From assembly GCA_024919215.1 (NCBI GenBank), contig CP103437.1:124001-188000 (forward strand): DNA of 64,000 bases. The letters run 5' to 3'. Shown here piece by piece: positions 1-64,000 of this stretch. Positions within the stretch are counted from its first letter, which is position 1; every line of letters begins with the position of its first letter. The notes beneath the pieces are model-generated. The model did not search any database. It saw nothing but the letters and a program-made list of their open reading frames with translations, and was not told the DNA's origin. Both the position numbers and the translations under genes were made by a program. This DNA is from Methylophilaceae bacterium LSUCC0665 (GTDB taxonomy: Bacteria; Pseudomonadota; Gammaproteobacteria; Burkholderiales; Methylophilaceae).

Positions 1-2
1 GC

Positions 3-413
3 TACCGAAAAGAATTATGGTTTAATGCTCCAGAAAGGATGCATTTTACAAACATCACTCATGAAATCAGAGAATGTTTAGCTGAAAGCGGCATCAGTGA
101 GGGGCTGGTTTTAGTCAATGCAATGCATATCACGGCAAGTGTTTTTATTAATGATGACGAATCTGGCTTGCATAGTGATTATAAAAAGTGGCTAGAAAGA
201 CTTGCTCCACATGAACCTGTCAGTGGTTATCGTCATAATGATACCGGTGAAGATAATGCTGATGCTCATATGAAAAGACAGGTCATGGGAAGAGAAGTGG
301 TGGTTGCGGTTACCGATGGCAATTTAGACTTTGGGCCATGGGAACAAATTTTCTATGGTGAGTTTGATGGCCGCAGAAAGAAAAGAGTGTTAGTCAAAAT
401 TATTGGAGACTAA
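3..413 (+). CDS. yjbQ: YjbQ/UPF0047 family protein, 5' end cut by window edge
   Basis: This is the C-terminal part of a YjbQ (UPF0047) family protein. The frame is open back to base 3 without a stop, and the residues before the first in-window ATG at 39 (KELWF and onward) match the usual start of the family, so the real start lies left of the window. The conserved region [12 protein letters not shown] and the C-terminal block [17 protein letters not shown] are clear. Some members complement thiamine phosphate synthase loss, but the physiological role is unsettled. The stop overlaps by 4 bases the stop of the convergent CBS-domain gene. Confidence 0.88.
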
Positions 414-841
414 CTTTTAATAAAACTTTCAAGTTGGTCAATCAGAAATCTTTGATGAGTAATAGTTTCTTTGGCTAAATCCCCCAAAGATAACATTCCT
501 ACAACTTTTTTATTGTCAACAACTGGAAGGTGACGAATACGATTTTCTGTCATTATCTCTAGACCTTTATCATACGAGTCATTGGCATCAATAGTAATTA
601 CATCTTTTGTCATGACTTCTTCAATCAAACATTCTTTTGAGGATTTGCCTTTTAACACAATCTCTCTGGCATAGTCTCTCTCTGAGATGATGCCAAGTAG
701 TTTATTTTTTTGCATAACAAGCAAGGCTCCTATTTTATATTCTGCCATGATGATTAATGCATCTATCACTGGCCTATCAGGCTCAATAGACAAAATATCA
801 TTATGTTTTTTATCGTTTAATATTTGCTGCGCTGTTTTCAT
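410..841 (-). CDS. Two-CBS-domain protein
   Basis: This 143-residue cytoplasmic protein consists of two CBS domains and nothing else. The first spans about residues 10-65 ([24 protein letters not shown], then [10 protein letters not shown]). The second spans about 75-130 ([21 protein letters not shown], then [20 protein letters not shown]). CBS pairs usually bind adenosyl ligands and act as energy sensors. Stand-alone proteins of this kind are common in betaproteobacteria and have no fixed partner. It faces yjbQ tail to tail and shares no obvious operon, so its target is unknown. Confidence 0.85.
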
Positions 842-893
842 AATGCATAATTAATAAAATTTCTAAAAACTAGAATAACAAATTTTATAAAAC

Positions 894-1787
894 ATGCAAA
901 ATTCTTTTAAAAGTAAACTGCTGCCAATTTTGAGTGTGGTTTTGATGACTTTTTTTTGGGGCTATAACTGGGTGGTCATGAAACAAGCTGTTCAATTAGT
1001 GGGACCTTGGGAGTTTGCTTTTGTAAGAAATTTTTTTGGGGCCGTCGTTCTTTTGTTATGTTTAGCTGTAATGCAAAAGTCATTAAAAATTATAAATTTT
1101 AAGTTTGTTTTTTTAATTGGTATTTTTCAAATGATTGGTTTCACTGTGCTGGTGTTGGTTGCACTAGTTCATGGAGGAACAGCAAAAATATCTGTGTTAA
1201 CTTTTACAATGCCCATATGGGCAAATTTACTGGCACTATATTTTTTAAAAGAAAAAATGTCTAACAAGCAAATTTTTGCAATAGCTGTCAGTGTGATAGG
1301 TTTGCTCCTCATATTTGACCCTGTCCATAAAAATGCTGATTTTAAAAGCATGTTAATTGCGATTAGTGCAGGTTTTTTTTGGGGTTGTGGAGTGATTAGT
1401 GTCAAAAAGTATAATCAAAAATATCCACAAGTCGATTTGTTAAACCTCACGGCATGGCAAATGTTATTGGGGTCTATACCTATTCTTTTTATTATCGTTG
1501 CAAAAGGTTTAGCAATTTATGAAATCAATCCATATTTATGGAAAGCCTCGCTCTACAACATTATCTTCTGTAATGCATTAGCTTGGTTGCTATGGAATTA
1601 TGGAGTCAAACATTTAAAAACTAGTGAGGTATCTACCATTTCACTATTGGCTCCTGTCATCGGTTCATTGGCAGCATTTGTTGAGCTCCATGAAGCTCCA
1701 AAAATAAATGAAGGTATTGGGCTAGCAATGATCTTATGTGGGGTATTAATGATGATTCTTCTCGCTTCACGTGGGGGCTCAAAATGA
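894..1787 (+). CDS. EamA/DMT-family inner-membrane transporter
   Basis: This 297-residue membrane protein has about ten hydrophobic segments arranged as two EamA repeats, which is the drug/metabolite transporter superfamily pattern. The N-terminal [14 protein letters not shown] and the second-repeat [15 protein letters not shown] are typical repeat signatures. The substrate cannot be read from sequence; relatives export amino acids or metabolites. The 3' end runs 16 bases past the first possible start of the yebC frame, but yebC really begins at 1822, so the genes are probably only loosely coupled. Confidence 0.85.
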
Positions 1788-1821
1788 TAAAATACAAATT
1801 AAACAATTATTAGGAAAACTT

Positions 1822-2547
1822 ATGGCAGGACATTCCAAGTGGGCAAATATTCAGCATCGTAAAGGACGCCAAGATGCAAAAAGAGGAAAGATTTTCACAA
1901 AATTAATTAAAGAAATTACTGTGTCGGCGAGGATGAGTGGCGGTGATCCAAATTTTAATCCAAGATTACGTGCGGCAATAGCAGCAGCAAAAGATGAAAA
2001 TATGCCTGCAGAAAATATTACTAGGGCTGTTAAAAGAGGAACAGGTGAGCTTGAGGGGGTTAATTATGAGGAGATCCGTTACGAAGGTTATGGAATTAAT
2101 GGTGCAGCAATCATTGTTGATTGTTTGACTGATAATAAAAATAGAGCCGTCGCTGATGTACGCCATGCTTTTTCTAAAAATGGGGGAAATTTGGGAACGG
2201 ATGGCTGTGTGGCTTTTATGTTTAAACATTGTGGCAGTATTTTTTTTGCTCCAGGCTCTAATGAAGAAGAGATCATGGAAAAAGCGATTGATTTAGGTGC
2301 TGAGGATGTTGAGATTAATGAAGATGGTTCTATTGAAGTGATTACCCCACCAAATGATTTTTTAACAATTAAAGAAGCTTTTGAAAAAGATAATCTAAAA
2401 TTCGAAATGGCTGAATTAACAATGAAAGCAGATAATGAGGTGGAACTATCTGGCGATGAAGGAGCAAAAATGCAAAAAATTCTCGATGTTCTTGATGATC
2501 TTGATGATGTACAAGAGGTATACACCAACGCAGTAATCGAGAATTAG
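1822..2547 (+). CDS. yebC: YebC/PmpR family regulatory or translation-associated protein
   Basis: This 241-residue protein of the YebC/PmpR family starts with the conserved [18 protein letters not shown]. The frame is open further upstream to 1771, but the family's N-terminus fixes the start at the ATG at 1822. Members were described as DNA-binding regulators, and recent work links several to relief of ribosome stalling, so the function should be read as open. It immediately precedes ruvC, as in most proteobacteria, with one base between stop and start, and is likely cotranscribed with ruvCAB. Confidence 0.95.
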
Positions 2548-2548
2548 C

Positions 2549-3076
2549 TTGAACGCTTCTAGGGTAATTGGGATTGACCCGGGATTAAGAATTACAGGTT
2601 ATGGCATCGTTGATTGCCAAAATAAGAAAGCGACTTATATTACAAGCGGCATTATTAAAACAACCTCAGAAAAACTTCCCTACCCGGAAAGATTAAAAAT
2701 CATTTTTGATGAGGTCTCAGAGATTATTTCTCAATATCAGCCCAATCAAATGTGTATTGAAAAAACTTTTGTCAATATGAATGCAAATAGCTCCTTGGCC
2801 CTTGGGCAAGCAAGAGGGGTTGCAATGGCAGCAGGGATTCAACACCAGCTACAAATATATGAATATACGGCTTTGCAAATAAAGAAGTCTGTGGTGGGTA
2901 ATGGCCATGCCCAGAAAATTCAAGTGCAATCAATGGTGCAAAGATTATTAAATCTTCCAGAAATCTTAGGACCGGATTCTTCTGATGCACTGGCTTGCAT
3001 ATTATGTCACAATCAAGTCATGCAAATTAATCAAGATAATATCCCTGTCAGCTATAAAGGTGGTCGTATTTTATGA
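2549..3076 (+). CDS. ruvC: Holliday junction resolvase RuvC
   Basis: RuvC is the endonuclease that cuts Holliday junctions after RuvAB branch migration. The N-terminal IGIDPGLRITGYG carries the first catalytic Asp, CIEKTF carries a catalytic Glu, and the C-terminal PDSSDALA carries the last acidic pair. At 175 residues it is the usual length. The start is a TTG one base after the yebC stop. Its stop overlaps the ruvA start by four bases, which indicates translational coupling. Confidence 0.96.
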   Translation: MNASRVIGIDPGLRITGYGIVDCQNKKATYITSGIIKTTSEKLPYPERLKIIFDEVSEIISQYQPNQMCIEKTFVNMNANSSLALGQARGVAMAAGIQHQLQIYEYTALQIKKSVVGNGHAQKIQVQSMVQRLLNLPEILGPDSSDALACILCHNQVMQINQDNIPVSYKGGRIL

Positions 3077-3642
3077 TCGGAAGTATACGTGGGACTCTTA
3101 TTGATAAATCACCCCCTTGGATTCAAGTTGATTGTGGAGGTATTGGTTATGAAATTGAAGTACCAATGTCGACCTATTATCACTTACCCGAATTGCAATC
3201 TGATATTTTCTTGCATATTCATATGGTGGTTCGTGAGGATGCTCAGCTATTATTCGGGTTTCACACTAAAGAAGAAAAATCATCTTTTAAAAGCTTAATT
3301 AAAATTAACGGCATCGGAGCTAAAGTGGCGCTTTCAATTTTAAGTGGCGTGTCAATGGATCAATTTTCTAATGCAATCGAACAACAAGACGTCTCGCTTC
3401 TCATAAAGATTCCTGGAATAGGAAGAAAGACGGCGGAAAGATTGATTGTTGAATTAAAGGACAAACAAGATCTGAGGCTGCAACAATCATCTCAGCATTC
3501 AAAAAATTTAACTGATATTATGGATGCATTAGAGTCGCTAGGCTATTCCAAAAGCGATATTCAAAAAGTCACTAAGAATTTGAATGAAGAAACAGATGTT
3601 AATGAGGGAATCAAACAAGCATTACAATGGTTGTCTAGTTGA
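3073..3642 (+). CDS. ruvA: Holliday junction helicase subunit RuvA
   Basis: RuvA binds the four-way junction and loads the RuvB motor. The protein has the N-terminal OB fold ([12 protein letters not shown] onward), a central pair of helix-hairpin-helix motifs ([15 protein letters not shown] at about 76-90 and [18 protein letters not shown] at about 111-128), and a small C-terminal domain that touches RuvB. At 189 residues it is a normal length. It overlaps ruvC by four bases and is followed by ruvB almost without a gap. Confidence 0.96.
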
Positions 3643-3644
3643 TT

Positions 3645-4673
3645 ATGATTGAAGAAGATCGTTTTATTGCCAACACCCCTAAAGAGAATGAAGAGATTCT
3701 CGAAAAATCCCTGCGACCTGCAGATCTTGATGAATATGTCGGTCAAGAAAAAATTAGAGATCAGTTAGAAATTTTTATCAAAGCTGCACAGCAAAGAGGA
3801 GAGGCGTTAGATCATGTGCTTTTGTTTGGCCCTCCAGGTTTAGGTAAAACAACCTTATCTCATATCATTGCTCGTGAAATGAAAGTCGGTTTAAAACAAA
3901 CGTCAGGACCTGTCTTGGAAAAAGCTGGCGATCTAGCAGCATTGCTTACTAATCTTGAGCCAAATGATGTTTTATTTATTGATGAGATTCATCGCCTGTC
4001 TCCCATCATCGAGGAAATTTTATATCCGGCAATGGAAGACAATCATCTAGACATTATGATCGGTGACGGACCATCAGCTCGCTCAGTAAAGCTCGACTTA
4101 CCTCCATTTACCTTAGTGGGGGCAACGACGCGCGCAGGAATGTTGACCAACCCTCTGCGAGATCGGTTTGGAATAGTGTCTCGTTTGGAATTTTACTCTC
4201 AGGATGAACTCATCAGAATTGTGAAAAGGTCAGCAAATTTACTTGATATTTTTATTGATGATACCGGTGCAGCAGAAATTGCGAAAAGATCACGAGGGAC
4301 GCCAAGAATCGCTAATCGTTTATTACGACGTGTTAGGGATTATGCTTCGGTAAAAGCAGATGGAAATGTTAATGAAAAAACTGCCGATGCTGCTTTGAAG
4401 ATGTTAGATGTTGATAAAATTGGCTTAGATAATATGGATCGTGCATTATTGTTAGCAATCATTGAAAAATTTAAAGGAGGACCAGTTGGCCTAGATAATC
4501 TTGCGGCAGCGATTGGGGAAGAAAAAGAAACGATTGAGGATGTAATTGAACCGTATTTAATTCAACAAGGTTATTTGATGAGAACTCCCAAAGGAAGAAT
4601 AGCTACAGATATTAGTTTGAAGCATTTTAATATCCAAATTGAACAATCGAGTAACACAAAAAATTTATGGTAG
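3645..4673 (+). CDS. ruvB: Holliday junction branch migration ATPase RuvB
   Basis: RuvB is the hexameric AAA+ motor for branch migration. Walker [10 protein letters not shown] and Walker [10 protein letters not shown] are present, as are the sensor GATTRAG and the C-terminal winged helix ending near TPKGRIAT. The start is taken as ATG 3645 (MIEEDRF); a TTG two codons upstream is possible but unnecessary. Length is 342 residues. Its last codons overlap the ybgC start, which joins the ruv genes to the tol-pal operon. Confidence 0.96.
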
Positions 4674-5074
4674 GACGGGTTCATCACTGGCCAATAAGAA
4701 TATATTATGAAGACACCGATAGCGGAGGTGTAGTTTATCATTCCAATTATTTAAAATTTATGGAGCGCGCCAGAACGGAGTGGTTAAGGGATTTTAAAAT
4801 TGATCAAAAAACATTAAAAGATAATTTAAACTTAATGTTTGTTGTTCATGAAATTGATATAAAATTTAATAGGCCTGCTGTGTTTAATGATGAAGTTGAG
4901 GTGCAAACAACATTAGAACATTTCGGATCAGTAAAGATTGAGCTTGAGCAAAAAATTTTTCGATCGTCTGAGCTGTTAATTGAGTCTCATGTTGTTGTAG
5001 CAGCAGTAAATTCTATTTCGATGAAGCCGATGCGAATCCCTAATGACATACAATTATTAATGGAGAATAAATAA
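4667..5074 (+). CDS. ybgC: Tol-Pal associated acyl-CoA thioesterase YbgC
   Basis: This 135-residue hotdog-fold thioesterase is the first gene of the tol-pal operon. It has the family signature [27 protein letters not shown] split over about residues 14-40, with the catalytic Asp in EDTDSGG. YbgC proteins hydrolyse acyl-CoA and associate with phospholipid metabolism. The ATG lies inside the end of ruvB and the stop shares one base with the tolQ ATG, so the operon is translated as a tightly coupled unit. Confidence 0.94.
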
Positions 5075-5745
5075 TGAGCCTAGGTGGTGATCTTTCCTTT
5101 TTATCCTTGGTAATGGGAGCAAGTATTCCTGTTCAATTGGTGATGTTAATCTTAATTGCCGCCTCTGTTTTCTCATGGAAATATATTTTCATTAAAATCA
5201 AAACGATCAAAAATGCAGAAGAACATGCTACAGAATTTGAAAAATATTTTTGGGCAGGGGCTCAATTTAAACAATTATATGAGTCTGCAAACCATGCTCC
5301 GAATAATGTTGGTGGATTGAAATCTATTTTTTTTGCTGGCTATAAGGAATTTATAGCCAATACACGAGATCAAAAATTAGATAAACAAAGCAAAGAGAGT
5401 ATTCGACGAGCAATGCAAGTTGCTTATAATCGTGAAGTTGACTCCCTTGAAAGACACTTGCCTTTTTTAGCAAGTGTTGGCTCTGTTAGCCCTTATATTG
5501 GCTTGTTCGGAACGGTATGGGGCATTATGAATTCTTTTATTGGGCTTTCTAATGTGGCTCAATCTACCTTAGCTCAAGTAGCTCCAGGCATAGCTGAAGC
5601 ATTAATTGCAACTGCCATTGGCTTATTTGCTGCTATTCCTGCTGTGATTGCATACAATAGATTTGCAGCAAAAGTAGATCGATTGGCTATTCGGTATGAA
5701 AGTTTTATGGAAGAGTTTATTAATAACGTAGATCGCAGAGCCTAA
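5074..5745 (+). CDS. tolQ: Tol-Pal system proton channel subunit TolQ
   Basis: TolQ is the inner-membrane subunit that with TolR forms the proton-driven motor of the Tol-Pal complex, needed for outer-membrane constriction at division. The 223-residue protein has one N-terminal membrane segment (about 16-38), a cytoplasmic loop, and two C-terminal membrane segments containing LASVGSVSPYIGLFGTVWGIM and the helix near AEALIATAIGLFAAIPAV. It shares single-base overlaps with ybgC and tolR. Confidence 0.95.
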   Translation: MSLGGDLSFLSLVMGASIPVQLVMLILIAASVFSWKYIFIKIKTIKNAEEHATEFEKYFWAGAQFKQLYESANHAPNNVGGLKSIFFAGYKEFIANTRDQKLDKQSKESIRRAMQVAYNREVDSLERHLPFLASVGSVSPYIGLFGTVWGIMNSFIGLSNVAQSTLAQVAPGIAEALIATAIGLFAAIPAVIAYNRFAAKVDRLAIRYESFMEEFINNVDRRA

Positions 5746-6131
5746 TGAGAAAACGTCGTTTAATGAACAACATCAATGTTGTGCCATATATTGATGTGAT
5801 GTTGGTGTTATTAGTGATCTTTATGGTGACAGCACCGATGACCAATCCTGGGGTAGTTGAATTACCGCGAGTCGGTCAAGATTTAAAACAACAAAATACC
5901 CCAATTACTGTCTCTGTTAAAAAAGACGGCAGTCTTGAGATGGAAGGGAAAAAAATCAAAGCAGATGCATTATTGATTGAATTAAATCAAGCGCTTGAAA
6001 AGAATCCAGAATTGTCTGTAGTGATTGCAGCAGATAAAAAAACTCAATATGAAAATGTGATAACAATTATGGATTTGTTGAAACAAAATCAGATTCATAA
6101 AGTGGGATTGTTACTTAAACCAGAGAAATAA
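5745..6131 (+). CDS. tolR: Tol-Pal system subunit TolR
   Basis: TolR is a single-pass inner-membrane protein of the ExbD/TolR family. The membrane helix after NVVPYIDVMLVLLVIFMV carries the essential proton-translocating Asp (IDVML), and the periplasmic domain follows with VVIAADKKTQYENVI. At 128 residues it is a little shorter than the E. coli protein. It starts on the tolQ stop codon and precedes tolA by ten bases. Confidence 0.95.
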   Translation: MRKRRLMNNINVVPYIDVMLVLLVIFMVTAPMTNPGVVELPRVGQDLKQQNTPITVSVKKDGSLEMEGKKIKADALLIELNQALEKNPELSVVIAADKKTQYENVITIMDLLKQNQIHKVGLLLKPEK

Positions 6132-6141
6132 TTGATATTCA

Positions 6142-6963
6142 ATGAACTACGATGAAAATTTAAATTTACAATCAAATTTATTTTCTTTTTTAATCCATTT
6201 ATCGATTCTTTTTGTTATGATTTTTACGGTGCAATGGTCGCCGCAATACCCTTATTTTGGTGAAGTCGAATTATGGGAAGCTGTGCCTTCAGTAAAAGAG
6301 CAAGCTCAAACGCCACCAAAGCCAAAACAGGCGGAGACAGTAATAAATGAAAAAACTACTCCAAAGGTAAATCAACAAATTAAAGATACTCAAGCTGAAA
6401 TTAATCTTAAGAAGAAAAAAGAAAAAGAATTAGCTGAAAAAAAGAAACAAGAACAAATTAAAAAAGTGCAACAAGAATTACTCAAGCAAGAGCAGATCAA
6501 ACAACTTCAAGACCAATTACTTCAACAAGAACAATTAGAACAACTTCAAAAAGAATTATTAGAACAAGATGCTCAAAATGCTGATCAAGAGATTATTTCA
6601 GAAGATAAAAAGAAATCTGAAAGAATTGCGATACAGGCAGACCAAGATATCGAAGCAGGTAAAAATAAATCTGAGATTGACAAATACAAGGCGTTAATTC
6701 AACAAAAAATACAACAGAATGTGAATAATAATTTATGTGGTTTGGATTATTTAAGTTTAAGTTTTGAGATTACATTATTACCATCAGGTGAGTTATTGAA
6801 TGACCCGATCTTGAAGGATTCAAGTGGAAATTTAAGTTGCGATGAAGCGGTCGAAAGAGCAATATATCAATCTGAACCATTGCCAGTTCCAACTGACCCA
6901 AAAATTTTTGCTAAACTAAAAAAAATTAAATTAAAATTTTATCCAAACGGACAGCCTCAATGA
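6142..6963 (+). CDS. tolA: Tol-Pal system protein TolA
   Basis: TolA links the TolQR motor in the inner membrane to TolB and Pal. The 273-residue protein has one N-terminal membrane helix (about 12-30), a long Lys/Glu/Gln-rich helical stalk (about 60-185) with repeated QEQLxQLQ-like heptads, and a compact C-terminal domain with two Cys (NNNLCGLDYL and NLSCDEA), the place of the usual disulfide. The stalk is shorter than in enterobacteria. Confidence 0.92.
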   Translation: MNYDENLNLQSNLFSFLIHLSILFVMIFTVQWSPQYPYFGEVELWEAVPSVKEQAQTPPKPKQAETVINEKTTPKVNQQIKDTQAEINLKKKKEKELAEKKKQEQIKKVQQELLKQEQIKQLQDQLLQQEQLEQLQKELLEQDAQNADQEIISEDKKKSERIAIQADQDIEAGKNKSEIDKYKALIQQKIQQNVNNNLCGLDYLSLSFEITLLPSGELLNDPILKDSSGNLSCDEAVERAIYQSEPLPVPTDPKIFAKLKKIKLKFYPNGQPQ

Positions 6964-8237
6964 AAAAAATCATCTATTTATTTTTTGCTCTTTTTTATTT
7001 TATTCCTCTTCATGCGATTGAAGTGATTGATATTCTGGGTGGCAAAGCTAATGAATTATCAGTTGCTGTCATTCCGTTTCAAGACGATTTAATTGAAAAC
7101 GAAAAAAATCAAATTCACAATGTGATTAAGTCCGATCTGTCACGATCAGGTTTTTTTAGAGTGATTGATACCGGTGGCGTTAATAAATTGCCAACATCTG
7201 TAAATGATGTTGATTACAGTTTTTGGTCAGGTTTGCAGGCTGAGTTACTAGTCATTGGGCGTGTGCAAAGGAGCGATGAACAAATCAAAGTGGTTTATGA
7301 ATTAATTGATGTTTTTAAAGAGAAAATGATGGTGTCTTCTGAATATTCAGGAAACACCAAACAAGACCGTCAGATTGGACATCAAATTTCAAATGTCATA
7401 TATGAAAAGATTACTGGAAGTCAGGGCGTATTTCATACCAAAATTGGATTCGTTCAAAAAATTAATAATAATAAATATCATCTCAACATCTCTGATATGG
7501 ATGGCTTCAATAAAAAAGCAATCGTCACCTCGACTCAGCCAATTATTTCAACCCGATGGTCCCCAGACGGAGAAAAAATTGCCTATGTGTCATTCGAAAA
7601 AAAGAAGCCTGTGATTTATGTGCAAAATTTACGAAATGGTGAAAGAAAGTTAGTGGCTAACTTTAAGGGAAATAACAGTGCACCCGCTTGGTCTCCGGAT
7701 AGCAAGCAGCTCGCAATTGTTTTAACTTACAATGCTTTTTCACAAATATATGTCATGGATGCGGATGGAAAGAATATTAAACGATTAATGCGAAGTCGAT
7801 CTATCGATACAGAGCCAACTTGGGCCCCAGATGGGAAATCAATTTATTTTGTATCTGATCGAGGGGGTGGTCCACAAATATATAAAATTGATTTGGCAAC
7901 TGAGCAAATTAGAAGAGTAACTTTTGAGGGTAAATACAATGTCAGCCCTCAGTTGTCTCCGGATGGAAAATTATTAACTTTTATTACCAATGATAATGGA
8001 TTTTTTAAGGTAGGCGTTCAAAATTTAATTTCTAATCAGGTCATGAAATTAACTCAGGGAAGGAATGACGAAGCCCCTGTTTTCAGTCCGAACGGACATA
8101 TGGTACTATACACACATAAAGATTCAGAAAAAGAAACAACACTCTCAACTGTCTCTTTGAATGGTTTTAAACAACAGGTGATCAACTTGGATTCATCTAA
8201 AAATTATGAAGCTACTTGGTCTCCAATTGATTTTTAA
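6960..8237 (+). CDS. tolB: Tol-Pal system beta-propeller protein TolB
   Basis: TolB is a periplasmic protein that binds Pal and TolA. It has a signal peptide (residues 1 to about 19, ending LHA), an N-terminal alpha/beta domain, and from about residue 195 a six-bladed beta-propeller built on repeats such as WSPDGEKIAYVS, WSPDSKQLAIV, WAPDGKSIYFVSDRGG and LSPDGKLLTFI. The 425-residue length is standard. It overlaps the tolA stop by four bases. Confidence 0.96.
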   Translation: MKKIIYLFFALFYFIPLHAIEVIDILGGKANELSVAVIPFQDDLIENEKNQIHNVIKSDLSRSGFFRVIDTGGVNKLPTSVNDVDYSFWSGLQAELLVIGRVQRSDEQIKVVYELIDVFKEKMMVSSEYSGNTKQDRQIGHQISNVIYEKITGSQGVFHTKIGFVQKINNNKYHLNISDMDGFNKKAIVTSTQPIISTRWSPDGEKIAYVSFEKKKPVIYVQNLRNGERKLVANFKGNNSAPAWSPDSKQLAIVLTYNAFSQIYVMDADGKNIKRLMRSRSIDTEPTWAPDGKSIYFVSDRGGGPQIYKIDLATEQIRRVTFEGKYNVSPQLSPDGKLLTFITNDNGFFKVGVQNLISNQVMKLTQGRNDEAPVFSPNGHMVLYTHKDSEKETTLSTVSLNGFKQQVINLDSSKNYEATWSPIDF

Positions 8238-8252
8238 TGAAAGGATAAATCA

Positions 8253-8753
8253 ATGAAAAAATTAGTATTTGCAGGTCTTACTTTAGCATTACTTGCAGGC
8301 TGTAGCTCAACTCCGTTAAATGATGCTGATGCCCCATCAGATGCAAAAGCTGGTAAAGCTAGTGAAGCGGTTGATCAAACTTCTGAGCTTGGTTTAGATA
8401 AATTAAGATCCGATAGTTTGTTGACTCAACGAAGCATTTATTTTGACTTTGATAAATTTGAAGTGAAATCTGAGTACTTAGATATCGTTAATGCTCATGC
8501 TCAATATGCCGCAGATCACCCGGGTGTAAAAATGACTCTTAAAGGACATGCTGACTATAGAGGTTCTCATGAGTATAATCTTTCGTTAGGTCAAAAACGA
8601 TCAGTATCAGTAAAAGATGTCATGAACACTTCAGGTGCAAACGACTCACAAATTGAAACGGTCAGTTATGGTGAAGAAGAATCTAACCAAAACTGTCAAG
8701 GTAATGAATGTGGCCAAGATCGTCGTGTAGATATCAGCTACGAAGTAGAATAA
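8253..8753 (+). CDS. pal: Peptidoglycan-associated lipoprotein Pal
   Basis: Pal is the outer-membrane lipoprotein that binds peptidoglycan through an OmpA-like domain. The lipobox LALLAGC puts the lipidated Cys near residue 17. The OmpA-like domain runs from about residue 58, with IYFDFDKFEVK, the diaminopimelate-binding segment GHADYRGSHEYNLSLGQKR and a final DRRVDISYE. A strong GAAAGGA ribosome-binding site precedes the ATG. It is followed closely by cpoB, as in most tol-pal operons. Confidence 0.96.
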   Translation: MKKLVFAGLTLALLAGCSSTPLNDADAPSDAKAGKASEAVDQTSELGLDKLRSDSLLTQRSIYFDFDKFEVKSEYLDIVNAHAQYAADHPGVKMTLKGHADYRGSHEYNLSLGQKRSVSVKDVMNTSGANDSQIETVSYGEEESNQNCQGNECGQDRRVDISYEVE

Positions 8754-8772
8754 TTTTTTACTTTGTAGATAT

Positions 8773-9723
8773 ATGAAAAGAATACTATGGGCTGGTTTTT
8801 TAGTTTTATCTCTTAACACTCATGCTTTTTTTGAGGATGAGGAAGCAAGAGAAAAAATTAATGACCTGCAAAACCAGCTCAATTCTTTAAAAAGTGATCA
8901 ACTTAGGTCGCTTGAAGATAAAGTCACTGATCTACAACAAGTCCTTCAAGGTGGAAGCCTCCAGAAATTTAACAATAAAATCAATGAGATATTGGACGAT
9001 ATTGCCAAAATAAGAGGTGATGTTGAAGTCTTGCAGTTTAATTTTGAAAGTTTTGAAGATCGTCAGAAGATTAATTATCAGGATTTTGAGAATCGTTTTA
9101 GTCGTATTGAAGAAGAGTTGGAGTCACTAAAAAATAATCCACAAAAAAATGACGAAACTTTAAAAGAAGCAAAAGAAAATATCCAAACGACAGAAATTCA
9201 AGAAAACTTAACACCATCTGTTGAATCGATTCAAAGTGATATCACTCAAGAATTAGAGAGCAATGAGCAACAAGCGATCGTAAGTGACGCTAGTAATGTT
9301 GAAACTAGCACGGATTTGCCACCGCTGATTGATGAAGAACAAGAGCTCAATATGTTTGATGAAGCCGAAGGGTTGATGAGATCAGCTAAATACAAGGAGG
9401 CATTTGAATCATTCGATCGATTTGTCACAACATACCCAAAATCCCAACGTCTTGTTGAGGCAAAGAAAAATATTGGCTACATTCAGTTTGCATTAAAAAA
9501 TTACAAAGCTTCATTAAATACTTATGAGAAGCTGATTGCTAATCATCCCAGTCATGAGCTGATGCCGGAAATCTTATATGGAAAAGCGAATACGGAGATA
9601 CAGTTGACGCGAATTACCAAAGCTAAACAAACCTTAAGAAGAATCATTAAAGAATACCCAAATGCTTCCAATATCGAGAATGCGAAGAAGAGATTAAAAG
9701 CTCTTGAATCCATCAAGCTTTAA
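8773..9723 (+). CDS. cpoB: Tol-Pal associated periplasmic protein CpoB/YbgF
   Basis: CpoB coordinates peptidoglycan synthesis with outer-membrane constriction. The protein has a signal peptide (about 1-18), an N-terminal coiled coil (about 22-125, LQNQLNSLKSDQLRSLEDK region), an acidic linker, and three C-terminal tetratricopeptide units (about 195-310, for example EAFESFDRFVTTYPKS and ASLNTYEKLIANHPSHEL). It completes the tol-pal operon and is followed nine bases later by queE. Confidence 0.92.
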   Translation: MKRILWAGFLVLSLNTHAFFEDEEAREKINDLQNQLNSLKSDQLRSLEDKVTDLQQVLQGGSLQKFNNKINEILDDIAKIRGDVEVLQFNFESFEDRQKINYQDFENRFSRIEEELESLKNNPQKNDETLKEAKENIQTTEIQENLTPSVESIQSDITQELESNEQQAIVSDASNVETSTDLPPLIDEEQELNMFDEAEGLMRSAKYKEAFESFDRFVTTYPKSQRLVEAKKNIGYIQFALKNYKASLNTYEKLIANHPSHELMPEILYGKANTEIQLTRITKAKQTLRRIIKEYPNASNIENAKKRLKALESIKL

Positions 9724-9731
9724 AAAAAATT

Positions 9732-10370
9732 ATGCCAACATTAAGAATCAATGAGATTTTTTATTCGATTCAGGGTGAATCATCCCGCATTGGAAGACCT
9801 ACTGTTTTTGTTAGATTGACTGGTTGCCCTATGCGATGCACATACTGTGATACGGCTTATGCATTTCATGCTGGCCAACAACAAGAAATAGATGAAATTA
9901 TTCAAGAAATACAAAAGTTTGATACCAATTATGTCACGGTGACAGGCGGCGAGCCATTGGCGCAAAAAAATTGTATAGAGTTAATGAATCAATTGTGTGC
10001 GTTAGGATACCAAGTTTCTTTGGAAACGGGGGGTGGTTTAGATATTAAAGACGTTAACTCACAAGTAAAAATCATCTTGGATGTAAAAACTCCAAAATCT
10101 AATGAGGATAAAAATAATTTTTGGCCGAATCTAGCAAATATTAAAAAGACTGATGAAATTAAATTTGTAATTCAAGATTATGAGGATTTTTCTTGGTCCA
10201 TAGATATTATTAAACAATATCAGTTAAATCAACAACAGATTCTTTTTTCCCCAGTATATAAGTTCTTGGCAAGTGAACAATTGGCAGAATGGATTTTAAA
10301 ACATCAACTTAATGTGAGGTTGCAGCTTCAACTCCATAAAATATTATGGGGAGAAAAACAAGGTGTCTAA
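9732..10370 (+). CDS. queE: 7-carboxy-7-deazaguanine synthase QueE
   Basis: QueE is a radical SAM enzyme making 7-carboxy-7-deazaguanine in queuosine biosynthesis. The N-terminal FYSIQGESSRIGRPTVFVRLTG is split over residues 7-28 and the [4Fe-4S] cluster motif is CPMRCTYCDT. TGGEPL follows at about residue 73. The 212-residue length fits. It overlaps queC by eight bases, so the two enzymes are coupled. Confidence 0.95.
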   Translation: MPTLRINEIFYSIQGESSRIGRPTVFVRLTGCPMRCTYCDTAYAFHAGQQQEIDEIIQEIQKFDTNYVTVTGGEPLAQKNCIELMNQLCALGYQVSLETGGGLDIKDVNSQVKIILDVKTPKSNEDKNNFWPNLANIKKTDEIKFVIQDYEDFSWSIDIIKQYQLNQQQILFSPVYKFLASEQLAEWILKHQLNVRLQLQLHKILWGEKQGV

Positions 10371-11037
10371 AAAAGCGATTGTTTTGTTATCGGGCGGACT
10401 GGATTCATTAACAACTCTCGCCATTGCACAAAATGAGGGATATGAATGCTATGCATTACATGTGATTTATGGCCAAAGGCATTCTTCTGAAACAATGGCG
10501 GCAAGAAATATCGCAAAAAATTATAATCTCACTGAATTTCGAGAAATTAATGTGGATATGAGTTGGCTCAAATCCTCAGCTTTAACTAACCATGATATTT
10601 CTATTCCGGAACAAAGGTCGGAGGGTATTCCAGTGACTTATGTTCCAGCGAGAAATACCATTATGATGTCATTTGCCGCAGCTTGGGCCGAATCCTTGGA
10701 AGCTAGTCATTTATTTCTGGGTGTTAACGCAGTTGATTATTCAGGTTACCCCGACTGCCGACCAGAATTTATAGAAGCTTTCAAAAAAATGGTGAATCTT
10801 GGCACTAAGGCAGCAATAGAAGGAGTTCCATTCGATATTCATACTCCTCTGATTGGATTAACCAAGGAAGAGATTATTAGTAAAGGAATTGATTTGGGCG
10901 TAGACTACTCTTTAAGTATCTCATGCTATCAGGCCGATCAAAATGGTTATGCCTGTGGAAAATGCGATTCTTGTTACCTGAGAAGTCAAGGATTTGAAAA
11001 AGCAGGCATTCAAGACCCAACCCCCTATGCAAGATGA
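10363..11037 (+). CDS. queC: 7-cyano-7-deazaguanine synthase QueC
   Basis: QueC converts 7-carboxy-7-deazaguanine to preQ0 with ATP and ammonia. The PP-loop LLSGGLDS lies near the N-terminus and a zinc site is formed by C-terminal cysteines (SCYQ, then ACGKCDSCYLR). The start is a GTG within the end of queE. The 224-residue length is standard. The next gene, rpsP, has its own promoter. Confidence 0.95.
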   Translation: MSKKAIVLLSGGLDSLTTLAIAQNEGYECYALHVIYGQRHSSETMAARNIAKNYNLTEFREINVDMSWLKSSALTNHDISIPEQRSEGIPVTYVPARNTIMMSFAAAWAESLEASHLFLGVNAVDYSGYPDCRPEFIEAFKKMVNLGTKAAIEGVPFDIHTPLIGLTKEEIISKGIDLGVDYSLSISCYQADQNGYACGKCDSCYLRSQGFEKAGIQDPTPYAR

Positions 11038-11060
11038 CTTAAACTAAATTGTAAGAAAAC

Positions 11061-11090
11061 TTGCCAAAACACGTAAAAATAGCGTAAAAT
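11061..11090 (+). promoter_or_regulatory. Candidate sigma70 promoter of the rpsP operon
   Basis: A -35 TTGCCA (11061-11066) and a -10 TAAAAT (11085-11090) are separated by 18 bases, about 38 bases before the rpsP ATG. The site sits in the 91-base gap between queC and rpsP. It is the best match to a housekeeping promoter there, but it is predicted from sequence only. Confidence 0.5.
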
Positions 11091-11128
11091 CCACCACTTT
11101 TCTGTATAAAATTTTTTAGAGATTATTT

Positions 11129-11806
11129 ATGGTTATTATTAGATTATCAAGAAGTGGTTCCAAAAAGAAACCTTATTATAACGTAGTGGTTCAAGACTCA
11201 CGTAAACGAAGAGATGGTCGTTTTATTGAGCGTGTTGGCTTCTACAATCCAATGGCACAATCAGGAGCTGAAAGTTTAAGGCTTGATCAAGAAAGAATTG
11301 CTTATTGGAAAGACAATGGGGCTCAAATTTCAGAAACAATGTCTAGAATTATCAAATTACAGGCAAAAGGCCCGACTGGCCTAGAAGCCATGAAACAAAA
11401 AGATTTGAAAAAAGCTGAAGCAAAGAAAGCGAAAAAAGCAGCTGAAAAAGCTGCAGCAGCAGAGCCTGTAGCTGAAGAAGCTGCTGCTCCTGCTGAAGAA
11501 GCTGCTGCTCCTGCTGAAGAAGCTGCTGCTCCTGCTGAAGAAGCTGCTGCTCCTGCTGAAGAAGCTGCTGCTCCTGCTGAAGAAGCTGCTGCTCCTGCTG
11601 AAGAAGCTGCTGCTCCTGCTGAAGAAGCTGCTGCTGAAGAAGCTGCTGCTCCTGCTGAAGAAGCTGCTGCTCCTGCTGAAGAAGCTGCTGCTCCTGCTGA
11701 AGAAGCTGCTGCTCCTGCTGAAGAAGCTGCTGCTCCTGCTGAAGAAGCTGCTGCTCCTGCTGAAGAAGCTGCTGCTCCTGCTGAGGAAGCGCCTAAAGAA
11801 GAATAA
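11129..11806 (+). CDS. rpsP: Ribosomal protein S16 with a long repetitive C-terminal tail
   Basis: Residues 1 to about 80 are a normal S16 ([21 protein letters not shown], then [10 protein letters not shown]). The family usually ends near 80-90 residues, but this protein has 225. After a Lys/Ala-rich linker (about 90-112), residues about 118-220 consist of AAAPAEE heptads, encoded by a 21-bp tandem repeat. The tail should be acidic, disordered and exposed on the 30S subunit. The operon continues with rimM, trmD and rplS, the usual order. Confidence 0.95.
11480..11788 (+). repeat. 21-bp tandem repeat inside rpsP
   Basis: Fourteen in-frame 21-bp units (GCTGCTGCT then CCTGCTGAAGAA) encode AAAPAEE. 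Seven precede and seven follow one short 15-bp unit at 11627-11641, which lacks the CCTGCT hexamer. The DNA units are nearly identical even at third positions; only the last copy carries GAG for GAA. This implies recent expansion or ongoing homogenisation by slippage or recombination. Such an array can also be miscounted in short-read assembly. Confidence 0.95.
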
Positions 11807-12307
11807 TTGTTGGAAAACCTTGTCATCATAGGAAAAATTATTTCTGCCTATGGGGTTAAAGGTTGGGTAAAGATAAGACCATTTACCGAAACAGCTAAAA
11901 ATTTTATACAGTACAGAACACAGTTTTTATCTAGAAATCAAAAAGATTGGAACAGTGTTGAAATTAAAGAAATAAAAATTCAAGGTCAGGATGTTGTAGC
12001 TGATATTGGATTAACAGATCGAGACCAATCTATCTCGAGAAAAGGATATTTCTTAGCAATTGAAAGGGATCAGCTCCCACAATTGCCTGAAAACGAGTTT
12101 TATTGGGATGATCTGATAGGGTTAAATGTGATTGGTGTTGACCATTTGGGTTTAGGTAAAGTGGTTGGATTAATTGAAACAGGAGCCAATGATGTTTTGG
12201 TGGTTTCAGGAGATAAAGAAAGATTAATACCCTATATTCCACAGGTAATTAAAAAAGTGGATATACAGAATCAGCTCTTAGAAGTAGATTGGGATAAGGA
12301 ATTTTAA
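11807..12307 (+). CDS. rimM: 16S rRNA processing protein RimM
   Basis: RimM assists maturation of the 30S head and binds S19. The 166-residue protein has the N-terminal IIGKIISAYGVKGWVKI and the C-terminal PRC-barrel (FYWDDLIGLNVI, VLVV, RLIPYIPQVI). Translation begins at a TTG (11807, or the adjacent TTG at 11810) directly after the rpsP stop, with no room for a separate leader. The stop shares a base with the trmD ATG. Confidence 0.94.
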   Translation: MLENLVIIGKIISAYGVKGWVKIRPFTETAKNFIQYRTQFLSRNQKDWNSVEIKEIKIQGQDVVADIGLTDRDQSISRKGYFLAIERDQLPQLPENEFYWDDLIGLNVIGVDHLGLGKVVGLIETGANDVLVVSGDKERLIPYIPQVIKKVDIQNQLLEVDWDKEF

Positions 12308-13080
12308 TGATTACATTTGATGTCATTTCAATAATGCCTCAAATGTTTGATGTAATTAAATCTGACGGAGTAGTCAGTAGAGCTTTGAGAGATTCTAAGG
12401 TTAATTTAAATCTATGGAACCCTCGTGATTATGTGAATGATGTTCATCACACTATTGATGACCGACCTTATGGCGGTGGTCCAGGAATGGTAATGATGAT
12501 TGAACCTCTTGTGAAGACAATAAGAGACATCAAAAAAAATCATGAGACAAAGAAAGTACATAACTCGAAAGTGATATATTTAAGCCCGAAAGGTACAAGG
12601 CTTGATCAAAAAAAACTAATTGAGTTATCAAAGATAGATAATATGATTTTAATCTCGGGTCGATACGAAGGTGTTGATCAAAGAGTGATAGATCATTTTG
12701 TGGATGAAGAGATCTCCATTGGAGATTTTGTAACGACAGGCGGTGAATTGCCGGCTATGGTTTTAATCGATTCGTTGTCCAGGCTAATTCCTGGCGTGTT
12801 AAACAACAATGAATCTTTTGAGGATGATTCTTTCTATAAAGGACTCCTCGACCATCCTCAGTTTACTCGACCTGAAGTTTTTGAGAATTTAAAGGTACCG
12901 GATGTTTTATTGTCTGGAGATCATAATCTGATATCAAAGTGGCGGAAAAAAACTGCTTTGTTAGAAACTTTTAAAAAAAGACCTGACTTATTAGAAGATC
13001 AGGAATTAACAATAGAAGAATCTGGGCTGCTCCAGGAGGCATTGGATGAGCAGGAACAAGATTTAAAAAAGAGGAAATAG
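12307..13080 (+). CDS. trmD: tRNA (guanine-N1)-methyltransferase TrmD
   Basis: TrmD methylates G37 of tRNAs and prevents frameshifting. It is a SPOUT-fold enzyme with the N-terminal [28 protein letters not shown], the trefoil-knot SAM site ([13 protein letters not shown]) and the catalytic region [13 protein letters not shown]. At 257 residues it is complete. The gene lies between rimM and rplS in the standard operon. Confidence 0.96.
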
Positions 13081-13082
13081 AT

Positions 13083-13628
13083 ATGACAAACATTATTCAA
13101 ACTATTGAAAAAGAAGAAATTGCGCGTCTTGGCAAAAAAATCCCTAAATTTGCTCCTGGTGATACCGTTGCTGTTGGCGTAAACGTTGTTGAGGGAGAGC
13201 GAAAAAGAGTTCAGGTCTTTGAGGGCGTTGTGATTGCCAGAAAAAATAGAGGACTTAACTCTTCTTTTATCGTGAGAAAAATATCTTCCGGAGAGGGTGT
13301 TGAGAGAACCTTCCAACTTCACTCACCTTTAATAGATTCAATTGAAGTTAAACGACGTGGTAACGTTCGTCGTGCAAAACTGTTCTATTTAAGAGAGCGT
13401 TCAGGTAAGTCTGCGCGTATTAAGGAAAGATTGAAAGCGCGTGAGTCTGATTCTCAATATGAAGCAATTCCTGAAGTAGAATTGGCTGAAGCACCAGCTC
13501 AAGATGCAGCTCCTGCTGAAGCACCAGCTCAAGATGCAGCTCCTGCTGAAGCACCAGCTCAAGATGCAGCTCCTGCTGAAGCACCAGCTCAAGATGCAGC
13601 TCCTGCTGAAGACAAAAAAGATGCTTAA
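13083..13628 (+). CDS. rplS: Ribosomal protein L19 with a repetitive C-terminal tail
   Basis: Residues 1 to about 115 are a normal L19 ([19 protein letters not shown], then [23 protein letters not shown]). The family normally ends near 115-130 residues, but this copy reaches 181. Residues about 135-174 are four decapeptides [10 protein letters not shown] encoded by a 30-bp tandem repeat, then a short DKKDA end. The tail resembles the one on S16 from the same operon in composition but not in repeat unit. Confidence 0.95.
13485..13604 (+). repeat. 30-bp tandem repeat inside rplS
   Basis: Four consecutive 30-bp units, each starting GCTGAAGCACCAGCTC, are identical in DNA and encode [10 protein letters not shown]. 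They are followed by a partial unit (GCTGAA) and the end of the gene. Identity at synonymous positions points to recent expansion. Confidence 0.95.
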
Positions 13629-13649
13629 TTAAGTTTTAAAACAAAATGA

Positions 13650-13675
13650 AAAGCCCCTACTAGGGGCTTTTTTTA
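13650..13675 (+). terminator. Rho-independent terminator of the rpsP-rplS operon
   Basis: AAAGCCCC and GGGGCTTT form a short-loop hairpin followed by a run of T, about 22 bases after the rplS stop. It closes the operon before xerD. Confidence 0.88.
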
Positions 13676-13695
13676 TGCCATAATAAATTTCAATT

Positions 13696-14592
13696 ATGAA
13701 TGAAACATCTAAAGACCTTCCTTTAATTGTTGATCAATTTATTAATAGCTTGTGGTTAGAGGATGGCTTGTCAAAAAATACATTAGACAGCTATCGTTAT
13801 GATTTAAAGCAACTAGTCATTTGGTATTCTAATCGTGATATTACTCATATTACAAAAAGTGAAATTCAAGAATATTTAGCTTATCGTTTTCCATTGTCAA
13901 AATCACGGAGCATTGCAAGGTTACTGGCTTGTTTAAGAAGGTTTTATAGATATTTATTAAGAGAAAATATTGTTCATGAGGATCCTACATTAATGATTGA
14001 GGCTCCAAAACTTTCTAAAGGACTTCCAAAAAGTTTAAATGAAAATGAGGTTGAAGATCTTCTCAATGCACCGAATATTGCTGATGACCAAGGTTTGCGA
14101 GATCGTGCCATGTTGGAATTATTATATGCATGTGGCTTAAGAGTCAGTGAATTAATTACCATTATGGTCACGGAAGTATCTTTAAATGATGGAGTGATCA
14201 GAATAACTGGTAAAGGCGATAAAACTAGACTAGTTCCGATGGGTGAGGAAGCTTCTCATTGGATTGAGCAATACCTTAAATCTTCAAGAGAAAATCTATT
14301 AAAAGAGAAAAAATCAAAGTATCTTTTTGTAACTGCAAGAGGTGGTGCTATGACACGTCAAGCCTTTTGGTATTTAATTAAAAGGTACGCTGTTACATCC
14401 GGCATAAATCATCCAATTTCACCACATGTCTTGAGACATGCTTTTGCCACTCATTTACTCAATCATGGTGCAGATTTGAGAGTTGTTCAAATGCTGTTAG
14501 GACATAGTGATATATCTACCACGCAAATATATACTCATGTGGCGCGAGAAAGATTGAAAGATTTACATCAAAAGCATCATCCAAGAGGTTAG
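13696..14592 (+). CDS. xerD: Site-specific tyrosine recombinase XerD
   Basis: XerD with XerC resolves chromosome dimers at dif. The 298-residue protein carries the N-terminal SAM-like core-binding domain and the catalytic domain, with Arg in CGLRVSELI, HVLRHAFATHLL, the second His in LGHSDISTTQIYTHV and the nucleophile Tyr in the same block. N-terminal and C-terminal sequences (FINSLWLEDGLSKNTLDSY; LHQKHHPRG) fit XerD better than XerC. It begins about 20 bases after the terminator, so it probably has its own weak promoter. Confidence 0.93.
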   Translation: MNETSKDLPLIVDQFINSLWLEDGLSKNTLDSYRYDLKQLVIWYSNRDITHITKSEIQEYLAYRFPLSKSRSIARLLACLRRFYRYLLRENIVHEDPTLMIEAPKLSKGLPKSLNENEVEDLLNAPNIADDQGLRDRAMLELLYACGLRVSELITIMVTEVSLNDGVIRITGKGDKTRLVPMGEEASHWIEQYLKSSRENLLKEKKSKYLFVTARGGAMTRQAFWYLIKRYAVTSGINHPISPHVLRHAFATHLLNHGADLRVVQMLLGHSDISTTQIYTHVARERLKDLHQKHHPRG

Positions 14593-14942
14593 ATTGATCG
14601 ATTAATAATTATTCCAACGAAGTCAGCATCAGCGATTATTTTTTTCTTAGATATTTTTAAGGTCAAAGACTGAGCTGGATAGTCTTGAAGAATTTTAGAT
14701 GCTATTTTTTCTCCGAAACTTTCAAGTAAAGTGTCTTTATTTGTTTCTGCGAGGGATTTAATTAATTCAATCACAGCACCATAGTCAATAGTGTCTTCAA
14801 GGTTATCTGAATTGAAAGCATCCTTTTTTTTAAGAATAATATTCAAATCAATGAACAAACTTTGTGGAATTGCCCTTTCCCAATTCGGAACTCCGATGGT
14901 AATGGGAACAACAAGATTGGATATGAAAATTTGATTATTCAT
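14589..14942 (-). CDS. folB: Dihydroneopterin aldolase FolB
   Basis: FolB makes 6-hydroxymethyl-dihydropterin in folate synthesis. The 117-residue protein shows the family pattern: VPITIGVPNWERAIPQ, the ladder DTIDYGAVIELI, LLESFGEKIA and the C-terminal KISKKKIIADADFVGI. It is convergent with xerD (4-base overlap of stops) and divergent from plsY. Confidence 0.92.
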   Translation of the reverse strand: MNNQIFISNLVVPITIGVPNWERAIPQSLFIDLNIILKKKDAFNSDNLEDTIDYGAVIELIKSLAETNKDTLLESFGEKIASKILQDYPAQSLTLKISKKKIIADADFVGIIINRSI

Positions 14943-14970
14943 CTGATTAGCAATCCCTTATAATTTACAT

Positions 14971-15555
14971 ATGGTTAATACTATCTTCATTATTCTAGCT
15001 TATTTTATTGGTTCAATTTCGTTTGGAATTTTATTAAGTAAGATTTTTAAAATACAAGATCCACGAAGTTTTGGCTCAAAAAATCCAGGAGCTACCAATG
15101 TTATGAGATCTGGAAAAAAATTTGTAGCCCTTCTAACACTTTTGGGCGATATGCTTAAAGGTACATTAGTCGTTTTAATCGCAAAATATTATTTAAATTT
15201 TAATGATGACCAAGTGTTACTTATTGCTGCAGTAGTATTTATAGGACATCTGTTCCCTGTGTATTATCAATTTAAAGGCGGTAAAGGTGTTGCTACCGCT
15301 TTAGGAGTATTGCTAGCAATCGATAGCAATATTGCAATTTTAGTACTACTGATCTGGTTAATTGTATTTTTGGTAAGTCGCATTTCCTCTTTATCTGCCA
15401 TCACGGCAGCATTATGTTTACCTATAATCGCTTTTTTCATGCACATTGATCAGAACTTTTTATGGCTCAGTCTCTTTTTAAGTATGTTTTTAATTTATCG
15501 CCACAAAGAAAACATCAAAAATTTATTAGAAAAAAAGGAGTCAAATTTTAAATAA
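14971..15555 (+). CDS. plsY: Glycerol-3-phosphate acyltransferase PlsY
   Basis: PlsY acylates glycerol-3-phosphate from acyl-phosphate, the first step of phospholipid synthesis. The 194-residue membrane protein has five hydrophobic segments and three conserved motifs: GSISFGILLSK, RSFGSKNPGATNVMR and KGGKGVATALG. Its proximity to tsaD and folB is the usual betaproteobacterial arrangement. It converges on tsaD with a six-base gap. Confidence 0.95.
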   Translation: MVNTIFIILAYFIGSISFGILLSKIFKIQDPRSFGSKNPGATNVMRSGKKFVALLTLLGDMLKGTLVVLIAKYYLNFNDDQVLLIAAVVFIGHLFPVYYQFKGGKGVATALGVLLAIDSNIAILVLLIWLIVFLVSRISSLSAITAALCLPIIAFFMHIDQNFLWLSLFLSMFLIYRHKENIKNLLEKKESNFK

Positions 15556-15560
15556 AAAAA

Positions 15561-16565
15561 TTAAATTTCTGTTAGCTTCCATTTAGGTTTGACAGAAAAT
15601 TCATAATTTTTATTCTGTGATAGTTGATGCCTAAAAAATCCAGCAATAGCAATCATTGCACCATTGTCAGTACAGAATTCCAGACTAGGGAAAAATAATT
15701 GAAAACCATGTTTCTGGGAAAGTGATTTTAGTTTGTCTCGCAATTGTCTATTTGCTCCCACACCACCAGAAACAACTAAGCAGCTCAAATTTTTTTCGTT
15801 AAGGGCTTTTAAACATTTGGTAGTTAGGACATCGGTAATGGATTCTTGGAATGCGTAGGCAATATTCGCTTTTTTAATCTCATCTAACGGCTGTTCTTTT
15901 TTGACAAGATTGAGCACCGCCGTTTTTAATCCACTAAAACTAAAATTGAGATCATCACTATTGATTAATGGTTTTGGTAGAGAATAAAAAGGAGAACCGG
16001 TAGAGGCTAGGCTTGATAATGCTGCACCCCCAGGGTAACCAAGATCCAAGAGTTGTGCACTTTTATCAAATGCTTCGCCTGCTGCATCATCCAATGTATC
16101 TCCAATGATTTCATAATCACCGAGTTCTCTCACATGAATAAGTTGTGAATGTCCACCTGAGACAAGCAATGCTAAAAAAGGAAATATAAGTTGATCATTC
16201 TCTAAAAAGGGAGATAAGAGGTGTCCTTCAAGATGATGTATTGGTATTGTTGGAATATCTAAGCTCATTGCTAAACTTTCAGCAACACTAGCTCCCACCA
16301 ATAGAGCCCCGGAAAGCCCTGGACCTTTTGTATAAGCAACAGCATCAAGCTCAGTCACATTTTTGTTAGTTTTGTTGAATAATTCATCCAATAAAGGAAG
16401 AATGAAGCGAATATGGTCACGTGATGCTAGTTCTGGAACTACTCCACCATATAAACGATGCAGATCAACTTGAGAATTTAGAACATGTCCGATTAGCCCA
16501 GATTCAGAGTCATAAAGGGCTAAACCCGTTTCATCACAAGAAGACTCAATACCTAAGATTAACAT
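15561..16565 (-). CDS. tsaD: tRNA threonylcarbamoyladenosine synthase subunit TsaD
   Basis: TsaD transfers threonylcarbamoyl to A37 of ANN-decoding tRNAs with TsaB and TsaE. The protein starts MLILGIESSCDETGLALYD and has the metal-binding HHLEGH at about residue 109, LLVSGGHSQL, DDAAGEAFDK and LVVSGGVGANR. The 334-residue length is normal. It is transcribed away from rpsU, sharing an 81-base divergent promoter region. Confidence 0.96.
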   Translation of the reverse strand: MLILGIESSCDETGLALYDSESGLIGHVLNSQVDLHRLYGGVVPELASRDHIRFILPLLDELFNKTNKNVTELDAVAYTKGPGLSGALLVGASVAESLAMSLDIPTIPIHHLEGHLLSPFLENDQLIFPFLALLVSGGHSQLIHVRELGDYEIIGDTLDDAAGEAFDKSAQLLDLGYPGGAALSSLASTGSPFYSLPKPLINSDDLNFSFSGLKTAVLNLVKKEQPLDEIKKANIAYAFQESITDVLTTKCLKALNEKNLSCLVVSGGVGANRQLRDKLKSLSQKHGFQLFFPSLEFCTDNGAMIAIAGFFRHQLSQNKNYEFSVKPKWKLTEI

Positions 16566-16566
16566 T

Positions 16567-16597
16567 TTGACAATTTTTGTTGAAAAAAAATGATATT
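16567..16597 (+). promoter_or_regulatory. Candidate promoter of the rpsU-dnaG-rpoD operon
   Basis: A perfect -35 TTGACA (16567-16572) is followed after 18-19 bases by TGATATT (16591-16597), which can serve as a -10. It lies in the divergent tsaD/rpsU gap about 50 bases before rpsU. The -35 match is strong and the -10 moderate. Confidence 0.5.
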
Positions 16598-16646
16598 AGC
16601 ATTAAAATAGCGAACCTTAAACGAACTATTAATAAAATAATAATTT

Positions 16647-16859
16647 ATGACAACAATTAAAGTAAAAGAGAACGAACCATTTGACGTTGCATTGAGAAGA
16701 TTTAAGCGCCTTGTTGAAAAAACAGGTCTTATGAATGATCTTCGAGCTAAGGAATTTTACGAAAAACCTACATGGGAGCGTAAAAGAAAAGCAGCAGCTG
16801 CGGTGAAAAGACAATACAGACGTCTTCGCAATCAAATGTTACCTCCTAAAATGTATTAA
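16647..16859 (+). CDS. rpsU: Ribosomal protein S21
   Basis: This 70-residue basic protein of the 30S subunit starts [20 protein letters not shown] and ends in a Lys/Arg-rich segment. It is the first gene of the classical macromolecular-synthesis operon (rpsU, then yqeY, dnaG, rpoD), which couples translation, replication priming and sigma supply. Confidence 0.97.
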
Positions 16860-16869
16860 TCCCTCCGAG

Positions 16870-17313
16870 ATGTCGATCCGACAAATAATCTCAGATGATA
16901 TGAAAATCTTCATGCGAGCCAAAGACTCGGCTCGTCTTGGAGCCATTCGTTTACTTCAGGCTGCTATCAAACAAAAAGAGGTTGACGAGAGAATCGAATT
17001 AAATGACGATCAAATTTTTTCTGTCATCCAAAAAATGCTGAAACAAAGAAAAGACTCAATAGAAGCTTATCAAAAAGCAAGTCGTCAAGATTTAATTGAC
17101 CAGGAACAATTAGAAATTGAAGTTTTATCCAAATATATGCCAGAACCATTATCTGATGAAGACATAAATCAATATATTGAAGAGGCCATTGCAACAACTG
17201 GGGCATCTGATATGAAAGATATGGGAAAAGTGGTGGGTATTCTCAAATCCAAAGTAGCAGGTCGTGCGGATATGGCTGAAGTATCAAAATTAGTTAGACA
17301 AAAACTCTCTTAA
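16870..17313 (+). CDS. yqeY: GatB/YqeY domain protein
   Basis: This 147-residue protein belongs to the GatB/YqeY family, related to the C-terminal tRNA-binding domain of amidotransferase GatB. The pattern RLGAIRLLQAAIKQKEVDER, then EVLSKYMPEPLSDEDI and GKVVGILKSKVAGRADM is standard. The function of free-standing YqeY is not established. In beta- and gammaproteobacteria it often sits between rpsU and dnaG, as here. Confidence 0.93.
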   Translation: MSIRQIISDDMKIFMRAKDSARLGAIRLLQAAIKQKEVDERIELNDDQIFSVIQKMLKQRKDSIEAYQKASRQDLIDQEQLEIEVLSKYMPEPLSDEDINQYIEEAIATTGASDMKDMGKVVGILKSKVAGRADMAEVSKLVRQKLS

Positions 17314-17355
17314 ATCACTTATAAAAATTGAAATATTTTCAGTTATCATTATGTG

Positions 17356-19092
17356 ATGATCCCTGAGTCCTTTATTCAAGAAATTTTAAATCGAATTGAC
17401 GTTGTCGATGTTGTTGACCAAAGAGTAAAACTAAAAAAAGCAGGAGCAAACTATGTAGCATGTTGCCCTTTCCATCAAGAAAAATCACCCTCTTTTACAG
17501 TTAGCCCTTCCAAACAGTTTTATCATTGCTTCGGATGTGGCGCCCATGGATCTGCTATTAGTTTTTTAATGGAATATGACGGATTAACATTTATTGAGTC
17601 CGTTCAAACAATTGCAAATCAGCTTGGTTTAGCGGTACCTAATGATCAACAGAATACGAAAAAAGACACAGCCGATGATTTTAAGTTAGAAGAAATACTC
17701 AAAAAAGCAAATCAACATTTTAAAAAAAATCTACGCTCTTCAGATCTGGCCATTAATTATTTAAAAAAAAGAGGTCTAACTGGAGCTGTTGCTCGTGAAT
17801 TTCAGATTGGATATGCGAGTGATGATTGGCAAGGATTGAAAAAAGAATTTGAAAACTACGAGGAGCCAAAATTACAAACTGCTGGCCTAGTTCAAAAAAA
17901 TGATTCTGGGAAAATATATGATCGATTTAGAAATAGAATTATTTTTCCAATTATAAACGCTAAAGGCAATATTATTGGGTTTGGTGGAAGGGTAATTAAT
18001 TCAGAGGATCAGCCCAAATATTACAATTCACCAGAAACTCCATTGTTTAAAAAAAGTTATGAAGTATATGGCCTTCCCCAAGCCAAAAAAGGGATTCGAG
18101 ACGATAAAAATATTTTGATTGTAGAAGGATATATGGATGTTATATCTTTATATCAGCATGGCATTCAAAATGCAGTTGCAACTTTAGGGACTGCCACAAC
18201 CATTTATCATTTAAAAAAATTAATTCGCTACTCAAAAAAAATTACTTTTTGTTTTGATGGAGATAATGCTGGTAAAGAAGCTGCTTGGAAAGCATTAAAT
18301 ACTGCTGTGGATATTTTAGAAGATGATTACGAATTTTATTTTTTATTTTTACCCGAAGGTGAAGATCCTGATACGTTTATAAAAACACATTCAATTCAAG
18401 ATTTCAAAAAATATATTGATCAAGCCACTCCCCTAACTGAATTCATTGTTAAAAGGTTAACTGAAAAGAATGATCTGTCTAGTCAAGAAAATAAGATTAA
18501 GTTTATTAATAATTTTGAGCCAATTTATAAAAACATAAATTCAAACAAATATAAGATCTTTCTAATTAAAAGAGTTGCGGATTTGATTCATTTTTCACAA
18601 AGGGAAATCGAAAAAATGATGAGCATTGAGCCCACTGAAAATTTTTCTGTTCCACCGCAAATGAAATATTCACGATCCTCTAAGAACTCATTAACAGCTA
18701 AACGCAAATATATTCTTATATTAACAATGAAGCCTGAGCTTTTTAAAAGTGAAGATGCAATATTTTTTCAGAACAATTTAGTTGAGGATGAGCTTTTTAA
18801 ACAAATCAAAAATTCAATGGAAGAAAATAATTCAAATATTAAAAATACTGCCAGCTTATTACGTTCTTTACAAAATAAAATTGATGAAAATATTTTGGAT
18901 GAATTACAAAGACAGATGATGGACTATTCTGAAAATATTGATTTGCTTGAAGAGTTTAAGGGAATTCAAAATTCTTTAAATCAACAATTAAATAGCAATA
19001 AACAATCGCAACAATTTGCAGCACTAAAAAACAAAAAGTTAAGTGAATTTAGTGATGAGGAAAAAGAATTTTTGAAAAATTATAAGAAATAA
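17356..19092 (+). CDS. dnaG: DNA primase DnaG
   Basis: DnaG synthesises RNA primers at the fork. The zinc-binding domain has CCPFHQEKSPSFTV and HCFGCGAHG (about residues 36-65), followed by the RNA polymerase domain with the Toprim motif IVEGYMDVI and CFDGDNAGKEAAWKA, and a C-terminal helicase-binding domain that is diverged. The start is ATG 17356; a GTG one codon earlier is possible. At 578 residues it is complete. Confidence 0.96.
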   Translation: MIPESFIQEILNRIDVVDVVDQRVKLKKAGANYVACCPFHQEKSPSFTVSPSKQFYHCFGCGAHGSAISFLMEYDGLTFIESVQTIANQLGLAVPNDQQNTKKDTADDFKLEEILKKANQHFKKNLRSSDLAINYLKKRGLTGAVAREFQIGYASDDWQGLKKEFENYEEPKLQTAGLVQKNDSGKIYDRFRNRIIFPIINAKGNIIGFGGRVINSEDQPKYYNSPETPLFKKSYEVYGLPQAKKGIRDDKNILIVEGYMDVISLYQHGIQNAVATLGTATTIYHLKKLIRYSKKITFCFDGDNAGKEAAWKALNTAVDILEDDYEFYFLFLPEGEDPDTFIKTHSIQDFKKYIDQATPLTEFIVKRLTEKNDLSSQENKIKFINNFEPIYKNINSNKYKIFLIKRVADLIHFSQREIEKMMSIEPTENFSVPPQMKYSRSSKNSLTAKRKYILILTMKPELFKSEDAIFFQNNLVEDELFKQIKNSMEENNSNIKNTASLLRSLQNKIDENILDELQRQMMDYSENIDLLEEFKGIQNSLNQQLNSNKQSQQFAALKNKKLSEFSDEEKEFLKNYKK

Positions 19093-19196
19093 TTATATTC
19101 AAAAATAAACTCGAGTTTAACCAAATATATTGATGTAAAACACTGAATTTGTTATTATGTCGGGTCGTTCTGTTAATTAATTTAAGGCATTCATGC

Positions 19197-21173
19197 ATGG
19201 GAAGACCAAGAAAAAATCCTGAAGAAAAAGTTACCCCTAAAAAAACTAGAAAACCTCGTGTCAAAAAACTAAAAGATTTATATTTGGATGAGGCTTCAAG
19301 TCCAAAAGAAGCTGAAAATAGAAGAAACCAACTAAAAGCATTAATCATTTTAGGTAAAGAGCGCGGCTATCTTACCCATGCTGAAATTAATGACCATCTC
19401 CCTGATGAGATATCTGAAACTGATCAAGTCGACGAAATTATTTCTATTATTCATGACATGGGTATACGAACCTATGACGAAGCCCCGGATGCTGAAAATT
19501 TATTAATGGATGATGCACCAGCCCCTGTTACTGATGAAGAAGCTGCTGAAGAAGCAGAACAAGCTCTAGCGACTGTGGATTCTGAGTTTGGTAGAACAAC
19601 TGATCCTGTCCGAATGTATATGCGTGAAATGGGTAAGGTGGGCCTGCTTGATAAAAAAGAAGAAATTGAAATTGCCAAAAGAATTGAAGAAGGCTTAAAG
19701 CATATGGTTCAAGCCATTTCAGCTTGTCCGGGCATTATTGATGACTTGATGCAAATGGGCGACAAAGTGAAGGCTGGAGAATTAGCTGTTGATGAGTTCG
19801 TGGATGGCTTGATTGATATAGAAGCTGAGAAAGAACTTAATGAAGCCCTTGGCATGAATGAAGAAGAATCTTCCAATGTTGAAAATAGTGAGGACGAGGA
19901 TGACGATGATTCTTCATCTGACAATGGGAAAGGCATGTCATCAGAAGACTTGAAAGTGTTAACAGAAGAAGTCCTGAAACGATTTAAAAAAATTAAAACA
20001 GCACATAAAAAATTAGCCTTACTACGTGAGAAAAATAAATGGATTGATGATCCAGAATATAAGAAACACCAGGATCTTATTCAAAAAGAATTAATTAATT
20101 TTAGATTTTCAGCAAAGCTTGTTGAAGTATTATGTGACAAAGTCAGACAATTTATTGTTCAGATTCGCGCACATGAGCGAACCATCATGGATTTTTGTGT
20201 AAACCAAGCGAAGATGCCTCGAACACAATTTATAAAATCATTTCCTGGACATGAAACCAGTAACAAATGGTTAAAAGATGAAATGAAGGGTGATAAACCT
20301 TACATTGATAATTTAGAAAAATTAAAACATTCGATTTTAGATCAACAAGCGCAATTAAAAGAATTAGAAGATTTTTCTGGAATTCCGATCAAAAATTTCA
20401 AAGAGATTAACCGCCAAATGACCAGAGGTGAGTCTCGTGCCAGACGCGCTAAAAGAGAAATGATTGAAGCTAACTTACGTTTGGTGATTTCAATAGCTAA
20501 GAAATATACCAATCGTGGCTTGCAATTTTTAGATCTCATTCAAGAGGGAAATATTGGATTGATGAAAGCGGTTGATAAATTTGAATATCGAAGAGGTTAC
20601 AAGTTTTCAACTTATGCTACATGGTGGATTCGTCAGGCGATTACTCGCTCTATTGCTGACCAAGCAAGAACGATTCGTATCCCAGTTCATATGATTGAGA
20701 CCATCAATAAGATGAATCGAATTTCAAGACAAATTTTACAAGCAACGGGCCAAGAACCTGAACCAGCAGAATTAGCTGAAAAAATGGAAATGCCTGAAGA
20801 TAAAATTAGAAAAATTTTAAAAATATCTAAGGAACCAATTTCAATGGAGACTCCAATTGGTGATGATGAGGATTCTCACTTAGGTGATTTTATTGAAGAC
20901 CTTGGTACATTAACTCCAGATGATGCTGCAGTTTATTCAAGTCTTCGAAGTGTAACCAATGAAATTCTTGAAGGACTTACTCCAAGGGAGGCTAAAGTAT
21001 TGAGAATGAGGTTTGGTATTGAGATGAATACAGACCATACTTTAGAAGAGGTTGGAAAACAGTTTGATGTCACTCGGGAAAGAATTCGTCAGATTGAAGC
21101 TAAAGCTTTAAGAAAGTTAAGACATCCCACAAGATCTGATCGATTAAAAAGCTTCCTTGAAGGAAAAGATTAA
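19197..21173 (+). CDS. rpoD: Primary sigma factor RpoD (sigma70)
   Basis: RpoD is the housekeeping sigma factor. Region 1.1 runs through about residue 80, followed by [11 protein letters not shown] (region 1.2), an acidic non-conserved insert with a Glu/Asp/Ser run, region 2 ([25 protein letters not shown], split; [17 protein letters not shown]), region 3 and region 4 ([33 protein letters not shown]). An upstream TTG at 19149 keeps the frame open, but ATG 19197 gives [10 protein letters not shown] and is preferred. Length is 658 residues. Confidence 0.96.
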
Positions 21174-21181
21174 TTTAAATA

Positions 21182-21258
21182 GGGCCTATAGCTCAGTTGG
21201 TTAGAGCAGAGGACTCATAATCCTTTGGTCCCTGGTTCGAGTCCAGGTGGGCCCACCA
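21182..21258 (+). tRNA. tRNA with CAU anticodon (probably tRNA-Ile2, possibly elongator tRNA-Met)
   Basis: A complete 77-base cloverleaf is present. The acceptor GGGCCTA pairs with TGGGCCC with one wobble, the D arm is GCTC/GAGC, the anticodon stem GAGGA/TCCTT encloses CTCATAA (anticodon CAT), and the T arm is CCTGG-TTCGAGT-CCAGG. CCA is encoded. The variable and T-arm sequence is closer to tRNA-Ile2, whose C34 becomes lysidine, than to elongator tRNA-Met. It is eight bases after rpoD and may be cotranscribed. Confidence 0.93.
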
Positions 21259-21378
21259 TTTACAACAAGGCGTTCAATTTACGAAAGCTTTTATCCCAAC
21301 ATTATTAAATTAAGACTAAAAATATTTAGATATACTGATGCATTAGTAGCTTGATGAGATTGAAAAATTCTAATTCAC

Positions 21379-21410
21379 AAAAAAAACCCCACCAAAGTGG
21401 GGTTTTTTAT
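21379..21410 (-). terminator. Terminator of the porin gene, possibly bidirectional
   Basis: AAAAAACCCCAC and GTGGGGTTTTTT form a near-perfect hairpin with a four-base loop, flanked by A on one side and T on the other. It can stop the porin transcript coming from the right and read-through from the rpoD-tRNA side. Confidence 0.88.
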
Positions 21411-21430
21411 TTCTTTAAGAATTATAAATT

Positions 21431-22651
21431 CTAGAAGAATAAGATCGCGCCTAAAGATAATGAGTCTGAATCTTGGTCATTACCATTATGAGCTTCAGAA
21501 TCAATCTTATTGTACTCAGCCACTATGTTTAAATGCTTAGTAAGTGGATGATATGCACCAATTGTCCAACGCTCATTTGATTCAAGCAAAGTACCGGCAG
21601 TTGCTTTTGTTTCACCTGACGCACGGTCTAAATTGTTCACACCATATGCTACACCAAGCTTAGTTCCTGTTGGGATAACATATGTTGCCTGCACATAACC
21701 GCCATCATTATCACGTTCTTTAACGTTATTCGCTCCAACCCATTGTGCTCCTTCTGAACCTAAAAGGTTTAGAGTAGAACCAGCGCCTTCGCCGTTAAAG
21801 TAGTATGCAGTCAGACCTAAGTTACCTGAATTAACATGAACACCAAGATCAAATACTCTTGTATTGTAATCATCTAGGCCAGTTGCTCCTACGCCGCCTG
21901 AATGCCAATTACGGTCATAGTCAGCAAAAGATGCCCACACTTTACCAGCTACATCGCCAGTCCAGTCATAAGAAACTTGACCTTCAACACCGAAACGATC
22001 TTGGTTGTAACCACCATTCGTAACTGCTGGGCTTGCTGAATCAGCTTGACCTTGATCAGGGTTAGTAATAGCGATTGTTGCTTGGAAACCATTCATGTTT
22101 GGAGTCGTGTAAGCAATTTGACCTCTCCATGCTGGATAGATATAACCAGAACCGATACCGCCGTAAGTGGTAACACCACCAGATCTTGAACCACCTGCAC
22201 CAACACCAAGAAGTGTCATGTCATGAAGAATAGCTTGACCTGCAAAGATACCTAAATCTTTACCTAATTTCACTGTACCCCATGATTTATCACCGAAAGT
22301 TACAAACGCTTGACGATTTAATGGAGTCAATGCATCACCTGTACCACCACCATTATTATCTGAAACGTTAGGCTGGAATGAAATTGTGAATGATACATCT
22401 AAGTCATTTTGACGTGTTGTACCTGAAAAGCCTAACCATGCAGGTAAAAGACCTGTGTTAATAGCATACGATTGATCTTCACCATCTGCATCTTCCGTTG
22501 AAGCTATGCCACCAGTAACTGTAGTGCCCGTACCTCTAGAACCTGAATCTGTAAAGATTGCAAAAGCATTTACGTTACCGTTAATGTCTAATGTCCAATC
22601 ACCAGCAGGAATTACAATACCTGCGTTTGCAGAAGCTGAAAGTGCTAGCAC
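21431..22651 (-). CDS. Gram-negative porin, start region broken by a frameshift
   Basis: This is an outer-membrane porin of the betaproteobacterial Porin_4 type. After a signal-peptide end (VLALSASANA) comes GDWTLDINGNVNAF, alternating beta strands through the chain, and a terminal aromatic (LGAILFF). In frame, the only start is GTG 22651, inside the signal peptide. Upstream codons read KTVAGS and then hit TAG at 22673-22675. One extra A in the AAAA run (22666-22669) would join it to an open frame reading KHKLTKYSIK from TTG 22698 or ATG 22716, a natural leader. It is either a real frameshift, phase variation, or an assembly error. Confidence 0.85.
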   Translation of the reverse strand: MLALSASANAGIVIPAGDWTLDINGNVNAFAIFTDSGSRGTGTTVTGGIASTEDADGEDQSYAINTGLLPAWLGFSGTTRQNDLDVSFTISFQPNVSDNNGGGTGDALTPLNRQAFVTFGDKSWGTVKLGKDLGIFAGQAILHDMTLLGVGAGGSRSGGVTTYGGIGSGYIYPAWRGQIAYTTPNMNGFQATIAITNPDQGQADSASPAVTNGGYNQDRFGVEGQVSYDWTGDVAGKVWASFADYDRNWHSGGVGATGLDDYNTRVFDLGVHVNSGNLGLTAYYFNGEGAGSTLNLLGSEGAQWVGANNVKERDNDGGYVQATYVIPTGTKLGVAYGVNNLDRASGETKATAGTLLESNERWTIGAYHPLTKHLNIVAEYNKIDSEAHNGNDQDSDSLSLGAILFF

Positions 22652-22691
22652 TGAACCAGCAACTGTTTTATACTATACTTAGTTAGTTTAT

Positions 22692-22747
22692 GTTTCAAAA
22701 AAAAACTTAAAATCATTTTGAAACTAAAAATATGAAACAGATGAAAC
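22692..22747. repeat. Cluster of four GTTTCA/TGAAAC hexamers between porin and integrase
   Basis: GTTTCA occurs at 22692-22697 and its complement TGAAAC at 22719-22724, 22733-22738 and 22742-22747. The first two lie in a 9-bp inverted repeat, GTTTCAAAA / TTTTGAAAC. The cluster covers the integrase start and the lost porin leader, so it could be a binding site for the integrase, an excisionase or a repressor. AT-rich sequence makes some repetition by chance possible. Confidence 0.5.
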
Positions 22748-23877
22748 ATAAAACTGACACAAAAAGTAATTTTGATATTGAAACTATCAACGCTTCTAAG
22801 TTGATTAGTTATGCTGCCTTAATAAAAAATCCTGAGCTAATTTCTCACGCCTTTGATGAAAAGGTGGGTGTTATTAAAAATGACAAGATTTTATTTTATA
22901 TAATGCCAAAATCTCACAACCAAGAAAAACAAAATCAAAAAATAATTTCCAAACAAAAACTATTTAATGATTTGTGCCTTGAATATTTTCAGATTAAAAA
23001 GAGTGAGTGGTCCCCAAGGCACTACAACGAAAAAATTCGAAGATATCACACCGATCTTAAAAATTATTTTAAAGATAAATTAATTCAGGATATTTCTTTG
23101 GATGATGTATTAGGCTTAATAAAATCTTATCAAGCTAGAGGGGTTATTGATTTGTCTCATAGGCTTTTGTCAGACATTGGACAAATTTTTGATTATGCGA
23201 TTGTTATGAATTTGATTGATCATAACTTTTGCCCAAAAATTAGAAAGGCCATTGTTCAGAAAAAAGTAAAAGGCCATGCTTGTATCAATGAATCAGAAAT
23301 TGAAGAATTACTTTTAAAAATATGCAGTTATGAGAATGCACGAAGCGATATCATCAAGCTAGCATTAAAATTTATGGTCCTCACATTTGTCAGGGTAAAT
23401 GAGCTGCTTAATGCAAGATGGTCTGAAATTGATATGGAAAATTCAGTGTGGATAATTCCAGCCGAAAGGATGAAGATACGGCGTGAGCATCATGTTCCCT
23501 TGTCCTCTCAAGCCAAGGAATTAATTAATGAAATCAAAGAATATACAAATAATAACGAGTATGTCTTCCCACATTATTTTTATAATAAACCACTAAAATC
23601 TAATCGATTAATCTATGCACTTTATAAGCTTGGGTATAAAAATAAAATGACGGTCCATGGATTTCGAGCTCTTGCCAGTTCCGTATTAAATAACAATTGT
23701 TTTAATCCAGATGCAATCGAAAAGCAGTTAGCCCACGAAGAAGAAAACCGTGTCAGGAGAGCATATAACAGGGCTGAATATATGGACACTCGAATTGAAA
23801 TGATGCAATGGTGGTCAGATTATGTATCCGAGAAATGCCCTAGCTTCATTAATAAAAAACAGATGAACCTCATCTGA
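22732..23877 (+). CDS. P4-type tyrosine integrase with an unusual N-terminal domain
   Basis: This is a 381-residue site-specific recombinase. The catalytic domain (about 185-375) has the first Arg in FVRVNELLNARWSEID, IPAERMKIRREHHVPLS, the box HGFRALASSVLN, the His in QLAHEEENRVRRAYNRAEY and the nucleophile Tyr in that block, all typical of P4-like integrases. The usual N-terminal DUF4102 domain is not recognised. Residues about 17-62 instead resemble Phd/StbD antitoxins (INASKLI, then VGVIKNDKILFYIMP). It is divergent from the porin. No second integration gene or attachment site was found. Confidence 0.88.
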   Translation: MKQMKHKTDTKSNFDIETINASKLISYAALIKNPELISHAFDEKVGVIKNDKILFYIMPKSHNQEKQNQKIISKQKLFNDLCLEYFQIKKSEWSPRHYNEKIRRYHTDLKNYFKDKLIQDISLDDVLGLIKSYQARGVIDLSHRLLSDIGQIFDYAIVMNLIDHNFCPKIRKAIVQKKVKGHACINESEIEELLLKICSYENARSDIIKLALKFMVLTFVRVNELLNARWSEIDMENSVWIIPAERMKIRREHHVPLSSQAKELINEIKEYTNNNEYVFPHYFYNKPLKSNRLIYALYKLGYKNKMTVHGFRALASSVLNNNCFNPDAIEKQLAHEEENRVRRAYNRAEYMDTRIEMMQWWSDYVSEKCPSFINKKQMNLI

Positions 23878-23951
23878 GTTTTAATGATAATGATGGTATA
23901 AAATTAGGTAAAAAACTCCTGTTTTAAACTTTCATAGAGTATTCTATAGCT

Positions 23952-24263
23952 ATGGAACGAATTTATAATCTTCTAACAGGTTTTTTAAAATCAGGTTTTA
24001 GTTTTCAAGACCTCTTTTTAATATCAAACATCTTTGTAGCTATTCAAACCAATAAAAGAATTAATGCTAAAGATCTTCATTTAAAGTGTCCTAATAACTC
24101 ATCAATATCAACCATTCATAGACGTCTTCATGACCTAAGAGAGAAGGGTATTATTGATTATAATTTGGATTATGCTGATGGTAGAAGAACTTTTATAGTA
24201 AAAGGACCAAATTATGACTCTACCATTACTACTTTACAATCTATTATAGATAAAAAATATTAG
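23952..24263 (+). CDS. Small winged-helix DNA-binding protein
   Basis: This 103-residue protein looks like a MarR-type winged helix. A helix-turn-helix is seen at about residues 38-66 (INAKDLHLKCPNNSSISTI, then RRLHDLREKGIIDY), followed by a wing (YADGRRTFIVKG). No exact family is recognised. It follows the integrase by 74 bases on the same strand and could regulate the element. Confidence 0.65.
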   Translation: MERIYNLLTGFLKSGFSFQDLFLISNIFVAIQTNKRINAKDLHLKCPNNSSISTIHRRLHDLREKGIIDYNLDYADGRRTFIVKGPNYDSTITTLQSIIDKKY

Positions 24264-24281
24264 AACATATTAAGAACATAT
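24262..24281. repeat. Direct repeat AGAACATAT, two copies 11 bp apart
   Basis: AGAACATAT is found at 24262-24270 and 24273-24281, directly over and after the stop of the winged-helix gene. A spacing of one helical turn is suggestive of a regulator site, possibly for that protein, but the sequence is AT-rich and this is tentative. Confidence 0.35.
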
Positions 24282-24340
24282 ATAGATAGCTCGGAAGACA
24301 ATTAATCGACTGTAAATATTAATTTTAATCGTCTCTTAAT

Positions 24341-24697
24341 TTATTCAAATTTGTACAATAAATCTTCTTTTTGCAATTCAACCCTTTTAATAAAGGAAGA
24401 ATCATTTTTGGAAATTACTTCAGATGCTTGAGTGATGTTTTTAAATTTATCCTCTAAAGCACTCAAGTAAATCTGACATTCATTTCCATTTAGACTTTTT
24501 GCATTATTCAGACTTTCTTGAATTGCCTCTTTAGTAAATAGAGGAGAAAAGTTTTTAATATCAATTAAAGTTTTGTTAAATAAATCATCATTAGTAATTT
24601 TTTTAACAGTTACAGAGATATTTTCAATCTCTTTTGGTAAAAGACAAATTAGTGAGTAGGTATTAATTAAAAAACTTTTAATAATTAATTCATTCAT
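24341..24697 (-). CDS. Hypothetical protein, 118 residues
   Basis: I do not recognise this protein. It is acidic to neutral, helix-rich, has no membrane segment or signal peptide, and contains two Cys (LICLLP and NECQIY). It begins with an ATG (MNELIIKS). It lies on the opposite strand from the winged-helix gene, 77 bases away, and 28 bases downstream of a tiny hydrophobic peptide frame on the same strand. Together with the integrase it may belong to a small acquired segment. Confidence 0.55.
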   Translation of the reverse strand: MNELIIKSFLINTYSLICLLPKEIENISVTVKKITNDDLFNKTLIDIKNFSPLFTKEAIQESLNNAKSLNGNECQIYLSALEDKFKNITQASEVISKNDSSFIKRVELQKEDLLYKFE

Positions 24698-24725
24698 TAA
24701 TATATTTTATTAAATTTTTTTCTAC

Positions 24726-24803
24726 TTAATTTATAGCATACCCATAACCAATTAAAAAGCAAAAACAAACACAGCAAATCAAAAAAATATTTTTTAAACC
24801 CAT
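24726..24803 (-). CDS. Candidate 25-residue hydrophobic peptide
   Basis: This frame encodes MGLKNIFLICCVCFC followed by FLIGYGYAIN, a single likely membrane segment with four Cys. A ribosome-binding site AAAGGA (complement of 24811-24816) lies seven bases before the ATG, which is ideal spacing. The stretch upstream is rich in hairpins. Size and composition resemble type I toxins or small membrane peptides, but no family is recognised and expression is not shown. Confidence 0.4.
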   Translation of the reverse strand: MGLKNIFLICCVCFCFLIGYGYAIN

Positions 24804-24826
24804 CAAACAGTCCTTTATATTTTAGT

Positions 24827-24949
24827 GACTAGCCTATTTGATACGCCGGCTAGTCATGGCGACACTACAGGGGAAGTAAGCGGTTATCAACTTTTATGCC
24901 AGATAACCATGGCAATGGAGGTTGTGTAGAGAGATTAAAGTTCGCCTCC
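24827..24949. other. Structured non-coding segment with strong hairpins
   Basis: The 249-base gap between the peptide frame and the sigma gene is not featureless. GACTAGCC (24827-24834) pairs exactly with GGCTAGTC (24848-24855). GGTTATC (24882-24888) pairs with GATAACC (24902-24908), and this competes with TGCCA/TGGCA (24897-24901 and 24909-24913). GGAGG (24917-24921) can pair with CCTCC (24945-24949). Its GC content is clearly above its surroundings. It could be the leader of the minus-strand peptide, an antisense RNA, or a leader of the sigma gene. It does not match a riboswitch I know. Confidence 0.5.
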
Positions 24950-24978
24950 TTATTTGATTGATGGTATAAATTAAAAAG

Positions 24979-25000
24979 GTCAGGAATAAATTTTCCTGAC
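24979..25000. promoter_or_regulatory. Perfect 8-bp inverted repeat before the ECF sigma gene
   Basis: GTCAGGAA (24979-24986) and TTCCTGAC (24993-25000) are separated by six bases, about 53 bases before the sigma factor ATG. GGAATAAA inside it resembles the -35 elements of several ECF-dependent promoters, so this may be an autoregulated promoter or an operator. No run of T follows, so a terminator is unlikely. Confidence 0.4.
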
Positions 25001-25052
25001 AATTACATAATTTGTGCATCAATAAAATAAAAAGAAAAAGCAGGGGATAACA

Positions 25053-25628
25053 ATGCTTGCTGGGGAAGTATTAGAACAATTACAAGATAAGGCAAATTTA
25101 GATATTGCCTATAAGTCCTTAAATAGCTTTTTCTATAGAAATGCCTTTCGTTTTTTAATGGCAAATAAATTAAATGCTGCCGATGCAGATGATGTAATTC
25201 AAGAGACATTCATAAAAGTTTTTGAAAAAATAGATACCTTAAAAGATGACAGCAAGTTCGAATCATGGTTATGGACGATTCTAAGAAATAATATGAATGA
25301 GTTTTATCGAAAATCTAATAAAAATAATAATGTCATGTTTGGCATAGAAGCAGAAGACTTAGAAAATTTAACGGGTGATGCAGATGTGAAAGTAAGTTAT
25401 GGTCAGAAATATGATGATCAGCATAATTGTGTCGAAGAAAAAATGAAATTATTCCAAGAAGATATGCCTGATCAGCATTATGCCATTAAATTGCAAATGG
25501 AAGATGTGTCGATTAAAGACATCTCCATCAGGATTGGTCGCTCCTATGCTGCAACAAAAGAATTTTTATCACAATCAAAAAAGAAACTGAAGTCTTACTT
25601 TGAGGAATGCAAAGAGATGGAAGCATGA
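25053..25628 (+). CDS. ECF-type RNA polymerase sigma factor
   Basis: This 191-residue protein has region 2 (about 22-90: NAADADDVIQETFIKVFEKI and SKFESWLWTILRNNMNEFYRKS) and region 4 (about 140-185: IKLQMEDVSIKDISIRIGRSY). The AGGGGA ribosome-binding site lies six bases before the ATG. The stop overlaps the ATG of the next gene (ATGA), so sigma and its probable anti-sigma are translationally coupled. The group is unclear; the linker between domains (about 95-130) is long and acidic. Confidence 0.88.
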   Translation: MLAGEVLEQLQDKANLDIAYKSLNSFFYRNAFRFLMANKLNAADADDVIQETFIKVFEKIDTLKDDSKFESWLWTILRNNMNEFYRKSNKNNNVMFGIEAEDLENLTGDADVKVSYGQKYDDQHNCVEEKMKLFQEDMPDQHYAIKLQMEDVSIKDISIRIGRSYAATKEFLSQSKKKLKSYFEECKEMEA

Positions 25629-26308
25629 TGACTGAGCAACAGATACAAGATGATTTTATAAGTATATTGCAGGGCAAGAAAGTGTCAGGTATGGATGCCA
25701 AGTGGCGAGTTGTTGCGCGCATGGTCAGAAATATCTTAATCAAAGAAAATAATATTGAAGAACAGATGATTGCAACTCGAGAACAAAATTTTGAAAAGAG
25801 AATTGGTAAAGTGTTACAAGCTCGATATCTCATACCTAAACAAAGAAGAACATTTGCATTTAAGAGTTGGATACTTGCACTATTCATTGGTGCTTCAGGA
25901 GTCTATGCCACAAAAGAATACCTTCATTTTACCACACCGCTTCCATTAGAGCTTACCCATACTCAAGAAGAATTAGAAGGACAAGACCCAAAATTATTTT
26001 GGAAGAAGTGGTTTAATAATGGCTCTTTCATTATGTTTGGCCATCGCTATTTAGCTAATCCTGTACCTACCAATATTGGTGGATGTGACGGTGATCAGAT
26101 TGATCTTAAAGGTTGTTTAGAGTTACTTAAAAAATACCCCAGCAATCCAAATCTTTTATTTAATATCGGTTTGATTTACCAGATGGGTTTTGATACTGAG
26201 GTCAATTTTGAAAAAGCGGCTGAATATTACAAAAAAGCCGCAGCACTTGGTAATGATTATGCTCGTGTAAATTTTGAGTATTTAATTAACCAAGATTTAA
26301 TTAAATAA
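25625..26308 (+). CDS. Probable membrane anti-sigma factor with a periplasmic Sel1 motif
   Basis: This 227-residue protein is placed as an anti-sigma factor by position and topology, not by a recognised domain. A helical cytoplasmic part (about 1-76) is followed by one membrane segment (about 79-96, SWILALFIGASGVYA), then a periplasmic part holding FWKKWFNNGSF (125-135), a CDGDQIDLKGC cysteine pair and a single Sel1-like repeat (about 180-217, GLIYQMGFDTEVNFEKAAEYYKKAAALG split). The start at ATG 25625 overlaps the sigma stop. An earlier in-frame codon at 25607 is less likely. Confidence 0.65.
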   Translation: MMTEQQIQDDFISILQGKKVSGMDAKWRVVARMVRNILIKENNIEEQMIATREQNFEKRIGKVLQARYLIPKQRRTFAFKSWILALFIGASGVYATKEYLHFTTPLPLELTHTQEELEGQDPKLFWKKWFNNGSFIMFGHRYLANPVPTNIGGCDGDQIDLKGCLELLKKYPSNPNLLFNIGLIYQMGFDTEVNFEKAAEYYKKAAALGNDYARVNFEYLINQDLIK

Positions 26309-26369
26309 TCCCTGACCTTTAAAGATTGCTCCATCTATTAGATGTAGTTAATCAATCAAGGGTTAGAAA

Positions 26370-27644
26370 ATGAAAATCAAAACAATCATGGCAGTGATCG
26401 CCAATGTGTTCGTCATCTCAAATGCTGTTACAGCTAATGAGATTCAAGCACGTGAAGTTAAAGTCCAGGAAAAGAATCCCTGTAAAGAAAAAACTTTCTG
26501 GCAAACCAATTTTACCAATGGTCAATTCAATGGCTTTTATTCACAAATGACAAACAGTGTTATTAGCAATGCTCAACATATTTTTGCTAATCATTATTTT
26601 GAAGGTTCACTATTCAATAAAGATTTAGCTAGAGCGTTAGATCTCTTTCAACGAGCACACAATCATGGCAATCAAGAATCAACAGCAAAATTAGGCTTGA
26701 TTTATCGTTACGGTTTATCAACCAACAAAGATTATACAAAAGCAATTAAGTATTATGAGTCCATTGCAGCTAAGAATCCAGAAGCACAATTCAACCTTGG
26801 TTTGATGCACCGTTATGGAATTGGGACTGCATCCAACCATCAGCAAGCATTTGATTATTTCAAACAAGCTGCTTCAAATCAGGTTGTTGCAAAAAATAAC
26901 TGTGAAGAAGAATTAGCAGGTCTGGCAGAAGCTCAATTTCAATTAGGACAGATGTTTCGTTACGGTTTAGGCGTTGAAAAAAATTTGGATCAGGCATTAT
27001 TGTGGTTTAAAGAAGCGGCCAATCAAGATTTAAAAGAAGCACAATTTAATGCAGCACAACTGATGATGACAGGAATCGGAGAACACTATGATTATGATGG
27101 AGCTATACAATATTATCAGCGAGCTGCAGAGCAGGGGTTAGCCGAAGCACAACTTAATTTGGCACGGGAGTATCATTATAATAATCTCCAAAAAGATTAC
27201 CTTAAGGCTCATCACTGGTATACGAAAGCTGCAAAACAAGGGCTAGTTGAAGCAGAGTTTAATTTAGGTTTGATGGAGCACTATGGTCACGGCGTCTACC
27301 CTAATTATCAAAAAGCTTTGCTGCATTATCAAAAAGCGGTGAAGATCAATCAACCTGAAGCATTTTTAAACATCGCTCACATTCACTTTTACGGAATGGG
27401 AAAAGCTAAAGATTATTTAGAGGCTTACCAGTATTACCAAACGGCTTCAAACTATAATCTATCTCAAGCTAATTATCATTTAGGACTGATGAATGAAAAA
27501 GGATTAGGGACGTCTGTTGATCTAGAAACAGCTAAAGATTATTATCAACGATCCGCAGACCAGGGCAATGAAGATGCAAAGATTGCATTAGAATCATTAC
27601 CAATGAAAGAGCCTGAAGACTTTGACTATTTAGCTATGCATTGA
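26370..27644 (+). CDS. Secreted Sel1-repeat protein
   Basis: A signal peptide (about 1-22, ending AVTA) leads to a 424-residue periplasmic protein. After FWQTNFTNGQF (43-53) come about nine or ten Sel1-type repeats of some 36 residues, for example AKLGLIYRYGLSTNKDYTKAI, AQFNLGLMHRYGIGTAS, AQFQLGQMFRYGLGVEKN and ANYHLGLMNEKGLGTSVD. Sel1 repeats form helical scaffolds for protein binding. The N-terminal motif matches the anti-sigma protein's periplasmic part, so it probably acts in the same signalling pathway. It follows that gene by 61 bases. Confidence 0.88.
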   Translation: MKIKTIMAVIANVFVISNAVTANEIQAREVKVQEKNPCKEKTFWQTNFTNGQFNGFYSQMTNSVISNAQHIFANHYFEGSLFNKDLARALDLFQRAHNHGNQESTAKLGLIYRYGLSTNKDYTKAIKYYESIAAKNPEAQFNLGLMHRYGIGTASNHQQAFDYFKQAASNQVVAKNNCEEELAGLAEAQFQLGQMFRYGLGVEKNLDQALLWFKEAANQDLKEAQFNAAQLMMTGIGEHYDYDGAIQYYQRAAEQGLAEAQLNLAREYHYNNLQKDYLKAHHWYTKAAKQGLVEAEFNLGLMEHYGHGVYPNYQKALLHYQKAVKINQPEAFLNIAHIHFYGMGKAKDYLEAYQYYQTASNYNLSQANYHLGLMNEKGLGTSVDLETAKDYYQRSADQGNEDAKIALESLPMKEPEDFDYLAMH

Positions 27645-27753
27645 TGGAATTAATGATCTTATATTGGGTCAGAGAAATTCAATTAATAATAATTAACATG
27701 CTAGAAACAAATTTATGTAAGATTTATAAAGTTTCAATAATTTTGGATTAAAT

Positions 27754-27876
27754 ATGGCAAATTTTTTTGAAAGTGGATTTACGGTATTGCAAGAGCTCGC
27801 AAAATTGAAAGAAAAAGAAAAAAAGCAAAAATTATCTGAGCAGGCGAAACAAGAAAAAAATAAAGATAAAAAATAA
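27754..27876 (+). CDS. Small charged protein, 40 residues
   Basis: The frame starts MANFFESGFTVLQELAKLKE and continues as a Lys/Glu/Gln-rich helix. It has no signal or membrane segment. The N-terminal SGFxVxxxLxK pattern recurs in the 54-residue protein at 28607. No family is recognised and there is no strong ribosome-binding site, so the call rests mainly on that similarity. The 109 bases before it hold no visible gene. Confidence 0.4.
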   Translation: MANFFESGFTVLQELAKLKEKEKKQKLSEQAKQEKNKDKK

Positions 27877-27951
27877 ATGTAACTTTTCATTGGATTTCAT
27901 ATCATAAGTATAGTAACTGAGAAGTACTCTAAAATTTAGTGTGGAGGAATT

Positions 27952-28074
27952 ATGAAAAAAGTTACTTATATTATTATCATTTTGCTTTTAATCGTTGGTT
28001 ATTTTTATATTTATCCAGAACGTTGCGAAAAACTGCTTGGTGATGAAAATTTGATTTGTGAATTAGGGTGGTAA
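27952..28074 (+). CDS. Small single-pass membrane protein, 40 residues
   Basis: The product starts MKKVTYIIIILLLIVGYFYI, one membrane helix, and ends in a short tail with two Cys (PERCEKLLG and LICELGW), which probably faces the periplasm. A strong GGAGG ribosome-binding site lies five bases before the ATG. The stop codon sits in the loop of a terminator hairpin. I do not recognise a family. It may be a bitopic membrane peptide or an uncleaved secreted peptide. Confidence 0.6.
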   Translation: MKKVTYIIIILLLIVGYFYIYPERCEKLLGDENLICELGW

Positions 28075-28086
28075 CCACCTTTTTCT
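28066..28086 (+). terminator. Terminator overlapping the stop codon of the small membrane protein
   Basis: GGTGG (28067-28071) and CCACC (28075-28079) flank a three-base loop that is the TAA stop codon, followed by TTTTTCTTTT. The stem is short but the T run is good, so the small gene would end as its own monocistronic transcript. Confidence 0.6.
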
Positions 28087-28111
28087 TTTAAAAATAACTA
28101 AAGGATTTTTT

Positions 28112-28507
28112 ATGACTTCCTTAAAGTCATGGCTTTTTTGTTTGCTAATTTTTTGTACCTCTTCTTACGCAAAGACAATCAATATTGAGTGTGATTTAAA
28201 ACTAACATCCGCTAGTGATTGGACAGAACAGGCTTCTGATAATCAAAAAGAGGCATGGGTGTATGACGACCAGGTTGGTTTGAAAACCAGTCATGTCAGT
28301 TATAGTCTTACAGAATGTAAGTTAGGCGAAGAAGAATTGGTTTGTGAAAAATACACACAAAATATGGATTCAAAGTCTGTTGCTCACTATCAAAAAACTT
28401 ATCTGAATCGATATAACTTGATGTTAAAAGATTATTCTGAGCTCGAACAACAAGACAAACAATTTTCTTCTCGAATGCGAGAGGGAACTTGTATGTTAAT
28501 TAATTAA
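28112..28507 (+). CDS. Exported hypothetical protein, 131 residues
   Basis: A signal peptide (about 1-20, ending SSYA) precedes a periplasmic protein of about 110 residues with four Cys (IECDL, ECKLG, VCEKY, GTCML), which suggests two disulfides. An AAGGA ribosome-binding site is in place. No family is recognised. It lies in a run of small secreted or membrane proteins between the Sel1 module and MsrA. Confidence 0.65.
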   Translation: MTSLKSWLFCLLIFCTSSYAKTINIECDLKLTSASDWTEQASDNQKEAWVYDDQVGLKTSHVSYSLTECKLGEEELVCEKYTQNMDSKSVAHYQKTYLNRYNLMLKDYSELEQQDKQFSSRMREGTCMLIN

Positions 28508-28606
28508 TTTTATCTTTCCCTTCCTGAACTAATTTTGATATCCTTAATCATATCTGTTTTAGCCACAAGCTAAAATTTATAACAATTTGATCTCACAAGG
28601 AGAAAA

Positions 28607-28771
28607 ATGATGCCGAGTTATCACACAAGTGGATTCGAGGTGATGAAAACCTTATCCAAAGATAAAAAATTACCTAAAGAAAAATCAACGGTTGAAGATC
28701 TTGACAAATGTTTAAGCGAAGATAAAGAATGTCAAACAAGATATCTTGAAGCTTTTGGTGATTGTGCGTAA
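28607..28771 (+). CDS. Small protein with SGF motif, 54 residues
   Basis: The frame starts MMPSYHTSGFEVMKTLSKDK and ends with a Cys-containing helix (DKCLSED, KECQTRYLE, GDCA). A perfect AAGGAG ribosome-binding site lies four bases before the ATG, which makes translation likely. The start shares SGFxVxxxLxK with the 40-residue protein at 27754. It is nine bases upstream of msrA, so the two are probably cotranscribed. A TTTTAGC/GCTAAAA hairpin precedes it (28557-28575). Confidence 0.55.
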   Translation: MMPSYHTSGFEVMKTLSKDKKLPKEKSTVEDLDKCLSEDKECQTRYLEAFGDCA

Positions 28772-28780
28772 TTAATTTTT

Positions 28781-29341
28781 ATGAAATTTTTATTGGCAGG
28801 CATCCTGCTAATTATTCAATCTTTTACGGTTTTTTCAATGCAAAAAAAAGAAATTTATTTAGCCGGCGGTTGTTATTGGGGATTAGAATATCTGCTGCAA
28901 GATCTTCCTGGTGTAATGGATACCGAGGTAGGTTTTGCTGGGGGTTCGCTAGAGAATGCGACCTATGATGATGTTAAAACTGGATTAACCGGCCATGCTG
29001 AAACGATTTATATTACTTATGATGAAGAAGTTTTGTCACTAGAACAATTGCTGTTTGAATTTTTTCGGATGCATAATCCAACGACTAAAAATCAACAAGG
29101 TAATGATGTTGGAACGCAATACCGTTCGGCTATTTTTTATTTAAATGAAGAAGATAAAAAGATCATCAATGAAGTGATTAACAAAGTGAATCAAAGTGGT
29201 CACTGGCCAGACCCATTGGTAACTGACGTTCTTCCTTTTAAAGCCTTTTATGCTGCTCAGCTCGATCATCAGGACTATATCAAGAAGAATCCAAACGGGT
29301 ATTCTTGTCATTTTGTTAGAGATTTTTCATTTACTAATTAA
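28781..29341 (+). CDS. msrA: Exported peptide methionine-S-sulfoxide reductase
   Basis: MsrA reduces methionine-S-sulfoxide in oxidised proteins. The catalytic Cys lies in GGCYWGLEYLLQDLPGV, followed by VGFAGG, HAETIYITYDEE and GTQYRSAIFYLNEED. Residues 1-20 form a hydrophobic signal (ending VFSM), so this copy probably works in the periplasm, unlike most cytosolic MsrA. The usual GCFWG reads GCYWG here. Its place next to the ECF module fits a response to periplasmic oxidative damage, which is an inference. Confidence 0.92.
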   Translation: MKFLLAGILLIIQSFTVFSMQKKEIYLAGGCYWGLEYLLQDLPGVMDTEVGFAGGSLENATYDDVKTGLTGHAETIYITYDEEVLSLEQLLFEFFRMHNPTTKNQQGNDVGTQYRSAIFYLNEEDKKIINEVINKVNQSGHWPDPLVTDVLPFKAFYAAQLDHQDYIKKNPNGYSCHFVRDFSFTN

Positions 29342-29356
29342 TAAGGAGTTATAAAC

Positions 29357-29683
29357 ATGCGATGTGCATTTGTTCGTGTATTTTTTTGGATATTTTTACT
29401 ACTCCCCCTAACTTATGTTCCTGCTGTGATTTCAACAGTCCAGGATGGGATGACTTTCTATGAAAATACAAGAGTATTTTTTATGTGTCTTGGAGCAAAC
29501 TCGATGAGTCAGCCTGTCACTGATATTGTATCAATTAGTTGGGGTAACTACATCATTCAGGTGTTAGCTTATGTGGTAATTTTTCAACTCATTATTGACC
29601 TTTTAACAGTCATGTGTGCTTATAAAAGAGGCAGCTCTTGTCATACTAAGCCTGATTCAGTGAAGAAAAAAAGTAAGAAATAA
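29357..29683 (+). CDS. Hypothetical membrane protein, 108 residues
   Basis: Two hydrophobic segments are visible (about 7-24 and 70-90), with a loop between them and a basic C-terminal tail. No family is recognised. It has a good AAGGAG ribosome-binding site and follows msrA by 15 bases, so it may be in the same transcript. Topology suggests both ends are cytoplasmic. Confidence 0.55.
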   Translation: MRCAFVRVFFWIFLLLPLTYVPAVISTVQDGMTFYENTRVFFMCLGANSMSQPVTDIVSISWGNYIIQVLAYVVIFQLIIDLLTVMCAYKRGSSCHTKPDSVKKKSKK

Positions 29684-29688
29684 AAAGT

Positions 29689-30294
29689 TTATTTCATTTG
29701 CCATAAATACCAAGCGGCGATAGTTCTATAGGGACTCAGATATTCTGTTTCTTTTATTAATTGAGCTGGAGTGATCTGACATTCTTTTTGCATTAGTAAT
29801 GAATATTTTTTACGGATCGCTAAATCTGAAGAAGGCATGACATCAAGGCGACCCTGATTAAAAATGAGCATCATTTGGACAGTCCACACCCCCACTCCTT
29901 TGATTTGAGTGTATTGCTTAATGATCTCGTGATCATTAAGCAATTTTATTTTTCTCTCGCTAGGAATTGATTTATTTAAGTAGCCATAAGCAATAGATAG
30001 AATTGTTTCTTTCTTTTGCTTTGATAACCCTGTCGAACTCAGTAAATTTTTATTTTTAATAATGTCTTGTTCTGTAGGAAAAACGTTGTTAAATAAATCT
30101 AAAAAACGTTGGTAAATTGCTGCTGCTGCTGTTGGATGAAGTTGTTGAAAAAAAACACTTTTAATAATACTTTGATGTGGCAAGAGTTCATTACTCACCT
30201 TCAAACAACACGGGCCAATTCGCTGGATAAGAATTGACCACTGTTCACTTTGTTTGCCTAAAAATTTTTCAGCCTCTTCATAGAGCGCTACCAA
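29689..30294 (-). CDS. AlkA-type DNA-3-methyladenine glycosylase
   Basis: This 201-residue HhH-GPD base-excision enzyme removes alkylated purines. The helix-hairpin-helix is IKGVGVWTVQMMLIF and the catalytic Asp lies in PSSDLAIRK. It lacks the N-terminal extra domain of E. coli AlkA, like many short family members. It overlaps the SDR gene upstream by seven bases and ends six bases from the 29357 gene on the other strand. Confidence 0.9.
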   Translation of the reverse strand: MVALYEEAEKFLGKQSEQWSILIQRIGPCCLKVSNELLPHQSIIKSVFFQQLHPTAAAAIYQRFLDLFNNVFPTEQDIIKNKNLLSSTGLSKQKKETILSIAYGYLNKSIPSERKIKLLNDHEIIKQYTQIKGVGVWTVQMMLIFNQGRLDVMPSSDLAIRKKYSLLMQKECQITPAQLIKETEYLSPYRTIAAWYLWQMK

Positions 30295-30971
30295 GGAATA
30301 ATTTTTCCTGCGTAATCTATGTATTTTCCGGAATTCTCAATTGATAGCTGGTCAATGACTTTAATCATGCCGGAAACACTCTCTTCTACATCAATCAAGC
30401 CGCCAGGACCGCCCATGTCAGTTCGAACCCAACCAGGATGAAGAGTGCAGGTTGCAATGCCATGATTCTTAAGATCATGATGCATGCTGTGCATGGCTGA
30501 ATTTAAAGCAGTTTTTGATGAGCGATAAATATAAGATCCGCCACTGGTATTATCATCAATACTCCCCATTTTGCTAGTAATGGAAATCACTTTTTTATCT
30601 TCCCCTAACTTGATGTTTGGGAGAAAAGACTCAATGGTTTTAATGGGTGCGATGGTATTAATTCGAAAACTTTCCATCCACTCGTCAATGGAAATATTTC
30701 CTAATTGACTGCCTCGCCAAATGCCAGCGTTGTTAATAAAGATATCTATGGGCTGATCAACAAGTTGCTGTTGTAATTTTTGAACGGCCCCATGATCACC
30801 GACATCAAGAGAAAAAATTTGTAAGTTTTGATTATCTTGAAGCTGATTTAACTCACTTGCGACCTTTGGATTGCGGCAGGTTGCAGTGACTTGGTCACCT
30901 CTGTTTAAGAATTGTTTCACAAACTCTAAACCTAATCCACGATTTGTTCCAGTAATAAAAATTTTACTCAT
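30288..30971 (-). CDS. Short-chain dehydrogenase/reductase
   Basis: This is a 227-residue NAD(P)-dependent SDR enzyme. It has the cofactor loop ITGTNRGLGLEF, NNAG, the catalytic Ser region and YRSSK as the Tyr-Lys pair. The frame extends to 31025, but the family start is MSKIFITG at ATG 30971, and the longer version would run into the divergent tolC-family start. The substrate cannot be read from sequence; C-factor-like relatives have this shape. Confidence 0.87.
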   Translation of the reverse strand: MSKIFITGTNRGLGLEFVKQFLNRGDQVTATCRNPKVASELNQLQDNQNLQIFSLDVGDHGAVQKLQQQLVDQPIDIFINNAGIWRGSQLGNISIDEWMESFRINTIAPIKTIESFLPNIKLGEDKKVISITSKMGSIDDNTSGGSYIYRSSKTALNSAMHSMHHDLKNHGIATCTLHPGWVRTDMGGPGGLIDVEESVSGMIKVIDQLSIENSGKYIDYAGKIIPW

Positions 30972-31024
30972 TTTTGCCTCATATATTCTGTTTTTATAAT
31001 GTGAATACTTTATAATATATTCCA

Positions 31025-32254
31025 ATGATTTTAAAACAGTCGAAATATTTTTTATTTATTTTTTTTGTATCATTTGAATTGTTTTCAAATCCAATCTACA
31101 GCCTCGATGATCTGATCGACATGGCAAATCAAGCCAATCCAGTGATGGATGTGCTCCAAGCAAAACAAGATGCTGCTAAGGCTGGAATTACTGTGGCGCA
31201 GCAATATTTAAATCCTGCGGTTGGTCTAGCTGTGGGTCCAACAAAAACGAGAACGCCACCAACTGAAAATGATAAAAACTGGGAATTTGGTATATCGCAA
31301 CCATTAGAGTTCTCAGATGTTCGTAGATCCAGAAAAGAAATAGCCGAATCTAATCTAGAATTTGTGGATGAATTAAACCGTGGAACAAAAATCAACTTAA
31401 TGCTAAATATCAAATCAGCCTTTTATGACGTGATTCATAATCAAGAAATTTTAAAAATTGCTGATGCGGATCAAAAAGTCATTCAAGATATTAGAGACCG
31501 TGTGGAGCTTAGAGTCAATGTAGGTGAATCTCCCAGATATGAGTTAATTAAAGCAGACACTGAGTTATTGGCGGCCAAGCGAGATGCACAGGCAGCAAAA
31601 TTAAGGATTCAAGAAAGAAAGTTTTTTCTAAAAGGTTTGATTGGACAAAATATGCCGGATGATTTTGATCTCGAAGGAAAGTTTCCGGAGTCTAATATCA
31701 ATATTAGTAAATCAGATGTAACTAACTTAATTTCCAACAGTCCGAGATTAAAGCAATTGAAAGCTGCTTCATCAGTTTTTGAAAATAAAATTAAGTTAGA
31801 AAAAAATCTTGTTAATCCTGGGGTAACCTTGAGTGCTGGTGTTAATCAAGACCCTGGCATTAGAAATTATACGTTTGGGGTAAGTATCCCTCTCCCTATT
31901 TGGAATCAAAGAGAAGGTCAAATCAGTCAAGCAGAGGCTAATTTAAGAGAGGTTGAGGCAACTTATAACCAACAATCGTTATTGTTAAAAAGAGATATCG
32001 ATGCTGCTTATCAGCGTTATTTAATCGCGAAAGACCAGGTATTAACATTTGAAGAAAATTTATTAGCTCAAGCAGAATCGGTATTAAAGGTGGTGGAGGC
32101 CGCTTATCGATTTGGAGAAAGAGGAATTTTAGAATATCTAGATGCGCAAAGAACACAACGAATTGTTCGAAAAGATTATCTATCAGCACGACTTGATTAC
32201 ATTGTTTCTATTATGGAGATGGAACAGTTGTTAGGGTCAAAAATAATGGAGTGA
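31025..32254 (+). CDS. TolC-family outer-membrane channel of a metal efflux RND system
   Basis: This 409-residue protein has a signal peptide (about 1-20) and two OEP repeats typical of CzcC/CusC-like outer-membrane factors, with the long helices IKSAFYDVIHNQEILKIAD, VGESPRYELIKADTELLAAK, and in the second half ANLREVEATYNQQSLLLKRD. It is first in a three-gene operon with a two-base gap to the adaptor. No lipobox is seen. It is divergent from the SDR gene. Confidence 0.9.
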   Translation: MILKQSKYFLFIFFVSFELFSNPIYSLDDLIDMANQANPVMDVLQAKQDAAKAGITVAQQYLNPAVGLAVGPTKTRTPPTENDKNWEFGISQPLEFSDVRRSRKEIAESNLEFVDELNRGTKINLMLNIKSAFYDVIHNQEILKIADADQKVIQDIRDRVELRVNVGESPRYELIKADTELLAAKRDAQAAKLRIQERKFFLKGLIGQNMPDDFDLEGKFPESNINISKSDVTNLISNSPRLKQLKAASSVFENKIKLEKNLVNPGVTLSAGVNQDPGIRNYTFGVSIPLPIWNQREGQISQAEANLREVEATYNQQSLLLKRDIDAAYQRYLIAKDQVLTFEENLLAQAESVLKVVEAAYRFGERGILEYLDAQRTQRIVRKDYLSARLDYIVSIMEMEQLLGSKIME

Positions 32255-32255
32255 T

Positions 32256-33383
32256 ATGAAAACACAATACTTATTATTATTTATTTTTTTAATTCTAGGA
32301 TCTTGTAGCAACGATAAAGAGATTACTGATGTGAAGAAAAAAAATCCTAATGAAGTTATCGCTAGTGCGGAGATATTCGATCAAATTAAATTTGAGCCAG
32401 CAAAAATCATTCCGATAAAGAAAAGCTTAGATATTCCTGGAAGTATTGAAGTGAAGCAAAATTTGTTGGCAAGGATTGGCTCGCCGGTGCAAGGCAGAAT
32501 TATTGAAATAAAAGGAGAGTTAGGCAAAACCGTTAAACAAGGAGACGTGCTCGCTGTGATCAATAGCACAGAGCTTGCAAAGCAGCAGCTTGCTTACATT
32601 AAGGCTGTTCAAATGGTGGAATTAAAAACAAAAGCATATGAAAGGGCTGTCCTTCTTTTTGATGCAGATGTAGTGAGTGAGGCTCAAAAATTACAACGAA
32701 AAACTGAGTTATCGGCAGCAAAGGCAGATATGGAGGCTAGTAAAGATCAATTATTCGTAATGGGCATGACGATAGATGAAATTGAGGCCATTCAATCTGA
32801 AATACAAATTGATGCTACAACAAATATTGTGGCTAAGATTGACGGGAAGATTATCAAGAAAAACGTAAATGTTGGTCAAGTCGTTGATCCCACAGAAGAT
32901 ATTTTTACTATTGCCATGTTGAATGAAGTGTGGGGCGTGGCTCAAGTGCCCGAGAGACAAATTGGTTTTTTAAAAGAAGGTGACGATCTTCTGATTGATG
33001 TTCCAGCATATGAGAATAAATCCGTTGAAGGAAAAATTACGTATTTAGGTGATATCGTGGACCCTGTCACGAGAACAGTGACCATACGAACGGAAATTGA
33101 TAATGCGCATGGATTATTAAAGCCAGATATGCTCATCACTATGAAGGTCTCTGGCAAAAGCATTGAAAAAGTTGGAGTACCTATCAATGCGATTGTATCC
33201 ATTGATGATATCCCTAATATTTTTGTCAGAACTGGCGAAAATAAGTTTTTGATGCGCCCTGTGACATTAGGAATAAAAAATAAAGATGCCGTTCATATTG
33301 ATGACGGTCTTCTTGAGGGTGAAGAAGTGGTGATAGATGGCGCTTTTCATCTGAATAATGAACGACTTTATGCCAAAGAATAA
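32256..33383 (+). CDS. RND periplasmic adaptor (CzcB/CusB-like lipoprotein)
   Basis: This 375-residue membrane-fusion protein has a lipoprotein leader (LILGSCSND, Cys at about 17), a lipoyl half with RIGSPVQGRIIEIKGELGKTVKQGD, a helical hairpin, then the second lipoyl half and the beta-barrel (VAQVPERQIGFLKEGD, GDIVDPVTRTVTIRTEI). It links the outer-membrane channel to the RND pump. There is no His-rich metal-binding N-terminus. Confidence 0.9.
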   Translation: MKTQYLLLFIFLILGSCSNDKEITDVKKKNPNEVIASAEIFDQIKFEPAKIIPIKKSLDIPGSIEVKQNLLARIGSPVQGRIIEIKGELGKTVKQGDVLAVINSTELAKQQLAYIKAVQMVELKTKAYERAVLLFDADVVSEAQKLQRKTELSAAKADMEASKDQLFVMGMTIDEIEAIQSEIQIDATTNIVAKIDGKIIKKNVNVGQVVDPTEDIFTIAMLNEVWGVAQVPERQIGFLKEGDDLLIDVPAYENKSVEGKITYLGDIVDPVTRTVTIRTEIDNAHGLLKPDMLITMKVSGKSIEKVGVPINAIVSIDDIPNIFVRTGENKFLMRPVTLGIKNKDAVHIDDGLLEGEEVVIDGAFHLNNERLYAKE

Positions 33384-33389
33384 TTTCAT

Positions 33390-36300
33390 ATGATTGAAGC
33401 TTTAATAAGAGGGTCATTAAACCAGAGATTAATTGTCATGGTGATATCTGCCATGTTAATTATTAGTGGTTTTTTAGCTGCACAAAAATTATCTTTAGAT
33501 GCATTTCCTGATGTAACCAATATTCAGGTTCAGGTAGCAACGGTTGCAACCGGAAAATCTCCTGAAGAGGTGGAGAGGTTCATTACCGTACCAATTGAAA
33601 TTGCTATGACCGGACTGCCCGGATTGGTGGAAATGAGATCTCTTAACAAAGATGCTCTCTCATTAATCACTTTAGTTTTTAATGATGCCACAGATGTTTA
33701 CTTTGCTCGACAGCTGGTGATGGAGCGTCTAATGCAAGTGCAAGATGTCATGCCAAAAGGCATATCGCCTATTTTAGGACCTGTATCTACTGGCTTAGGT
33801 GAAATTTTTCAGTACACTCTTGAACTTCCTGGTGAAGAGGGGCGACAACTTACAATTCCTGAATTAACCAATCGCCGAACAATCAATGATTGGGTCGTCA
33901 GACCTTTGCTTAGAAACATTACAGGCGTGGCCGAGATCAATTCACAAGGAGGCTACGTAAAGCAATATCAGGTGTTGGTGAATCCTGATAGGTTAGCACA
34001 CTACAAAATAAAAATGTCTCGAGTGTTTGAGGCATTGGAAAAAAATAATATTAATAGCGGAGCTGGAGTTTTGCCGAAAGGTGCTCAACAATATCTGATC
34101 AGAGGCGAAGGTCTAATTCAAACCGTGAATGATATTGAGAATATTGTATTGAAAGAGACAGACGGTATTCCAATTTACATGCGAGATATCGGAGAAGTCA
34201 AAATTGGTTATGAAGTTCGTGTTGGTGCGGTAATCAAGAATGGAGTTAGTGAAGCCGTTGGTGGTGTGGTGATGATGTTGAGAGGTGGAAATGCTAAAGA
34301 GGTAGTAAAAAATATTAAAGAGCGAGTTCAGGAAATTAATGACAATGAAATGCTTCCAGGAGGCTTAAAAATTGTTCCTTATTACGATCGAAGTGAATTA
34401 GTCAGCGCAGCAATCTCGACGGTAGTTAAAGTCTTGATTGAGGGTATTATTTTGGTGATTGCGATCTTATTTATTTTTTTGGGTGACTTTAGATCAAGCA
34501 TGATCGTCGTGATGACCCTTGTACTGACCCCGTTAATTACTTTTATGGTGATGAATTACTTAGGAATTTCTGCTAATTTGATGTCACTTGGTGGTTTAGC
34601 AATTGCCATTGGGTTAATGGTTGATGGTTCAGTGGTGATTGTTGAGAATACTTTTCATCGTTTAGGACAAAAGCATGGAAAAGAAAAGAAAGGGATGATG
34701 AATGTTAATTCAAATTTCATGAAAAGCTTTGAGAAACTAAACGAATCTGAACGTAAAGGTTTCCTGAAAAATAATGTCATCTTTAATGCCTGTAAAGAGG
34801 TAGCTACCCCAGTCCTTTTTGGTGTGGGCATCATTATTTTAGTATTCTTGCCGTTGATGACAATGCAAGGCATGGAAGGAAAAATGTTTTCTCCTCTTGC
34901 TTTAACTATTGCGATTGCATTAACCATTTCTTTAATACTATCTTTCACATTATCTCCTGCTCTTTGCAGTTTTTTCTTAACTGGTGGTTCTGGTGAGGAT
35001 ACAAAATTAATTCAAAAAATTAAGACTCCATATGTCAATGTCTTAAAGAAAGTTTTAGTGAATCAGAAGAAAGTGGTTATCATCGCAGTTGGTTTTTTTG
35101 TGGCATCAATCATGACTATTCCTTTTTTAGGGACTTCATTTATTCCAGAGATGAAGGAGGGGTCCATTGTTCCTGGTATTGATCGAGTTCCGAATATCTC
35201 TATTGAAGAGTCGATCAATATGGAATTTAAAGCCATGAAAGCAATCATGGAAGTCCCTGGCGTGAAGTCAGTAGTCAGTGCATTAGGCCGAGGGGAAAGT
35301 CCAGCTGACCCACAAGCACAGAATGAATCTACCCCTTTAGTGAGCTTGAAGCCAAAAGAAGAATGGCCAGAAGGATGGACACAGGATGATATTGCTAATG
35401 CCATTAAAGAAAAACTCAAGTTTTTACCTGGTGTGGTATTGATGATGATGCAACCAATTTCCGATCGGGTTGACGAGTTGGTAACAGGTGTAAGAGCTGA
35501 TGTTGCTGTTAAAATTTTTGGCGATGATATTAAAATCTTAAGAAAAAAAGCAGATGAAGTGGCCGAATTAGCAAAAGGAATTGATGGAGCAACAGGAATA
35601 AAAGTAGAAAAAATCACGGGCCAGCAATATTTAAATATCGTCTTAGATCGTCCAGCTATTGCGCGACATGGATTTAATGTTTCTGAGATTAATGATTTGA
35701 TTGAGATGGCCATTGGAGGAAAGGAAGCAACTCGCATTTATGAAGGCCAAAGAAATTTTGGGGCGGCCGTCAGATTTCCTGCGCAGTATCGTGATGATGA
35801 GGATGTAATTCGGAACATCATGCTGACTTCGCCAAACGGTTCTCGAGTTTCCTTGGGAGATTTAGCAACCATTGAAACACGAGATGGTCCGGCACGGATT
35901 AGTCGTGAGTTTGCTAAACGACGAGTCTATACCGGCATTAATGTAGAGGGTCGAGATTTGGGCGGCCTAGTGGCAGATTTACAGCAAGCCATTGATCAAA
36001 AATTAGATTTACCTGACGGATACTATATTGAGTATGGCGGTCAGTTTGAAAATATGACCCGCGCGCTAGGGCATTTATCCATTATTATTCCTTTAACGAT
36101 TGTCGGTATTTTCTTCCTCTTGTTTCTTTTATTTAACTCTGTCCGCTTTGCCACGTTAATTATTACCGTATTACCTTTCGCCAGTATTGGGGGGATTTTT
36201 GGCTTAGCTTTAACTGGAGAATATTTATCAGTGCCTGCCTCTGTTGGTTTTATTACCCTTGCTGGAATTGCTGTTTTGAATGGCGTGGTTTTGATTTCTT

Positions 36301-36563
36301 GCATACAAGGATTGCAAAAAGATGGAATGAAGATAGATCTGGCTATCATCGAAGGATGTAAGCAAAGATTAAGACCCGTGTTGATGACCGCATCTGTAGC
36401 GATGCTAGCACTGATCCCATTTTTATTTGCTACAGGTCCTGGCTCAGAAGTACAAAAACCTCTCGCGATTGTCGTGATCGGTGGATTAATTACCTCAACA
36501 TCTTTGACTTTATTAGTTCTCCCCGCGCTCTATAAAATGTTTGCTAAAAATATGACGAAGTAG
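33390..36563 (+). CDS. Heavy-metal efflux RND pump (CusA/CzcA family)
   Basis: This 1057-residue inner-membrane transporter has twelve membrane segments and two large periplasmic loops. N-terminal LDAFPDVTNIQVQV is the HME-RND signature. The TM4 region reads AIGLMVDGSVVIVEN: the second Asp and the Glu of the proton relay are present, but the first Asp of CzcA is Ala, as in CusA. A charged loop of about 40 residues separates TM4 and TM5 (KHGKEKKGMMN onward). Which metal is exported cannot be decided. A terminator follows at 36585. Confidence 0.93.
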   Translation: MIEALIRGSLNQRLIVMVISAMLIISGFLAAQKLSLDAFPDVTNIQVQVATVATGKSPEEVERFITVPIEIAMTGLPGLVEMRSLNKDALSLITLVFNDATDVYFARQLVMERLMQVQDVMPKGISPILGPVSTGLGEIFQYTLELPGEEGRQLTIPELTNRRTINDWVVRPLLRNITGVAEINSQGGYVKQYQVLVNPDRLAHYKIKMSRVFEALEKNNINSGAGVLPKGAQQYLIRGEGLIQTVNDIENIVLKETDGIPIYMRDIGEVKIGYEVRVGAVIKNGVSEAVGGVVMMLRGGNAKEVVKNIKERVQEINDNEMLPGGLKIVPYYDRSELVSAAISTVVKVLIEGIILVIAILFIFLGDFRSSMIVVMTLVLTPLITFMVMNYLGISANLMSLGGLAIAIGLMVDGSVVIVENTFHRLGQKHGKEKKGMMNVNSNFMKSFEKLNESERKGFLKNNVIFNACKEVATPVLFGVGIIILVFLPLMTMQGMEGKMFSPLALTIAIALTISLILSFTLSPALCSFFLTGGSGEDTKLIQKIKTPYVNVLKKVLVNQKKVVIIAVGFFVASIMTIPFLGTSFIPEMKEGSIVPGIDRVPNISIEESINMEFKAMKAIMEVPGVKSVVSALGRGESPADPQAQNESTPLVSLKPKEEWPEGWTQDDIANAIKEKLKFLPGVVLMMMQPISDRVDELVTGVRADVAVKIFGDDIKILRKKADEVAELAKGIDGATGIKVEKITGQQYLNIVLDRPAIARHGFNVSEINDLIEMAIGGKEATRIYEGQRNFGAAVRFPAQYRDDEDVIRNIMLTSPNGSRVSLGDLATIETRDGPARISREFAKRRVYTGINVEGRDLGGLVADLQQAIDQKLDLPDGYYIEYGGQFENMTRALGHLSIIIPLTIVGIFFLLFLLFNSVRFATLIITVLPFASIGGIFGLALTGEYLSVPASVGFITLAGIAVLNGVVLISCIQGLQKDGMKIDLAIIEGCKQRLRPVLMTASVAMLALIPFLFATGPGSEVQKPLAIVVIGGLITSTSLTLLVLPALYKMFAKNMTK

Positions 36564-36584
36564 AAGGATAAATAAGGAGATATA

Positions 36585-36612
36585 AAAAAACCCAGAAGTG
36601 TCTGGGTTTTTT
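36585..36612 (+). terminator. Terminator between the RND operon and hupB
   Basis: AAAAAACCCAGA and TCTGGGTTTTTT form a hairpin with a four-base loop, with A and T runs on either side. It can end both the RND transcript and the convergent hupB transcript. Confidence 0.88.
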
Positions 36613-36639
36613 TATATTTTAAAATGAATAATTTTTGGA

Positions 36640-36912
36640 TTAATTTACAGCGCTTTTTAAGCCAGCACCAGCTTTGAATGATGGAACTTTTCTTGCTGGA
36701 ATTTTTAATTCAGCACCTGTTTGTGGATTACGGCCTGTTCGTGCAGCACGTTTCGATACTTTGAAAGTACCAAATCCAATTAATGTAACTGTGTCACCTT
36801 TTTTTAGAGCTTTAGTGATGTTTTCGATGGTTGCATCAAGAGCACGTCCGGCATCAGCCTTTGTGGATCCTGTTGCGCTAGCGATTGCTTCGATTAGTTC
36901 GCCTTTATTCAT
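36640..36912 (-). CDS. hupB: HU-type histone-like DNA-binding protein
   Basis: HU is a dimeric nucleoid protein. The 90-residue chain starts [15 protein letters not shown] and contains the DNA-binding arm [21 protein letters not shown]. It is complete and monocistronic, with a GGAGGA ribosome-binding site. On its 5' side a TTGACA (complement of 37040-37045) may be part of its promoter, though the -10 match is weak. Confidence 0.95.
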
Positions 36913-37095
36913 TTATTATTCCTCCATATTTTTAATTGAATAAATTTTTGCTAAATCATAATACTGAAATTAGCCTAAACTGCCCACAAACTGCTGTTCC
37001 TGAGAGCTTGTAGTTCACTTTGCCGTTTTTAAATTTACTTGTCAAGACGATTGTTATAAATTTTTTATAATTATTTCATATGAATGAATAGAAAT

Positions 37096-37128
37096 ATATT
37101 TTGATTAATGTTACATTAATCAAAATAT
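37096..37128. promoter_or_regulatory. 33-bp perfect palindrome over the umuD start codon
   Basis: Two exact 15-base arms, ATATTTTGATTAATG (37096-37110) and its complement (37114-37128), flank TTA. The right arm ends inside the umuD ATG (37127-37129). A TATAAT at 37066-37071 could be the -10, which would put the palindrome in the transcribed leader. It is probably a repressor operator. It does not have the usual CTGT-N8-ACAG LexA layout. Confidence 0.7.
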
Positions 37129-37711
37129 GAACAGTAAAAAAAATCAAAGAGGTGGCGTAAGAAAAGGAGCTGGTCGTAAAAAAGACAGCGGTCTTTATGC
37201 AGAAGCAACGAAGGTGGTGCGCATTCCAATCAGCCGCATTAGTGAAGTTAAAAATTTCTTACTCAACACTAAAAAAACCAACTTCAGTATTGTTGATTTT
37301 ATACAACCATCTATTCAAAAGCCTATTCCTATAACCTTATTCAGCCATAAGGTGCCTGCAGGGTTTCCTTCACCTGCAGATGATCATGCAGAAAGTCGAT
37401 TAGATCTAAATGAGTATTTGATCAACCAGGCTGAGTCAACTTTTTTTGTCAGAATCAAAGGAGACTCCATGGTCGATGCAGGAATTTTGGATAACGATAT
37501 TGTCATTGTTGACCGTTCGAAATCAGCTGCAATTAATGATATTGTGCTCGCATCGATTGATGGTGAATTTACTGTGAAGGTGTTGACTAAAAACAACAAA
37601 GGACCTTATTTAATGCCAGCCAATAAAGAATTCAAGCCAATTTATATTGAAGAAGGAAGTCAATTTGAAATTTGGGGGGTGGTAACGGGATCAGTGCGTA
37701 AGTTTAAATAA
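37127..37711 (+). CDS. umuD: UmuD-like S24 peptidase subunit of error-prone polymerase
   Basis: UmuD is cleaved in the SOS response and then joins UmuC as polymerase V. The serine is S114 (KGDSMVD), the lysine K151 (FTVKVL), and the predicted cut is A78-G79 (VPAGFP). The intervals 36 and 37 residues equal those in E. coli UmuD. At 194 residues it is about 55 longer because of a basic N-terminal segment with [11 protein letters not shown], seen in some UmuD-like proteins. It overlaps umuC by one base. Confidence 0.93.
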
Positions 37712-38955
37712 TGATTGCATTGGTCGATGTTAATAATTTTTATGTTAGTTGTGAGCGTTTATTTAATAGAAGGTTAGAGAATATTCCTGTTGTCGTGTTA
37801 AGCAATAATGATGGCTGTATTATTTCCAGGAGCAATGAAGCAAAAGCTCTTGGTATTAAAATGGGGATGCCTTTTTTTCAAGCACAGGATTTGATTAAAA
37901 AAAATCATGTTCACGTTTACTCTTCTAATTACCCCCTCTATGCTGATATGAGTAATCGGGTGATGCAGCTGTTAGCACAATTATCCCAAGATCAAGAGAT
38001 TTATTCGATTGACGAATCTTTTTTAAAAATATATCAAAAAAAATATTTACTATACGGTCAGCATATTCGGACCACGGTATTCAAAAATATTGGATTACCG
38101 GTTTGTGTTGGCATCGCAAAAACAAAAACTTTGGCAAAGTTAGCCAATTACATGGCAAAGAAATATCACATGTTTAATGGTGTGGTCTGTTTTTCAGAAA
38201 CTAACCCCGAAATCTTAACTAAATTAATGCGTGAGATATCTGTCGGCGAGTTATGGGGGGTTGGCGTACGCTTAAAAAAACGATTAAATGAATTAGGCAT
38301 ACTAACCGTACATGATTTAAAAACGGCTAATGCAAAATGGATGAAACAAGCCTTCAGTGTCAATATAGAAAGAATGGTATATGAGCTGAATAATATTGAA
38401 TGTTATCCGATTGAATCAATAAAGCCGGATCAAAAACAAATTGTATGTTCAAGAAGTTTTGGACAAAAGATTAATTGTTATGAGGATATGGCTGATGCGG
38501 TAGCGACTTTTGTACAAAGGGCATCGATTAAATTAAGAAGGCAGCAATTGACGGCCAGGGAAATGACATTATTTATGCGTAATAATCCATTTAGCAGTCA
38601 GCATAGAATACAGCATGCCGTTCGATTAAAGCATTACGACTACACGGATAGCAATCAACAGTTATTGCGCTTAGCAATACGCGGGTTAGAAAAAATATAC
38701 CATCAGGGCATTGACTACCATAAGGCTGGGATTATCTTAAGTGACTTAAGAAGGTCAATAAACCTCAATCAAGACGATTTAGCCGGATCCCAACGGCATC
38801 ATTTATCAAATACCATTGATGCGATTCGAGATAAATATCATGCAAATATCATCATGAGCGGCTGGCAATCCAAAGATGGTAAATGGCGCATGAAACAATC
38901 AAATAAAAGTTTGAGGTTTACAACGTCTTGGCAGGAGCTATTGGAGGCTTCCTAA
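37711..38955 (+). CDS. umuC: Y-family DNA polymerase UmuC
   Basis: UmuC is the catalytic subunit of translesion polymerase V. The 414-residue protein starts [19 protein letters not shown], with the catalytic acids in that block and in YSIDESFL. The little-finger domain and the C-terminal DUF4113-like end ([23 protein letters not shown], split) are present. Its last 18 bases overlap the end of the convergent RodZ-like gene. Confidence 0.94.
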
Positions 38956-39870
38956 GTTTGGATCTTTATAAGAATTAATTTTAATAACCTGATAATTTGG
39001 ATTTAACCACACTTGCCAGCCTTGAAAAAAAACCTGAACACCTTCTGGATTAGGTATGAAAAGAGTAAATGGAGCTTGGCCTCTAAAGGTGAGGGGATCA
39101 TTTTCAGTCACCGTGAATAAATTAGCATCCCCACTATTAGATTGAATACATATGGGTAGCTCTAGGTTAGATTTTATATGAACATAGTTATCCGGTTTAT
39201 CAGGCACATTCGGGGTGCGATAATTTTGGATATCCGTCGATTGAAAAATAGTGCTGCATGATGCTTCATTAAGTTGCTCAAAGTTAGAATTATTAGCAAT
39301 CTTAACATCTTGCTCCTGCTCGATTGGGTTGTTGTCATTGGAACTAGTATCTGCAGACTCGAACAAAGAGATTTGATTTTCTTTATCTTCGAAACTTAAA
39401 TCGTTATAGATTTCTGTTTCTTCAGTATCTAAAACAGATTCATCCATAGCTTCTAATTCATCGTGTTGATTGTAATAGTTAAATATAAACAAAATAATTA
39501 CTAGCACAACTAAAGCAATAAGAACTTTAATGTTTTCTGTATTGTTGAATTTCTTAAACGAGAATTGATGTTCAGATTCCGGTAGATTCTTTTCTTCAGC
39601 ATCAATACTAGTAGCTCGATCATTATTTGATTCTTCATTAGGCACAATAATGACGTGATCGGCATTAAGTTTTAAAAAGTTAATGTATTTTTTTGCACAG
39701 ATTACTTTAAATTGATCATTAAAAAAACCTACATCGGAATCTGTTTCTAATGACAGAATTTGTTGTGAAGACAAGCTGCAAGTAGAGGCGACATCATTAA
39801 CAGAAAGCTTGGCTTTTTCTCTTGCAGACTTGAGAGCTTGACCATCAATCTGTACTGTTAAATTCTTCAG
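38938..39870 (-). CDS. RodZ-like HTH membrane protein, probably starting at CTG
   Basis: The protein has an N-terminal helix-turn-helix ([20 protein letters not shown] onward), one membrane helix (about 117-133, [18 protein letters not shown]), an acidic periplasmic linker, and a DUF4115 C-terminal domain ([26 protein letters not shown]). RodZ proteins organise MreB and cell shape. The first ordinary start (TTG 39774) would remove most of the HTH. The frame is open to a stop at 39877, and a CTG at 39870 lies six bases after AGGGTGA. The stop of the upstream antiporter ends two bases before it, so coupling is likely. Confidence 0.72.
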
Positions 39871-39871
39871 A

Positions 39872-41128
39872 TTAAATCACCCTAAATAATATAACAGCAA
39901 CAAGCGTTGGGATTAAGGCTCCTAAAAGTAACCCTAGAGGACTTACGGCCTCTTCATTGAAGTATTTTTTCAATATACTAATCCCTGCTGGGTTAGGAGC
40001 ATTGGCAATTACTGTTAGCCCTCCACCAGTGACCGCTCCAGCTACTAATGAAATTTTGAAAGGATCGCTTAAGCCTTCAACCAGAGAGCCTAGATATGTT
40101 AAAGCTGCATTGTCAGTAAAGGCGGTCAAAATTGTCGCACCAAAATAGACGGCATTATCACTCATTGAAACCAGAACAGGTTGAAGCCACCATTGTTGAA
40201 CTCCGCCAATTACCACCAGTCCAGCTAAGAAGAAAGCCACTAGTAAAGCTTCTTTTAGGATCAATTCGGATTGATAATGTTTATACGCGGTGGTAATGCC
40301 TAGAAAAAATAAGAAAAGCGACATAAATACAGCAGGATGGTGAGCAAAAATTACAACGCCTAGCAGAAATAGCAGGTGGATCACTGTTAAAGTAACAGGT
40401 ACTCCTTTTTTTGCTTGTGCATTGAAATTGATTTTAGCTAATTCATTTCTATAAAAAAAGGTCAGTGCGGATGCATTAATAAGAACAGCAATGGCTGATC
40501 TCCAACCAAAATTTTCCATCATAAATAAGATGTCCCAATTCCAAGTCCCAGCAACCATCAACACGGGTGGGGCAGCGTAAGGGGTTAAAGTGCCACCAAT
40601 TGAAATGTTGACGAAAAGGACTCCCAGGGTTAAATACTTAAATCTTTCAGATAGTTTATTGTTGTAATACAACCTGCCTAAAAGCAAAGCAGCAAGTGTC
40701 ATGGCAGCAGGTTCAGTTATAAAAGATCCAAACAGAGGTACAAAGCTGAGTAAAAGAAAGAACATTCCAACTTCAGTTTTTATCGGAATGAATCTACTAA
40801 TTAATATAACTAATTTTTCTGAAAACTCTAAAATAGGTCTAGTTGCGGCAATGACCATAATGACAAATACAAACATTGGTTCTGTAAAGTTTCGCGAATC
40901 AACGTAGCCAACCGCTGAGGAGCTACCCTCAAAAATAAACATAAAGACAACCAACACCATTGCCCAGAAGCCGAAAACAATTTCTACCTCACCAAGGAGA
41001 TGAAGAATTCCAGAAAATTTTTTGTGGGTGTGTGCCAGATGTTCAAAATACTTTGTTGAAAAAGTATGTAAAATTGCAATAGCGAATAAGGCTGTTCCAA
41101 TAAAATTTATAGTTGATATAGTTTCCAT
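39872..41128 (-). CDS. Putative Na+/H+ antiporter (PF07399 type)
   Basis: This 418-residue membrane protein has about eleven hydrophobic segments and matches the putative Na+/H+ antiporter group, with LLGEVEIVFGFWAMVLVV, FVIMVIAATRPILEFSE, GSFITEPAAMTLAALLLGR and AVTGGGLTVIANAPNPAG. Ion specificity is inferred from the family. The gene ends one base before the probable start of the RodZ-like gene, an association I would not expect from function. Confidence 0.87.
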   Translation of the reverse strand: METISTINFIGTALFAIAILHTFSTKYFEHLAHTHKKFSGILHLLGEVEIVFGFWAMVLVVFMFIFEGSSSAVGYVDSRNFTEPMFVFVIMVIAATRPILEFSEKLVILISRFIPIKTEVGMFFLLLSFVPLFGSFITEPAAMTLAALLLGRLYYNNKLSERFKYLTLGVLFVNISIGGTLTPYAAPPVLMVAGTWNWDILFMMENFGWRSAIAVLINASALTFFYRNELAKINFNAQAKKGVPVTLTVIHLLFLLGVVIFAHHPAVFMSLFLFFLGITTAYKHYQSELILKEALLVAFFLAGLVVIGGVQQWWLQPVLVSMSDNAVYFGATILTAFTDNAALTYLGSLVEGLSDPFKISLVAGAVTGGGLTVIANAPNPAGISILKKYFNEEAVSPLGLLLGALIPTLVAVILFRVI

Positions 41129-41201
41129 AGCGGCAATATTCTAGCATGTTAATTTTGATTAATTAAACGTAAAACAACAAATTTAATAACTTTACATAAC
41201 A

Positions 41202-42806
41202 ATGAAACAGTTTACACAGGCCGATATTGAAAAAATGATTGTTCTGCATAATTCAGGAGAACATTTGCAGGTTATTAAGTTGGCAAATAGTTTTTTAAAA
41301 CACCACCCTGATGAAATTTTTCTATGGAACATCATGGGTGCCAGCTATGAACGAATAAATGATCTTATAAATGCTAAAAATTGTTATGAGAAAGCTATTC
41401 GTTTGAACAATCAAATCCCCGAGATTGTTTTTAATTTAGGCGCCGTTAAATTTAATTTAAATGACCTTGATGGGGCATTACAAAATTATGATCAAGCGTT
41501 ATTAATCAAACCAGATTTTGTTGAAGTTTTTTTTAACAAAGGAATTTTGTATCAAAAAAAAGGTGCATTCGATTTAGCATTGGACAATTATCAAAAGGCA
41601 CTAGAAATTCAGCCAGGATTTTATGAAGCACTCAATAATATTGGATCTGTTTATCAGCAATTGGGTAAATTGGATGATGCGATTGCAACCTATAAAAAAT
41701 CACTAGCTATTTCTAAAGCATCCAGGACTCATTTTAACTTAGCAGGAGCTTTGAGGAATCAAGGAAATTTAAAGCTAGCCATTAATGAGTATACTAATGC
41801 AATTAATATTGAAAACGACAACCCAGAATTTTTTACAGATATAGGGGATGCGCTTTGGCATGATGGTAATGTCGATGAGGGCAAAAAATTTCTTCTAAAA
41901 GCAATTGAAATTGATCCAGATCACCCTAAGGGAAATTATCAATTAGCTATTTTCTATTATGATCATGGCTTATTGGATCAAGCACTTCCTCATTTTGAAA
42001 AAGCTAATTTATTTGATTCAGATTCACGAGTATTACATTGCTTATATAAATTAAAATATTATCAAGACTTTGAGAAAAAATTAAAAAAAGTGATCGGGAA
42101 AAAACATACCTCACCACTCTTAGCCACACTCTCAACTCATTTTGCGATTAATTTTAACAAACAAGATATCTATAACTTTTGTCCCGACCCACTGAATTTT
42201 GTGATGCATACTCAAGTACCAGAGTTGGTCGATAACAATCAAGCATTACTAAAATCATTACTGAAAGACATTGAGCAAGCAGAGATATCCGATCGCAAGC
42301 AAAGTCGGCTTTTTAATGGAACTCAGTCGTCAGGTAATTTATTTCAACGCTCAGAAAATTCTTTTAGAGCATTATCTGAGGGCTTGAAAAAACTTATTAA
42401 TGTGTACTTTCAATCAAATCAAGAGCAATCTTGTGCGTTTATTAAACTATTCCCTAAAGAGATCATATTTAGCAGCTCGTGGTATGTTCGAATGAAAAAA
42501 GGGGGTCATCTGACTTCTCATATTCATGAGGATGGTTGGATCAGCGGAGCAGTTTATCTCAAAATTCCTCAACACAGAGATACAATGGAAGAAGGTGCAA
42601 TTGAGCTAAGCACTCACGGGGACAGCTATCCTACCGAGCATGATAACTTTCCTAGAAAAGTAATTCTGCCTAAAGAAGGAGATGTAATATTTTTCCCATC
42701 TTCTGTTTTTCACCGCACCATCCCATTTAATTCTGATGAAGAAAGAATTTGTATCGCATTTGATTTGAAACCGAATCCTGAATTAATTAATAATAATTTT
42801 ATTTAA
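41202..42806 (+). CDS. TPR protein with a C-terminal 2OG-Fe(II) oxygenase domain
   Basis: The N-terminal part (about 5-270) is built of about seven tetratricopeptide repeats, for example PEIVFNLGAVKFNLNDLDGAL and FYEALNNIGSVYQQLGKLDDA. The C-terminal part (about 330-530) is a putative 2-oxoglutarate/iron oxygenase with metal ligands HIHEDG, distal His in SSVFHRTIPF and the 2OG-binding Arg in EERICIAFD. Such fusions occur in marine and freshwater bacteria with unknown targets, possibly a protein hydroxylase. Its 3' end overlaps the next convergent gene by 24 bases. Confidence 0.87.
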   Translation: MKQFTQADIEKMIVLHNSGEHLQVIKLANSFLKHHPDEIFLWNIMGASYERINDLINAKNCYEKAIRLNNQIPEIVFNLGAVKFNLNDLDGALQNYDQALLIKPDFVEVFFNKGILYQKKGAFDLALDNYQKALEIQPGFYEALNNIGSVYQQLGKLDDAIATYKKSLAISKASRTHFNLAGALRNQGNLKLAINEYTNAINIENDNPEFFTDIGDALWHDGNVDEGKKFLLKAIEIDPDHPKGNYQLAIFYYDHGLLDQALPHFEKANLFDSDSRVLHCLYKLKYYQDFEKKLKKVIGKKHTSPLLATLSTHFAINFNKQDIYNFCPDPLNFVMHTQVPELVDNNQALLKSLLKDIEQAEISDRKQSRLFNGTQSSGNLFQRSENSFRALSEGLKKLINVYFQSNQEQSCAFIKLFPKEIIFSSSWYVRMKKGGHLTSHIHEDGWISGAVYLKIPQHRDTMEEGAIELSTHGDSYPTEHDNFPRKVILPKEGDVIFFPSSVFHRTIPFNSDEERICIAFDLKPNPELINNNFI

Positions 42807-43973
42807 GTTTTTTAAAATATAGTTTTGAAATTCTAGATCTTCATTTAATAATTTCTTAAAAGTTGAGTTGGGAATTTTAATGATTTTTGCCCAATCAGAA
42901 ACAACAATAGCTTCCCCTAGCCTTTTTGTATTATTAATCACAGATAATTCCCCAAAATATTGATTATTGTGGAATAACCTTTCTTGACCATTGATTGTTG
43001 TTTTGATTTGACCATCAACAATAAAATAAACTGATGTCGCTGGCATGTTATAGCTAAATAGAACAGAATTTTTTTGGAGCCGAATAATGTTGGGCTGAAA
43101 AAAATTTTTTAATAATGATTTGGAAGGCTGGAGAAATAAAGACCTAAACTTATAGACCTCTAAATTGAATATAAATGCTATTAATTCAACTCCGATTAAA
43201 AATCCAGCGATGTTGAGAAAAAGCCAAATTAATGAAATAAATAAATTTCTCATACTGCCATAAAAGATGCCGTAGGATTGGCTCATGCTCATAATAAAGT
43301 CAAACATTTCATGCAGAAAAATCCAAACAAAGCAAGAAGTAGCCGCACCAATGAAAAGTAATGATTGAGGTAATTTTTTTTCAGGCGTCATTATTTTGTA
43401 AAAAATAGCTATGAAAATGATGAGAGAAAAGCTAGAAAATAAAATTAGTAATACTGATTTTTCACTTATTGGAACTAGAGAGTGAAAGAATCCAGCCAGG
43501 GTAATAAGGTACTTAGATATAAAAATATAGCTAAAGAAAAGAAAGATCACTAATAAAAGAATAGTGACATCAATTAATTTATTTACATAAAATTTACGTT
43601 TTATTTTCCTATTAAAGATGATTAAGAAATTTTTTCTTATAGAGTTTGCTAGTGGACTTGCTGCCCAAAAGAGAATGAAAAACCAAAACCAACCCAAACC
43701 TCTTGAGCCATCAGTAAACTTTTTGACTTGAAGCATCATTTTTTCTGATATTTCAGGCAATAAGTTAGACGTGATGTTTTGTAATTCATTAAAAATAACA
43801 TCAGAATTTGATACCCACTTACTAAGTATAAGAAAAATGAGAATGATGAAGGGAATTAAGGTAAATAAAAAATAAAAACTAGTTGTGGCACACAACGATA
43901 AAAATCGATGTTGACTAAGATTTTGTGAAAAGTGTGCTAAATAAAACTTACTTTTCCAAATAAAATCTTTCAA
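42783..43973 (-). CDS. YihY/BrkB membrane protein fused to a cyclic-nucleotide-binding domain
   Basis: Residues 1 to about 270 are a YihY/BrkB (UPF0761) protein with six membrane segments (SLCATTSFYFLFTLIPFIILIF, split; LGWFWFFILFWAASPLANS). Residues about 290-396 are a CRP-like cNMP-binding domain (LFSYNMPATSVYFIVDGQI, YFGELSVINNTKRLGEAIVVSD). YihY function is unknown. The binding domain lacks a recognisable Arg of the phosphate-binding cassette in canonical form (FGELS is kept, followed by LGEAIV), so ligand binding is uncertain. Confidence 0.85.
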   Translation of the reverse strand: MKDFIWKSKFYLAHFSQNLSQHRFLSLCATTSFYFLFTLIPFIILIFLILSKWVSNSDVIFNELQNITSNLLPEISEKMMLQVKKFTDGSRGLGWFWFFILFWAASPLANSIRKNFLIIFNRKIKRKFYVNKLIDVTILLLVIFLFFSYIFISKYLITLAGFFHSLVPISEKSVLLILFSSFSLIIFIAIFYKIMTPEKKLPQSLLFIGAATSCFVWIFLHEMFDFIMSMSQSYGIFYGSMRNLFISLIWLFLNIAGFLIGVELIAFIFNLEVYKFRSLFLQPSKSLLKNFFQPNIIRLQKNSVLFSYNMPATSVYFIVDGQIKTTINGQERLFHNNQYFGELSVINNTKRLGEAIVVSDWAKIIKIPNSTFKKLLNEDLEFQNYILKNLNKIIIN

Positions 43974-44918
43974 TTAGAGATACCTTTTAAAGATATCCGT
44001 TGCATCAATTAAAGCATGAGTAATGCCAGGCTCTGAAGCTGAGTGACCGGCATCTGGAATTAATCTGAAGTCAGCATGAGGCATTACTGTATATAAGTCA
44101 TCTGCTGTTAGCGGAGGACACACCATGTCATATTGACCCTGAACAATAACAGTTGGGACTTCATTCAATGCTTTAATTGAGTTTAAGATTGCGTCTCCTT
44201 CGACAAAACACTTATTTTTTATGTAATGTAATTGCACTCGTGCTCGAGCTAGCTCTTCAGGATAATTAATGGTTGGCATTTCATCTTGATCTTCATAGGT
44301 CAGCTTTAAAATACTTCCCTCAAAACTATTCCAAGCATGCGCCGCTTTCTCAGCGAGCTCTTTATCCTTGCCGAAAACTAAACGGCTGTAATCAGCCACA
44401 AGAGATGTTTTATTTATCGTATGATGAAAAGATAATAATTTTTTATATTTTTTTGGAAAGAATATTTCAACATCTTTTAAAAACCAATCGAGCTCAAATG
44501 ACCTGCTCAGAAAAATACCTCTTAATATTAAACCTTTTACTAAATCTGGGAATTTTACAAAATAAGCCAGTGCCAATGTACTCCCCCAAGAGCCACCAAA
44601 TAAAAACCACTTTTCGATATTTAAATGTTTCCGAATTGTTTCAATATCATTGATTAGATCGTTAGTTGTGTTGTTTACAATTTCACCTGCAGGAGATGAC
44701 TGACCACAACCTCTTTGATCGAACAAGATGATGCGATAGTGGTCTGGATCAAAAAAACGTCTTTGCTTAGGCCCTGTCCCACCTCCAGGACCTCCATGTA
44801 AAAATAGAATAGGTTGACCCGATGAGTTGCCAGACTCTTCTACATATATGGTATGTCCGGAATCCATTGGTATATGGTATGTTTGGTTAGGTTCTATTTC
44901 TGGATAAAGAGTCTTCAT
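43974..44918 (-). CDS. pip: Proline iminopeptidase
   Basis: Proline iminopeptidase removes N-terminal proline from peptides. This alpha/beta hydrolase of S33 type has HGGPGGGTG (oxyanion side), the nucleophile in GGSWGSTLAL, QGQYDMVCPP with the Asp, and the His in DAGHSASEPG. ATG 44918 gives 314 residues starting MKTLYPEIEPNQTYHI; a TTG two codons upstream is less likely. It sits one base before the YihY fusion gene on the same strand. Confidence 0.94.
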   Translation of the reverse strand: MKTLYPEIEPNQTYHIPMDSGHTIYVEESGNSSGQPILFLHGGPGGGTGPKQRRFFDPDHYRIILFDQRGCGQSSPAGEIVNNTTNDLINDIETIRKHLNIEKWFLFGGSWGSTLALAYFVKFPDLVKGLILRGIFLSRSFELDWFLKDVEIFFPKKYKKLLSFHHTINKTSLVADYSRLVFGKDKELAEKAAHAWNSFEGSILKLTYEDQDEMPTINYPEELARARVQLHYIKNKCFVEGDAILNSIKALNEVPTVIVQGQYDMVCPPLTADDLYTVMPHADFRLIPDAGHSASEPGITHALIDATDIFKRYL

Positions 44919-45075
44919 AAGCAAAAAAACTTTCTAAATTAATGACATTTATAACAACCCTATAAATTATATATGAAGAACCAATCTATGCTGAATTTTT
45001 AAAAAACCACTATATGTAGTGATGTTTAAATGTAAGTATACAATATCTATTTATAAAAAATTTAAATCAAATAAA

Positions 45076-45126
45076 TGTAACTAAATTGTAACAAAAGTGT
45101 TGCAATTTATTTGAGATAGGTATAAA
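45076..45126 (+). promoter_or_regulatory. Candidate xoxF promoter with an upstream direct repeat
   Basis: The 327-base gap before xoxF holds TTGCAA (45100-45105) and TATAAA (45121-45126), 15 bases apart. Just upstream, TGTAAC occurs at 45076-45081 and 45087-45092, one helical turn apart and fitting an activator site. A leader of roughly 110 bases follows, including TTCAAGCACGTGAAGTTA (45133-45150) and the GGAG ribosome-binding site before the ATG. The rest of the gap shows no gene. Confidence 0.5.
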
Positions 45127-45245
45127 GTGATTTTCAAGCACGTGAAGTTAGTGCTACAGTAAATGAAATCCACTGTGTAAATTTTTATAGAGGGGGCTTT
45201 ATTTGCTTCTTTTTTAACCCTTAGTTTTAACTATGGAGTTTTATA

Positions 45246-47123
45246 ATGAAATTAAATAAAATCAAATTAGCTCTTGGTTTAGTAGCTGGTTTTGCTGCTG
45301 CAGCACCTATGGTTGCTTCAGCTGCTGCTGATCAAGAAAAAGCTATTGCTGATGCGAACAATTGGGCTCACCCACGTGGTAACCACACAAACAATGGTCA
45401 CTCAGCATTAACTCAAATTAACAAAGGTAACGTTAAGAACCTTAAAGCTGCATGGACATTCGCGACTGGTGTTAACCGTGGTCACGAAGGCTCACCATTA
45501 GTTATTGGTAGCACAATGTATGTTCACACAGCGTTCCCAAACAACGTTTACGCTTTAGACCTTAACAACGATCAAAAAATCGTTTGGTCATATTTCCCAA
45601 AACAAGATCCAAGCGTTCAAGCAGTTTTATGCTGTGACAACGTTAACCGTGGTCTAGGTTTTGGTGACGGTAAAATCTTCTTACAACAGAACGACGGTAT
45701 CATGGTTGCTTTAGATGCTAAAACTGGTAAAGAAGTTTGGACTGCTAGAATTACAGATCCTAAAGTTGGTGCTACAAACACATCAGCTCCACACGTAATC
45801 AAAGACAAAGTTCTTCAAGGTTGCTCAGGTGCTGAATTTGGTGTTCGTTGCTTCTTCACAGCTCTTAACACAAAAGACGGTTCAGTAGCTTGGAAAGCAT
45901 ACTCAACAGGTCCAGATAAAGAAGTTCTTATCGGTGCTGACTTCAACAAAGATACACCTTTATACTCAGCTCTATCAGTTTACGAAGATGTAAACGGTGG
46001 TAACAAACAAGGTGGTTCTTTCAAAAAAATCCCTACTGACCAACTTAAAGGCGGCGAAACAGACTTAGGTCTTAAAACATGGTTAAAACCACAAGCTGTT
46101 AAAGATGGTTGGCAACATGGTGGTGGCTCTGTTTGGGGCTGGTGGCCATATGATGCAAAAACAAACTTAGTGTACTACGGTACAGGTAACCCATCAGTTT
46201 GGAACCCAGACGTTCGTCCAGGTGACAACAAATGGTCTATGACAGTTTTTGCTCGTGACTTAGATACAGGTATGGCTCGTTGGGGTATGCAAATGACACC
46301 ACACGACGAATGGGATTACGACGGTATTAACGAAGTTATCTTATTTGACAAAGGTGGTAAAACATATGCTTGGCACCACGATAGAAACGGTTTTGCTTAT
46401 ACATGGCAAGCTGACAACGGTGTTTTAGTTGCTGCTGAAAAAGTTCACCCATTCGTGAACTGGGCAACAGACGTTGACATGAAATCTGGTGTTCCAAACA
46501 AAGTTGCAGAACACGCAACTCACCAAGACTACAACACTAAAGGTACATGTCCAGCTGCTTTAGGTACTAAAGACCAACAGCCTGCTGCATACTCACCTAA
46601 AACAGGTTTAGTCTACTCACCAATGAACCACGTATGTATGACATACGAGCCAGTTGAATCTAAATACGTTGCTGGTCAGCCATGGGTTGGTGCGACATTA
46701 ACAATGTTCGCTGGTCCTGACGGTGTTATGGGCGGTTTTGCTGCTTATGACCCAATGACTAACAAAAAAGTATGGTACAACAAAGAGAAATTCTCAGCTT
46801 GGGGCGGTGCTTTAACTACTGACTCAGACTTAGTATTCTACGGTACTTTAGATCGTTGGTTAAAAGCTCTTGACGCGAAAAGCGGTAAAGAACTTTGGAA
46901 ATTCCAAGTTGGTTCAGGTGTTATTGGTAATGCCTTCACATACGGCCACAAAGGTAAGCAATACGTAGGTGTGCTTTCTGGTATCGGTGGTTGGGCTGGT
47001 GTTGCTATGAACCTAGGTCTAACAAATGACACAGACGCACTTGGTGCTGCTGGTGGTTATAAAGAACTAACAAAATACAACGCTGCTCCTGGCGGCGGTG
47101 CATTAACAGTATTTAGCTTATAA
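45246..47123 (+). CDS. xoxF: Lanthanide-dependent methanol dehydrogenase XoxF
   Basis: XoxF is a periplasmic PQQ enzyme that oxidises methanol. It has a signal peptide (about 1-26), the PQQ-site adjacent cysteines (CC at 129-130), the tryptophan-docking repeats of the eight-bladed propeller, and catalytic D357 followed by D359 (EWDYDGINE). The second Asp is the mark of lanthanide rather than calcium binding. At 625 residues it is about 25 longer than most XoxF because of an insert near residues 245-270 (NGGNKQGGSFKKIP). C-ending codons such as AAC and TTC are enriched relative to neighbours, a sign of very high expression. Confidence 0.97.
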   Translation: MKLNKIKLALGLVAGFAAAAPMVASAAADQEKAIADANNWAHPRGNHTNNGHSALTQINKGNVKNLKAAWTFATGVNRGHEGSPLVIGSTMYVHTAFPNNVYALDLNNDQKIVWSYFPKQDPSVQAVLCCDNVNRGLGFGDGKIFLQQNDGIMVALDAKTGKEVWTARITDPKVGATNTSAPHVIKDKVLQGCSGAEFGVRCFFTALNTKDGSVAWKAYSTGPDKEVLIGADFNKDTPLYSALSVYEDVNGGNKQGGSFKKIPTDQLKGGETDLGLKTWLKPQAVKDGWQHGGGSVWGWWPYDAKTNLVYYGTGNPSVWNPDVRPGDNKWSMTVFARDLDTGMARWGMQMTPHDEWDYDGINEVILFDKGGKTYAWHHDRNGFAYTWQADNGVLVAAEKVHPFVNWATDVDMKSGVPNKVAEHATHQDYNTKGTCPAALGTKDQQPAAYSPKTGLVYSPMNHVCMTYEPVESKYVAGQPWVGATLTMFAGPDGVMGGFAAYDPMTNKKVWYNKEKFSAWGGALTTDSDLVFYGTLDRWLKALDAKSGKELWKFQVGSGVIGNAFTYGHKGKQYVGVLSGIGGWAGVAMNLGLTNDTDALGAAGGYKELTKYNAAPGGGALTVFSL

Positions 47124-47168
47124 TTTTCGAATTATAAGAAACTAATTACTAGTTAGTTAGTCTTACAA

Positions 47169-47198
47169 ACACCCTACTTCGGTAGGGTGTTTTTTTTT
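47169..47198 (+). terminator. Strong terminator after xoxF
   Basis: ACACCCTAC and GTAGGGTGT form a 9-bp stem with a TTCG tetraloop, followed by nine T. This should cut most transcription between xoxF and xoxJ, letting xoxF be expressed well above xoxJ. A TATAAT at 47202-47207 directly after it may be the -10 of an xoxJ promoter. Confidence 0.92.
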
Positions 47199-47241
47199 GT
47201 GTATAATCACGACAGTAAATAAATTTAAGGAAAAGTTGAAC

Positions 47242-48120
47242 ATGCTAAAAAAAGGATTGATAGGAATCATGGTGGTATTTACATCTCCATTCGCGATGTT
47301 AGAGGCTTATGCTAATGACATTTATAATGACGGCAAGGTAGGTGAGGTAAGACGAGTACCAGGTGATAATGAATTTAAAGTTTGCGCAGATTCCAATAAC
47401 TTGCCTTACTCTAATGACAAAGGCGAAGGCTTTGAAAATAAGATTGCAGAACTACTTGCTGCAGATATGGGTAAGGAATTATCTTATCAGTATTGGTTCG
47501 ATCGCTTTGGTTACTTAAGAAATACATTAAATGCATGGCGGTGTGATTATCTGATTGGCACCAACACAACTTACGATGCAGTAGACACAACCAAACCATA
47601 TTATCGTGCTGGACATGTGTTCATCTATCGAAAAGATAGCGGATTAAATATTAAAGATTTTAAATCAGAAGATTTACGTAAGGTTGAGATTGGTATAAAA
47701 GATAAAAGTCCGGTAGCTGTTGCTCTCAACGATCATGACCTAATGGCCAATGCAAGACCTTATCGCATTCAACGTGATCTCACAGAATCACCAGGTAAGT
47801 TAGTGCAAGACGTAATTGACGGTGTCGTGGATGTAGCGATTGAGTGGGGACCAATTGGTGGTTATTACGCAAAACAATCAGGCGTTGATCTTGTGGTTGT
47901 TCCGGTTCCAGAATATGAACAAGTGAAAAAGACTGGTAAAACATATTGGAATATTTCTGCAGGTGTTAGAAAAAGAGAAGCTGAACGACGCGATGAAATT
48001 GAAGCTGTGATCATGAGAAATAAAGATAAGATTTTAAAAATTCTTGATGATTATGGTATTCCACATGCGGAACCTGTTTTTGGAAGTAACTTAGACGGTT
48101 ATAAGCGTCATAAAAACTAA
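47242..48120 (+). CDS. xoxJ: Periplasmic binding-type protein XoxJ
   Basis: XoxJ is the MoxJ/MxaJ-like solute-binding protein found next to xoxF. It may assist XoxF activation. The 292-residue protein has a signal peptide (about 1-24, ending AYAN), FKVCADSNNLPYSNDKGEGFENKIAELLA (split) typical of SBP family 3, and two Cys that can form a disulfide. The frame is open from 47197, but ATG 47242 with the signal peptide is the natural start. Confidence 0.92.
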   Translation: MLKKGLIGIMVVFTSPFAMLEAYANDIYNDGKVGEVRRVPGDNEFKVCADSNNLPYSNDKGEGFENKIAELLAADMGKELSYQYWFDRFGYLRNTLNAWRCDYLIGTNTTYDAVDTTKPYYRAGHVFIYRKDSGLNIKDFKSEDLRKVEIGIKDKSPVAVALNDHDLMANARPYRIQRDLTESPGKLVQDVIDGVVDVAIEWGPIGGYYAKQSGVDLVVVPVPEYEQVKKTGKTYWNISAGVRKREAERRDEIEAVIMRNKDKILKILDDYGIPHAEPVFGSNLDGYKRHKN

Positions 48121-48150
48121 CATGTAAATAAATTGTAAAAAAATGTTTAA

Positions 48151-48180
48151 AAAGGGGTGTTTTTTCACCCCTTTTTTTAT
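48151..48180 (+). terminator. Terminator after xoxJ
   Basis: AAAGGGGTG and CACCCCTTT form a 9-bp stem with a T-only loop, followed by a T run. It separates xoxJ from xoxG. Confidence 0.9.
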
Positions 48181-48278
48181 ATAATATTCGCTAGTTATTG
48201 ACTACCTCAGATCAAGATTTTAAATAACCCTGATAGTTATAAATTATTAAACTATTAATCATTTTTGATAGTCTTGAT

Positions 48279-48297
48279 AATATGGAAAGTCCATATT
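48279..48297. promoter_or_regulatory. Inverted repeat AATATGG-N5-CCATATT before xoxG
   Basis: A perfect 7-bp inverted repeat with a five-base spacer sits 31 bases before the xoxG ATG, where the promoter or leader is expected. It could be an operator or a leader hairpin. It is not found before the second cytochrome gene. Confidence 0.45.
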
Positions 48298-48328
48298 GTT
48301 TTGGATTACAAAATAAATAGGAGAAATT

Positions 48329-48820
48329 ATGTTTTCAAAGAAAGTAGTAGTGTCATCACTATTAGCTGCATTAGTTGGAATATCAACACTAGCTTACGCT
48401 AATGTTAAGTTTGTTAAAACAACTGACAATAGTGAAATTACATTCCCTAAAGAAGCATTAGTTGGTACAGATGCTGAAAAAGAATTCTTAGCCACTGGTA
48501 AAAATATTTACGTTGGTGACGCTGAAGCAATTAAAACGGGTAAAAAACGTTACAACCTGTGGTCATGTACACAGTGCCACGGCCCAACAGCTAAAGGTCA
48601 AGTAGGCCCAGGTCTTACTGGTCCAAAATACAACTATGCTAAAGACACAACCAACAAAGGTATGTTTGAAACTATCTGGGCTGGTACAAACGGCGGTATG
48701 GGTGGCAAAGGCTACGGTATTATGGCAGCTGATGATGGTGTAACTGTAGATGAGTTACTTAAAATTATTGCTTTCGTAAGAAGTAACAGTAAAGATTTAA
48801 CTGGTAACGAAGGTCTATAA
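48329..48820 (+). CDS. xoxG: Cytochrome cL-type electron acceptor XoxG
   Basis: XoxG takes electrons from XoxF. The 163-residue protein has a signal peptide (about 1-24, ending LAYA), one c-type haem site C80-T-Q-C83-H84, and a Met-containing C-terminal half (GGMGGKGYGIM) that probably supplies the sixth ligand. The ribosome-binding site AGGAG is good. From residue 26 to 161 it is identical, in DNA as well, to the second gene at 48904. Confidence 0.95.
   Translation: MFSKKVVVSSLLAALVGISTLAYANVKFVKTTDNSEITFPKEALVGTDAEKEFLATGKNIYVGDAEAIKTGKKRYNLWSCTQCHGPTAKGQVGPGLTGPKYNYAKDTTNKGMFETIWAGTNGGMGGKGYGIMAADDGVTVDELLKIIAFVRSNSKDLTGNEGL
48405..48811 (+). repeat. 407-bp exact direct repeat, copy 1 (in xoxG)
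   Basis: This block is identical to 49064-49470 by base-by-base reading. It begins just after the signal peptide and ends in the fifth codon before the stop. Leaders, intergenic DNA and the last codons differ between copies. Confidence 0.96.
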
Positions 48821-48856
48821 TTCTTCGCGACTAACGAGTTACATCTAGTTTATAAT

Positions 48857-48888
48857 AACGGCTGATATATTATCAGCCGTTTTTTTTG
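48857..48888 (+). terminator. Terminator between the two cytochrome genes
   Basis: AACGGCTGATA and TATCAGCCGTT make a perfect 11-bp stem with a three-base loop and a T run. The second cytochrome gene starts only 16 bases later, so it depends on read-through or a promoter inside xoxG or the hairpin region. Confidence 0.92.
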
Positions 48889-48903
48889 TGATCTGGGAGG
48901 ATT

Positions 48904-49473
48904 ATGAAGTTTATTAGTGTGTTTTTTTTATCACTTGCAGTATTAGCATGTTCAGAAAAAAATAGTGAGCAAGCAGTAGATGATAATCAACTAACTCCTG
49001 AAAAACAATCTGAATCTAATAATCAAGCCTTAAATATTTCTGTCATTAATACTACGGAAAGCATTAAGTTTGTTAAAACAACTGACAATAGTGAAATTAC
49101 ATTCCCTAAAGAAGCATTAGTTGGTACAGATGCTGAAAAAGAATTCTTAGCCACTGGTAAAAATATTTACGTTGGTGACGCTGAAGCAATTAAAACGGGT
49201 AAAAAACGTTACAACCTGTGGTCATGTACACAGTGCCACGGCCCAACAGCTAAAGGTCAAGTAGGCCCAGGTCTTACTGGTCCAAAATACAACTATGCTA
49301 AAGACACAACCAACAAAGGTATGTTTGAAACTATCTGGGCTGGTACAAACGGCGGTATGGGTGGCAAAGGCTACGGTATTATGGCAGCTGATGATGGTGT
49401 AACTGTAGATGAGTTACTTAAAATTATTGCTTTCGTAAGAAGTAACAGTAAAGATTTAACTGGTAACGAATAA
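48904..49473 (+). CDS. Lipoprotein-anchored duplicate of XoxG
   Basis: This 189-residue cytochrome c has a lipoprotein leader (FLSLAVLACSEKNSEQ, lipid Cys at about 16), a 35-residue Ser/Asn/Gln-rich spacer, and then the same haem domain as xoxG (C108-T-Q-C111-H112). It should be tethered to a membrane while XoxG is soluble. Asp/Ser after the Cys does not clearly give an inner-membrane retention signal (Ser at +2), so outer-membrane sorting is possible. It has a GGGAGG ribosome-binding site. Confidence 0.92.
   Translation: MKFISVFFLSLAVLACSEKNSEQAVDDNQLTPEKQSESNNQALNISVINTTESIKFVKTTDNSEITFPKEALVGTDAEKEFLATGKNIYVGDAEAIKTGKKRYNLWSCTQCHGPTAKGQVGPGLTGPKYNYAKDTTNKGMFETIWAGTNGGMGGKGYGIMAADDGVTVDELLKIIAFVRSNSKDLTGNE
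49064..49470 (+). repeat. 407-bp exact direct repeat, copy 2 (in the lipoprotein cytochrome)
   Basis: This is the second copy of 48405-48811 at a constant offset of 659 bases. Complete identity at synonymous sites means a very recent duplication, ongoing gene conversion, or an assembly artefact. Confidence 0.96.
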
Positions 49474-49485
49474 AAGGAAAATCAT

Positions 49486-50808
49486 TTGGAAAATCTGCAT
49501 CGGGTAGTGATTGTTGGCGGTGGTGCTGGCGGGCTTGAGTTAGCAACAAAATTAGGTAATACCTTAGGCAAGAAAAAAATTGCAGAAATTATTTTAATTG
49601 ATGCTAAAAAAACTCACGTCTGGAAACCATTGCTTCACGAAATTGCAGCAGGTAGTTTAAATCCAGACAAAGATGAATTGGAATATTTGGCTCAAGCACA
49701 TTGGCATCATTTCAAGTTTAGATATGGTCGGGTTAATCAAGTTGATAGCCAGAACAAAACAGTGTCTATTGAACCCACTTATGATATAGACGGAACTGAA
49801 ATTATCCCTTTGCGTAAAATTAAGTATGACACCTTAGTGTTATCTGTTGGAAGTACTGTTAATGATTTTAATATTCCAGGCGCAAAAGAATTTGCAGTCG
49901 CCTTAGATACTCAGGATCAAGCTGAGCGTTTCCATCAAAAATTACATAATTCAATTTTAAGAGCTCAAACGCAAAAAGGTTCAGTCAGACCGGGTCAGCT
50001 AGAGGTGATAATTGTGGGTGGTGGAGCAACTGGGGTGGAGTTAGCTGCTGAGCTTCACAAAGCTACTCGTGAAATGACTGCTTATGGATTAGATCGAGTA
50101 AACCCTGACCGTGACATTAGCATCTCTCTAGTTGAGGCAAGTAATCGCTTACTTCCAGCATTGCCAGTAAAAATCAGTACGTCAGTAGAGTCTGAGTTGC
50201 GTAAATTAAACGTAAAGTTATTTTTAGGTGAGCGTGTGACTAAGGTCACAAAAGATGGCATTGAGACTCAGTCGGGAAAAAAAATTATTTCATCCCTTGT
50301 CGTTTGGGCTGCAGGTATTAAGGCTCCAGAATTTCTGTCACATATTAAAGGCATAGAAACAAATTCTATTCATCAGATCAAAGTTGAATCGACATTACAA
50401 AGTACTTCGAATACTGATATTTTTGCATTTGGTGACTGCGCAGCATGCCCAGTTAAACCAGGATCTGATCTATTAGTTCCTCCAAGAGCACAAGCTGCTC
50501 ATCAACAAGCATCTATGCTCTATAAATCTATTAAATCCAAAGTGTTAAAACCTAACAAGGCATTAGCCAACTATGTATATAAAGATTATGGCTCTTTAGT
50601 TAATTTAGGAAGATATTCAACTGTGGGAAATTTAATGGGGTCACTGCTTGGGGGGAGCATGTTTGTTGAGGGATTAATTGCTCGCTTAATGTATCTTATG
50701 CTATATCAAATGCATTTATCAGCTTTACATGGAGTAGTTAGTGTTGTCTTTAGATTATTAGGTAAGATTATTTCCAGAAGAACTGAGGCTAGAGTAAAAC
50801 TTCATTAA
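49486..50808 (+). CDS. ndh: Type II NADH dehydrogenase-like FAD oxidoreductase
   Basis: This 440-residue protein resembles NDH-2, which passes electrons from NADH to quinone without pumping protons. It has the FAD motif VVIVGGGAGGLELATKLG, the NAD(P) motif VIIVGGGATGVELAAEL, FAFGDCAACP and a C-terminal amphipathic region (residues about 390-425) for membrane binding. Translation starts at TTG 49486 with AAAGGA before it. It is 12 bases after the lipoprotein cytochrome, so the two are probably cotranscribed. Confidence 0.9.
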   Translation: MENLHRVVIVGGGAGGLELATKLGNTLGKKKIAEIILIDAKKTHVWKPLLHEIAAGSLNPDKDELEYLAQAHWHHFKFRYGRVNQVDSQNKTVSIEPTYDIDGTEIIPLRKIKYDTLVLSVGSTVNDFNIPGAKEFAVALDTQDQAERFHQKLHNSILRAQTQKGSVRPGQLEVIIVGGGATGVELAAELHKATREMTAYGLDRVNPDRDISISLVEASNRLLPALPVKISTSVESELRKLNVKLFLGERVTKVTKDGIETQSGKKIISSLVVWAAGIKAPEFLSHIKGIETNSIHQIKVESTLQSTSNTDIFAFGDCAACPVKPGSDLLVPPRAQAAHQQASMLYKSIKSKVLKPNKALANYVYKDYGSLVNLGRYSTVGNLMGSLLGGSMFVEGLIARLMYLMLYQMHLSALHGVVSVVFRLLGKIISRRTEARVKLH

Positions 50809-50811
50809 CTC

Positions 50812-52008
50812 CTATTTGTTAGCATCTTCATAATAAATTAGAGCAATGATCATGGTCAGGGCTACAAACAGACCAAAAATAAAAACAATCCCATTAATAG
50901 GTAGTGAATGTTTGACCATAAATGTGTATGCACCGCTCAGAATTAAAATTCCAAGGTTTTCACTAAAGTTTTGAACAGCAATTGAGTGTCCAGCACCTAT
51001 AAGTTTATGCCCCCGGTATTGTAATAATGCATTCATGGGAACAATTAAGATCCCGCTGAAAATACCAATTAAAAGTAAATTGATTGCTGCACTCTCCCAA
51101 GAGCTCAGGAAGACCATCGCACAGACAAGAACGCCCATAAAAAAACCAATAATTAAAATTTTTACCGCATCTTTCATTTTGATATACTTTGCCGCTATCA
51201 CCGATCCAATAGCTACACCCAATGCAACCATAGCAGTTAGCATGGTCGCCTTATCTAAACCAAATGATAGAGCAAATGCTGCCCATGCAATAACCACCAA
51301 TCTTAAGGTTGCACCTGCTCCCCAAAATAATGTGGTTACGACCAAAGAAAGCTGACCGAGTGGGTCGGACCATAATTTTTTCAAAGAGGTGTAAAAATCC
51401 TTTAATAGATAGATTGGATTTTTAGTATTTAATTTATGATCAATCGGTACAAATGGAATATAACGATTACAAATTGCTGCGGCCAAATAAAGAAAAGAGA
51501 TAATTATAATTGCAATCTGAGGTGAGAAATTAGCGAATATGCCACCGACAATAGCACCTAAAATAATTGCAGCGACAGTTAAACCTTCAACCCATCCATT
51601 TGCTGCGACTAATTCTTTAGGTGGTAATAATTCGGTTAATATCCCATATTTTGCTGGTGAGTATGATGCTGCACCAATGCCTACAATACCGTAAGAATAT
51701 AATGGAGGGACACCAGCTAACATTGCGAGACTCCCAACAAGCTTAATAGCATTTGAAAAAAACATAACATTGCTTTTGGGGAACGCATCTGCGATTGCAC
51801 CGACAAAGGGAGCCAACAAAATATATGAAATCACAAAAAATTGCAGTAATAAAGGCTGATGCCATACCGGAGCTTGCATATTTGCCAAAAGTGCAATTGC
51901 GGCAAATAAAAGTGCATTATCAGCTAATGCTGATAAAAATTGCGCACTTAAAAAAAAGTAAAAGCCTCTGCTATGAACAGACGATTGATTAGAGAGCTTC
52001 TGCTGCAT
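50812..52008 (-). CDS. lplT: Lysophospholipid transporter LplT
   Basis: LplT is a major-facilitator flippase for lysophospholipids in the inner membrane. The 398-residue protein has about twelve membrane segments, with FYFFLSAQFLSALADNALLFAA (split), APFVGAIADAFPKSNVMFFSN and LLPPKELVAANGWVEGLTV typical of the family. No acyltransferase partner (aas) is visible nearby. It overlaps phoH by 20 bases on the same strand. Confidence 0.9.
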   Translation of the reverse strand: MQQKLSNQSSVHSRGFYFFLSAQFLSALADNALLFAAIALLANMQAPVWHQPLLLQFFVISYILLAPFVGAIADAFPKSNVMFFSNAIKLVGSLAMLAGVPPLYSYGIVGIGAASYSPAKYGILTELLPPKELVAANGWVEGLTVAAIILGAIVGGIFANFSPQIAIIIISFLYLAAAICNRYIPFVPIDHKLNTKNPIYLLKDFYTSLKKLWSDPLGQLSLVVTTLFWGAGATLRLVVIAWAAFALSFGLDKATMLTAMVALGVAIGSVIAAKYIKMKDAVKILIIGFFMGVLVCAMVFLSSWESAAINLLLIGIFSGILIVPMNALLQYRGHKLIGAGHSIAVQNFSENLGILILSGAYTFMVKHSLPINGIVFIFGLFVALTMIIALIYYEDANK

Positions 52009-53371
52009 AATCTGCTAGACGCGAACGCTCGCCTCTTTGTAAAGTGACATGTCCGTTATGATGCCAGCCTTTAAATCGATCCACGACAAAAGTCAGCCCT
52101 GAACTACCTTCTGTTAAATAGGGTGTATCAATTTGGGCAATGTTACCTAAGCAAACTACTTTAGTTCCAGGCCCAGCTCTAGTAATAAGCGTTTTCATCT
52201 GCTTTGGAGTGAGGTTTTGAGCTTCATCAATAATTAAGAATTTTTTGAGGAAAGTACGTCCTCGCATAAAATTTAAGGATTTAACCTTAATTCTAGACTT
52301 AATTAAATCTTGTGTCGCTGCTCTGCCCCAGTCTCCAGCTGTTTCATCAGATTTATTTAGGACATCTAAATTATCCTCTAATGCACCCATCCAAGGATTC
52401 ATTTTTTCTTCTTCTGTTCCAGGTAAAAAACCAATATCTTCACCAACAGATACAGTCACTCTGGTCATAATAATTTCTGAGTATAGCTTGAGATCCAAGG
52501 TTTGTTGAAGAGCCGCAGCAAGAGTTAGTAATGTTTTACCAGTCCCCGCTTGACCAAGCAGTGTTACAAAATCAACATTAGGATCCATTAGTAGGTTAAG
52601 GGCAAAATTTTGTTCTTTGTTACGGGCATTGATACCCCAAACATTAAATTTAGAATTCGAGTAATCTTGAACAATTTCCAACGTCGCTGTATTTTTTTGC
52701 ACCTTACGAACTATGGCATGAAATGGCTTATCGAACTCATAGCAAACAAACTCATTTTGCACAAAATCTTTACATTGCGGACCAGTTAATTTGTAAAACA
52801 TCTTACCTTCTTCTTGCCAGGATTCCATGTCCTTACTATGTTTTTCCCAAAAATTTTCTGGTAACTCTGTAATTCCAGAATGAAGTAATTCAGTGTCCTC
52901 AAGAACTTTGTCATTGAAATAATCTTCGGCCGAAATAGATAGAGCACGTGCTTTAATACGAATATTAATGTCTTTAGAGACAAGAATAACTTCTCTCTTA
53001 AAGTATTCTGTTTTAAGGAAATGAACGACTCCAAGAATTTGATTGTCCGCCTTACTTCCAGCCAGCATTGGAAGCTCATAATCAATAGGTTGAGTTTGTA
53101 AGAATAAACGACCAGAATTTTTACTAAATTTATCTAAAATACATCCTTGATCAAGATTAGTTTCTGTATCAGCAATAATTTCTTCAATGAAGCGACTGGT
53201 CTGTCTTGCATTTCTGGCGACCTCAGACCCCCCTTTTTTAATATTATCAAGTTCCTCTAAAGTCACCATTGGCAGATAGATGTCATGCTCTTCAAAACGA
53301 TATAAACAACTTGGATCATGCAGTAATACATTTGTGTCAAGCACAAAGAGTTTTGTTTTTTTATTTACCAT
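51989..53371 (-). CDS. PIN-PhoH family ATPase
   Basis: This 460-residue protein combines an N-terminal PIN nuclease-like domain (about 5-145, FVLDTNVLLHDPSCLYRF) with a C-terminal PhoH ATPase (about 245-450, Walker A GQAGTGKTLL, Walker B FLIIDEAQNLTP). PhoH2-type PIN-PhoH proteins unwind and cleave RNA in vitro, and the YlaK branch has this layout. The physiological role is uncertain. Confidence 0.92.
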   Translation of the reverse strand: MVNKKTKLFVLDTNVLLHDPSCLYRFEEHDIYLPMVTLEELDNIKKGGSEVARNARQTSRFIEEIIADTETNLDQGCILDKFSKNSGRLFLQTQPIDYELPMLAGSKADNQILGVVHFLKTEYFKREVILVSKDINIRIKARALSISAEDYFNDKVLEDTELLHSGITELPENFWEKHSKDMESWQEEGKMFYKLTGPQCKDFVQNEFVCYEFDKPFHAIVRKVQKNTATLEIVQDYSNSKFNVWGINARNKEQNFALNLLMDPNVDFVTLLGQAGTGKTLLTLAAALQQTLDLKLYSEIIMTRVTVSVGEDIGFLPGTEEEKMNPWMGALEDNLDVLNKSDETAGDWGRAATQDLIKSRIKVKSLNFMRGRTFLKKFLIIDEAQNLTPKQMKTLITRAGPGTKVVCLGNIAQIDTPYLTEGSSGLTFVVDRFKGWHHNGHVTLQRGERSRLADYAAEAL

Positions 53372-53384
53372 AGATTAATATTTC

Positions 53385-53828
53385 TCAAGAACTTAGAAAA
53401 TCAAGGACTTCATCAACATGGCCATTGACTTTGACACCACGCCATTCTTTGATGATTTTGCCATCTTCATCAACAACAAAGGTACTTCTCTCAATGCCTC
53501 TGACTTGTTTACCATACATATTTTTCATCTTAATAACGTCAAATATATTACAAGCTATTTCATCAGGGTCAGAAAGCAATTCAAAATTAAAGTTGTATTT
53601 GTTTTTAAAATTTTCGTGAGATTTTAAACTGTCTCTAGAGACACCAAAAACTTCGCAATTTTTAGCTTTAAACTCTGCCAACTTAGTTGAAAAATCAATA
53701 CCTTCATTGGTGCATCCAGGGGTTGAATCTTTTGGATAAAAATAGATGACTAATTTTTTACCTGAAAATTTATTTAATTCAAAATTGAGATCATTAGTGC
53801 CTTGCAGTGAGAAGTTTTTTAATTTCAT
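53385..53828 (-). CDS. bcp: Peroxiredoxin of the BCP family
   Basis: BCP reduces hydroperoxides. The peroxidatic Cys lies in STPGCTNEG at about residue 38, with the catalytic Thr and Pro before it and an Arg in the RSTFVVDEDGKI region. The resolving Cys found five residues on in E. coli BCP is replaced (Ile region), so this may act as a 1-Cys enzyme or use a distant Cys. The length of 147 is normal. It is 13 bases before phoH on the same strand. Confidence 0.9.
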   Translation of the reverse strand: MKLKNFSLQGTNDLNFELNKFSGKKLVIYFYPKDSTPGCTNEGIDFSTKLAEFKAKNCEVFGVSRDSLKSHENFKNKYNFNFELLSDPDEIACNIFDVIKMKNMYGKQVRGIERSTFVVDEDGKIIKEWRGVKVNGHVDEVLDFLSS

Positions 53829-53875
53829 TTATTTATTCTACCTAAAATTTACGACAAATTTGTGACAATCAAACT

Positions 53876-54550
53876 TCATTCAAGTTTAAAAGATATTGGG
53901 ACCAATACGGTGAAATTTTTAAGTCTTAACTCTTCAGGGGGTTGAGGAAATGGCGATGCTCTTTTTACCATGTCAATAGCCTCATTGTTAAGAATTTTAT
54001 ATCGTGATTCCTCAAGAATATTAGCTTTGACAAGATTTCCTTGAGGATCGATTTCAATATTTAATAAAACTTCACCTTGCCATTGACGCATCTGCGCAAT
54101 TTTAGGATATTTTTTTTGCTTAGCTATGGCTCTGGTCAGCTGGTTTGTGTAGCTATCGGTTATTTTTTTTACTACTTCTGGAGATGGTTGTGGTGGAATA
54201 TATTCCTGAACTTTTTCTATGGGAGCAATTTCTTCAGGTTCAGTAAACTCTGTTATTTCTTCAATAACAGGCTCAGGCAATTCCTCAATTACTTTCTCTT
54301 GAATAGGAGCTAACTCTTTTATAGGCTCGGGTTTTTTTTCAGGTTTTGGTGGATCAATTTTTTTTGGTTGTTCAATAATTTTAGGTGGTTCAGGTTGAGT
54401 TAAATCAATTTCAACGTTTAAGATTTCTGGGATAGCGATATCATCATGTTGCATTTTAGGAATAATAATAAGCAGAGAAACATGCAATAACAGAGACAAG
54501 ATTATTGTCTCTAGAAATTTAACTTCGTATTTTTGTGTTGCGAGTTCCAT
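53876..54550 (-). CDS. tonB: TonB-family energy transducer
   Basis: This 224-residue protein has an N-terminal membrane helix (about 12-30), a Pro/Glu/Lys-rich periplasmic stretch (PKIIEQPKKIDPPKPEKKP, split; PEPVIEEITE) and a C-terminal TonB domain (KYPKIAQMRQWQGEVLLNIEI region, ending VPISFKLE). It should power TonB-dependent uptake, for example of metal chelates. No exbB or exbD is nearby, so partners lie elsewhere. Confidence 0.88.
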   Translation of the reverse strand: MELATQKYEVKFLETIILSLLLHVSLLIIIPKMQHDDIAIPEILNVEIDLTQPEPPKIIEQPKKIDPPKPEKKPEPIKELAPIQEKVIEELPEPVIEEITEFTEPEEIAPIEKVQEYIPPQPSPEVVKKITDSYTNQLTRAIAKQKKYPKIAQMRQWQGEVLLNIEIDPQGNLVKANILEESRYKILNNEAIDMVKRASPFPQPPEELRLKNFTVLVPISFKLE

Positions 54551-54585
54551 TGAGCAGTCAATTATAATATTTTTTGGTTATTTCT

Positions 54586-55860
54586 CTAAATTAAGCCATC
54601 AAAAAGTATGACTTTGACGTAAGTGTTTTTTTCCAATACGTCTTCTTTTTCAGCCATCAAAATAAAACAATTTGCATCTGACATCGATTTCAACATGCCA
54701 GAACCCTGCTGATTCAATGGTTTTACACAGTAACCTTTCACAGTTTTTTCCAAATAGGCGCGAACAAATTCAGTCCGACCTTTTTTTCGAATGATTTTTT
54801 GTCCTAATTTTGCTTCCAGGATTGGCGTTGATTCAAACTGAAAATTTCCCATCATGAGTTTGATACTTGGCTTGACAAATTGAAGAAAGGTAACAGCAGC
54901 AGAAACCGGGTTTCCTGGCAATCCAAAATAAAAAGATTTTTTAATCTTACCAAAAGCCATCGGTCTTCCTGGTTTGATTGCCATTTTCCAAAAAAGGACT
55001 TTCCCTATGTTGGATAGTGCCTCTTTCATATAATCAGCTTCACCCACTGATACCCCGCCTGTGGTAATAATTAAATCATTCTCTTTAGAGGCTGTTTCAA
55101 GTTGCTTTTCTAGCTTGAATTTATTATCTGATAGATTTCCATAATCATTGAAATGAAGATTCATCTTGTGCATAAATGATTTAATCAGATAGCGATTACT
55201 ATCATAAACCTGACCAGGCTTTATTTTTTCGCCAAGCTGAACAACCTCATCCCCTGTGCTAAAAAAACCAACTTTTAAACTTTCGAATACCTTAATTTCA
55301 GAAATCCCCAAAGAGGCTAATAGGCCAATATGAAGAGGGTTTAGGTATGTTCCTTTTTTTAAGGCAATTTCATTTTTTGAAATATCTTCACCAGCTTTGC
55401 GAATGTTTGCCCCTTTTTTTGGTTGAAAATCAAAACAGACTAAATCCTTATCAATTTTTACTAGCTCTTGAGGAATAACTGTATCAAAACCTTTGGGAAT
55501 CATCCCCCCAGTCATAATTTTGAAACAAACACTACCTATTTTATTTGGATCAACTGGATGACCCGCTAATATTTTCCCCATCAACTTTACTTTATTGTTA
55601 TTTTTTTTTAGCTCTTGATGTCGAAAAACATAACCATCCATGGCAGAGTTATCATAGTTTGGAACATTAATCGATGACTTTATTTCTGTGGCTAAAATAA
55701 GTCCTAGAGCATCTTCAATAGAAACTTTTTTAGTTTTTTTAATGGGCTCAATGAGTTGCTCTAAATAGAGAATGGCTTTTTGATAAGTTAAAGAGTTAGG
55801 ATCGTATTCAGATAAGCATCCTTTATCTTTATATAGGTCTGTTAAATTAATTTTGTTCAT
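54586..55860 (-). CDS. moeA: Molybdopterin molybdenumtransferase MoeA
   Basis: MoeA inserts molybdate into adenylylated molybdopterin. The 424-residue protein has NVPNYDNSAMDGYVFRHQE, VFTGGMIP-like KIMTGGMIPKGFDTVI, TTGGVSVGEADYM and FGLPGNPVSAAVTF. It overlaps mobA by 14 bases in a moaA-mobA-moeA run that faces the formate dehydrogenase operon, which needs the product. Confidence 0.95.
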   Translation of the reverse strand: MNKINLTDLYKDKGCLSEYDPNSLTYQKAILYLEQLIEPIKKTKKVSIEDALGLILATEIKSSINVPNYDNSAMDGYVFRHQELKKNNNKVKLMGKILAGHPVDPNKIGSVCFKIMTGGMIPKGFDTVIPQELVKIDKDLVCFDFQPKKGANIRKAGEDISKNEIALKKGTYLNPLHIGLLASLGISEIKVFESLKVGFFSTGDEVVQLGEKIKPGQVYDSNRYLIKSFMHKMNLHFNDYGNLSDNKFKLEKQLETASKENDLIITTGGVSVGEADYMKEALSNIGKVLFWKMAIKPGRPMAFGKIKKSFYFGLPGNPVSAAVTFLQFVKPSIKLMMGNFQFESTPILEAKLGQKIIRKKGRTEFVRAYLEKTVKGYCVKPLNQQGSGMLKSMSDANCFILMAEKEDVLEKNTYVKVILFDGLI

Positions 55861-56413
55861 ATTTTTTTAAATCATCATGTGAATTAATATTTGTAAAAGA
55901 TTTTTCATCAGCAAATGGAGTAGATGAGTAGCCAACATCTTTAATGAATTGAATAAAACCTCTTCCCCCCGCTTCTAAAAATTGATCTAAAAGAGGAAGT
56001 GTGGATTGATGGATTAATCCCAGAGTAGGATGCAGTCTGTCATTGACTAACGGCACTATGATTGGTTTGTCTGTATTGTTTGATGTGGATATTAATTTTT
56101 CTGTTAAATCTAATGGAATAAAAGGAGTGTCGCATGGAGCAATCTGTAACCATTGACAATCTATTTGTCGTAACCCAGCCTGAAGTCCTGCAAGTGGCCC
56201 CAGATAACTTGAAGTTTCATCTTCAATCATTTTTGTTTCTACATGAAGACTAGGTATTAAAATATTGCTGTTAATAAAAATATTATCAACTTGATTTTTA
56301 AGACGTTCAAAAACATGGTTAATTAATGGCCGCCCTAAAAAACTAACCGAGGCTTTGAACTGTCCCATCCTGGATGATTGCCCTCCAGCAATAATTAGAC
56401 CATCAACTCTCAC
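55847..56413 (-). CDS. mobA: Molybdenum cofactor guanylyltransferase MobA
   Basis: MobA adds GMP to molybdopterin to make the bis-MGD precursor used by formate dehydrogenases. The N-terminal GTP motif reads IIAGGQSSRMGQFKASVSF, where the usual Asp before Lys is Phe (QFKAS). GPLAGLQAGL and the metal-binding APCDTPFIP are normal. At 188 residues it is typical. It follows moaA by one shared-junction base and overlaps moeA. Confidence 0.92.
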   Translation of the reverse strand: MRVDGLIIAGGQSSRMGQFKASVSFLGRPLINHVFERLKNQVDNIFINSNILIPSLHVETKMIEDETSSYLGPLAGLQAGLRQIDCQWLQIAPCDTPFIPLDLTEKLISTSNNTDKPIIVPLVNDRLHPTLGLIHQSTLPLLDQFLEAGGRGFIQFIKDVGYSSTPFADEKSFTNINSHDDLKKYEQN

Positions 56414-57385
56414 TCATCCACCCGTGTGGGACATGAATCTAATCACATTGGTTTTATTTTGAAGATTAAATTCATGAGACTTAGGTTTGCTTAATAAAGA
56501 ATCAATAATTAATTTTTCAACTGCATGGTCACTGTGATGAGCTCGCAAAGGCTCAATCAAATTTACTTTTTCATTATGACCTAAACACAAATGTAAATAT
56601 CCATCGGCACTTACTCTCACTCTGTTGCATGAATCGCAAAAATTATGACTATGAGGAGATATAAACCCTACAAAAGAATTACTGCCTTTAATTTTCATAT
56701 AAACTGCGGGACCGCCAGTTCTTTTATTATTTTCTTCAAGAGAATACTTTTTTTCTATGATTTTTTTTGCATCATTACTGCTGATGAAACTTGTGGAGCG
56801 ATCATAGCCAATTTCACCCAAAGGCATCTGTTCAATAAAACTGATATTAAAATTTTGCTTTACCGCATAAGAGACTAAATCGACAATCTCATGATCATTC
56901 ACGTTTTTCATCAACACAGTATTCAGTTTTATTTGAAAGTATTCCTTTGCGACTTCAAGATTAGCAAGAACTTCATTTAAGTTGCCAATCCTGGTGATTT
57001 TTTTAAAATTCTCAGAACATAAACTATCTAAACTGACATTAATTCGTTTAATTTTTGATTGTTTAAGCACATCCATTTTTTGATCAAGCTGTGATCCATT
57101 AGTAGTTAAGGTCAGCTCCTTAAGCTTTGTATGTTGACTTAGCTTTTCGATTAATTCGTTTACCCCTCTTCTTACAAGGGGCTCGCCACCTGTGAGCCTG
57201 ATTTTTTCAACACCTAAATTAATGAAAATATTGGCCAACCTATTCATTTCTTCGATCGTTAACATTTGATGTTTTGGCATAAATTCAATGTCTTCGCTCA
57301 TGCAATATTGGCATCGAAAGTCACAGCGATCCGTCACTGATAACCTTAAATAATTAATTTTTCGATTAAAAGGGTCTTGTAACAT
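56414..57385 (-). CDS. moaA: GTP 3',8-cyclase MoaA
   Basis: MoaA is a radical SAM enzyme that starts molybdopterin synthesis from GTP. The first [4Fe-4S] site is CDFRCQYC, the second cluster Cys lie in FCDSCNRVRVSADGYLHLCLG (split), RLTGGEPLVRRG follows the first, and the C-terminus ends in the essential GG. It is first in the moaA-mobA-moeA operon and divergent from fdsG across a 95-base gap. Confidence 0.96.
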   Translation of the reverse strand: MLQDPFNRKINYLRLSVTDRCDFRCQYCMSEDIEFMPKHQMLTIEEMNRLANIFINLGVEKIRLTGGEPLVRRGVNELIEKLSQHTKLKELTLTTNGSQLDQKMDVLKQSKIKRINVSLDSLCSENFKKITRIGNLNEVLANLEVAKEYFQIKLNTVLMKNVNDHEIVDLVSYAVKQNFNISFIEQMPLGEIGYDRSTSFISSNDAKKIIEKKYSLEENNKRTGGPAVYMKIKGSNSFVGFISPHSHNFCDSCNRVRVSADGYLHLCLGHNEKVNLIEPLRAHHSDHAVEKLIIDSLLSKPKSHEFNLQNKTNVIRFMSHTGG

Positions 57386-57441
57386 ACAAATTAATATGTA
57401 TCTTTAATGATTTCTATTAAAAAAAAATGTCTACTATCCAG

Positions 57442-57447
57442 TATAAT
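57442..57447 (+). promoter_or_regulatory. Candidate -10 element of the fds operon
   Basis: A perfect TATAAT lies 33 bases before the fdsG ATG in the divergent moaA/fdsG gap. The -35 region is A-rich and poor, so an activator may be needed. A weak inverted repeat, ACATA/TATGT (57382-57399), overlaps the moaA start. Confidence 0.45.
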
Positions 57448-57480
57448 AGGGGTATTCTGAAGGTCAACTAATTTTAACCA

Positions 57481-57933
57481 ATGGATAAAAATAAAATACA
57501 ACATCATATTGAAAAATATAAATCATTACCTGGTGGATTGCTCCCACTAATGCATGCCATTCAGGATGATCTTGGCTATATTCCAGAGGAAAGTTACCCT
57601 CTAATTTCACAAGAGATGAGTTTGTCTGTGGCAGAAATTCATGGATTTGTTAGTTTTTATCATCATTTTCGAACCAAAAAGACAGGTAAAAATCTTATTC
57701 AGGTTTGTCGTGCAGAGTCTTGTCAGGCCATGAATTCTAAATCAATCGAAATTTATTTAAAGGATAAATTAGGGATTGATTATCACGAAATGACAGAAGA
57801 TCAAAAATTTAGTTTAGAACCAGTATATTGTTTGGGAAACTGTGCATGTTCTCCATCAATTATGATTAATGATGATGTGTACGGTAGGGTGGATAAAGAA
57901 AAAATTGATAAATTGATCAAGGATATTGAATAA
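57481..57933 (+). CDS. fdsG: NAD-dependent formate dehydrogenase gamma subunit FdsG
   Basis: FdsG is the NuoE-like [2Fe-2S] subunit. The four cluster cysteines lie in CRAESCQAM and CLGNCACSP (about residues 81-86 and 121-125) with the N-terminal helical region [18 protein letters not shown]. At 150 residues it is typical. It heads the fdsGBA-fdhD-fdsD operon, which oxidises formate to CO2 and makes NADH. Confidence 0.95.
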
Positions 57934-59487
57934 ATGACTATTAAGATTTATGTCCCTATAGACTCTACAGCTCAGTCGCTTGGAGCAAATGAGATAGCAA
58001 TTGCAATTGAATTGGAAGCTCAAAAAAGAAAACTAGAAATTGAGCTCATCAGAAATGGTTCAAGAGGTTTGTTTTGGTTAGAGCCTCTGGTGGAAGTGGT
58101 CCATAATGGTAATCGTATAGCGTATGGACCGATCATTGAAGAAGATGTTAAAAGCCTTTTTGACTCTAAGTTTTATGAGGGCGGTCAACATGATAAATAT
58201 CTTGGCAAGACCGATGAGATTGCTTGGTTAAAAAATCAGGAAAGATTAACGTTTGTTAGAGTAGGCATTACAGACCCTCTTTCTTTAAAGGATTATTTGG
58301 ATCATGAGGGCTTTGTGGGTTTAAAAAAAGCGGTTAACTTTGAACCACAAAAAATTGTTGATGAAGTTAAGGATTCAGGACTACGAGGAAGAGGTGGTGC
58401 AGCTTTTCCAACCGGAATTAAGTGGCAAACAGTTTTAGATACCCAGTCATCGCAAAAATATATTGTGTGCAATGCTGATGAGGGAGATTCTGGAACTTTT
58501 TCTGATCGAATGATCATGGAAAATGACCCCTTTCTTTTAATCGAAGGAATGATAATTGCAGGATTAGCCGTTAATGCAGATCATGGTTATATCTATTTAA
58601 GATCCGAATATCCACATGCACTAGATGTGTTAAATAAGGCTATTAACATTGCCGAAGAAAATAACTACCTTGGTAAAAATATATTAAATTCGAATAAAAA
58701 TTTTACTCTGGAAGTAAGGCGAGCAGCAGGAGCATATATTTGTGGTGAAGAAACCTCACTGCTTGAAAGTTTAGAAGGTAAGCGGGGTTTGGTAAGGTAT
58801 AAACCACCACTACCAGCTATTGAAGGTTTATTTGGGAAGCCAACAGTTGTTAACAATGTGATTTCACTAGCTACCATCCCAATTATTCTATCCAAAGGCG
58901 CACAATACTATGCAGACTTTGGTGTTGGAAGATCAAAAGGAACATTGCCAATTCAGCTAGCTGGAAATCTAAAACAAACAGGCTTAATCGAAAAGGCTTT
59001 TGGTATCACGTTAAGGGAGCTGTTGTATGATTTTGGCGGAGGATCAGCAACGGGAAAGAAAATAAAAGCTGTTCAAGTTGGTGGGCCGCTTGGAGCATTT
59101 ATATCTGAAGAAAATTTTGATATTGAGCTAGATTATGAAGCATATTCAAAATTAAATGCAGTTGTTGGTCATGGAGGTATCGTCGTATTTGATGAGGATG
59201 TCAATATGGCTGAAATGGCTAGATATTCATTTGAATTTTGTGCAATTGAATCATGTGGTAAATGTACTCCATGTAGGATTGGTTCAACCCGTGGGATGGA
59301 AGTAATAGATAAGATTGTAGCGAAAGATGAGCAGCCAAAAAATGTGGCATTGTTAGAAAATTTATGCGATACCATGGTCAATGGCTCCCTCTGTGCCATG
59401 GGAGGGATGACGCCCTTCCCGGTCATGAGTGCACTGAAGTATTTCCCTAATGATTTTGGGGTTGAATCTAAGCCATTGAAAACATAA
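57934..59487 (+). CDS. fdsB: NAD-dependent formate dehydrogenase beta subunit FdsB
   Basis: FdsB is the NuoF-like subunit carrying FMN and NAD sites. An N-terminal thioredoxin-like region (about 1-95) precedes the NuoF core with GLRGRGGAAFPTGIKW, NADEGDSGTFSDR and GAYICGEETSLLESLEG, then the [4Fe-4S] motif ESCGKCTPCRIGS with a later Cys. Length is 517 residues. It starts directly after the fdsG stop. Confidence 0.95.
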   Translation: MTIKIYVPIDSTAQSLGANEIAIAIELEAQKRKLEIELIRNGSRGLFWLEPLVEVVHNGNRIAYGPIIEEDVKSLFDSKFYEGGQHDKYLGKTDEIAWLKNQERLTFVRVGITDPLSLKDYLDHEGFVGLKKAVNFEPQKIVDEVKDSGLRGRGGAAFPTGIKWQTVLDTQSSQKYIVCNADEGDSGTFSDRMIMENDPFLLIEGMIIAGLAVNADHGYIYLRSEYPHALDVLNKAINIAEENNYLGKNILNSNKNFTLEVRRAAGAYICGEETSLLESLEGKRGLVRYKPPLPAIEGLFGKPTVVNNVISLATIPIILSKGAQYYADFGVGRSKGTLPIQLAGNLKQTGLIEKAFGITLRELLYDFGGGSATGKKIKAVQVGGPLGAFISEENFDIELDYEAYSKLNAVVGHGGIVVFDEDVNMAEMARYSFEFCAIESCGKCTPCRIGSTRGMEVIDKIVAKDEQPKNVALLENLCDTMVNGSLCAMGGMTPFPVMSALKYFPNDFGVESKPLKT

Positions 59488-59517
59488 AATAAGGTTATTA
59501 AATAAAAGGTTATAACT

Positions 59518-62358
59518 ATGGATGATACAAGAGATTACGGGACACCAAAAAAAGATAGCGCCACAATGGTGACGTTAACTATTGATGGTCAAAAGATCTC
59601 TGTACCGCAAGGAACTTCAATCATGCGGGCTGCATCTGAGCTCGGTTCCAGCATCCCAAAACTTTGTGCCACAGACTCTTTAGAGCCATTTGGTTCTTGT
59701 CGCTTATGCTTGGTTGAGATTGAAGGTCGTCGTGGCTATCCAGCGTCATGTACCACCCCAGTTGACGAAGGTATGGTTGTATCGACACAAACCCCAAAAC
59801 TTGCGGATATTAGAAAAGGTGTGATGGAGCTTTATATTTCTGATCATCCACTAGACTGCCTTACTTGCTCCACTAATGGTGATTGTGAATTACAAGACAT
59901 GGCTGGTGCGGTTGGTTTAAGAGAGGTACGTTATGGCTATGAAGGAGAAAACCACCTTAGCGCTGAAAAAGATGAATCTAATCCATATTTTACCTTTGAT
60001 CCATCCAAGTGTATTGTTTGCTCCAGATGTGTTAGGGCTTGTGAAGAAACTCAAGGAACATTTGCTTTAACCATTGATAGTCGTGGTTTTGAATCAAAAG
60101 TTTCTGCCGGCAATAAAAATTTCTTTGATTCTGAATGTGTTTCTTGTGGAGCTTGTGTTCAGGCATGCCCAACTGCAACTTTAATGGAAAATTCTGTGAT
60201 TGAATCTGGAGTTCCAGAAAAGTCAGTAACCACAACTTGTGCTTACTGTGGAGTGGGATGCTCATTTAATGCCGAAATGAAAGGTGAAGAATTAGTGAGA
60301 ATGACCCCTAATAAAAATGGGGGAGCTAATCATGGCCATTCATGTGTTAAAGGTCGATTTGCATGGGGATACGCCACGCACAAAGATAGAATTACATCTC
60401 CTATGATTAGAAAAAGCATTCATGATCCATGGCAAGAAGTGACCTGGGAAGAAGCCATTAACTATGCTGCAAGTGAAATAAAAAGAATTCAAAAAAAATA
60501 TGGTACTGACTCTGTAGGAGCTATCAACTCCTCAAGGTGTACAAATGAGGAAACATTCTTAGTTCAAAAATTAGTTCGAGCTGGTTTTGGAAATAACAAT
60601 ATTGATACTTGCGCACGAGTTTGCCATTCACCAACAGGTTATGGGTTAAAGCAAACACTTGGGGAGTCAGCTGGGACGCAGAATTTTGATTCAGTAATGA
60701 AATCAGATGTAATAATGGTAATTGGCGCCAATCCAACAGATGGACACCCAGTTTTTGGATCACAAATGAAGAGAAGACTGCGACAAGGTGCGAAGTTGAT
60801 TGTTGTCGACCCCAGAGAAATTGATCTTGTAAATAAGTCACCACACATTCGAGCTGATTATCACTTAAAACTAAAGCCAGGAACTAATGTTGCCATTATT
60901 AATGCAATCGCACACGTTGTAGTAACAGAAAATCTTGTTAAACAAGATTTTGTAAATGCTCGATGTGAAACAGATTCATTTAAAAAATGGGCTGATTTTG
61001 TGAGTCTTGAAAAAAACTCTCCAGAAGCTTTGCATTTGGAGACAGGGGTTCCAGCCGAGACTGTGAGGCAAGCAGCAAGACTATTTGCAACAGAAAATAA
61101 TGGTTCAATCTATTATGGACTTGGTGTTACAGAGCATAGCCAGGGTTCCACCATGGTAATGGGTATTGCTAATTTAGCAATGGCTACAGGAAATATTGGT
61201 CGTGAAGGCGTTGGAGTAAATCCTTTAAGGGGTCAAAACAACGTTCAGGGGTCATGTGACATGGGGTCCTTCCCGCATGAGTTTCCAGGGTATCGACATG
61301 TTTCTGACTCTGAAACAAGAGAGATGCTTGAGAAAACATGGGGAGTTCCGCTTCAGTCTGAACCTGGTTTAAGAATTCCAAATATGCTTGATTCAGCCAT
61401 TGATGGTTCTTTTAAAGCTTTATATTGCCAAGGTGAAGATATTGCTCAGTCTGATCCAAATACACAACACGTTACCCATGCATTAGAATCAATGGAGTGC
61501 GTGATCGTTCAAGACCTTTTCTTAAACGAAACAGCAATGTATGCACATGTTTTCTTGCCAGGATCATCCTTTTTAGAGAAAAGTGGAACATTTACAAACG
61601 CAGAGCGAAGAATATCTCCTGTAAGAAGAGTTATGACCCCTAAAAATGGTTATGAGGATTGGGAGGTGACTCAAATGTTATCCAATGCTCTTGGTTATTC
61701 AATGAACTATAACCACGCCTCTGAAATTCTAGATGAAATTGCAAAAATAACCCCAACATTCACTAATGTTTCATTTGAAAAATTAGATCAACAAGGCAGT
61801 ATTCAATGGCCTTGTAACGATGATCACCCTGATGGAACACCTACGATGCATGTTGATGAGTTTGTTCGTGGTAAAGGTAAATTCTTTATAACCGAATATA
61901 TACCGACAACAGAAAAAGTGAATAAGCGCTTCCCTTTAATTCTAACTACCGGAAGAATTCTATCTCAGTACAATGTTGGTGCGCAAACCAGAAGAACAAA
62001 CAACAGTAAATGGCATGCTGAAGATTTAATAGAAGTTCACCCACATGATGCGGAAGAAAGAGGAATTAATGAGGGCGATTGGGTAGGAATTACAAGCCGA
62101 GCAGGTGAAACCGTTCTAAGATGTAAAGTGACAGAACGTGTTCAGCCAGGAGTGGTTTATACCACTTTCCATCATCCTTTTTCTGGAGCTAATGTAATTA
62201 CAACTGACAACTCAGATTGGGCAACAAATTGTCCAGAATTTAAGGTTACTGCTGTTCAATTAACAAAAGTGTCCCAACTGTCATCATGGCAAGAGAAATA
62301 CAAATCCTTTAGTGAAGAACAAATTTCTTTTGTAGAATCCAAAAAGGAAAAAGTGTAA
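59518..62358 (+). CDS. fdsA: NAD-dependent formate dehydrogenase alpha subunit FdsA (molybdenum catalytic)
   Basis: FdsA holds the bis-MGD cofactor and oxidises formate. From the N-terminus: a [2Fe-2S] ferredoxin domain (GSCRLCLVEIEG), a His-Cys3 cluster region (DHPLDCLTCSTNGDCELQ), two ferredoxin [4Fe-4S] motifs (CIVCSRCVRAC; CVSCGACVQACP), CAYCGVGC, and the molybdenum ligand Cys in ARVCHSPTGYGL, so no selenocysteine is needed. Length is 946 residues. The following fdhD begins three bases after the stop. Confidence 0.96.
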   Translation: MDDTRDYGTPKKDSATMVTLTIDGQKISVPQGTSIMRAASELGSSIPKLCATDSLEPFGSCRLCLVEIEGRRGYPASCTTPVDEGMVVSTQTPKLADIRKGVMELYISDHPLDCLTCSTNGDCELQDMAGAVGLREVRYGYEGENHLSAEKDESNPYFTFDPSKCIVCSRCVRACEETQGTFALTIDSRGFESKVSAGNKNFFDSECVSCGACVQACPTATLMENSVIESGVPEKSVTTTCAYCGVGCSFNAEMKGEELVRMTPNKNGGANHGHSCVKGRFAWGYATHKDRITSPMIRKSIHDPWQEVTWEEAINYAASEIKRIQKKYGTDSVGAINSSRCTNEETFLVQKLVRAGFGNNNIDTCARVCHSPTGYGLKQTLGESAGTQNFDSVMKSDVIMVIGANPTDGHPVFGSQMKRRLRQGAKLIVVDPREIDLVNKSPHIRADYHLKLKPGTNVAIINAIAHVVVTENLVKQDFVNARCETDSFKKWADFVSLEKNSPEALHLETGVPAETVRQAARLFATENNGSIYYGLGVTEHSQGSTMVMGIANLAMATGNIGREGVGVNPLRGQNNVQGSCDMGSFPHEFPGYRHVSDSETREMLEKTWGVPLQSEPGLRIPNMLDSAIDGSFKALYCQGEDIAQSDPNTQHVTHALESMECVIVQDLFLNETAMYAHVFLPGSSFLEKSGTFTNAERRISPVRRVMTPKNGYEDWEVTQMLSNALGYSMNYNHASEILDEIAKITPTFTNVSFEKLDQQGSIQWPCNDDHPDGTPTMHVDEFVRGKGKFFITEYIPTTEKVNKRFPLILTTGRILSQYNVGAQTRRTNNSKWHAEDLIEVHPHDAEERGINEGDWVGITSRAGETVLRCKVTERVQPGVVYTTFHHPFSGANVITTDNSDWATNCPEFKVTAVQLTKVSQLSSWQEKYKSFSEEQISFVESKKEKV

Positions 62359-62361
62359 CTT

Positions 62362-63165
62362 TTGAATCAGCAGAACCTATATTCTGAATATAAAGTTTCT
62401 GACTCAGATAATCTTCAACAAAATAGAATCGATTTTTTATCAAACGAATTTCCAGTAGCAATAAGTTTTAATGGCATTAGTCATGTTGTTATGATGGCCA
62501 CCCCAATGGATTTAGAAGATTTTGTCATTGGTTTCTCATTTACTGAGGGAATAATTTCTTCAATTGATGATGTATTTGATATTGAAATATCAAAAAATGA
62601 TCATGGTATAGATGTTGAGGTAGAAATTGCGCAAGAGCCATTTCAAAAATTAAAACATTTAAAAAGAAACTTATCTGGAAAAACAGGATGCGGTATTTGC
62701 GGTATCGAGAGTCTTGAATATTTCACTAATAGACTAAAGTTAAATTATCCTAAAAAGAAAAATTTTTTGATTACAACTAAGCACATTACTGCGAGTTTAG
62801 ATGCTTTTAAATCTAGTCAAAAAGGTCAAGTGAAAACAGGTTCCATTCATGCTGCCGCATTATTTGATGCAGATGGAAATCTTCAAAGTATTAAAGAAGA
62901 TGTTGGCCGTCATAATGCATTGGATAAATTGATTGGAAGAAAATTAATTGATAATTTGGATGGCTCTTTTATTGTATGCTCTAGCCGTGCAAGTTATGAG
63001 ATGGTTCAAAAAGTATTGGTTACAGACATTCCAATTTTGATTGCGATTTCTGCACCTACATCGATGGCTGTAAATTTAGCTCTACAACATGATCTTTCAG
63101 TGATTGGCTTTGCAAGAGATAAAAGATTCGTTGTATATAGTCACAAGAACAGAATAATCGAGTAG
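62362..63165 (+). CDS. fdhD: Formate dehydrogenase sulfurtransferase FdhD
   Basis: FdhD passes sulfur to the molybdenum centre and is required for formate dehydrogenase activity. The active motif is TGCGICGIE at about residue 113, with KTGSIHAAALFDADG, EDVGRHNALDKLIG and CSSRASYEMVQK. Translation starts at TTG 62362, which suits the family length of about 267. It is in the usual place between fdsA and fdsD. Confidence 0.95.
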   Translation: MNQQNLYSEYKVSDSDNLQQNRIDFLSNEFPVAISFNGISHVVMMATPMDLEDFVIGFSFTEGIISSIDDVFDIEISKNDHGIDVEVEIAQEPFQKLKHLKRNLSGKTGCGICGIESLEYFTNRLKLNYPKKKNFLITTKHITASLDAFKSSQKGQVKTGSIHAAALFDADGNLQSIKEDVGRHNALDKLIGRKLIDNLDGSFIVCSSRASYEMVQKVLVTDIPILIAISAPTSMAVNLALQHDLSVIGFARDKRFVVYSHKNRIIE

Positions 63166-63175
63166 AATATGCGCC

Positions 63176-63385
63176 ATGAATGATCAACATATAGTTAATA
63201 TGGCAAATCAAATTGCCAGTTTTTTTCAAGCTTATCCGGATCAAGCGGAGGCAATTGACGGTGTATCTGGACATCTTAAGAAATTTTGGTCCCCAAAAAT
63301 GAGAGTTAAACTAAAAGAAATTGCTGAACAGGGAGAGGTAGATAACATCCACCAATTAGTTTTGGATGCGATAAAACTAATTTAG
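63176..63385 (+). CDS. fdsD: Formate dehydrogenase delta subunit FdsD
   Basis: FdsD is the small accessory subunit of the cytosolic enzyme. The 69-residue protein has VNMANQIASFFQAYPDQAEAI (split) and VSGHLKKFWSPKMRVKL, the family signature. It closes the operon and overlaps the end of the following minus-strand gene by four bases. Confidence 0.93.
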   Translation: MNDQHIVNMANQIASFFQAYPDQAEAIDGVSGHLKKFWSPKMRVKLKEIAEQGEVDNIHQLVLDAIKLI

Positions 63386-63999
63386 TTTTTCATTATATAA
63401 AATGTCTTTTTGTCATTTGGCATTTTACCTTGCCACAAAATACGACTTTTAAATTCAGGATCACTTGATATCGATCTAATGTCTTTGTGAGATATTATAT
63501 ATTTACAATTTTTATCATTTTTTCTTATATCAATTTGAGTATAGTAAAAAATTAAATCAACAAAGCTATTATTCAAATCATTCGCTATCATGCACTGATT
63601 ATATGGGATATTAATAGCATTAATTTGTTTAAATATTCGACCATAATCTTTTCGATTTTCTATCATTGGAAACCATAATAAAGTTGTTGTAACCCATGCA
63701 AGAGTAATTCCCAAAGCCCAATTAGTAACAGAGGATCGATTAGTAAGATTATTTTTCCAAAGTGATATAATCCAAACTATAAGAAAAATTAAAGCCAAAA
63801 AAATATGAAAAAAGTTTAATTCCGGCGTAAGGTTTCCGGAAAGGTAAACCATTCTTTCATGAATTTTATAGGGAATACCAAAATTTAATGCAAACCAACC
63901 AATCCAGAGTATTAATGTAATTGCAGAAAAAATAAGAATACCAAACCAGTTTAATGCTCCAGATGCTCCCCTTTGAAGAGAATCAATGGATGAGCTTGC
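63382..63999 (-). CDS. GT39/ArnT-like membrane glycosyltransferase, 5' end outside the window
   Basis: The frame is open from the right edge through to 63382. The visible 205 residues are the C-terminal part: SLQRGASGALNWFGILIF, several membrane segments (FFHIFLALIFLIVWIISLW) and a final soluble domain with YIISHKDIRS. The pattern of DSLxRGAxGALxWFG and the terminal domain resemble GT39-type glycosyltransferases related to ArnT in betaproteobacteria. Catalytic N-terminal residues are not in view, so this is a moderate call. Confidence 0.65.
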   Translation of the reverse strand, partial: ASSSIDSLQRGASGALNWFGILIFSAITLILWIGWFALNFGIPYKIHERMVYLSGNLTPELNFFHIFLALIFLIVWIISLWKNNLTNRSSVTNWALGITLAWVTTTLLWFPMIENRKDYGRIFKQINAINIPYNQCMIANDLNNSFVDLIFYYTQIDIRKNDKNCKYIISHKDIRSISSDPEFKSRILWQGKMPNDKKTFYIMKN

Positions 64000-64000
64000 C

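Follow-up and report, generated by a model that had tools for sequence, protein, structure and literature searches.

How do two neighbouring cytochrome genes come to be identical in the part that binds haem and unlike in the part that carries the export signal? This question is raised by a locus in Methylophilaceae bacterium LSUCC0665, from which we analysed a 64,000-nucleotide stretch of DNA, hereafter the window. By direct sequence comparison, positions 48405-48811 of the window match positions 49064-49470 exactly over 407 bp, at an offset of 659, and the match is bounded on either flank by the first mismatching base; a second search recovered the same repeat pair, given as 300 nt. This block is the mature haem domain in each of two genes that lie in tandem, here called copy A and copy B, whose leaders do not match each other. 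The identity extends to synonymous sites, with 0 differences over about 89 of them between the two copies. An earlier note on this DNA had reported the identity, synonymous sites included, and explained it by recent copying or gene conversion; its facts proved right, save for the length of one spacer, and the meaning it gave them only partly so. The LSUCC0665 genome (G000) is a single contig of 1,311,651 bp and is 99.81% complete. We place the window in the marine OM43 clade of the Methylophilaceae because members of its genus include KB13 (G001), LSUCC0717 (G013), LSUCC0401 (G007) and HTCC2181 (G002). Repeats of another kind occur elsewhere in the window: an ORF at 11129-11806 has a long repeat tail (AEEAAAP) built from 15.5 copies of a 21-nt repeat, and an ORF at 13083-13628 has one built from 4.2 copies of a 30-nt repeat, 100% matching. 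We take these ORFs to encode ribosomal proteins S16 and L19.

All features of the locus lie on the forward (+) strand. The gene at 45246-47123 encodes a PQQ methanol dehydrogenase that scores 600 bits against TIGR03075 (cut-off 480). Its two best PDB matches are XoxF structures (6oc5, E 1e-199; 6dam, E 9e-195), MxaF-type chains rank lower, and its position is conserved in relatives; on these matches we identify it as XoxF, the lanthanide-dependent type. A moxJ-like gene for a periplasmic binding protein (xoxJ) follows at 47242-48120 (TIGR03871, 261.9 bits, cut-off 212). Copy A (48329-48820, 163 aa) and copy B (48904-49473, 189 aa) are thus linked to xoxF and xoxJ. Each exceeds the PF00034 cut-off and contains one CxxCH haem site, CTQCH in both (48566-48580 in A, 49225-49239 in B), as expected of a class I cytochrome domain. 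The closest solved relatives of copy A are cytochrome cL structures (2d0w, E 4e-20; 7c90, E 1e-19), and an AlphaFold2 model of copy B without haem, which is of low confidence (mean pLDDT 65) including in parts of the haem domain, has 7c90 as its best Foldseek match (E 6e-7). The earlier note had called these proteins XoxG, and the domain and PDB matches beside xoxF bear this out. Their scores of 89.5 and 88.7 bits fall below the cut-off of 147.8 of the NCBIfam model TIGR03872 (MoxG), and we therefore call them xoxG-like, not MoxG proper. In Methylomonas, XoxF has been reported to reduce XoxG4 (PMC5874918), and by analogy the present type of XoxG may be reduced by XoxF as well.

The gene that ends the cluster, at 49486-50808 and 12 bp 3' of copy B, encodes an FAD/NAD(P) oxidoreductase (PF07992); among proteins of solved structure, NDH-2 enzymes are nearest to it (YjlD 9pxk, E 6e-30). 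Among the NCBIfam matches listed for it (25 of 30) none reaches its cut-off, the best being TIGR03169 with 135 against 310 bits, and it gives one match in its own genome. No export signal is visible in its sequence, so we read it as an NDH-2 of the cytosolic side; the other arrangement considered was a flavocytochrome-like complex with copy B.

The two copies begin with different export signals, as the earlier note had recognized. Copy A has a Sec-type leader, MFSKKVVVSSLLAALVGISTLAYA, and is predicted to be a soluble periplasmic cytochrome. Copy B starts with MKFISVFFLSLAVLAC, followed by SE; its lipobox, VLAC (48940-48951), places a Cys at residue 16 before Ser-Glu, and the protein is predicted to be a lipoprotein. 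The shared block starts in codon 54 of B, which leaves 37 residues between the lipobox Cys and the block, not the 35 given previously. This tether (48952-49063) varies between species, and residues 35-51 have pLDDT values below 50 in the AlphaFold2 model. In all 13 B genes of the genus, a short hydrophobic signal is followed by a lipobox Cys. Across family loci, a lipobox pattern of our own making, written after the sequences had been viewed, matches 57 of 59 B genes but none of 41 A genes with a B-like domain; the two B genes that it missed (L109, L122) have a Cys at the expected position nonetheless. It also matches 1 of 18 A genes of a distinct domain type (CC type, described below) and 4 of 19 single-copy genes. 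One of these four, in L092, has a lipobox and looks like a B gene, and the other three, with hydrophobic residues after the Cys, are read as false matches. These counts are a fairer figure than an alignment of 46 rows (the window and 45 of the 57 B genes already known to have a lipobox), in which the invariance of Cys16 is partly by construction because the rows were preselected for it. C108, C111 and H112 of copy B are also invariant in that alignment.

The residue at +2 bears on the likely destination of copy B. In the sorting rule of E. coli, Asp at +2 decides the membrane to which a lipoprotein goes, and Ser predicts the outer membrane. The +2 residue is Ser in 13 of 13 B genes of the genus, and family-wide it is Gly in 28, Ser in 20, Asn in 9 and Asp in 2 (59 of 60 B genes, by a looser pattern). 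LolCE and LolA are above cut-off in the LSUCC0665 genome; LolB (PF03550) was not found there by a model that matched only E. coli among 14 control genomes, and LolB may be divergent or absent. If the E. coli rules hold, the predicted destination of copy B is the outer membrane, and it may vary in the family because 2 of 59 B genes have Asp at +2. We infer the lipidation of copy B, its membrane of residence and its role from sequence, which predicts a free copy A and a membrane-tethered copy B.

The tandem arrangement is neither new nor peculiar to this strain. All 31 genomes of the genus contain at least a fragment of the cytochrome gene. Thirteen have the A-B pair in the same order and with the same flanks, KB13, LSUCC0717 and LSUCC0401 among them, and 14 have one full-length copy. 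In G019 (also L116) the contig stops 47 bases past its single gene, where a second copy could be missed; G027 has a broken gene, and in G004, G010 and G014 (L059, L060 and L061) contigs begin or end inside the cytochrome gene. Wherever a contig extends that far, the flanking genes agree throughout the genus, and several streamlined lineages have a single copy only. Copy B would be dispensable in 13 genomes of the genus, because it is absent there beside the single gene.

Family-wide, a match at E 1e-12 was obtained in 173 of 187 genomes. Two or more cytochromes are present at 59 of 78 loci, 11 of them from the OM43 genus; these loci come from the best 80 of 96 relatives, a set from which very near relatives of the window may be omitted. 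The tandem pair is also found in Methylophilus, Methylotenera, Methylovorus, Methylobacillus and Novimethylophilus. Methylopumilus is mixed, with one cytochrome in L078 and L082 and two in L120 (assigned by title). The 59 include two loci (L096, L122) in which moxJ and the oxidoreductase are separated by a tandem array of three cytochromes; the middle cytochrome of L122 has a CC-type-looking domain behind a lipobox-like leader. Among the 19 one-cytochrome loci, L136 and L139 are other loci, and L092 and L106 begin near contig ends. Three records, L106, L111 and L141, have titles naming Flavobacteriaceae, Rhodobacteraceae and Sulfuritalea, yet their xox loci group with Methylophilaceae; they are possibly mixed or mislabelled bins. 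In a sample of 60 genomes from the order, searched at E 1e-15, intact matches were confined to the window genome and one other member of the family, and one further genome matched with stops. We conclude from this distribution that the tandem duplication is old, and the presence of the pair in several genera rules out a recent one-off duplication, the part of the earlier explanation that does not stand.

The intergenic sequences are conserved together with the genes. A terminator-like hairpin with a T run occupies the gap between A and B (48857-48881), directly preceded by TATAAT (48851-48856), and another lies 3' of xoxF (47167-47192), with TATAAT at 47202. Terminator-like sites in the window region are not above chance (3 against 4.0), nor are sites in a promoter scan (16 against a mean of 18.7 in shuffled sequence); because the scan count is no more than chance, we argue for the hairpins from their conservation. 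The A-B hairpin is present in 12 of 13 gaps of the genus, where the scan required stems of 6, and in 44 of 45 examined gaps of other genera, where stems of 5 were allowed. TATAAT occurs in all 26 examined genus gaps that follow A or a single copy, in many of them as the hairpin loop, but in other genera only 11 of 45 A-B gaps contain it. In the xox cluster of the window, hairpins contain or adjoin this hexamer at 48851-48881, 47167-47207 and 48149-48185. The combination may represent an overlapping terminator and promoter. The earlier note had proposed that B is cotranscribed with the NDH-2-like gene. This is plausible in the window, with its 12-bp gap, and the gap is 8-19 bp in 12 of 13 genus pairs (56 bp in G022), but a hairpin separates A from B, and outside the genus the B-oxidoreductase gap is 47-220 bp. 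Copy A probably ends alone, at its terminator, and copy B is probably read together with the oxidoreductase in OM43. In the 13 single-copy genomes in which the gap is complete, 87-133 bp with TATAAT precede the oxidoreductase. Recombination between the repeats would have deleted that gap, which suggests that B was probably lost in another way.

The haem domains of A and B are 98.8-100% identical in DNA in 7 of the 13 genus pairs (G000, G003, G007, G012, G013, G023 and G029), when the best orthologue of either copy is at 81-96%. KB13 stands outside these seven: its A and B domains are 94.1% identical, and the best orthologues are at 93.6% for A and 96.1% for B. The domains are 76.6% identical in G024 and 62-68% identical in G005, G006, G008 and G022. 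Paralogues are closer than orthologues in 8 of 60 pairs of the family-wide set (best 80 of 96 relatives), which overlaps the genus set; 6 of the 8 are from OM43. A tree that forces all 13 B domains together, with four sets of identical A/B rows left free, is rejected, its log-likelihood being 261 lower (p 1.8e-67). The edges of the shared tracts tell the same story. All 5 A-B differences in G003 fall within 7 nt and all 4 in G012 within the first 9 nt (0 of 2000 permutations in each case), and the one difference in the window is at the first column, that is, at the edge (20 of 2000 permutations). This permutation test, on the longest shared run, which carries no information for the four fully identical pairs, gave no conversion signal in G001 (248 of 2000), G024 (241 of 2000) or the four divergent pairs.

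The leaders, in contrast, have remained apart. In G001, G003, G013 and G029, the A leader has at most one substitution relative to the window's (0-1 of 25 residues), and the B leaders of the same four genomes have 25-29 of 52 residues in common with that of the window. The B leaders of G007 and G023 are identical at 40 of 47 residues; others are too diverged for a good alignment, and for them orthology is taken from position and lipobox. In none of the 13 genus pairs was the B leader copied from its own A leader (4-11 identities over 23-32 aligned residues). Because the tree with the B domains together is rejected while the leaders remain distinct, we conclude that the haem domain alone is homogenised, by gene conversion, as far as trees that rest on few columns can establish this. 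Gene conversion is the part of the earlier explanation that is favored by the tree conflict and the distinct leaders. The conversion probably proceeds through homologous recombination between the tandem domains, and it would halt where homology ends, at the leader on one flank and the stop codon on the other.

Other routes to near-identical domains have to be weighed against gene conversion. Exact repeats are prone to mis-assembly, and an assembler could have doubled one gene; contigs do break inside the gene in 3 of 31 genomes (G004, G010, G014), as real repeats can also cause in short-read assemblies. The leaders differ, however, and the comparison with related strains that the earlier note had called for finds the pair in 13 of 31 genus genomes, in independent assemblies that include records titled as complete genomes (LSUCC0717 and LSUCC0401), so that an assembly duplication is ruled out and retains a negligible probability. 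An equally negligible probability attaches to strong selection on the protein alone. Between species such selection is evident, since the window and G029, the nearest genome for copy A, differ at 21 synonymous (24%) and only 2 non-synonymous sites, yet the synonymous sites of A and B are identical too (0 differences in about 89), and this rules the explanation out. Separate duplications in individual lineages would account for the tandem location and for the clustering by genome of several A and B domains in the DNA tree. They are a poor explanation, and in our judgement an improbable one, because the leaders are distinct, the position of B before the oxidoreductase is conserved and the hairpin recurs in 12 of 13 A-B gaps: 0 of 13 B leaders resemble the genome's own A leader, and all 13 have the lipobox. 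Each lineage would need an existing, old B leader to acquire nothing but a haem domain, fused to it in frame, and that would amount to gene conversion.

If gene conversion homogenised the domains, its direction can be read from genomes that escaped it. A branch of the genus DNA tree with support of 100/99 has on one side the 14 single-copy genes and the A genes of G005, G006, G008 and G022, and on the other all 13 B domains and the remaining 9 A domains. In G024 and in the window's subclade, the soluble genes therefore combine an A leader with a lipoprotein-type domain. The locus tree joins G024 to G006 and G008 (100/100), both of which have the older type of A gene; the placement of G024 thus points to a second, separate replacement, and to at least 2 in the genus. 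The apparent net copying is from the lipoprotein gene to the soluble gene, at least twice, on the assumption that the unconverted A genes and the single-copy genes represent the older A type. In the genus DNA tree the lipoprotein-type domain thus appears as the donor rather than as a late copy of the soluble one.

A similar pattern is seen family-wide. Eighteen A genes encode a distinct domain with the motif TCxNPY (the CC type), which forms one clade (98/88) on a long branch, and the remaining 42 A domains, like the 19 single-copy ones, are interspersed with the 60 B domains in a family tree whose bootstrap had not converged. CC-type and B-like A genes have leader features in common. For example, L079 and the CC gene of L121 have A leaders that are 72% identical although their domains are only 48% alike, and the A domain of L079 matches the B domain of the same locus at 79% identity. 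Such a contrast between leader and domain is present in 9 of 11 A genes compared, chosen from 41; in the other two, L109 and L114, the domains are about equally like the Methylovorus CC gene of L100 and their own B. CC hosts are scattered on the tree of flanking genes (72 of 78 loci, a quick method, with a root of our choosing), which requires 7 changes, 6 of them forced by starred branches. The simplest reading is that the soluble-type domain was replaced by the lipoprotein-type domain some 6-7 times in the family. Alternatively, the CC domain may have been gained by transfer into several lineages, the lipoprotein-like soluble domain being ancestral in the family, and the single clade on its long branch would fit this. 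We consider transfer rather unlikely, given the leader features common to the two kinds of A gene, hosts that include Methylobacillus and Novimethylophilus and are scattered (under our chosen root), and a direction in the OM43 genus that comes from a separate DNA tree.

From the identity, the conserved pairing, the distinct leaders, the tree conflict and the tract edges read in these genomes, we think it likely that the locus holds an old pair of paralogues, a soluble XoxG (A) and a lipid-anchored one (B), that serve XoxF and whose haem domains are homogenised by recurrent conversion. XoxF would pass electrons to XoxG; copy A would be the free, mobile carrier to a terminal oxidase, and copy B an anchored acceptor with the same surface on a lipid anchor. 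The likely role of the pair would be to offer a single XoxF docking and haem surface at two places. What maintains the conversion is a more speculative matter. It could be real and functionally neutral, with tandem homologues exchanging by chance and the lipoprotein a dispensable relic, as might be suggested by the 13 genus genomes, and the Methylopumilus loci L078 and L082, in which a single gene stands without B. A relic should decay, however, and B retains its frame, its position and its lipobox (57 of 59 loci by pattern) though its tether varies. We give this neutral reading well under an even chance. Slightly less probable still, and put forward tentatively, is that selection and not chance proximity drives the conversion: the anchored, probably outer-membrane-facing XoxG would be a master copy that is stamped onto the soluble carrier, and XoxF would coevolve with one docking surface. 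If so, methanol respiration in Methylophilaceae would run through a two-place periplasmic relay. A lipid-anchored XoxG, if widespread, would add a membrane-bound step, and the pair offers a way to test whether a shared partner interface is maintained by conversion.

The gene cluster itself has been described. A strongly conserved xoxFJGG cluster with a "NADH reductase"-like gene was reported in Methylophilaceae in 2014 (PMC4109929), in the same order as here: xoxF, xoxJ, two xoxG genes and the oxidoreductase. The part of that paper available to us makes no mention of a lipoprotein, differing leaders, identical domains or conversion. Methylophilaceae XoxG proteins have since been divided into XoxG1 and XoxG2 (PMC5723320). 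Among the literature matches listed, a search whose scope takes in few subscription papers, none reports a lipoprotein XoxG or conversion of xoxG, and in papers containing both "xoxG" and "lipoprotein" the latter term denotes other proteins. The tandem pair is thus already known; for the unlike anchors and the recurrent replacement of the soluble domain, our searches turned up no published account.

Both copies resemble XoxG and cytochrome cL of solved structure (PDB 7c90, 2d0w, 2c8s) in their single-haem cL-type domain and adjoin xoxF; they differ from cytochrome cL in falling below the MoxG cut-off and, for B, in being a predicted lipoprotein. A survey of long-lasting concerted evolution covers 26 prokaryotic genes, among them the cycA and cycB genes of ammonia oxidisers (PMC6053082). 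Like A and B, these are paralogues closer within species than to their orthologues, and the set includes c-type cytochromes of oxidation pathways; xoxG is not among the entries in the portion of that paper at hand. The nearest evolutionary parallel is mtrA-1 and mtrA-2 of methanogens (PMC4632066): tandem paralogues whose working domain has long been homogenised by conversion and whose membrane-anchoring parts differ. The mtrA genes form one operon and encode an archaeal methyltransferase with C-terminal membrane segments, and mtrA-2 has been overwritten from mtrA-1. Here, the protein is a bacterial c-type cytochrome with N-terminal export signals. The xoxG pair would thus parallel mtrA in a bacterium: its two proteins are distinguished chiefly by destination, and their working domain is repeatedly overwritten.
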